From positions 1-25,007 of the forward strand of contig JAUWYR010000037.1 of NCBI GenBank assembly GCA_030615745.1: a stretch of DNA of 25,007 nucleotides, written 5' to 3'. The notes beneath the pieces are model-generated. The model did not search any database. It had not been told where the DNA came from and saw only the letters and a list, made by a program, of their open reading frames with translations. This DNA comes from Candidatus Zixiibacteriota bacterium. Its GTDB lineage: Bacteria; Zixibacteria; MSB-5A5; SM23-73-2. Made by a program: the position numbers and the translations under genes. Below, in pieces: positions 1 through 25,007 of the stretch. Positions within the stretch are counted from its first letter, which is position 1. The number at the start of each line of letters is the position of its first letter.

Positions 1-190
1 TTTTAGGACTTTGGATATTACCGGGACGATCAAGTTACCTGAGGGTGTTGAGATGGTTATGCCGGGTGACAATGTTAATATGGATGTTGAGTTGATATCC
101 CCGATAGCCTTGGAGAAGGAGTTACGTTTTGCTATAAGGGAGGGAGGAAAGACAGTAGGAGCTGGAGTTGTAACTGAGATAATAGAATAG
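1..190 (+). CDS. tuf: Elongation factor Tu, C-terminal fragment
   Basis: This is the last 62 codons of EF-Tu, the GTPase that delivers aminoacyl-tRNA to the ribosome; the gene begins before the window. Reading from base 2, the peptide runs [15 protein letters not shown] and ends with the family signature [17 protein letters not shown] and a TAG stop. This is beta-barrel domain 3, which contacts tRNA and EF-Ts. Its position directly upstream of rpsJ matches the str-to-S10 junction of many bacteria (rpsL-rpsG-fusA-tuf-rpsJ), so the unseen upstream sequence is probably the str operon. The identification is very secure; only the N-terminal domains are outside the window. Confidence 0.97.
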
Positions 191-348
191 ATGCAAGATC
201 AACGGATGGAATGGATTGAGAGAAGATGGGTTGGAGTATAAAGAATAGTTGCGGATTGAGATTTTTGGAAACCAACAAATTTAAGGATTAAATAGTATAT
301 AAAACGTATACTTTTTAAGATTTTTGGCAAAAAATTTGAAGTGAATAG
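191..348 (+). other. Spacer between tuf and rpsJ
   Basis: This is 158 bp of AT-rich sequence without a gene. It contains a weak inverted repeat, AGTATA (294-299) and TATACT (307-312), followed by five T residues. It could be a feeble terminator or attenuator between the str and S10 clusters, but the stem is only six A/T-rich pairs. No convincing -35/-10 pair was seen. Nothing else is supported here. Confidence 0.4.
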
Positions 349-657
349 ATGAACGGACAGAAGATAAGAATATGGCTTAAGGCTTACGATCACTACTCTT
401 TGGATAAGTCTACCAAGGAGATAGTCAGGACCGTTACCAGAACCGGTGCTAAGGTCTCAGGTCCGGTTCCTTTGCCTACTAAAAGGACATTATACACCGT
501 TTTGAGGTCGCCTCATGCGGATAAAAAGTCGAGGGAACAATTTGAGACCCGAATCCATAAAAGACTTATCGATATATATGATTCAACTCCGCAGACTGTT
601 GACGCTTTGATGAAGCTTGACCTTCCAGCAGGTGTGGATGTTGAGATTAAAGTTTAG
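349..657 (+). CDS. rpsJ: 30S ribosomal protein S10
   Basis: S10 is a 30S head protein that also serves as NusE in transcription antitermination. The 102-residue product has the full-length S10 fold signature: [15 protein letters not shown] at the N-terminus, then [19 protein letters not shown], then [16 protein letters not shown], ending in a [12 protein letters not shown] tail. The length matches the family (about 102). It is the first gene of the S10 cluster, 158 bp after tuf. The ATG at 349 has only a weak ribosome-binding site (GAAGTG). The TAG stop is followed at once by the heptad repeat array that precedes rplC. Confidence 0.98.
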
Positions 658-660
658 GAG

Positions 661-695
661 TAGGTGATAGGTGATAGGTAATAGGTGGTAGGTAT
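661..695 (+). repeat. Heptanucleotide tandem array, five units (TAGGTGA type)
   Basis: There are five perfectly phased 7-nt units: TAGGTGA, TAGGTGA, TAGGTAA, TAGGTGG, TAGGTAT. They start three bases after the rpsJ stop and the last unit runs into the rplC ATG at 694. Each unit starts with TAG, so consecutive units put stop codons in all three forward frames. The AGGTGA/AGGTGG part also resembles a Shine-Dalgarno core, so the array probably supplies the rplC ribosome-binding site. Comparable arrays lie at 15180 and 21553. Confidence 0.85.
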
Positions 696-1335
696 GGAAG
701 GAATAATTGGAAGAAAGATTGGAATGACAAGGATTTTTAATTCAGAGGGTGAGGTTGTTCCTGCAACTGTGATTGAGGCTGGCCCCTGTTACGTGGTTCA
801 GGTAAAGACTAAGGATAAGGACGGGTATGAAGCGGTTCAATTGGGTTTCGGAGAGAAAAGGAAGTCACTTTTTAATAAGCCGATTTCTGGTCATTTTACA
901 AAAGCTAAAATTGATCCGAAAAGATTTTTAAAAGAGATGAAATCTAAAGACATTGAGAAACTTAAGTTGGGTCAAAAGATAAAAGTTAATATATTCTTTG
1001 TTGGGGAGAAGGTGGATGTTACTGGAATCTCTAAGGGTTTGGGTTTTCAAGGAAGTGTGAGAAGATATGGATTTAAAGGTGGACCTAAAAGCCATGGTCA
1101 ATCGGATAGAGAAAGGGCACCTGGTTCGATTGGAGCAAGCTCTTTTCCTTCGAGAGTATGGAAAGGTCAAAAGATGGCTGGAAGAATGGGAGGAGAGATA
1201 GTAACTATCAAAAACTTAGAGATAGTTGAGGTGGATGAAAAGAGAAATCTTTTGGTGGTCAAAGGCGCTGTTCCCGGAAAGAAAAATTCTTTTCTCACAA
1301 TGAGAAAATCTAAAAAGGCGAGTTTGATTACATGA
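694..1335 (+). CDS. rplC: 50S ribosomal protein L3
   Basis: L3 is an early-assembling 50S protein whose central loop reaches the peptidyl-transferase centre. The 213-residue product starts MEGIIGRKIGMTRIF, a typical L3 N-terminus. It carries the conserved GGPKSHGQSD and RAPGSIGASSFPSRVWKG stretch, with the Gln (in GHGQ/SHGQ context) that is methylated in other bacteria. A GTG at 685 would add three residues, but ATG 694 matches the family start and lies about six bases after the AGGTGG at 683-688. The stop overlaps the rplD start by ATGA, which implies translational coupling. Confidence 0.97.
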   Translation: MEGIIGRKIGMTRIFNSEGEVVPATVIEAGPCYVVQVKTKDKDGYEAVQLGFGEKRKSLFNKPISGHFTKAKIDPKRFLKEMKSKDIEKLKLGQKIKVNIFFVGEKVDVTGISKGLGFQGSVRRYGFKGGPKSHGQSDRERAPGSIGASSFPSRVWKGQKMAGRMGGEIVTIKNLEIVEVDEKRNLLVVKGAVPGKKNSFLTMRKSKKASLIT

Positions 1336-1961
1336 TAGAAGTTGATCTTTATAACCAAGAAGGCAAAAGGATCGATAAGTTCGAGCTGAAAGAGAAAATA
1401 TTTGCTCAGCCAATCAAGGGTGATTTGCTTTCCTTTTATGTGAAGGCTTATTTTGCTAATCAACGTCAGGGGACAGCGAAAAAGAAAAGCAGGTCAGAGG
1501 TTAGGGGAGGAGGAGCAAAACCATGGAGGCAGAAAGGGACTGGCAGGGCTCGTGCTGGAACTATCAGATCCCCTATCTGGGTTGGTGGAGGAAGAGCTTT
1601 CCCCCCCTTGGTAAGAGATTTTTCTATAAAGATACCCCCAAAAGTAAAAAGGTCTTTATTGTTCTCAGGCTTTTCAGCTAAGGCTAAGAAGAAAAAAATT
1701 AAGATAATAGAAGATCTTTCTTTGAAGGAACCGAAGACAAAAAAAATTTACGACCTACTTAAAAATCTCGGATTAGACAATTCCAAATGTCTGTTTTTAT
1801 CAGATGGGAAAAACGAAGCTTTGTCTAAGTCCTGTAGAAATATAAAAAATCTGGTTTATAAATCTGCAGTGCTTGTTAATCCTTATGATCTTTTGAACTG
1901 TGAGTGTCTGATTATGACTAAGGGTGCTTTACAGAAAGTAGAGGAGGTGTTTTGTAGATGA
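1332..1961 (+). CDS. rplD: 50S ribosomal protein L4
   Basis: L4 binds 23S rRNA and lines the exit tunnel; in some bacteria it also represses its own S10 operon. The 209-residue protein shows the L4 hallmark loop RQGTAKKKSRSEVRGGGAKPWRQKGTGRARAGTIRSP split over residues about 45-80, followed by GGGRAFPP. The C-terminal domain ends VEEVFCR. The ATG lies in an ATGA overlap with rplC, and no separate ribosome-binding site is visible, so coupling is expected. No S10-leader hairpin of the E. coli type was recognised, so autoregulation by L4 cannot be claimed. Confidence 0.97.
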   Translation: MIEVDLYNQEGKRIDKFELKEKIFAQPIKGDLLSFYVKAYFANQRQGTAKKKSRSEVRGGGAKPWRQKGTGRARAGTIRSPIWVGGGRAFPPLVRDFSIKIPPKVKRSLLFSGFSAKAKKKKIKIIEDLSLKEPKTKKIYDLLKNLGLDNSKCLFLSDGKNEALSKSCRNIKNLVYKSAVLVNPYDLLNCECLIMTKGALQKVEEVFCR

Positions 1962-2248
1962 GGCCGGTGCAGGATATTTTGAAATTAGCTTTGCTCACAG
2001 AAAAGGGGACAAAATTAAAGGAGAAGGAGAATAAGTATTTTTTTGCAGTAAATAAAAAAGCCACAAAACTTGAGATAAAAAAAGCTGTTGAGGAAAAATT
2101 CAAGGTGAGAGTGAAAAGGGTCACCACAATGAATATGTGGGGTAAGACCAAAAGAATGGGTCGGTTTGAAGGGAAAAGACCCAATTGGAAAAAGGCGATT
2201 GTTCAACTTTTTCCAGGTGAAACAATTGAGCTTTTTGAGGCAGTTTAA
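1958..2248 (+). CDS. rplW: 50S ribosomal protein L23
   Basis: L23 sits at the tunnel exit and is the docking site for trigger factor and SRP. The 96 residues fit the family. Conserved features are the N-terminal ILKLALLTEKGT segment, the NKKATKLEIKKAVEEKFKV helix with the following VKRVTTMNMWGK strand, and the RFEGKRPNWKKAIVQL end. The start overlaps the rplD stop (ATGA) and is preceded by a GAGGAGGTG ribosome-binding site within the rplD 3' end, so it may be read both by coupling and independently. Confidence 0.97.
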   Translation: MRPVQDILKLALLTEKGTKLKEKENKYFFAVNKKATKLEIKKAVEEKFKVRVKRVTTMNMWGKTKRMGRFEGKRPNWKKAIVQLFPGETIELFEAV

Positions 2249-2272
2249 AAACTTAAAGAAAGGTTGATATCA

Positions 2273-3094
2273 GTGGGATTGAAACAATTTAAACCAACCA
2301 CTCCCGGCACGAGATGGAAAACTGTCTCCACTTTTGAGGATATAGACAAAAAGAAACCAGAGAAAAACTTGACAGTTTCTATCCACAAAAAAGGAGGTCG
2401 AAATAATCAGGGAAGAATCTGTGTGAGACATAGAGGAGGCGGACATAAAAGGCTTTACCGGATAATTGATTTCAAAAGGGACAAATTGAATATCCCAGCG
2501 AAAGTAAAAGCTATAGAATATGACCCTAATCGGTCCGCAAGGATAGCTCTTTTGCATTATGCTGATGGCGAGAAAAGATATATTCTGGCCCCTTTAGGAT
2601 TAAATTTAGAGGATGTTTTGATGGCTGGTGAGAGTGTTGAGATTAAGCCGGGTAATGCTATGCCTTTGGCAAGGATTCCATTAGGGACAATGATTCACAA
2701 CATTGAGCTTAAAAAAGGAAAAGGTGCTCAAATCGCTCGGAGCGCAGGAGCCTTAACTCAACTTGTGGCTAAGGAGGGTGATTATGGTCATGTTAGGCTA
2801 CCATCCGGCGAGATCAGGTTGGTAAGATTGGAATGTTATGCCACTATCGGACAGGTTGGGAATTTAGATCATGAGAACATATCATTAGGAAAAGCTGGTA
2901 GGTCAAGATGGTTGGGTAGAAGGCCAAAGGTGAGAGGGGTGGCACAAAATCCAGTTGACCATCCTATGGGAGGAGGAGAAGGAAAATCCTCTGGTGGAAG
3001 ACATCCAACCACTCCCTGGGGAAAGGCAACTAAAGGTAAGAAGACGCGAAGGAAAAAACTTTCGGATAAATTGATCATTAAAAGGAGGAAGTAA
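2273..3094 (+). CDS. rplB: 50S ribosomal protein L2
   Basis: L2 is a core 50S protein needed for subunit joining and peptidyl-transferase activity. The 273-residue product begins [18 protein letters not shown], the standard L2 opening. It contains the RNA-binding [17 protein letters not shown] block and the C-terminal catalytic-region signature [17 protein letters not shown] with the conserved His. A TTG at 2264 would extend it by three residues but directly abuts the AAAGAAAGG ribosome-binding site at 2255-2263. GTG 2273 has a nine-base spacing and matches the family, so it is preferred. Confidence 0.96.
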
Positions 3095-3097
3095 AGT

Positions 3098-3385
3098 ATG
3101 GCCAGATCTTTGAAAAAAGGACCATTTGTGGATCAGCATCTTTTGAAAAAAATCATGGCTTTAAACCAGTCAGGAGAGAAAAAGGTGATAAAGAGCTGGT
3201 CCAGAAGGTCGACTATAACTCCTGATTTTGTTGGTCATACTATTGCTATACATAATGGAAACAAATTCATTCCAGTTTATATAACTGAGAACATGGTGGG
3301 TCATAAATTAGGTGAGTTCTCACCTACAAGAATCTTCAGGGGTCATTCCGGAAAGATCACTGAGAGATCCACTACTTTAAAATAG
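3098..3385 (+). CDS. rpsS: 30S ribosomal protein S19
   Basis: S19 lies in the 30S head and contacts A-site tRNA through bridge B1a. The 95-residue sequence starts [18 protein letters not shown] and carries the family signature [41 protein letters not shown] (given here only as the known S19 core, residues about 30-75), then [10 protein letters not shown]. An AGGAGG site in the rplB 3' end precedes the ATG. It is three bases downstream of rplB, as in the canonical S10 order. Confidence 0.97.
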
Positions 3386-3397
3386 ATTGAGGATTTT

Positions 3398-3763
3398 ATG
3401 GAGGCAATTGCTAAAGCAAAATTTTTAAGGATGTCAGCTCGCAAGCTTAGGAGAGTTGCTGATCTTATTCGCGGTAAGAATGTTGAGGAGGCTTTGAATA
3501 TCCTGACGTTTTGCCCAAAAAGAGCTGCAACTCCCTTGGAGAAAACTTTGAGGTCTGCGACCGCTAATGCATTATCAGTTGAGGGAACAGCGAAATTGAA
3601 GGCTGAGGGCCTCTGGGTGGATAAGATATTTGTGGATGGAGGTCCAATTATGAAAAGGATTAGACCTGCTGCAATGGGTAGAGCTTTCAGGATAAGAAAA
3701 AGGACAAGTCATATTACCATTGTGGTCTCAGATAGAGCTGAAGAAGAAGTAAAGGAGGAATGA
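3398..3763 (+). CDS. rplV: 50S ribosomal protein L22
   Basis: L22 lines the narrow part of the exit tunnel; its beta-hairpin tip is a macrolide-resistance site in other species. The 121 residues include the N-terminal [23 protein letters not shown] motif (residues about 4-27). The extended hairpin region is [25 protein letters not shown] and is followed by [13 protein letters not shown]. The acidic C-terminal tail (EEEVKEE) overlaps the AAAGGAGG ribosome-binding site used by rpsC. No insertion or deletion is visible in the hairpin. Confidence 0.97.
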
Positions 3764-3764
3764 T

Positions 3765-4466
3765 TTGGGACAGAAGACTAATCCCATAGGCTTAAGGATT
3801 GGAATTAACCGAACTTGGTTCTCCAAATGGTTCTCATCAAAGAACTTCTCAAATTTATTGCAAGAGGATTTGATGATCCGAAAATATGTGAATACAAGAC
3901 TGGAACACGCAGGAATTGCGAATTTGGAGATTTTCAGAGCGCCTAAAAAGGTTACTATAGATATCTATACCACCAGGCCGGGGATAGTGATTGGCAGGAA
4001 AGGAGCGGAGGTGGATAGGCTCAAAGAGGAACTTCAGTTCATTGTTAAAAAGGAGATCAACCTTAACATAATTGAGGTCAAAAGACCTGAGCTCTCAGCT
4101 AAGCTTGTTGCGGAGAGTATAGCACGTCAACTTGAGGGAAGGATCTCTTTCAGACGGGCGATGAAGAAAGCCATCGCCTCTGGTATGAAATTGGGAGCAG
4201 AGGGGATTAAGATAGTATGTAAGGGGAGGTTAGCAGGAGCAGAGATAGCCAGAGCAGAAAAATATATGGATGGTAGGGTTCCACTTCACACCCTTCGTGC
4301 GGAAATAGATTATGCTACTGCTACCGCTCACACAACCTATGGAACCATCGGGGTTAAGGTGTGGATCTTTAAAAGAGAGATTTTGGGCAAGGGCGCTTTC
4401 TTGGGTGAGGAAGCTAAAGAAGAGCATACCAGAGAGACTGCAAAAGCTAAAAAAGGAAGATCTTAA
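3765..4466 (+). CDS. rpsC: 30S ribosomal protein S3
   Basis: S3 lies at the mRNA entry tunnel and takes part in helicase activity. The 233-residue protein opens MGQKTNPIGLRIGINRTW. Its N-terminal KH domain carries GIVIGRKGAEVDRLKEEL (residues about 75-92), and the C-terminal S3 domain holds GIKIVCKGRLAGAEIAR and LRAEIDYATATAHTTYGTIGVKVWI. The start is TTG, one base after the rplV stop and six bases after AAAGGAGG (3751-3758). No alternative ATG fits the family N-terminus. The tail is Lys/Glu-rich. Confidence 0.96.
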   Translation: MGQKTNPIGLRIGINRTWFSKWFSSKNFSNLLQEDLMIRKYVNTRLEHAGIANLEIFRAPKKVTIDIYTTRPGIVIGRKGAEVDRLKEELQFIVKKEINLNIIEVKRPELSAKLVAESIARQLEGRISFRRAMKKAIASGMKLGAEGIKIVCKGRLAGAEIARAEKYMDGRVPLHTLRAEIDYATATAHTTYGTIGVKVWIFKREILGKGAFLGEEAKEEHTRETAKAKKGRS

Positions 4467-4481
4467 AAGGAGAAAGTTAAA

Positions 4482-4904
4482 ATGCTCATGCCTAAAAGGG
4501 TTAAATATAGAAAGCAACAGAGAGGAAGACGTAAAGGTAAAGCTATCCGGGGCTCTGAGGTGAATTTCGGAGAATATGGGTTAAAGGCTTTGGAGCCCGC
4601 ATGGTTGACCAATAAGCAAATAGAGGCTGCGAGAGTAGCTTTGACCAGACATATAAAAAGGGGTGGCAAGGTGTGGATTCGCATTTTCCCGGATAAGCCG
4701 GTTACGACAAAGCCTGCTGAGACAAGGATGGGTAAAGGAAAGGGCGCTCCCGAATATTGGGTGGCTGTTGTCAAACCAGGAAGAATACTTTTCGAGTTGG
4801 AGGGGGTTACTCCGGTGGTTGCTAAAGAAGCGCTGAATTTAGCTGCTCATAAACTCCCTATTCGCACTAAACTTGTCACCAGAAAAGAAGGTGTTGGAGG
4901 TTAA
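4482..4904 (+). CDS. rplP: 50S ribosomal protein L16
   Basis: L16 organises the A-site tRNA corridor and binds near the central protuberance. The 140-residue product starts [19 protein letters not shown], matching the usual ML-PKR opening, so ATG 4482 is preferred over ATG 4488. Further family motifs are the central [27 protein letters not shown] block (residues about 48-74) and [23 protein letters not shown]. The conserved Arg in the central block is the residue hydroxylated by YcfD in E. coli; whether that occurs here is unknown. Confidence 0.97.
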
Positions 4905-4905
4905 G

Positions 4906-5136
4906 ATGAAGCCGGTCCAGCTAAGAGAGCTAACCAGAGATGAACTTGTTCAGAAAAAATTAGAAATTGAGGAGGAGTTATTCAACCTGAGGTTACAGAA
5001 AAAGATCAGGCAACTTGATAGTCCTTTAAGACTAAGAATCTTAAGACGTGACATCGCAAGGATTAATACCATTTTGCAGGAGGATGAGCTGGGAATAAGA
5101 CCTTTAGTAACAGTCGAAAAGGAAAAAAAGGAATAA
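4906..5136 (+). CDS. rpmC: 50S ribosomal protein L29
   Basis: L29 is a small helical-hairpin protein at the tunnel exit next to L23. The product is 76 residues, MKPVQLRELTRDELVQK onward, with the family LRLQKKIRQLDSPLRLR helix and a DIARINTILQE second helix. A longer reading frame from 4873 exists, but its extra residues come from the rplP 3' end. The ATG at 4906, one base after the rplP stop, with GTTGGAGG upstream (4891-4901), gives the canonical start. It has a C-terminal tail slightly longer than the usual 65 residues. Confidence 0.95.
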   Translation: MKPVQLRELTRDELVQKKLEIEEELFNLRLQKKIRQLDSPLRLRILRRDIARINTILQEDELGIRPLVTVEKEKKE

Positions 5137-5139
5137 GTT

Positions 5140-5400
5140 ATGGAACAGAGGGGAAAAAGGAAGATAAGAGTTGGAAGGGTGGTTTCAAACAAGATGCAGA
5201 AGACCATCGTGGTTGAAATTGAAAGGCTGGTTAGACATCCAAAATATAAAAAAACCGTTAAAAAGAGATCTAAGCTTTACGTCCACGATCAAGAAAACAT
5301 CTGTAATCCTGGGGATCTTGTGCGGGTAGCTGAAATAAGGCCACTCTCTAAGCTTAAAAGATGGAGATTGGTCGAAAAGATAAAAGAGGTAGGTGAATAA
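5140..5400 (+). CDS. rpsQ: 30S ribosomal protein S17
   Basis: S17 is an OB-fold primary binder of the 16S rRNA 5' domain. The 86-residue protein has the conserved [20 protein letters not shown] (residues about 11-30) and the [19 protein letters not shown] segment, followed by [24 protein letters not shown]. It lies three bases after rpmC and completes the S10 cluster. The upstream AAAAGGAAAAAAAGGAA stretch offers a purine-rich ribosome-binding site. Confidence 0.97.
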
Positions 5401-5411
5401 AGGAGAGGTGA

Positions 5412-5780
5412 ATGATTCAGGAATTTTCCAAATTGAATGTTGCAGATAACACTGGTGCAAGAAAGGCGCAATGCTTCAGAATTCTGGGTGGCACAAGAAA
5501 AAGGTATGCAAAAATAGGCGATATAATTGTGGTGACAATAAAAGATGCAATTCCAGGTGGACTGGTAAAAAAATCGGACGTCTGCAGAGCGGTTGTAGTG
5601 AGGACTACCAAAGAGACAAGAAGGAAAGATGGTTCTTATGTAAGATTTTCCGATAATGCAGCGGTGATAATAGATGATTTGGGTGAGCCTAAAGGGACCA
5701 GGATTTTTGGACCGGTTGCCCGTGAGCTCAGGGAGAAGGAGTTTATGAAGATAATCTCCTTAGCACCGGAGGTTATCTGA
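5412..5780 (+). CDS. rplN: 50S ribosomal protein L14
   Basis: L14 forms part of intersubunit bridges B5 and B8 and is the binding site of the silencing factor RsfS. The 122 residues are exactly the family length. Signature segments are [21 protein letters not shown], then [19 protein letters not shown], and [28 protein letters not shown]. An AGGAGAGGTG ribosome-binding site precedes the ATG. It starts the spc cluster 11 bp after rpsQ with no visible promoter between them, so S10 and spc are likely co-transcribed. Confidence 0.97.
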
Positions 5781-5801
5781 TAAACTGAAAGGTGAATTTA
5801 A

Positions 5802-6125
5802 ATGAAGCTTAAAAAAGGTGATACAATTTTAGTTATCTCAGGTGATGATCGGGGGAAGATGGGGAAGATTCTTAAGGTCTTTCCTGATAAGAGCAGAGTT
5901 ATTGTTGAGGGGGTGAATTTTATAAAAAGGCATACCCGACCCACCACTAAAAATCGAAAAGGTGGTATAATCGAAAAAGAGGGATCGGTGAATTTGACAA
6001 ATTTGATGTTATATTGCACCAAATGCTCATCCCCAACCAGACCGAGCTTTAAAGTCATTGAAGGCGAAAGTGGTGAGGGGAAAACAAAGGTTAGAATTTG
6101 CAGAAAGTGTGGTGAGATTATATAG
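5802..6125 (+). CDS. rplX: 50S ribosomal protein L24, zinc-motif type
   Basis: L24 initiates 50S assembly. The 107-residue product has the N-terminal KOW motif ([19 protein letters not shown], residues about 6-24) and the [14 protein letters not shown] loop. The C-terminal half carries two CxxC pairs, CTKC (about 69-72) and CRKC (about 101-104), the Zn-ribbon arrangement found in many but not all bacterial L24 proteins. The AAAGGTGAATTTAA context places a ribosome-binding site before the ATG. Two bases separate it from rplE. Confidence 0.96.
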
Positions 6126-6127
6126 AG

Positions 6128-6667
6128 ATGTCAAGGCTAAAGGATTTATACAAAAAAGAGGTTGTTCTGAGCTTGATGAAAAAGTTCGGATATAAGAATG
6201 TAATGGAGGTTCCTCGCCTGGAAAAGATAGTCATTAATATAGGGGTGGGCGATGCTATCCAGAATCTAAAGCTTTTAGATGCTGCGATGGCTGAGCTATC
6301 TATGGTCAGTGGACAAAAACCAATGGTAAGAAGAGCTAAAAAATCTATTTCCAATTTCAAATTGAAGGCTGGTATGCCCATTGGCTGTATGGTGACTTTG
6401 AAAAAAGCCAGAATGTATGAGTTCTTCGACAGACTGGTTAACGTTGCAATACCCCGTGTTAGAGATTTCAGAGGCACATCACCTAAATCTTTTGATGGAA
6501 GGGGAAATTATACCTTAGGGATAAGAGAGCAGATAATCTTCCCGGAAGTTGATTATGATAAAGTGCAAAAGATTAGAGGAATGAATATCTCTATAATTAC
6601 CACTGCTAAAACAGATGAGGAGGCTTACCAGCTTCTTAAAGCTTTAGGTATGCCTTTTAGGAGTTAA
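6128..6667 (+). CDS. rplE: 50S ribosomal protein L5
   Basis: L5 binds 5S rRNA in the central protuberance and contacts P-site tRNA. The 179 residues match the family length. Conserved blocks include [18 protein letters not shown] (residues about 24-41), [38 protein letters not shown] and [18 protein letters not shown]. It follows rplX by two bases and has no strong separate ribosome-binding site, so coupled translation is likely. Confidence 0.97.
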
Positions 6668-6695
6668 ACCTGTCCGGAAAGTAAAGGAGTAAGTG

Positions 6696-6881
6696 TTGGC
6701 TAAAAAGTGTCTTGTTGAAAAGTCGAAAAGAAAAAATAAGTTTGAGGTACGAAAGTACAACCGTTGCAAAAGATGTGGAAGGCCGCGGGGATATATGCGC
6801 AAATTTGGGCTTTGTAGGATATGTTTTCGTGAACTTGCTCTGGCTGGTCAGATCCCCGGGGTGGTTAAAGCCAGCTGGTAA
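6696..6881 (+). CDS. rpsN: 30S ribosomal protein S14, type Z
   Basis: S14 lies in the 30S head near S19. This is the short zinc-binding form: 61 residues from the TTG at 6696 ([16 protein letters not shown]...), with CKRC at about 24-27 and CRIC at about 40-43, ending [15 protein letters not shown] at 6693 would add one residue, but the AAAGGAG at 6683-6689 is six bases from the TTG and only three from the GTG. The resulting length equals the classic 61-residue type Z proteins, so TTG is preferred. Confidence 0.95.
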
Positions 6882-6913
6882 GACCTTTGGCTTTATTTCA
6901 AAAGGAGCAAAAA

Positions 6914-7312
6914 GTGAGTATGACCGATCCAATAGCAGATATGTTGACTCGCATTAGAAATGCCTGTAAGGCAAAACATAAACATGTGAATGTCCCCAGC
7001 TCTAAATTGAAAAAAGAGATAGCTCGTATTCTGCACGGAAATAGATACATCGCCAATTTTGTTGAGGTGGAGGATAGAAAACAGAATCTTTTAAGAATTT
7101 ATCTTAAATATGATAAACAAAACCGGAGCTTGATTTCAGGCATAGAAAGGATATCAAAACCAGGTTTAAGAATCTATGTTAAAGAAGAAGACCTAAGGCT
7201 TTTCTCAAAAAAGCTTGGGATAACAATACTTTCTACCTCCAGAGGAATTTTGACTGACCAAGAGGCTAGAAAAGTTAAAATTGGGGGAGAGGCAATCTGC
7301 AGGGTCTGGTAA
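6914..7312 (+). CDS. rpsH: 30S ribosomal protein S8
   Basis: S8 binds helix 21 of 16S rRNA and is the autogenous spc regulator in E. coli. From the GTG at 6914 the product is 132 residues, MSMTDPIADMLTRIRNA, an exact family opening, ending ISTSRGILTDQEARKVKIGGEAICRVW with the conserved S-T-S-x-G core. The AAAGGAG at 6901-6907 is six bases from GTG 6914; the longer reading frame from 6887 adds nine residues that no S8 has. The 17-nt context AAAGGAGCAAAAAGTGA recurs exactly at the start of the M14 peptidase gene (16213). Confidence 0.95.
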   Translation: MSMTDPIADMLTRIRNACKAKHKHVNVPSSKLKKEIARILHGNRYIANFVEVEDRKQNLLRIYLKYDKQNRSLISGIERISKPGLRIYVKEEDLRLFSKKLGITILSTSRGILTDQEARKVKIGGEAICRVW

Positions 7313-7326
7313 AAAAGGAGAGAGGT

Positions 7327-7866
7327 TTGTCGAGAGTTGGTAAAAATCCTATTCCAATCCCAAAAGAAGTAAAGGTAGGGATAAAATCGAATAATGAAGT
7401 TATTGTAACTGGTCCTAAGGGAAATTTATCTCGTATGATCCATCCTTCTATTGAGGTGAAGGTGGAGGATAATCAAGTTGTGGTTAAAAGAGCTTCTAAT
7501 TCGAAGTTTCATAAATCTTTGCACGGTTTGTCGAGGATGCTTATCGCCAATATGATCACAGGTATTACTCAGGGATTTAAGAAGGTTTTGACCCTAAGTG
7601 GTATCGGATATAAAGCTGAGCTTTCTGGTAAATTTCTTAACTTGAGCTTGGGTTATTCTCATCCTATTGTATTTTTCCCACCTGATGGAATAAAAATTGA
7701 TGTTGAAAAGCCTACAAAAGTAGTTGTATCAGGAGCAGATAAAGAGTTAGTAGGATTAGTGGCGGCTAAGATAAGGTCCTTTAGACCTCCGGATGTATAT
7801 CGGGGCAAGGGAATAAAATATGAAGATGAGGTGGTGAGGAGAAAAGCTGGCAAGACAGCTACATAA
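7327..7866 (+). CDS. rplF: 50S ribosomal protein L6
   Basis: L6 is located at the factor-binding site near the sarcin-ricin loop. The 179-residue product starts from TTG (MSRVGKNPIPIPKEVKV), preceded by AAAAAAGGAGAGAGG. It shows two tandem L6 repeats: GLSRMLIANMITGITQGFKKVLTLSGIGYKAEL (about 68-100) and the C-terminal GADKELVGLVAAKIRSFRPPDVYRGKGIKYEDEVVRRKAGKTA signature. The stop is followed by a 19-base spacer made almost wholly of a short dispersed repeat unit before rplR. Confidence 0.97.
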   Translation: MSRVGKNPIPIPKEVKVGIKSNNEVIVTGPKGNLSRMIHPSIEVKVEDNQVVVKRASNSKFHKSLHGLSRMLIANMITGITQGFKKVLTLSGIGYKAELSGKFLNLSLGYSHPIVFFPPDGIKIDVEKPTKVVVSGADKELVGLVAAKIRSFRPPDVYRGKGIKYEDEVVRRKAGKTAT

Positions 7867-7884
7867 TCGTTAAGATGCTTCGCA
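7867..7884 (+). repeat. 18-nt dispersed unit in the rplF-rplR spacer
   Basis: The sequence is tcgttaagatgcttcgca, which fills the spacer between the rplF stop and the rplR ATG apart from one T. Its last ten bases (ATGCTTCGCA) are identical to the ends of the units at 22908-22925 and 22981-22998, and to the reverse complement at 15886. The upstream eight bases are divergent. Because no purine-rich Shine-Dalgarno is left in the spacer, the unit apparently replaced the normal start region of rplR. Confidence 0.6.
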
Positions 7885-7885
7885 T

Positions 7886-8260
7886 ATGAGAGACAAAAAA
7901 AAGATAAAAAGAAGACTTTTGGAAAGAAGGAAAAAAAGGGTTAGAAAAAAGGTCAGAGGTAATAGCCTGAGGCCGAGACTTACCGTGTATAAGAGTCTGA
8001 ATCATATTTATGCCCAAGTGGTAAATGACGAAGAACAGAAAACACTTTTTGGAGCATCCAGTCTTACTCCGGAACTTAAAAAAAGCTTAAATGAGAAAGA
8101 GACTAAAATAGAGATAGGCAAAAAAGTGGGATTGTTTTTAGCTAAATTGGCAAAAGAAAGAGGAATTATTAAAGTTATCTTTGATAGAAACAGGTATAGG
8201 TATCATGGGAGAGTTCGTTCCCTGGCAGAGGGAGCAAGGGAGGGAGGATTGGAATTTTAG
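7886..8260 (+). CDS. rplR: 50S ribosomal protein L18
   Basis: L18 binds 5S rRNA together with L5. The 124-residue product begins MRDKKKIKRRLLERRKKRVRKK, then has LRPRLTVYKSLNHIYAQVVND and ends FDRNRYRYHGRVRSLAEGAREGGLEF, the near-invariant L18 C-terminus. The start is an ATG at 7886. Unlike most neighbours it has no Shine-Dalgarno: the whole 19-base spacer is the ATGCTTCGCA-type unit. Translation may depend on termination-reinitiation from rplF. Confidence 0.96.
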   Translation: MRDKKKIKRRLLERRKKRVRKKVRGNSLRPRLTVYKSLNHIYAQVVNDEEQKTLFGASSLTPELKKSLNEKETKIEIGKKVGLFLAKLAKERGIIKVIFDRNRYRYHGRVRSLAEGAREGGLEF

Positions 8261-8278
8261 ATTCAAAAGAGGTGGAAA

Positions 8279-8764
8279 TTGGCTGAGATAGAAAAAGATC
8301 AGTTGGAATTAGAGGAAAGAGTTATCCATATTAATCGTGTAGCTAAGGTGGTTAAGGGAGGTCGTAGATTTAATTTTACTGCTTTGGTCGCAGCAGGTGA
8401 TAGAAAGGGGAGAGTTGGTGTTGGGTTGGGCAAAGCCTCAGAGGTATCCAATGCGATTACTAAAGCAACTGAATCTGCTAAAAAGAACATGGTTAAATTC
8501 CCCTTGGTCGATGGAACTATACCTTGTCAGGTGATTGGGAGATTTGGTGCAACCTCCGTGATTTTGAAGCCAGCCTCACCCGGCACAGGTGTTATCGCTG
8601 GTGGGCCAGTAAGAGCTGTTCTTGAGGCGGTCGGGGTACAGGATATTCTTACCAAGGTATTGAGGTCACGTAATCCACACAATGTGGTCAAAGCTACTAT
8701 GCGAGGACTTTTCGATCTTAAAAGGATTGTCGAGTTAAACCAGGAAAGAGAAAAGGGGGAATAA
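8279..8764 (+). CDS. rpsE: 30S ribosomal protein S5
   Basis: S5 takes part in decoding fidelity and mRNA entry. The 161-residue protein carries the double-stranded RNA-binding N-terminal domain ([43 protein letters not shown], residues about 10-52) and the C-terminal domain with [29 protein letters not shown]. The start is TTG at 8279, after AAGAGGTGG (8266-8274). No ATG nearby would fit. There is no visible deviation in the ram-mutation loop near GRRF. Confidence 0.96.
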
Positions 8765-8776
8765 GGTGTTTTTTCT

Positions 8777-8959
8777 ATGCCAAAAAATTTGAAGATAACT
8801 CAGGTTAAAAGCTTTATCGGATATGAAAAAAAGCAAAAGGAGACAATTAAAGCTCTGGGTATAAAAAGGCTTTATCAATCGGTGATTAAAGAGGATACCT
8901 CCCAGATAAGGGGGATGATCAGGAAGGTTAGGCATCTTTTGAAGGTGGAAAAGTTATAG
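8777..8959 (+). CDS. rpmD: 50S ribosomal protein L30
   Basis: L30 is a small non-essential 50S protein. The 60 residues begin [32 protein letters not shown] and end [17 protein letters not shown], the family pattern of an I-G-x-x-x-x-Q/K-x-x-T-x-x-x-L-G-L/I core followed by a V-R-H motif. It lies 12 bp after rpsE, with AAGGTG overlapping the rpsE stop as the likely ribosome-binding site, and 16 bp before rplO. Confidence 0.95.
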
Positions 8960-8975
8960 AAGAGGAGTTTTTGAA

Positions 8976-9452
8976 TTGGCTAAATCGAAAAAATCATCTT
9001 TTAATCTTTTAAGCTTAGGGAATTTGGAAAAGGTGAAAGGGTGTGCCAAAAAAAGAAAAAGGGTTGGCCGAGGACCAGGTTCTGGTCACGGCAAGACCTC
9101 AACCCGTGGACATAAAGGGCAGATGGCAAGAGCAGGAGCTAAAAGAAGACCCTGGTTCGAAGGTGGCCAGATGCCTTTGCAAAGAAGGGTTCCTAAAAGA
9201 GGGTTTACTAATATATTCAAAAAAGAGTACCAGATAGTTAATTTAGAATCTTTATCCGAATGCGGAAAAGAGCAGGTTATCACTCCTAAGGTTTTAAAAA
9301 GCATGGGATTGATTAAAAAGGAGAAAAAGCCAGTAAAAATTTTGGGAGAGGGAAAGCTTTCTTCACCTCTCACAGTTTTCGCAAATGCTTTCAGCAAAAA
9401 GGCTAAGGAAGAAATCGAGGCTTGTGGCGGCAAGGCAGAGGTGTTAAAATGA
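8976..9452 (+). CDS. rplO: 50S ribosomal protein L15
   Basis: L15 is a late-assembling 50S protein. The 158-residue product has the glycine-rich RNA-binding stretch RKRVGRGPGSGHGKTSTRGHKGQ (residues about 25-47), then FEGGQMPLQRRVPKRGF and the C-terminal globular domain ending EEIEACGGKAEVLK. It starts with TTG at 8976, after AGAGGAG (8960-8966). An out-of-register TTG at 8971 is not in frame. The stop overlaps the secY start by ATGA. Confidence 0.96.
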   Translation: MAKSKKSSFNLLSLGNLEKVKGCAKKRKRVGRGPGSGHGKTSTRGHKGQMARAGAKRRPWFEGGQMPLQRRVPKRGFTNIFKKEYQIVNLESLSECGKEQVITPKVLKSMGLIKKEKKPVKILGEGKLSSPLTVFANAFSKKAKEEIEACGGKAEVLK

Positions 9453-10756
9453 TCGACACAATTAAAAATATATTCAAAATACCTGAACTGCGAAAAAGAA
9501 TATTCTTCACCTTAGCGTTATTTGTAGTCTATCGAATTGGAGGACATATCCCTACTCCCGGAGTTGATGGCTCGGCAATGGTTGAGTTTTTCAAAGGCGC
9601 CAAAGGCTCCCTTTTTGGACTATTCGATATGTTTGTGGGAGGTGCTTTCGGCAAAGCTACTATTTTCTCCTTGGGGATTATGCCCTATATCTCTGCCTCG
9701 ATCATTATGCAGCTTTTGGGCGCGGTGGTTCCATATTTCCAAAAATTGCAAAAAGAAGGGGAAGAGGGTAGAAGAAAAATAACCCAGTATACAAGATACG
9801 GAACAGTACTTATTGCAGCTATTCAGGCATTGGCTACTTCAGTCTTCTTGGAGAGCCTTAATATTGGAGGGAGATATGTTGTTCCAAATCCAGGAGTAGG
9901 ATTTAAGCTTTTGACTATGCTCACATTCACCTCGGGAACCATCTTCATAATGTGGTTAGGTGAACAGATAACGGAGAAAGGGATTGGAAATGGCATCTCC
10001 CTTATAATAATGATCGGGATCATAGCCAGAATGCCATCTGGAATAGTTGAAGAGTTCAGTAGATTTATGCGCGGTGAAAGATACCTGATACAGGAACTTA
10101 TTCTTATAGCTATAATAGTAGGTGTGATTGCAGCTATAGTTTTAGTTACTCGGGCTCAGAGAAAAATTCCAGTTCAATATGCTAAAAGGGTGGTTGGAAG
10201 AAAAATGTATGGGGGACAGAGCACTCATATCCCCCTCTCGGTTAATACCGCTGGAATAATTCCAATAATCTTTGCTCAGTCAATAATGTTTGCTCCCAGC
10301 ACCTTGGCATCCTTTTTCCCAAACTCGGAGCTTATGCAATCTTTCACAATGAATTTCCGTCCGGGAGGATTACTATATTCTTTAATCTATGGCCTTTTGA
10401 TCGTATTCTTTGCTTATTTCTATACCGCAATAGTATTTAATCCAGTTGATTTAGCTGATAATATGAGGAAGTATGGAGGATTTATCCCAGGGGTAAGACC
10501 AGGAAAGAAAACATCTGAATATATAGATAAGGTTTTAACCAGAATCACCTTACCCGGAGCTACATTTTTCGCCTTGATAGCTATTCTCCCATACTTTATG
10601 ATGAGCGCGATGAATATTCAGTTCTTTTTTGGCGGGACCGGTCTTTTGATTGTGGTAGGAGTTGCCTTAGACACCTTACAGCAGATAGAGTCACATCTGA
10701 TGATGAGACATTATCAGGGGTTTCTGAAAAAAGGGAAAATAAGGGTGAGATTTTAA
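9449..10756 (+). CDS. secY: Protein translocase subunit SecY
   Basis: SecY is the channel subunit of SecYEG in the cytoplasmic membrane, used for export of proteins such as the M14 peptidase and lipoproteins in this window. From ATG 9449 the protein has 435 residues, the usual size, with ten hydrophobic segments. Signature stretches are FVVYRIGGHIPTPGVD near the first membrane segment, IFSLGIMPYISASIIMQLL (segment 2), LGEQITEKGIGNGISLIIM, and RHYQGFLKKGKIRVRF at the C-terminus. The frame is open upstream to 9422, but that part is rplO antisense-frame read-through; ATGA overlap with rplO fixes the start. Confidence 0.97.
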   Translation: MIDTIKNIFKIPELRKRIFFTLALFVVYRIGGHIPTPGVDGSAMVEFFKGAKGSLFGLFDMFVGGAFGKATIFSLGIMPYISASIIMQLLGAVVPYFQKLQKEGEEGRRKITQYTRYGTVLIAAIQALATSVFLESLNIGGRYVVPNPGVGFKLLTMLTFTSGTIFIMWLGEQITEKGIGNGISLIIMIGIIARMPSGIVEEFSRFMRGERYLIQELILIAIIVGVIAAIVLVTRAQRKIPVQYAKRVVGRKMYGGQSTHIPLSVNTAGIIPIIFAQSIMFAPSTLASFFPNSELMQSFTMNFRPGGLLYSLIYGLLIVFFAYFYTAIVFNPVDLADNMRKYGGFIPGVRPGKKTSEYIDKVLTRITLPGATFFALIAILPYFMMSAMNIQFFFGGTGLLIVVGVALDTLQQIESHLMMRHYQGFLKKGKIRVRF

Positions 10757-11401
10757 TTGAATGTAGTTTTACTCGGAATTCCTGGATCAGGAAAAGGGAC
10801 CCAGGCTAACTTTTTGAAGAAAAGACTGAAACTCAAAGCAATCCTCACCGGTGACCTTCTAAGAGAAGCGGTAGAAAAAGGAACGAAATTAGGAGAGGAT
10901 GCAAAGGAGTTTATGGAAAAAGGAGATTTAGTTCCAGATCAGATCATACTCGATCTGATCGAGGAAAAAATTAAAGAGCAAAAAAACTTTTCTGGTTTTG
11001 TGCTGGATGGTTTTCCAAGAACTTTAACTCAGGCTGAAGGGTTGGATCTTTTGCTTGAGAGGACGGGAAAAAGCCTCGATTATGCGATAAAATTGAATCT
11101 GCCAAAAGAGAGGGTATTGAAAAGATTGGAGGGAAGACTTGTTTGTCCTTTTTGTGAAGCTTTTTATAATCTCGAAACCAACCCTCCTAAAAAAGACCTT
11201 TTATGTGACTTTTGCACAAAGAAATTAATCAGAAGGTCAGATGATAAAAAAGATTTAATCGCAACTCGCATTCAAGTTTACCAAAAAAAGACTGAACCGG
11301 TTGAAGATTACTATCAAAAACAAGGTAAATTAAAAATAGTGGATGGAGATGCTAAAGCAGATTTAGTTTTTGAAAGAATTTTGGCTGTTTTGAAAAAATG
11401 A
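10757..11401 (+). CDS. adk: Adenylate kinase with zinc-type LID
   Basis: Adenylate kinase converts AMP plus ATP to two ADP in the cytoplasm. The 214 residues show the P-loop GIPGSGKGT (7-15), the AMP-binding TGDLLREAV (31-39), DGFPRT (84-89) and a LID with four cysteines (C130, C133, C150, C153) suited to structural zinc. The second position after CPFC is Glu, not the common Gly. The start is TTG, abutting the secY stop with no gap; an AAGGGTGAG lies about eight bases upstream inside secY. The secY-adk-map-infA order is standard. Confidence 0.96.
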   Translation: MNVVLLGIPGSGKGTQANFLKKRLKLKAILTGDLLREAVEKGTKLGEDAKEFMEKGDLVPDQIILDLIEEKIKEQKNFSGFVLDGFPRTLTQAEGLDLLLERTGKSLDYAIKLNLPKERVLKRLEGRLVCPFCEAFYNLETNPPKKDLLCDFCTKKLIRRSDDKKDLIATRIQVYQKKTEPVEDYYQKQGKLKIVDGDAKADLVFERILAVLKK

Positions 11402-12144
11402 TAATTCTTAAATCCAAAAGGGAGATCGAGGTAATCAGAGAAAACGGGAGGATTTTGGCTCAGACTTTTAAATTGGTTGAAAAGAACATAAAAGAAGGGA
11501 TTAAAACTAAAAAGCTCGATAGGTTGGCCGAGGAGTTTATTAAGAAAAATGGTGCGCATCCTGCTTTTAAAGGCTATCGTGGTTTCCCTGCTAATATCTG
11601 TATCTCCATAAATGAGGAGGTGGTGCACGGCATACCTACGGATAGAATTTTGGTCTCTGGAGACATCGTTTCTGTGGATATAGGCGTATACAAGGATGGT
11701 TATTTCGCTGATGGAGCTTTTACCTACAAAGTGGGAGAGACATCTCCAAAAGCTCAAAAATTGATCGATATTACACGTAATTCACTTTATAAAGGAATCG
11801 AATCTTGTCTGGAAGGTAAGAATCTATCTGATATATCTTTTGCCATTCAGTCTTATGTTGAGGCTTTTGGATTTCAAGTGGTAAGAGAACTGGTAGGTCA
11901 CGGTATTGGTAGAGATATGCATGAGGAGCCACAGGTGCCTAACTTCGGCACCCCAGGTCAAGGACCGGTGTTAAAAGAAGGAATGGTATTAGCAATTGAA
12001 CCAATGGTTAATCAAAAAACCTACGAGATTGAAACCCTGGATGATGGATGGACTGTGGTAACCAAGGATAGGTCACTTTCCGCTCATTTCGAGCACACGG
12101 TGTGTATTACTAAAAATGGTCCCAAGATTCTAACTCAAATTTGA
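11398..12144 (+). CDS. map: Methionine aminopeptidase, type I
   Basis: This metalloenzyme removes the initiator methionine from nascent proteins. The 248-residue product is a complete type I enzyme without extra domains. The pita-bread metal ligands are visible: the Asp pair in [15 protein letters not shown] (about 93-107), His in [15 protein letters not shown], Glu in LAIEPM and Glu in FEHTV. The HGIP motif contains the conserved substrate-site His. ATG 11398 overlaps the adk stop (ATGA), so the two are translationally coupled. Confidence 0.97.
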
Positions 12145-12163
12145 ATTTGCTTTAAAAAGAGAT

Positions 12164-12382
12164 ATGGCTAAAGAGGAATCGATACAGGTGGAAGGAAAGG
12201 TAATTGAACCGTTGCCCAACGCTATGTTTAAAGTTGAGCTCGATAATGGACATATTGTTTTAGCTCATGTATCTGGTAAGATGAGGATGCACTTTATAAG
12301 AATACTTCCTGGAGATAGGGTTACTGTTGAGCTTTCTCCCTATGATTTAAGCAGAGGGAGAATAGTATATAGATATAAATAG
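12164..12382 (+). CDS. infA: Translation initiation factor IF-1
   Basis: IF-1 is a single OB-fold protein that blocks the A site during initiation. The 72 residues, [21 protein letters not shown]..., [40 protein letters not shown], are of exact family length with no unusual residues. It follows map by 19 bp with AAAAAGAGA upstream. Its position just before rpmJ is canonical. Confidence 0.98.
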
Positions 12383-12393
12383 AGGTGATGAAA

Positions 12394-12507
12394 TTGAAGG
12401 TGAGATCTTCAGTTAAAGTTCGTTGTGAGAAGTGTAGGATCGTTAAAAGAAAAGGTGTGATAAGGGTGATCTGCAAAAACCCGAGACACAAACAAAGGCA
12501 GAGGTAG
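12394..12507 (+). CDS. rpmJ: 50S ribosomal protein L36, zinc form
   Basis: L36 is the smallest ribosomal protein. The 37-residue reading from TTG 12394, [20 protein letters not shown]..., ends [13 protein letters not shown]. It has the C-x2-C, C, H zinc ligands of the C+ form (C11, C14, C27, H32). An ATG at 12388 would add two residues, but it lies inside the AGAGGTGA ribosome-binding site (12381-12388), so TTG is preferred. The gene sits 11 bp after infA and 14 bp before rpsM, its usual place at the start of the alpha cluster. Confidence 0.94.
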
Positions 12508-12521
12508 AAAGGAGGAAAGAT

Positions 12522-12911
12522 TTGGCAAGAATCGCTGGAGTTGATTTACCTAAGGATAAAAGGATTGAGATCGGCTTAACTTATATTTTTGGAATTGGAA
12601 GAAGCTCAGCAAAAAGGATCTTAGAAAAAACCGGGTTAAATCCAGATACACGTGTCAAAAAGCTAAAAGAGGAGGATGTAGCTAAGCTTAGATCGGTGAT
12701 AGAGTCTGATTATAAGGTTGAGGGTACCCTTCGCGCAGAGGTTTCGATGGATATCAAAAGATTAATCGATATCGGGTCTTATCGTGGTTTGAGGCACCGG
12801 CGGGGTCTACCAGTCAGAGGACAGAGAACCAAGACCAATGCAAGATCCAGAAAGGGTCCGAAAAAGACTATTGGAACTAAAAAGAAAGCAACTGGCCCGG
12901 CTCATAAATAA
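12522..12911 (+). CDS. rpsM: 30S ribosomal protein S13
   Basis: S13 in the 30S head makes intersubunit bridges B1a/B1b and touches P-site tRNA. The 129-residue protein shows [30 protein letters not shown] (helix-two-turns-helix region), then [30 protein letters not shown]. The C-terminus is a Lys-rich tail. The start is TTG at 12522 with a strong AAAGGAGG six bases upstream. No ATG option exists that keeps the M-A-R-I-A-G opening. Confidence 0.96.
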
Positions 12912-12939
12912 AAATTTAGTTTTTTGAAAGGAGAAAAAA

Positions 12940-13332
12940 TTGCCTGAAAAAGGAAAGAAGAAGGTCAAAAAAAAGCTAAAAAAAATCGATCCATTAGGTA
13001 CTGTTCATATTCAGGCAACTTTTAACAACACCATAATCACTATAACTGACTCAAAAGGAGATGTTCTTGTCTGGTCCTCTGCTGGTAAGTCGGGTTTTAA
13101 GGGTTCAAAAAAAAGCACCCCTTTTGCTGCTCAGGTGGCAGCTAAGATAGCGGCTAAAGAGGCGTTGGATTTAGGGCTTAAAAAGGTAAAAGTTAGGGTG
13201 AAAGGTCCAGGCTCAGGAAGGGAGGCAGCTATCAGATCCCTTCAGGCAGCGGGATTGGAGATAACTGCGATAAGGGACGTAACCTCAATCCCTCATAACG
13301 GCTGTCGCCCACCTAAAAGGAGAAGAGTGTAG
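12940..13332 (+). CDS. rpsK: 30S ribosomal protein S11
   Basis: S11 forms part of the 30S platform near the E-site mRNA. The 130 residues contain [44 protein letters not shown] (residues about 22-65), then [42 protein letters not shown], an intact C-terminus. It has a Lys-rich N-terminal extension. The TTG start at 12940 lies after GAAAGGAG (12925-12932). It is followed by an unusually long 203-bp gap before rpsD. Confidence 0.96.
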
Positions 13333-13431
13333 ACAAGGATTTTTAAAGTTATCCGACTAAAAGTTGCAGTTATTAATATGGTTAAATTAAGTTCAACGTA
13401 GATAAAATGAAAACGATCCCTTAAATGAGTC

Positions 13432-13458
13432 TTTTGAAAAAATTAGAAGTTTTCAAAA
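13432..13458. promoter_or_regulatory. Inverted repeat overlapping the predicted rpsD -35 region
   Basis: TTTTGAAAA (13432-13440) and TTTTCAAAA (13450-13458) form a perfect nine-base inverted repeat with a nine-base spacer. The right arm overlaps the predicted -35 element of the promoter at 13452-13480. It could be an operator or simply AT-rich chance symmetry. It lacks the GC stem expected of a terminator. Confidence 0.35.
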
Positions 13459-13480
13459 AAAGATGTTTTTTTTATATAAT
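13452..13480 (+). promoter_or_regulatory. Predicted sigma-70-type promoter for rpsD-rpoA-rplQ
   Basis: TTCAAA (13452-13457, four of six consensus matches) and a perfect TATAAT (13475-13480) are separated by 17 bp, in the 203-bp gap between rpsK and rpsD. Transcription would begin near 13487, about 50 bases before the rpsD ATG. This would let rpsD, rpoA and rplQ be expressed partly apart from the upstream cluster. Confidence 0.5.
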
Positions 13481-13535
13481 AGATGCCTAATGAAAGATTT
13501 TATTTTAAGCTAATTAAAGCTTAGGGAGTGATTGG

Positions 13536-14165
13536 ATGGCAAGGTACACTGGTCCTGTTTGTAAAATCTGTCGAAGAGAAAAGGAGAAGCTTTTTTTGAA
13601 AGGGAGTCGTTGCTTCTCGGAGAAGTGCTCATATGATAAAAAGAGTTATGCTCCAGGTCAACATGGGCAGAGAATGAGGAGAAGAGTTTCAAGCTATGGA
13701 TTTCAACTAAGGGAGAAGCAAAAGCTAAAAAGAATTTACGGGGTAATGGAAAAACAGTTTCATGGCTATTTCGAAAAGGCGGAGAAGAAAAAAGGTATTA
13801 CTGGAGAGATCCTCTTGCAAATGCTTGAATGTCGACTTGATAATTTAGTATATCGTTTAGGCTTTGCCCCATCTCGAAAAGCTGCCCGCCAACTGGTCAG
13901 ACACGGTCACTTTTTGGTAAATGGAGGAAGGGTAAACATACCCTCTTATCAGGTGAAGCCAAAAGAGACAATCTCAGTGAGAGAAAAAAGCAGAGATTTA
14001 GAGATAATTCATCTCAGCTTAAAAGAGGCAGGTCGAGGAGCAGATCTCTCCTATCTCAGACTGGATAAAGCTAAACTGGAGGGTGAACTTCTCGATATTC
14101 CAAAAAGGATAGATATCCCTATTTTAGCACAGGAACAATCAATAGTAGAGCTTTACTCCAAATAA
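13536..14165 (+). CDS. rpsD: 30S ribosomal protein S4, cysteine-containing form
   Basis: S4 nucleates 30S assembly and is the alpha-operon repressor in E. coli. The 209-residue protein has an N-terminal four-cysteine cluster (C9, C12, C26, C31) typical of zinc-binding S4, then SYAPGQHGQRMRRRVSSYGFQLREKQKLKRIYG. The S4 RNA-binding domain is RLDNLVYRLGFAPSRKAARQLVRHGHFLVNGGRVNIPSY (residues about 98-137). TTAGGGAGTG precedes the ATG. Its own promoter is predicted at 13452-13480. Confidence 0.97.
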   Translation: MARYTGPVCKICRREKEKLFLKGSRCFSEKCSYDKKSYAPGQHGQRMRRRVSSYGFQLREKQKLKRIYGVMEKQFHGYFEKAEKKKGITGEILLQMLECRLDNLVYRLGFAPSRKAARQLVRHGHFLVNGGRVNIPSYQVKPKETISVREKSRDLEIIHLSLKEAGRGADLSYLRLDKAKLEGELLDIPKRIDIPILAQEQSIVELYSK

Positions 14166-14168
14166 ATT

Positions 14169-14188
14169 AACCTCTTTTTAAGGAGGTT
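14169..14188 (+). promoter_or_regulatory. Hairpin sequestering the rpoA ribosome-binding site
   Basis: AACCTC (14169-14174) pairs with GAGGTT (14183-14188) around an eight-base loop. The 3' arm contains most of the rpoA Shine-Dalgarno AAGGAGG (14180-14186). The 5' arm begins four bases after the rpsD stop, so a ribosome finishing rpsD would open the stem. This predicts coupling of rpoA translation to rpsD. The stem is short, so the effect may be modest. Confidence 0.45.
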
Positions 14189-14195
14189 GAAGCAT

Positions 14196-15182
14196 ATGAA
14201 ATGGAAAAGTATTCAAATGCCTAAAGAGGTGATGGTAGATGAGAATACCCTCTCGGAAAAATATACCAAATTTATTATAGAGCCTTTGGAGAGGGGATTC
14301 GGACTAACTTTGGGCAATGCTTTACGTCGAACACTTTTATTCTCGATTCAGGGCGCAGCACCGGTAGCGGTCAGAATTGATGGGATTTTGCATGAGTTCT
14401 CCACTATTCCAGGAGTTTATGAGGATGTAACTGAGATCATCTTAAATATCAAAAAGATCAGATTGAGACTTTTAGGTGATGAGCCCAAGACCTTTATTCT
14501 GGAAAAAGATAAGATAGGAGAACTCAAAGCGGGTGACATCAAAACAGATGGCGATATCGAGATTTTGAACCCGGAGCAGCACATTCTTAAAATAACAGAG
14601 GATACTAAGGTGCATATCGAGATAGATATTGGCACCGGGAGAGCCTATGTTCCTGCAGAGCAGAACAAGATTCCAGATGCACCTTTAGAAACTATATTTT
14701 TAGATGCTCATTTTTCTCCTGTTACCAAGGTCAACTTTGAGGTAGAGAATACCAGGGTAGGACATCGCACCGATTATGACAGACTCATCTTAGAGGTTTG
14801 GACAGATGAAAGTATTACTCCTGAGGATGCATTATCTTTTGCCTCCAGGCTTTTAAAAGACCATCTGCAGGTCTTCATAAAAATGGATAAGGAGATAGAG
14901 ATGGCAGAGGAGGAGGTTGTGGATGAGGAGACCTTAAAGATCAGAAATCTTTTAAAGATGAGGGTGGATGAACTTGAGCTTTCTGTAAGGTCTTCCAATT
15001 GCTTGAGAGCGGCGAATATTCAAACTTTAGAGGAACTGGTGACAAAGAGTGAATCTGAGATGCTGAAATACAGAAACTTTGGAAGGAAATCACTTAGCGA
15101 GCTTCAGGATGTTCTGGAAGGTTTAGGATTACACTTCGGAATGGATGTGAGTAAGTATAAAGAGCAGGAGAAGAAGAAGTAG
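14196..15182 (+). CDS. rpoA: DNA-directed RNA polymerase subunit alpha
   Basis: The alpha subunit dimerises to start RNA polymerase assembly. The 328-residue product has the alpha N-terminal domain with FIIEPLERGFGLTLGNALRRTLLFSIQGAA (residues about 27-56). An acidic linker (MAEEEVVDEE) follows, and then the C-terminal domain with RVDELELSVRSSNCLRAANIQTLEELV and FGRKSLSELQDVLEGLGL, the promoter UP-element and activator contact module. A TTG at 14187 directly abuts the AAGGAGG, so ATG 14196 with nine-base spacing is chosen. The stop TAG is the first triplet of a heptad repeat array. Confidence 0.97.
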   Translation: MKWKSIQMPKEVMVDENTLSEKYTKFIIEPLERGFGLTLGNALRRTLLFSIQGAAPVAVRIDGILHEFSTIPGVYEDVTEIILNIKKIRLRLLGDEPKTFILEKDKIGELKAGDIKTDGDIEILNPEQHILKITEDTKVHIEIDIGTGRAYVPAEQNKIPDAPLETIFLDAHFSPVTKVNFEVENTRVGHRTDYDRLILEVWTDESITPEDALSFASRLLKDHLQVFIKMDKEIEMAEEEVVDEETLKIRNLLKMRVDELELSVRSSNCLRAANIQTLEELVTKSESEMLKYRNFGRKSLSELQDVLEGLGLHFGMDVSKYKEQEKKK

Positions 15183-15214
15183 GCAGTATACAGTATACAG
15201 TAGGCAGTAGGCAG
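15180..15214 (+). repeat. Heptanucleotide tandem array, five units (TANRCAG type)
   Basis: Five phased units occur: TAGGCAG, TATACAG, TATACAG, TAGGCAG, TAGGCAG, followed by ATGGGAG. The first unit begins exactly at the rpoA stop codon. The array fills most of the rpoA-rplQ spacer. Three units begin with TAG and give stops in two frames. On the reverse strand the array reads as an open YCxLPTAY-type peptide that creates false reading frames. Confidence 0.85.
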
Positions 15215-15227
15215 ATGGGAGAAGAAG

Positions 15228-15737
15228 ATGAGGCATGGAAAAAGAGTAAAAAAGCTTGGAAGAACTAAGGAGCATAGAAAAGCAATGCTTTCCAATATGA
15301 CCGCATCCCTTCTGGCTCATATTCAGATAAGAACTACTCTTGTCAAAGCTAAAGCGGTGAAGAGGGTGGTTGATAGATTGATCACCCTGGCAAAAAAAGG
15401 GAATCTCCATGCTAAAAGACAGGCATACGATGTGATAAGGCAAAGAGGATTGGTCAAAAAGCTTTTCGATGAGATAGGACCTAAATTCTCCGAAAGAGAT
15501 GGAGGATATACGCGGGTCTTGAAATTGGGAACTCGGAGAGGGGATGGAGCTGAAATGGCTGTTGTGGAACTTTTGATGGAAAAACCAATAAAGGTAAAGG
15601 AGAAGGGGAAAAAGACCAAACCTGAGAAGAAAACAGCTAAAGCTAAAATTCCAGAGACCAAGGAGAAACAGACGAAAAAACAACCGCAAAAACCCAAGAC
15701 TAAAGTCGAAGAAAAATCGGAGGAAAAAGAGGGATAA
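15228..15737 (+). CDS. rplQ: 50S ribosomal protein L17 with long charged tail
   Basis: L17 lies near the tunnel exit. The first ~115 residues are standard: MRHGKRVKKLGRTKEHRKAMLSNMTASLL..., VDRLITLAKKGNLHAKRQAYDVI and GGYTRVLKLGTRRGDGAEMAVVEL. The family is usually 115-130 residues; this one has 169, because a tail of about 45-50 residues rich in Lys, Glu, Pro and Thr follows. The tail looks disordered. The gene ends the superoperon 20 bp before a strong terminator. GGGAGAAGAAG serves as the ribosome-binding site. Confidence 0.96.
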   Translation: MRHGKRVKKLGRTKEHRKAMLSNMTASLLAHIQIRTTLVKAKAVKRVVDRLITLAKKGNLHAKRQAYDVIRQRGLVKKLFDEIGPKFSERDGGYTRVLKLGTRRGDGAEMAVVELLMEKPIKVKEKGKKTKPEKKTAKAKIPETKEKQTKKQPQKPKTKVEEKSEEKEG

Positions 15738-15757
15738 AAGATTAAGAAGTTTTTTAG

Positions 15758-15797
15758 AAGGCAACCTCACTTTGGTAGGTTGCCTTTTTATTTTTTG
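15758..15797 (+). terminator. Rho-independent terminator of the ribosomal superoperon
   Basis: AAGGCAACCT (15758-15767) and AGGTTGCCTT (15777-15786) form a perfect ten-base stem with a nine-base loop, followed by a T-rich run to 15796. It lies 20 bases after the rplQ stop. Confidence 0.92.
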
Positions 15798-15885
15798 CAA
15801 TTTTCAGAGGTTTTATTATTTCGAAAAAGATAAAGCTAAAAGAATGAATTTATCTTAACAACTATGTGATAAAAAACTTGGAATG

Positions 15886-15923
15886 TGCGAAGCATCCTTC
15901 GGATTCCCGAAGCATCCATGATT
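15886..15923 (-). repeat. Two tandem copies of the ATGCTTCGCA-type unit
   Basis: On the minus strand, 15903-15886 reads tccgaaggatgcttcgca, differing at two of 18 positions from the unit at 22981-22998. A second, more divergent copy (aatcatggatgcttcggg) occupies 15923-15906, 20 bases away. The first copy can fold as CGAAG/CTTCG with a four-base loop. It lies in the 430-bp gap between the rplQ terminator and the M14 peptidase gene. Confidence 0.6.
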
Positions 15924-15969
15924 GGAATATCTTTTAAAAAAATGAAACTCTTCCTCAAAAGATTGCGTA

Positions 15970-15997
15970 TTGACAAAATAGGTAATTGTATTATATT
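15970..15997 (+). promoter_or_regulatory. Predicted promoter of the M14 peptidase gene
   Basis: A perfect TTGACA (15970-15975), 16-bp spacer and TATATT (15992-15997, five of six matches) form a strong sigma-70-type promoter. Transcription would start near 16004, leaving a leader of about 220 nt. Confidence 0.7.
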
Positions 15998-16003
15998 AGT
16001 TTA

Positions 16004-16225
16004 AATCAGTAGGATAGTTAAAAAATTAAGGCGTTCTTTGAAATTGGAGCGTAATTGACTTATTATCAAAGGATTATGAGATTAAGTTGAAGTAAAAGGT
16101 TAAATGAGAGAAGGTGGTCTTCTGATAAAATTTTGCGTAGGTATCAAAAGATAGATTGAGGGGGAGAAAATACCGAAATCTACGCTTGAAAAAATGAAAA
16201 ACCCTCAAACTCAAAGGAGCAAAAA
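16004..16225 (+). promoter_or_regulatory. Long structured 5' leader of the M14 peptidase mRNA
   Basis: Between the predicted start site and the GTG lies about 220 nt without a gene. It can form AGAAG/CTTCT (16109-16113 with 16119-16123). A longer-range stem pairs GCGTAGGTA (16135-16143) with TAC (16171-16173) and CTACGC (16180-16185). I do not recognise a known riboswitch class. The leader ends at the AAAGGAG ribosome-binding site (16213-16219). Confidence 0.35.
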
Positions 16226-18937
16226 GTGAACCGCAAAATGCTTTTGTTTTCATTTGCTGTGTTCTTCATCCTGATTTTTTTATTGAGTTCTTTTTCTTTC
16301 TCCTCAGAAAAAAAAGTGATGCAGGCTAAATTGCTTTTAACTCCTGAAGTCAGGATGAAGGATATATTAAAGTTGCAACTCGATATTGTTAATTTCAGAC
16401 CAAAAGAATATATCGAGTTTGTAACTGATAAGGAGGAGGTGAAAAAGCTAAAAGATCTGGGATATAAGATAGAGATAGTATATGAAGATTTAGTAGCTTT
16501 TTACAGGTCTCGTTTAGATACCACTAAGGATATGGGAGGGTATCACACTTATGAGGAGACAGGTCATTTTTTGGATTCGATGCACAACGAATATCCGGAT
16601 ATAACCACAGATACTATATCTATTGACACATCCTGGGAGGGGCGTTCTATCTGGGCTTTTAAGATATCAGATAATCCGGATTTGGATGAAGACGAGGCGG
16701 AGATGCTTTATACCGGGCTTCATCATGCGAGGGAACCGATGTCCATTGAGGTTTTGCTATATTATATCACGCACCTTTTAGAGAACTACGGGACTGATCC
16801 TGAGGTTACGGATATAGTTGATAACACTGAATTATGGTTTGTTCCAATACTTAATCCGGATGGTTATGAATACAACCGTGAGACTTATCCCGGGGGTGGC
16901 GGGATGTGGAGGAAAAACAGAAGGGACAATAGTGACGGTACATTTGGCGTTGACCCTAACCGTAATTATGGTTATATGTGGGGATACGATGATATCGGCT
17001 CTTCACCTTACACCAATTCAGAAGTTTACAGAGGACCAGAACCTTTCTCTGAACCAGAGAATCAGGCGATAAGGGATTTCGTTTTAGAGCATGATTTCGT
17101 TGCCTGTATAAATTATCACTCAGTTGCCGAGATGTTTTTGCTTCCCTGGGGATACACCTATGCTCAACCCTCTGACTTTTTAATAGATGAGTTTTTTGGA
17201 GATAGTGCTTCGTTTTACACCGGTTATTGGGCCGGTCCTGGATGGGAGCTTTTGTATCCTACCAATGGAGAGGCAGATGACTGGCACAGAGGGGAGCAAA
17301 CTCTAAAGACTAAAGTCTTTGCCTACACTCCTGAGCTTGGAAGGTATACATTTTGGCCTCCACCAGAGCTGATTGATCCTGTTTGCCAGGAGAATCTTGA
17401 AGCTAATATGTTCTATGCTCGAATGGCTCAAAGGCTAAAAGAGCGATCCATAAGATATGTGGAGACCGATCCCAATGTTAGCCCATTGGTTGTCCCTCTC
17501 GTTCAGTACACCGATACCAGCTTTAATGTGAGAATCTACAATCACGATACTTCGTCCTATTTAAACTTTAACATAACTGATCCTGATAGCTCTGAAGAAC
17601 TGGTTTTTGATTTGGCATCCATTGATGATCTTTTGTATTCAAAAGGATTTTTGGCTTCTACTGACCCCTTCGCATCGCTTACTAAAGTTCCTTCATCTTT
17701 TGACCAAGTATCTGATTGGCTAAGTGTTAGTCCTAAGACAGGATCTATTTCACCAAATTCTTATCAGGATCTTACCGTCACAGTGGATGCGACAGCACTC
17801 GAAGGTGAATACTTTGGAAAAGATCACTATGGTTCGATTGTGATCGCTACCAATAATAATAGAACACCTCCATATTCTGACACCTCTTTAATCAACGTAA
17901 ATTTAATGGTCTTTAAGGAGCATTATGATCAATTCGCCGAGATTCAAAGCTCCAAGCTTTTCGCTGGAATATCAAATGTTACCAATGTTGGGAAAAAATC
18001 TAATCCCGGCTTAGGTTACTTAGATGAATCGATTCAGTATCTTTATGATGGTTCACTTTTTTTAGGATATATTCCTCAGCCAGGAGACACAATTGTTCAC
18101 CGGGAGATGTTTAATACATTTTCCATGCGTGCCACCTCTCATCTGGTAATCGATAGCACAACAGATCCCAAGGCTACCTTTGCCTTTTATACCGATTCCA
18201 CAGAAGATGGAGATCTGGGCATAGATGGTGAGGTGATAGCTTATTTGATTCCAGATAGCTCGGAGTTTTTCGTGTTCAAATACAAAATATATAATCTATC
18301 AGGCAATCCTATAGATTCCCTTTACATTGGCGTGGCTTATGATTTGGATGTGTATAACTCCTATAACACCTCAGGTGTTGATGAGGACCTAAATTTAGTC
18401 TGGCAGAAAAGTTATTATGAACCAGAAAGATATGCTGGTTTGGCTTTTCTTTCGCAAGATACCCTTTACGGGGCAAGTGTTATAAAGAATTCAATATACA
18501 TATATCCACAGGGCGATTTTCTAACAGGTGAGCTATACCACTTAGCATCCACTCCTGGTTTCCATCCATATACATTCTATAGGGATATAACCACAGTGAT
18601 GACTGCAAAAAAAACTTATTTAGGAATGGATGATACAGTTGAGGTGATCTTGGCTTTGGCTGTGACAAGAGATGGATTGGATGATTTGAAAAACTCTATT
18701 CAAAAAGCAGGGCTTTCGACTGGTATGTTCTTTAAAACCGGAAACGTGAATGATGATGGCGCAATCAACTTAGGTGATGTGATCTATTTGGCAAATTATC
18801 TTTTGAAAGGTGGACCTGCACCTGTTCCTGATCTTTATGTTGGAGATGTTAATTGTGACGACTTAGTTAATCTTGGAGATGTTATCTATTTAGCTAATTT
18901 CTTACTCAAGGGCGGACCAAAGCCCTGTATACATTAG
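16226..18937 (+). CDS. Secreted M14 zinc carboxypeptidase with dockerin-like C-terminus
   Basis: The 903-residue protein is an exported metallo-carboxypeptidase. Residues 1-27 are a signal peptide and about 30-95 look like a propeptide. The M14 domain (about 105-400) holds zinc ligands H167 and E170 (GLHHAREPMS) and H298 (INYHS), the NPDGYEYN, RKNRR and DPNRNYGYMWG substrate-site motifs, and catalytic E370 (YTPELG). Residues about 495-550 resemble a BACON-like beta-sandwich (WLSVSPKTGSIS). The ~270 residues after it are unassigned. Residues 839-903 are two dockerin-like calcium-binding repeats (N-x-D-D-G...LGDVIYLANYLLKGGP). The GTG start has AAAGGAG six bases upstream. Substrate is unknown; the protein acts outside the cytoplasm. 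Confidence 0.93.
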   Translation: MNRKMLLFSFAVFFILIFLLSSFSFSSEKKVMQAKLLLTPEVRMKDILKLQLDIVNFRPKEYIEFVTDKEEVKKLKDLGYKIEIVYEDLVAFYRSRLDTTKDMGGYHTYEETGHFLDSMHNEYPDITTDTISIDTSWEGRSIWAFKISDNPDLDEDEAEMLYTGLHHAREPMSIEVLLYYITHLLENYGTDPEVTDIVDNTELWFVPILNPDGYEYNRETYPGGGGMWRKNRRDNSDGTFGVDPNRNYGYMWGYDDIGSSPYTNSEVYRGPEPFSEPENQAIRDFVLEHDFVACINYHSVAEMFLLPWGYTYAQPSDFLIDEFFGDSASFYTGYWAGPGWELLYPTNGEADDWHRGEQTLKTKVFAYTPELGRYTFWPPPELIDPVCQENLEANMFYARMAQRLKERSIRYVETDPNVSPLVVPLVQYTDTSFNVRIYNHDTSSYLNFNITDPDSSEELVFDLASIDDLLYSKGFLASTDPFASLTKVPSSFDQVSDWLSVSPKTGSISPNSYQDLTVTVDATALEGEYFGKDHYGSIVIATNNNRTPPYSDTSLINVNLMVFKEHYDQFAEIQSSKLFAGISNVTNVGKKSNPGLGYLDESIQYLYDGSLFLGYIPQPGDTIVHREMFNTFSMRATSHLVIDSTTDPKATFAFYTDSTEDGDLGIDGEVIAYLIPDSSEFFVFKYKIYNLSGNPIDSLYIGVAYDLDVYNSYNTSGVDEDLNLVWQKSYYEPERYAGLAFLSQDTLYGASVIKNSIYIYPQGDFLTGELYHLASTPGFHPYTFYRDITTVMTAKKTYLGMDDTVEVILALAVTRDGLDDLKNSIQKAGLSTGMFFKTGNVNDDGAINLGDVIYLANYLLKGGPAPVPDLYVGDVNCDDLVNLGDVIYLANFLLKGGPKPCIH

Positions 18938-18950
18938 ATATCTTTTGTTC

Positions 18951-18988
18951 ACCCCGGCTTCCTAAAAAAGGAGCCGGGGTATTTTTTT
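18951..18988 (+). terminator. Rho-independent terminator after the M14 peptidase gene
   Basis: ACCCCGGC (18951-18958) pairs with GCCGGGGT (18973-18980), extended inward by TCC/GGA across one unpaired T. The loop is A-rich and a run of seven T residues follows. It lies 13 bases after the stop. Confidence 0.92.
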
Positions 18989-18997
18989 AAAAATTTC

Positions 18998-19025
18998 TTT
19001 ACAAAAGGCTTTTTTCATCTATAAT
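18998..19025 (+). promoter_or_regulatory. Predicted rnhB promoter, nearly leaderless
   Basis: TTTACA (18998-19003, five of six), a 16-bp spacer and a perfect TATAAT (19020-19025). Only ten bases separate the -10 element from the rnhB ATG, so the transcript should begin about three or four bases before the start codon. Confidence 0.6.
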
Positions 19026-19035
19026 TTGATTTTAA

Positions 19036-19704
19036 ATGATTAAGAAAACACAAAGGTTATCCCTACGAAAAATTTTAGCTGTGCTCGATTATGAGAAGAT
19101 TATCTGGAATCAAGGGGTGAAGTTGGTCTGCGGGGTGGATGAGGCAGGAAGGGGTCCTTTAGCTGGACCGGTGGTTTCAGCTGCTGTTATTTTTCCCAAA
19201 GGTATTTCTCTTCCCGGTATAAATGACTCCAAAAAGCTCAAAGCTTTTCAAAGGGAGCAGTTTTTTGATCTCATAACCGAAAATGCAATAGATTTTGGAA
19301 TAGGGATAGTTGACCACAAATTGATAGATAAAATTAACATCTTGAACGCATCCCTTTTGGCGATGCACAGGGCGATAAAAAAATTAAAAATCAAACCAGA
19401 GATAATTCTGGTTGATGGAAAAATAAAGATTCCGCATCTTGAAATTTCCCAGATCGCATTGGTAAAAGGTGATAGCCTTTCGGTCTCAGTTGCCTCTGCA
19501 TCAATTCTTGCCAAGGTGACACGGGACAACTTGATGGTTGATTTTCATAAAAAATATCCACAATTTCTATTTGACCAAAATAAAGGTTATTTCACTAAGT
19601 CCCATTTAGAGGCTTTGAAAAATTTCGGTCCGTGTAAAATTCACAGGAAATCTTTCAGGACAGTCATACTTTTACAGAGCAAACAACACATTCTTGAGTT
19701 TTAA
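19036..19704 (+). CDS. rnhB: Ribonuclease HII
   Basis: RNase HII cuts RNA in RNA-DNA hybrids and removes misincorporated ribonucleotides. The 222-residue product has the catalytic signature CGVDEAGRGPLAGPV (residues about 32-46, Asp and Glu ligands), the NDSKKL motif, an Asp in ILVDGK, and GDSLSVSVASASILAKVTRD with the last acidic ligand. An N-terminal extension of about 25 residues precedes the catalytic core. No Shine-Dalgarno precedes the ATG, which fits the near-leaderless promoter at 18998-19025. It pairs with the downstream YraN gene, as in many genomes. Confidence 0.96.
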   Translation: MIKKTQRLSLRKILAVLDYEKIIWNQGVKLVCGVDEAGRGPLAGPVVSAAVIFPKGISLPGINDSKKLKAFQREQFFDLITENAIDFGIGIVDHKLIDKINILNASLLAMHRAIKKLKIKPEIILVDGKIKIPHLEISQIALVKGDSLSVSVASASILAKVTRDNLMVDFHKKYPQFLFDQNKGYFTKSHLEALKNFGPCKIHRKSFRTVILLQSKQHILEF

Positions 19705-19705
19705 A

Positions 19706-20086
19706 ATGGCAAAAAGATATAAACAAAAGCTTGGGGTAAAAGGGGAGGAGATCGCCACAGATTTTTTGGAAAAAAAGGGATACAAGATTCTAAAGAAAAA
19801 TTATAGGTATAAACATAAGGAGATAGATTTAATAGCCAGGGATAGAAATACCATTGTTTTTATTGAGGTAAAAGCGGGGAGGTCAAAAAAGTTTGGAGAG
19901 CCTCATGAGAGAGTCGATTTGAGAAAAAGAAAAAAATTGGTTGAGGTTGCACAAGCTTTTTTGCAGGATAATGATTTAGTTGGTTTTGATTTTAGATTCG
20001 ATGTGGTAGGAATAGATTTAGAGAATAATGAAAAAATGGTAACTCATATACCAAATGCCTTTACCATAGATTGGACTTCACCTTGA
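19706..20086 (+). CDS. yraN: YraN/UPF0102 family nuclease-like protein
   Basis: UPF0102 proteins have a PD-(D/E)XK nuclease-like fold and are commonly encoded next to rnhB; their role is not settled. From ATG 19706 the product has 126 residues. The conserved core is GEEIATDFLEKKGYKIL, then NYRYKHKEIDLIARD and IVFIEVKAGRS, carrying the predicted catalytic E...D...ExK residues (E in GEE, D in EIDLI, E and K in EVK). A TTG at 19694 would add four residues from the rnhB end. There is one base after the rnhB stop and no ribosome-binding site, so coupling is likely. Confidence 0.92.
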   Translation: MAKRYKQKLGVKGEEIATDFLEKKGYKILKKNYRYKHKEIDLIARDRNTIVFIEVKAGRSKKFGEPHERVDLRKRKKLVEVAQAFLQDNDLVGFDFRFDVVGIDLENNEKMVTHIPNAFTIDWTSP

Positions 20087-20098
20087 TTTAACCCTTTG

Positions 20099-20401
20099 CT
20101 AAAGTCTTTTATTAATCTTTTTCCAAACACTAATCCATTTTTCAGGGTCTTTTTTGTATTCCTCGATAAAATAATCTATGTCTTTTTGTTCAACTTTATA
20201 CTTATTTAGAATCTCTTTTTTCTTTTTCAAAAAAAGTTTTTGGTCAGATGGGGGTTCGGTTTGAAGTAAAGTGAGCTCAACATAGATTTTTACGAACTTC
20301 TCCTCGGATAAAGGCTTCGAGAGATTATGATATATTAAAAACAGAACAAGGATAACCCCAATTACAATTAAGGCTAAAAGAAATTTTTTACTCAAAAGCA
20401 T
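20099..20401 (-). CDS. Small single-pass membrane protein, DUF4296-like
   Basis: The 100-residue product has one N-terminal hydrophobic segment (about 7-25, FLLALIVIGVILVLFLIY) with flanking lysines, then a charged, probably helical domain outside the membrane ending EEYKKDPEKWISVWKKINKRL. The pattern of EEKFVKIYVELTLLQ followed by a helix and a DPEKW motif resembles small FCB-group proteins of the DUF4296 type, but this is recognition by eye. A GAGGA precedes the ATG. It converges with yraN, 12 bp apart, and diverges from ispG. Function unknown. Confidence 0.7.
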   Translation of the reverse strand: MLLSKKFLLALIVIGVILVLFLIYHNLSKPLSEEKFVKIYVELTLLQTEPPSDQKLFLKKKKEILNKYKVEQKDIDYFIEEYKKDPEKWISVWKKINKRL

Positions 20402-20468
20402 TTAAAACATCCTCAATAAATATTTGATAAAGTTAAGTTAAAGTAAGAATCTGTCAAGAAAATAATTG

Positions 20469-20498
20469 TTGACAAAAACAGCAGATTAAACAGATTAT
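20469..20498 (+). promoter_or_regulatory. Possible ispG promoter close to the start codon
   Basis: A perfect TTGACA (20469-20474) stands 18 bp before GATTAT (20493-20498, four of six). The transcription start would fall at or very near the ispG ATG (20505), and no Shine-Dalgarno is present. The -10 match is weak, so this is tentative. Confidence 0.4.
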
Positions 20499-20504
20499 AA
20501 GAAT

Positions 20505-21569
20505 ATGAAAAGGGGAAAAACTAAAAAGGTATGGATAGGGAATGTGCCAATTGGTGGTGACTTGCCAGTTAAAGTGCAGTCTATGTGCAATACAAAAACC
20601 AAAGATATCTTGAAAACTGTAGCGCAGATTAAGAAATTGGAAAAGGCTGGATGTGAGATAATAAGGGTTGCTGTTACTGGCCAAAAAGATGCAGACGCTT
20701 TGGCTGAGATAAAAAAAAGGATAAATATACCTTTGGTTGCTGATATTCAATTTGACTTTCGGTTAGCTTTAAAATCAATCGAATCCGGCGCAGATAAGTT
20801 GAGGATAAATCCTGGTAATATAGGAGCTAAATGGAGGGTGGAGCAGGTGGTGAAAGCTGCCAAGGATAAAAATATTCCTATTAGAATTGGTGTTAATTCT
20901 GGTTCTCTCCCTTCTGATTTAAGAAAAAAATACAAAGGTGTAACACCGGAGGGGATGGTTGAGGCAGTATTAAGGGAGATTGAGATATTAGAGGGTATTA
21001 ACTTTTATAACACAGTTATCTCCTTAAAAGCATCAGATGTTCCCTTAACATTGGAATCCTACAGGATGATTTCAAAAAAAGTGACCTATCCTCTACATCT
21101 TGGAGTAACCGAGGTTGGTCCGATAAGAGTTGGCTCAATAAAATCAGCAGTCGGCATTGGGATTTTATTGGAATCTGGAATAGGGGATACCATCAGGGTC
21201 TCATTAACCGGTGACCCTGTTGAGGAGGTAAAAACTGGATATGAGATTTTGAAATCTTTAAACTTAAGGGAATATGGACCAACTTTGATTTCCTGCCCCA
21301 CCTGCGGGAGATGTGAGATAGATTTGATCTCTTTAGTAAAAAAAGTGGAAAAGAGATTATCCAAGATAAAAGAGCCGATCAAGGTTGCGGTTATGGGATG
21401 TGTGGTCAATGGTCCCGGAGAAGCAAGGGAAGCAGATATCGGAATTGCAGGGGGAAAAGGTTATGGAATTTTGTTCAGGAAGGGGAGGGTTGTTGGAAGG
21501 GTGAAAGAGATTGATCTGGTGAGGGTGTTGATGGAGGAGGTGGGGGAGGTATTAGATAGTAGGCAGTAG
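20505..21569 (+). CDS. ispG: (E)-4-hydroxy-3-methylbut-2-enyl diphosphate synthase
   Basis: IspG (GcpE) is an iron-sulfur enzyme of the non-mevalonate isoprenoid pathway, making HMBPP from MEcPP. The 354-residue product is the short bacterial form. It has VPIGGDLPVKVQSMCNT at the start, VADIQFDFRLAL, KLRINPGNIG, and GVNSGSLP of the TIM barrel. The C-terminal cluster domain has SCPTCGRC (C264, C267 region) and VMGCVVNGPGEAREADIGIAGG with the third cysteine and the conserved Glu. No ribosome-binding site precedes the ATG. The last four codons (DSRQ) and the stop are read from a heptad repeat array, so the C-terminus may have been altered by it. Confidence 0.96.
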   Translation: MKRGKTKKVWIGNVPIGGDLPVKVQSMCNTKTKDILKTVAQIKKLEKAGCEIIRVAVTGQKDADALAEIKKRINIPLVADIQFDFRLALKSIESGADKLRINPGNIGAKWRVEQVVKAAKDKNIPIRIGVNSGSLPSDLRKKYKGVTPEGMVEAVLREIEILEGINFYNTVISLKASDVPLTLESYRMISKKVTYPLHLGVTEVGPIRVGSIKSAVGIGILLESGIGDTIRVSLTGDPVEEVKTGYEILKSLNLREYGPTLISCPTCGRCEIDLISLVKKVEKRLSKIKEPIKVAVMGCVVNGPGEAREADIGIAGGKGYGILFRKGRVVGRVKEIDLVRVLMEEVGEVLDSRQ

Positions 21570-21615
21570 ACAGTAACCAGTAAACGGTAAACAGTAAACG
21601 GTAAACGGTAAAAGA
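21553..21615 (+). repeat. Heptanucleotide tandem array, eight to nine units
   Basis: Phased units run TAGATAG, TAGGCAG, TAGACAG, TAACCAG, TAAACGG, TAAACAG, TAAACGG, TAAACGG, TAAAAGA. The array begins inside the ispG coding end, and the third unit (21567) provides its stop. Every unit begins TAG or TAA, so all three frames are closed within 21 bases. It is the longest of the three arrays in the window. Confidence 0.88.
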
Positions 21616-21730
21616 ACAAATGGTTGAGTGTAGAGTTGAGGTTTAACCTCACCGAGGAATATGATAGGATTATAGGATTAGATAATAGTCTGATCGCTGT
21701 TAGTTAAGGGTACCTTACCCTTGACCATTG
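21616..21730 (+). other. Hairpin-rich intergenic sequence before repeat copy A
   Basis: No gene is seen. Two perfect short inverted repeats occur: TGAGGTT/AACCTCA (21637-21651) and AAGGGTA/TACCCTT (21706-21722). A direct repeat of ATAGGATT lies between them near 21664. A reading frame from 21782 on the plus strand runs through the hairpins and lacks coding character. Confidence 0.5.
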
Positions 21731-21956
21731 TGCATCGGGGTAGGGTACCCCGATGGAACAGAAGGTAGGTAAGGTGTCCTGATGGAACAGGGGGTTGAAA
21801 ATAGCTGGAGTGCAAAAATTTATTTTTGCGATTTTAAAAACAGAAAAAACAAGTTTTTTCACTTCGATTGTTTGGGCAGGGTTCGTAGCGTCCGGGTTTA
21901 TCCCGGACGGTTTTTTTCGGCGGGTATGAAACCCGCCGCTACGCGTTTGGTTATGG
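21731..21956 (+). repeat. Long hairpin-rich repeat, copy A
   Basis: A 226-bp mosaic matches copy B (22782-23023) along its whole length. Hairpins in order: CATCGGGG/CCCCGATG (21733-21755), GCAAAAAT/ATTTTTGC (21812-21829), CGTCCGGG/CCCGGACG (21889-21909) and CGGCGGGT/ACCCGCCG (21918-21938). The segment ending CGATGGAACAG near 21760 is echoed by TGATGGAACAG near 21790. The CGTCCGGG hairpin is absent from copy B, while two 18-nt units of copy B are absent here. Confidence 0.85.
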
Positions 21957-21969
21957 TTTTATTTTAACC

Positions 21970-21987
21970 CATGTTGAGGGCAACATG
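21970..21987. repeat. Short perfect hairpin before the TPR gene
   Basis: CATGTTG (21970-21976) and CAACATG (21981-21987) form a seven-base stem with a four-base loop in the 169-bp stretch between copy A and the TPR gene. No T-run follows, so it is not an obvious terminator. Confidence 0.5.
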
Positions 21988-22125
21988 AGTTTACAGGTCT
22001 GATGAAAGGTTGAGGTCATTTTAAAGAGAAGGGTTTGAATTTTTTCGCTTGCACAAAGAATCAAAAATCCCTATTTTGAATCCATAACGAAGTCAGAAAA
22101 GCATTTCAATTTCGGAGGAATAGTT

Positions 22126-22770
22126 ATGAAAATCATTAAAATAGCTCTTATAAATGTGATAATGCTAACAGTGTTTTCAAGTATATTCTGCGAAAGCTAT
22201 ACTGCAGAAGAATATTTTCAACGAGGCATCTCTTTAAGCAAAGAAGGATCATTTGAGGAGGCAATAAAAGACTTTGAGAAAGCAGTAAAGATTAAACCTG
22301 ACTATGCTGATGTGTATTACAGCTGGGCAGAAGCTCTCAATAAATTAGCAAGGTATGAGGAAGCAGTGGAGAAGTACAAGGAGGTAGTGAGATTAGAACC
22401 CAAGTTTACCCAGGCTTATTTCAATTGCGCAGTAGTTCTGGATAAATTAGGGAAGTATGAAGAGGAAATAGAGATGTATGAGGAGGGGTTAAAGGTAAAT
22501 CCCAATTATCCAGCTGCCTATATCAACTGGGGAGTAGCTCTGAGTAAATTAGGGAGGTATGAGGAGGCGGTAGAGAAATTTCAGGAGGCGGTGAAAATAA
22601 ATCCCGATGATGCAGAGGTCTATGGAAATTTGGGTCTTGCTTATATGAATTTGGACAGAAAAAAGGAGGCTAAAGAGAAATTTCTGAAAGCTCTGGAATT
22701 GTTTAAAAAACAGGGAAGGGATGAGGATGTGAAAAGGGTTGAGGAGCTTTTGAAGAAGTTGGAAGAATAA
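22126..22770 (+). CDS. Exported tetratricopeptide repeat protein
   Basis: The 214-residue protein starts with a signal peptide (MKIIKIALINVIMLTVFSSIFC); the Cys at 22 is not in a good lipobox, so secretion to the periplasm is more likely than lipidation. Five consecutive 34-residue TPR units follow at about 27-60, 61-94, 95-128, 129-162 and 163-196, each with the W/Y-x2-G/A-x3-A-L...YEEA...A pattern. A short basic-acidic helix closes the protein. TPRs mediate protein binding; the partner is unknown. A TCGGAGG ribosome-binding site precedes the ATG. The gene is bracketed by direct repeats A and B. Confidence 0.9.
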   Translation: MKIIKIALINVIMLTVFSSIFCESYTAEEYFQRGISLSKEGSFEEAIKDFEKAVKIKPDYADVYYSWAEALNKLARYEEAVEKYKEVVRLEPKFTQAYFNCAVVLDKLGKYEEEIEMYEEGLKVNPNYPAAYINWGVALSKLGRYEEAVEKFQEAVKINPDDAEVYGNLGLAYMNLDRKKEAKEKFLKALELFKKQGRDEDVKRVEELLKKLEE

Positions 22771-22907
22771 TGGGTAGATAGTGTATCGGCGTAAGGTACC
22801 CCGATGGAACGGGGAGGTCGATAAGGTGCCCTGATGGAACAGTGGGTTGGAAATAGCTGGAGTGCAAAGATTTATTTTTGCGATTTTAAAGAAATAGAAA
22901 AAACAAG

Positions 22908-22925
22908 TTCTATGAATGCTTCGCA
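22908..22925 (+). repeat. 18-nt unit inserted in repeat copy B (first)
   Basis: ttctatgaatgcttcgca interrupts the copy B sequence CAAG-TTTTTT-CACT. Removing exactly these 18 bases restores the copy A sequence at 21850-21863. Confidence 0.8.
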
Positions 22926-22980
22926 TTTTTTCACTCCGATTTTTGGGCGGAGTTCGTAGACGTTTTTTTCGGCGGGCATA

Positions 22981-22998
22981 TTCGAAGAATGCTTCGCA
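22981..22998 (+). repeat. 18-nt unit inserted in repeat copy B (second)
   Basis: ttcgaagaatgcttcgca lies in the loop of the CGGCGGG hairpin of copy B. Removing it gives a 19-base hairpin core of the same length as copy A. It differs from the first unit only at positions 4-6, and can fold as CGAAG-AATG-CTTCG. Confidence 0.8.
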
Positions 22999-23055
22999 AA
23001 GCCCGCCGCTACGCGTTTTATGGATTATTCGATGGATGTTTGGTGACGTCAAAAG

Positions 23056-23601
23056 TTAGGCGAGGATTTTTAAAAATTCCTGGGGAATGCTTTCAGCTAA
23101 AACTACTTCTCCCATATCATAAAATTGAATTCCTTTTTCAAAAGCTTTATAAGCAAAAATTTTCAAAACAATAGTATAGTTCGACTTCCTTTTTCCTACT
23201 TCAATTGCCTCTTCAATGGTTTTGCTCAAATGGACATACTGGCGTCTCATCGGTTTCAAACCCTCCCTTTTTATCTTTTGAACAAAAGAAGGGGAGGTTC
23301 CATGATATAAAAATTGAGGAGGCTTTATCGGCTTTGCATCTAAATCTATTTTTAAACTATGACCATACCTTGCCCGGATTCTTTTCCCTTTTATCTCGAA
23401 TCTTTTCTTGGGGCAGTTTTTAACAACAGATTCAATCTCGGATTGGGTGATCTCAGGAAAACGCCTCTTTAATATTTTTAGTAAATCCTTGATTAAGACA
23501 AATCCATAAGAATCTGATTCCAGACCGAAATCTTTGGTTTTATGCCGTAAGATCAGAGACATAAATTTGGAGACAGACATTTGTTCTTTTTTGTTTAACA
23601 T
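23056..23601 (-). CDS. kptA: RNA 2'-phosphotransferase, Tpt1/KptA family
   Basis: KptA/Tpt1 transfers an internal RNA 2'-phosphate to NAD+, giving ADP-ribose 1'',2''-cyclic phosphate and nicotinamide. In fungi this finishes tRNA splicing; in bacteria the substrate is unclear. The 181-residue protein is full length. It has MSLILRHKTKDFGL with catalytic R19 and H20, KRIRARYGHS (R76, H81 region), LYHGTSP for NAD binding and RRQYVHLS with R120. The ATG has no Shine-Dalgarno. It faces repeat copy B and is transcribed away from the IS remnant. No RNA ligase or kinase gene is in the window. Confidence 0.93.
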   Translation of the reverse strand: MLNKKEQMSVSKFMSLILRHKTKDFGLESDSYGFVLIKDLLKILKRRFPEITQSEIESVVKNCPKKRFEIKGKRIRARYGHSLKIDLDAKPIKPPQFLYHGTSPSFVQKIKREGLKPMRRQYVHLSKTIEEAIEVGKRKSNYTIVLKIFAYKAFEKGIQFYDMGEVVLAESIPQEFLKILA

Positions 23602-23632
23602 AAGATAAAAAGCTTTTTTACAAGCAATTGAT

Positions 23633-23660
23633 ATAATATTGGGTTAAAATGAAAAATCAA
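23633..23660 (-). promoter_or_regulatory. Possible kptA promoter
   Basis: On the minus strand, TTGATT (23660-23655, four of six) and TATTAT (23638-23633, five of six) are separated by 16 bp. The start site would be near 23626, about 25 bases before the ATG. Confidence 0.4.
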
Positions 23661-23808
23661 GGTGAAAAATAGGTCTTTTTTGAAAGGAAGTTAAACCCTT
23701 ACTTTCCCAGCCTGACAGCTAAAAAGTATGCAGATTTTTTCAATTTTTGGCACTGTCCTAATTTCATTTTTTTGTTTCGAGTGTCCAAATTAAAGCTAGA
23801 AAAAATAG

Positions 23809-23837
23809 TTGACAACATTTGCGGGGCGTATTATATT
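23809..23837 (+). promoter_or_regulatory. Strong promoter of the transposase remnant
   Basis: A perfect TTGACA (23809-23814), 17-bp spacer and TATATT (23832-23837). The fragment's ATG (23842) is only four bases downstream of the -10, which would give a leaderless message. Confidence 0.6.
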
Positions 23838-23841
23838 ACGA

Positions 23842-23940
23842 ATGTCTGAAGCTAAGGTAGTAAAAACGAGGCCCAAAATCAACCTGGCTGAGCTATATGA
23901 AAGATTTCCTAACCAGACAGATTGCATTCCATATTTTTAA
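23842..23940 (+). pseudogene. Truncated transposase N-terminus, IS1595-like
   Basis: The 32-residue frame MSEAKVVKTRPKINLAELYE continues RFPNQTDCIPYF and stops at TAA. The pattern L-x-E-L/F-x-x-RFP-x-x-x-x-C-I-x-Y is what precedes the zinc ribbon in IS1595-family transposases, where a Leu-Glu-x-x-Arg-Trp motif normally follows; here the frame ends instead. No continuation in another frame was found, so this is a remnant. A database comparison would be needed to confirm the family. Confidence 0.5.
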
Positions 23941-23943
23941 TAC

Positions 23944-23971
23944 TTGACTTTAGCACGGAAATTGATAAAAT
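23944..23971 (+). promoter_or_regulatory. Predicted promoter of the lipoprotein gene
   Basis: TTGACT (23944-23949, five of six), 16-bp spacer and TAAAAT (23966-23971, five of six). It leaves a leader of about 90 nt that includes the GTTAGGC box at 24041 before the start at 24071. Confidence 0.5.
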
Positions 23972-24040
23972 AGAGTAAGACAAGAACCAAATAAAAAAGA
24001 AAGTCCGAGGGATGTATATGCAAACTTCGGATATGAACTT

Positions 24041-24047
24041 GTTAGGC
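24041..24047 (+). other. attC core-like box upstream of the lipoprotein gene
   Basis: GTTAGGC fits the integron recombination core GTTRRRY and sits in AACTTGTTAGGCG, a context typical of the 3' end of attC sites. It lies 23 bases before the start codon. No complete attC palindrome was found. Confidence 0.3.
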
Positions 24048-24070
24048 GACATCATAAAAGGAGGTTAAGA

Positions 24071-24619
24071 ATGCGCACTATGAAGATTTTACTCACTTTT
24101 GGAATTGCCTTGCTCATCTCTGGATGTCTGCAGCCATCCTTACATCCGCTCTTTACGGAGAAGGATTTGGTTTTCGATCCCGGACTGATCGGCGCCTGGG
24201 TTGGGGAAAATGAAAAGGAGACTTGGATCTTGCAAAAGGCCGGAGATCACACTTACGACTTATTCTATGAGGGCGAGAGGGATTCAGCCAAATATGAGGT
24301 GCATCTTGTGCGACTTGGAAAATTTGAGTTCTTGGATATCTATCCTCAAGTACCAGAGATGTGCGACCATGCTCTTCTCATCCCGGCGCATATGTTTTCA
24401 ATAATTCGGAGAGACGGAGATACTCTGCGTAATGCCATGCTTAATCCTGATTGGCTTGAGGACATGATTGCTCGGAAGAAACTAAAGATCGCTCACGAAC
24501 GCCTTGATGACAGGATTGTGCTGACGGCGTCCACCAAAGAGCTGCAGAAGTTTATTCTTAAGTATGCCGAGGATATGAATGCATTTCGTGATCCTGCAGT
24601 ATTGCATCGCCAGAAATGA
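24071..24619 (+). CDS. Predicted lipoprotein of unknown function
   Basis: The 182-residue product begins with a lipoprotein signal peptide: MRTMKILLTFGIALLISGC, with lipidation expected at C19. The mature protein has no domain I recognise; it contains a GAWVGENEKETWILQKAGDHTYDL stretch (two or three beta strands with Trp), suggesting a small beta-rich lipocalin-like or copper-resistance-type fold, but that is a guess. AAAAGGAGG lies six bases before the ATG. Codon use is visibly more GC-rich (many GCC, CTC, ATC, CGG) than in the neighbouring genes, suggesting transfer. It lies within the candidate IS ends and between attC-like boxes. Confidence 0.85.
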   Translation: MRTMKILLTFGIALLISGCLQPSLHPLFTEKDLVFDPGLIGAWVGENEKETWILQKAGDHTYDLFYEGERDSAKYEVHLVRLGKFEFLDIYPQVPEMCDHALLIPAHMFSIIRRDGDTLRNAMLNPDWLEDMIARKKLKIAHERLDDRIVLTASTKELQKFILKYAEDMNAFRDPAVLHRQK

Positions 24620-25007
24620 CGGTGGCTAACGGCGTCCTTGCGGTTCGCCCGCATAAGAATAATCAGTTACCTTCCAACGAGTTCCGTCGACCATAGCATA
24701 GTGTAATCAAATCTTGAATTCGAAGCTTAAAAAAGTCTGGGGAGAGTGATATTGGGGGCGTTTGTTTAATCTACCGTGCCACATAAAGTTAGAGCAGGGC
24801 CAGGTATCCCTTCCAAGTTCGTCAATGGAGTTCTGAGAACGTTCACGTCAAAATTAGGACACTACCAATTTTGGAGAGTACAGGTACAAGGTATCCACCT
24901 TGTGAGGTTAATTTATTTGAGTGAGGAGGAGTTTAAGTTTTTAAAGTTTTTGAGATTAGAGTTTTTAAAGAGAACGGGTAAACTTTTTGTAGAACTGCCC
25001 GGAATCT
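24620..25007. other. Terminal 388 bp without a secure gene
   Basis: The stretch starts with GGCTAACGGCG (24624-24634), resembling the 5' half of an attC site, and contains the right inverted end of the candidate IS (24851-24867). The rest has no recognised gene, RNA or terminator. From GTG 24902 a frame stays open to the window edge (VRLIYLSEEEFKFLKFLRLE...), 35 codons; it could be the beginning of a gene but has no ribosome-binding site. Confidence 0.5.
24902..25007 (+). CDS. Possible partial reading frame at the window edge
   Basis: From GTG 24902 the frame reads VRLIYLSEEEFKFLKFLRLE and continues with FLKRTGKLFVELPGI to the edge. The Leu/Phe/Lys/Glu pattern suits an amphipathic helix, and there is no stop for 35 codons, nor upstream back to at least 24848. 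No Shine-Dalgarno or family match was seen, so the true start, and whether it is a gene at all, are uncertain. Confidence 0.25.
   Translation, partial: MRLIYLSEEEFKFLKFLRLEFLKRTGKLFVELPGI

Follow-up and report, generated by a model that had tools for sequence, protein, structure and literature searches.

Small dispersed repeats (SDR) of cyanobacteria, which Elhai et al. are said to have described in 2008, are reportedly about 21-27 bp long. Like the unit described here, they are very small and dispersed, are found within other repeats and are thought to be mobile. Two other systems are close enough to be considered. Rickettsia palindromic elements (RPE) are longer, about 100-150 bp (PMC10969869). 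REP sequences carry a GTAG motif and are associated with CT/CA cleavage dinucleotides (PMC8266576). Nothing relevant was found in the literature on such repeats in Zixibacteria, the lineage from which the present sequence stems.

An 18-bp unit in the window and in the genome

The window is the complete stretch of 25,007 nt that was analysed (contig JAUWYR010000037.1 of a Candidatus Zixiibacteriota bacterium). A preliminary description had reported two 18-mers in one copy (B) of a composite repeat. Both are present, and copies A and B indeed align along their whole length, with the 18-mers only in B (Table 1). It had also been claimed that removal of each 18-mer restores copy A exactly. This holds for the first, where the junction CAAG^TTTTTTCACT is identical. 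After removal of the second, the 19-base GGCGGG..CCCGCC hairpin has its copy A length but differs at three bases of the loop. The total length of copy A is not restored by both removals because about 20 bp (the CCGGGTTTATCCCGGACG region) are present in copy A and absent from copy B. The ATGCTTCGCA core occurs four times in the window, as had been counted before.

Table 1. Features of the 18-bp element superfamily and of the composite repeat in the window
Feature	Sequence	Position	Strand	Remarks
18-bp element	TTCTATGAATGCTTCGCA	22908..22925	+	hp1 of subfamily A2 and hp2 of A1
18-bp element, subfamily A1 consensus	TTCGAAGAATGCTTCGCA	22981..22998	+	
Composite repeat, copy B		22782..23023	+	both elements present
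Composite repeat, copy A		21731..21956	+	both sites empty; junctions 21853^21854 and 21928^21929
Subfamily A5 element	TCGTTAAGATGCTTCGCA	7867..7884	+	
A6-type double mini-hairpin	TCCGAAGGATGCTTCGCA	15886..15903	-	within a longer palindrome
Diverged B-type element	TCTTTTGATACCTACGCA (TGCGTAGGTATCAAAAGA on the + strand)	16134..16151	-	

The left flanks of the two elements in copy B are CAAG and CATA, respectively, each with a C at position -4; the site of the second is the loop of the GGCGGG/CCCGCC hairpin. Compared to a genome from the same genus (the congener), the site of the A5 element is 15 bp shorter there, a difference that lies in an ATA-repeat region and is ambiguous. The congener is devoid of the 18 bp which form the diverged B-type element. 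There are 3 pattern matches in the window against 0.06 expected, and no known RNA family was found in it. The element-bearing repeat is adjoined by a gene for a Tpt1/KptA RNA 2'-phosphotransferase (23056-23601), and genes for GcpE (IspG) and a TPR protein are located upstream.

The genome, a 2.28-Mb draft in 74 contigs, was searched as a whole and was read in part (about 700 kb of stretches which were fetched around matches and hence are a non-random sample). Gene calls are open frames, and the subfamily names are those of this analysis. The whole-genome search proposed in the preliminary description, with up to two mismatches, retrieved many copies: TTCNNNGAATGCTTCGCA has 79 matches, against 2 for the reversed control. 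With two mismatches allowed, the sister type TTCTATGAATCCTTCGGA, searched by pattern TTCNNNGAATCCTTCGGA, has 112 matches (reversed control: 5; this set overlaps with that of TTCNNNGAATGCTTCGCA), and the sister type TCTCTTGATGCATACGCA has 96 (reversed control: 0). There are 20 further matches to TCTCTTGATCGATACCGA. In total, the superfamily comprises well over 200 elements in this genome. A blind scan of 708 kb for many-copy 18-mers with unrelated flanks placed TTCTATGAATCCTTCGGA, TTCGAAGAATGCTTCGCA, and TGCGTATGCATCAAGAGA in the first three ranks and also returned further 18-mer types. The family edges are sharp at 18 bp and the flanks are unrelated between copies, so that we see a dispersed unit with constant edges, as expected for an SDR-like repeat. 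Other dispersed repeats with unrelated flanks occur in the genome (GCCTGCCCGGCCAGGGAA, GGGGATGATAACATCCCT, and TAGCAGAGCCTTTATGGC).

The superfamily is almost restricted to this genome. In the congener, there are 12 matches to the first type at one mismatch and four to the B pattern. Ten of those 12 share one position within a larger repeat and thus probably reflect a single insertion that was copied together with its host repeat. This larger dispersed repeat (..GAACGAAGTGAAGGGTCTTTTAT..GGAAA[18]AATGAGATTCTTC..), which has nearly all A1 copies of the congener at a single site, is a mobile repeat carrying an older insertion along. A blind scan of the congener and of a genome from another family of the same order revealed no high-copy 18-bp families, and among 130 other genomes of the phylum there were isolated matches only, none of them convincing. 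The exact A1 18-mer, compared to the genome collection, has no cyanobacterial match. Horizontal sharing with Lachnospiraceae was considered and rejected: in some of these, where the same 18-mer is frequent, it occurs by chance at the centre of an unrelated repeat of about 76 bp, which is partly tandem and has unrelated edges. Viral carriage was also rejected: each of the three matches on viral contigs looks like an isolated hit within a coding sequence, and two share one conserved position.

Architecture, target signature, and candidate mechanisms

Nearly all types consist of two consecutive mini-hairpins (hp1 and hp2), [T..A][T..A], with 9+9 or 8+10 nt; the first letter is usually T and the last A. 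Examples are [TTC GAA GAA][TGC TTC GCA], [TTC TAT GAA][TCC TTC GGA], [CTC GAA GAG][TCC TTC GGA], [TC TCTT GA][TGC ATAC GCA], and [TC TCTT GA][TCG ATAC CGA]; others exist. The CGAAG/CTTCG hairpin proposed earlier is present in one subfamily, but it is the pair of mini-hairpins that extends over the superfamily. When the arm bases were left free and hp1 and the hp2 loop were fixed (pattern TCTCTTGATNNATACNNA), 73 of 75 copies in the genome proved to have Watson-Crick pairs at all free positions, the remaining two having one G.T pair each. Counted as arm types in this genome and the congener, six of eight are fully paired (1.5e-6 if types are independent). We consider this strong evidence that arm pairing is maintained, although a comparable signal would be expected from symmetrical recognition of the DNA by a protein. 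On the complementary strand, the hp2 loops nearly always read G-N-A or G-N-A-N (GAA, GGA, GTAT, GGAC, GAAT, GGAA); GNA and GNAB loops form unusually stable DNA mini-hairpins. By nearest-neighbour energy, the mini-hairpins are weak (0 to -1.6 kcal/mol), and A1 favours an alternative single hairpin of 5 bp.

Related forms of 15, 17, and 33 nt are present. The 33-nt composite TCTCTTGATGTCTCTTGACCTTCGGCATACGCA occurs at seven loci. The 15-mers TCTCTTGATCTTCGA occur within A2 elements at four loci, once in tandem, and are nested insertions of element into element.

A C is found at position -4 in 78 of 110 copies from five subfamilies, compared to a background of 19% (p=7e-32), while subfamilies A5 and B2 have it at -5; positions +2 and +3 favour A and T, respectively. 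The insertion preference is thus CNNN^, with the C four bases upstream. Some empty sites of the congener already contain this C (CTGA, CCTC, CAAT), and it therefore belongs to the target. The right end of the element also reads CNNN^ (CGCA, CGGA, CCGA), with the C at the same distance. B-type elements occur head-to-tail, exactly 18 bp or two units apart (contig C5 of the congener, G001, 844-879; contig C34 of this genome, G000, 40205-40258), an arrangement which is expected if the right end can in turn serve as a CNNN^ target.

It had been suggested to look for an HUH transposase recognising the CGAAG/CTTCG hairpin, and none was found beside the element. The genome codes for three RAYT-like proteins (Y1_Tnp), and each of the genes is flanked by longer palindromes of its own (GTCAGGAGC..GCTCCTGAC; GTGCTGGATT..AATCCAGCAC; TCAAGTG..CACTTGA), as REP loci are. 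A link to these three transposases was rejected, as no 18-mer occurs in their loci. Reverse transcriptase (PF00078) is absent from this genome and the congener, and the TnpB-type domain PF07282 is absent from this genome, so that neither was retained as a candidate mobiliser. Movement of the IS200/IS605 type is expected to show a lagging-strand bias; relative to GC skew, no bias was seen (46 vs. 51; 20 vs. 28). The precise ends, the lack of a target duplication, the hairpins, and the similar motifs at the left flank and at the right end recall the logic of IS200/IS605. Against this, the Y1 genes have their own REPs, neither TnpB nor reverse transcriptase was found, and no strand bias was seen. 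A single-strand enzyme acting in trans is thus put forward here as a preferred inference, short of a demonstration. In this mechanism, the element would fold in single-stranded DNA and would be recognised by its hairpins by a strand-transferase of the HUH/Y1 kind, which would cut 3' of CNNN at both donor ends and at the target. Insertion itself is precise, with neither duplication nor deletion of target sequence, and in most cases three bases separate the element from a preceding C (CNNN^). We regard a single-strand mechanism of the HUH type as quite possible, though at somewhat under even chances.

Spread without any dedicated enzyme, either by template switching of a polymerase or through small single-stranded fragments that are captured in the course of repair, would be compatible with the very small size, with the nested and tandem copies, and with the genome having neither a linked transposase nor a reverse transcriptase that could be found. 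We consider it unlikely, since the constant and precise 18-bp edges at both ends suggest a dedicated activity, as do a CNNN^ signature that is common to several subfamilies and the lack of co-transferred flanks. Still less probable is that the 18 bp are scars, the joined ends of larger transposons which have since departed. The two hairpins could be a left and a right end, and the junctions lack a duplication. However, only 3 hp2 halves (TGCATACGCA, TCGATACCGA) lacking the usual hp1 occur in about 700 kb, no larger element with these ends was found, and excision would have been needed at hundreds of sites.

Insertions in genes and empty orthologous sites

In ten proteins, the element corresponds exactly to a 6-residue insert relative to the congener orthologue. 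Among these are 1-deoxy-D-xylulose-5-phosphate synthase (DXS), a TldD/PmbA peptidase, a histidine kinase, TruB, NAD kinase, a DegT-family aminotransferase, and a metallo-beta-lactamase-fold protein. In a MurG-like gene, a 33-nt composite (15-mer within an A2 element) corresponds to an 11-residue insert. Of 154 elements, 94 are located in open frames with 150 codons or more, compared to 80% for random positions, and some reading frames are preferred over others, giving the peptides SEGFIE (A2) and SLDAYA (B). Placement and frame preference fit selection against harmful insertions, but could instead reflect the target signature. A genic copy adds six in-frame codons, and copies harming essential functions were presumably lost. 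The elements might also be taken for DNA sites with a function (signals for uptake, for segregation, or for the binding of a protein) which selection has spread, given that they are dispersed, occur in both orientations, and have palindromic parts. This is very improbable in view of the clean gain of 18 bp within conserved genes, of the many sequence types which share one architecture, and of the near absence from the congener genome.

Insertions that are specific to this genome relative to the congener have a length peak at exactly 18 bp. This length accounts for 7 of 28 gaps (9-60 bp, with good flanks), while no other length of at least 12 bp occurs more than twice. Of these seven, six clearly belong to the family and one is a diverged member. 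In the same alignments, congener-specific insertions show no 18-bp peak. The nine junctions that were re-aligned are pure additions, without target duplication or deletion. As in SDR-like repeats, orthologous sites are found filled in one genome and empty in the other. In the genome from another family of the same order, TruB and the histidine kinase both lack the insert, and these two inserts were thus gained. The preliminary description had proposed a very small insertion-capable element, to be checked at orthologous empty sites and open to objection if copies were few or if unrelated deletions of differing lengths were seen. Copies number in the hundreds and the congener sites are empty by exactly 18 bp, which supports that proposal and removes both objections.

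We consider it nearly certain that the units are mobile by insertion. For the opposite polarity, with the units deleted from copy A and from the relatives, it can be said that pairwise comparison alone does not reveal direction. At unrelated loci, the difference always amounts to exactly one member of the superfamily, and the genome from another family is also devoid of the units in some genes, which makes this highly improbable. Chance or low-complexity sequence, which the short length might bring to mind, is practically eliminated by the reversed-pattern controls (79 vs. 2, 112 vs. 5, 96 vs. 0).

Comparison with known systems

On balance, the elements probably constitute a lineage-specific superfamily of non-autonomous 18-bp insertion elements. 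More tentatively, they may represent a minimal class of mobile DNA: a pair of mini-hairpins of 18 nt, recognised by structure more than by sequence, which would insert 3' of CNNN by an undescribed strand-transfer mechanism or enzyme and would repeatedly place six-residue inserts into essential proteins. If this is true, the element would rank among the smallest mobile DNA known, and the known lower size limit of mobile elements falls to about 18 bp. It would also be a natural source of precise in-frame insertions of six residues in essential proteins. What mobilises very small repeats, a question dating from the cyanobacterial SDR, could then be tested on hundreds of insertions that occurred in nature and that show both arm covariation and a preferred target.

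The present elements differ from SDR in their length of 18 bp, their occurrence in Zixibacteria, their two covarying mini-hairpins, the CNNN^ target signature, and the many in-frame insertions in essential genes. With RPE, they share the palindromic nature and in-frame insertion into unrelated metabolic genes, but an RPE has about 150 bp whereas the unit here has 18 bp, or six codons. REP sequences with their TnpA_REP/RAYT proteins (PMC8266576, PMC3116915) are likewise short hairpin DNA in high copy number, and three RAYT-like genes occur here. However, the GTAG/CGTC tag is not constant (it is absent from the A1, A2, B1, and B3 consensus, with CGTC only in A5 and B2), a C at -4 takes the place of CT/CA at the cut, and no RAYT gene is flanked by the 18-bp repeats. 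Moreover, the elements are not mostly extragenic, with 94 of 154 in open frames and ten exact genic inserts.

The ends of IS200/IS605 elements resemble the unit in having hairpins, in inserting 3' of a short motif without target duplication, and in a right end which finishes in a similar motif. Here, in contrast, there is no cargo, stems have 3 bp, and neither TnpB nor a guide sequence was recognised; in the genome, no autonomous partner (TnpA/TnpB) was found besides the RAYT-like Y1 genes. A DDE-type MITE would have terminal inverted repeats and a target duplication, and no duplication is seen at the nine junctions. The absence of PF00078 from both genomes argues against a retroelement (retron, group II intron). 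REP/RAYT, a DDE MITE, and an IS200/IS605 derivative with a resident autonomous partner thus all fail as assignments. There is a real chance that the mechanism is new. The element behaves like a small dispersed repeat and, within genes, like a Rickettsia palindromic element.
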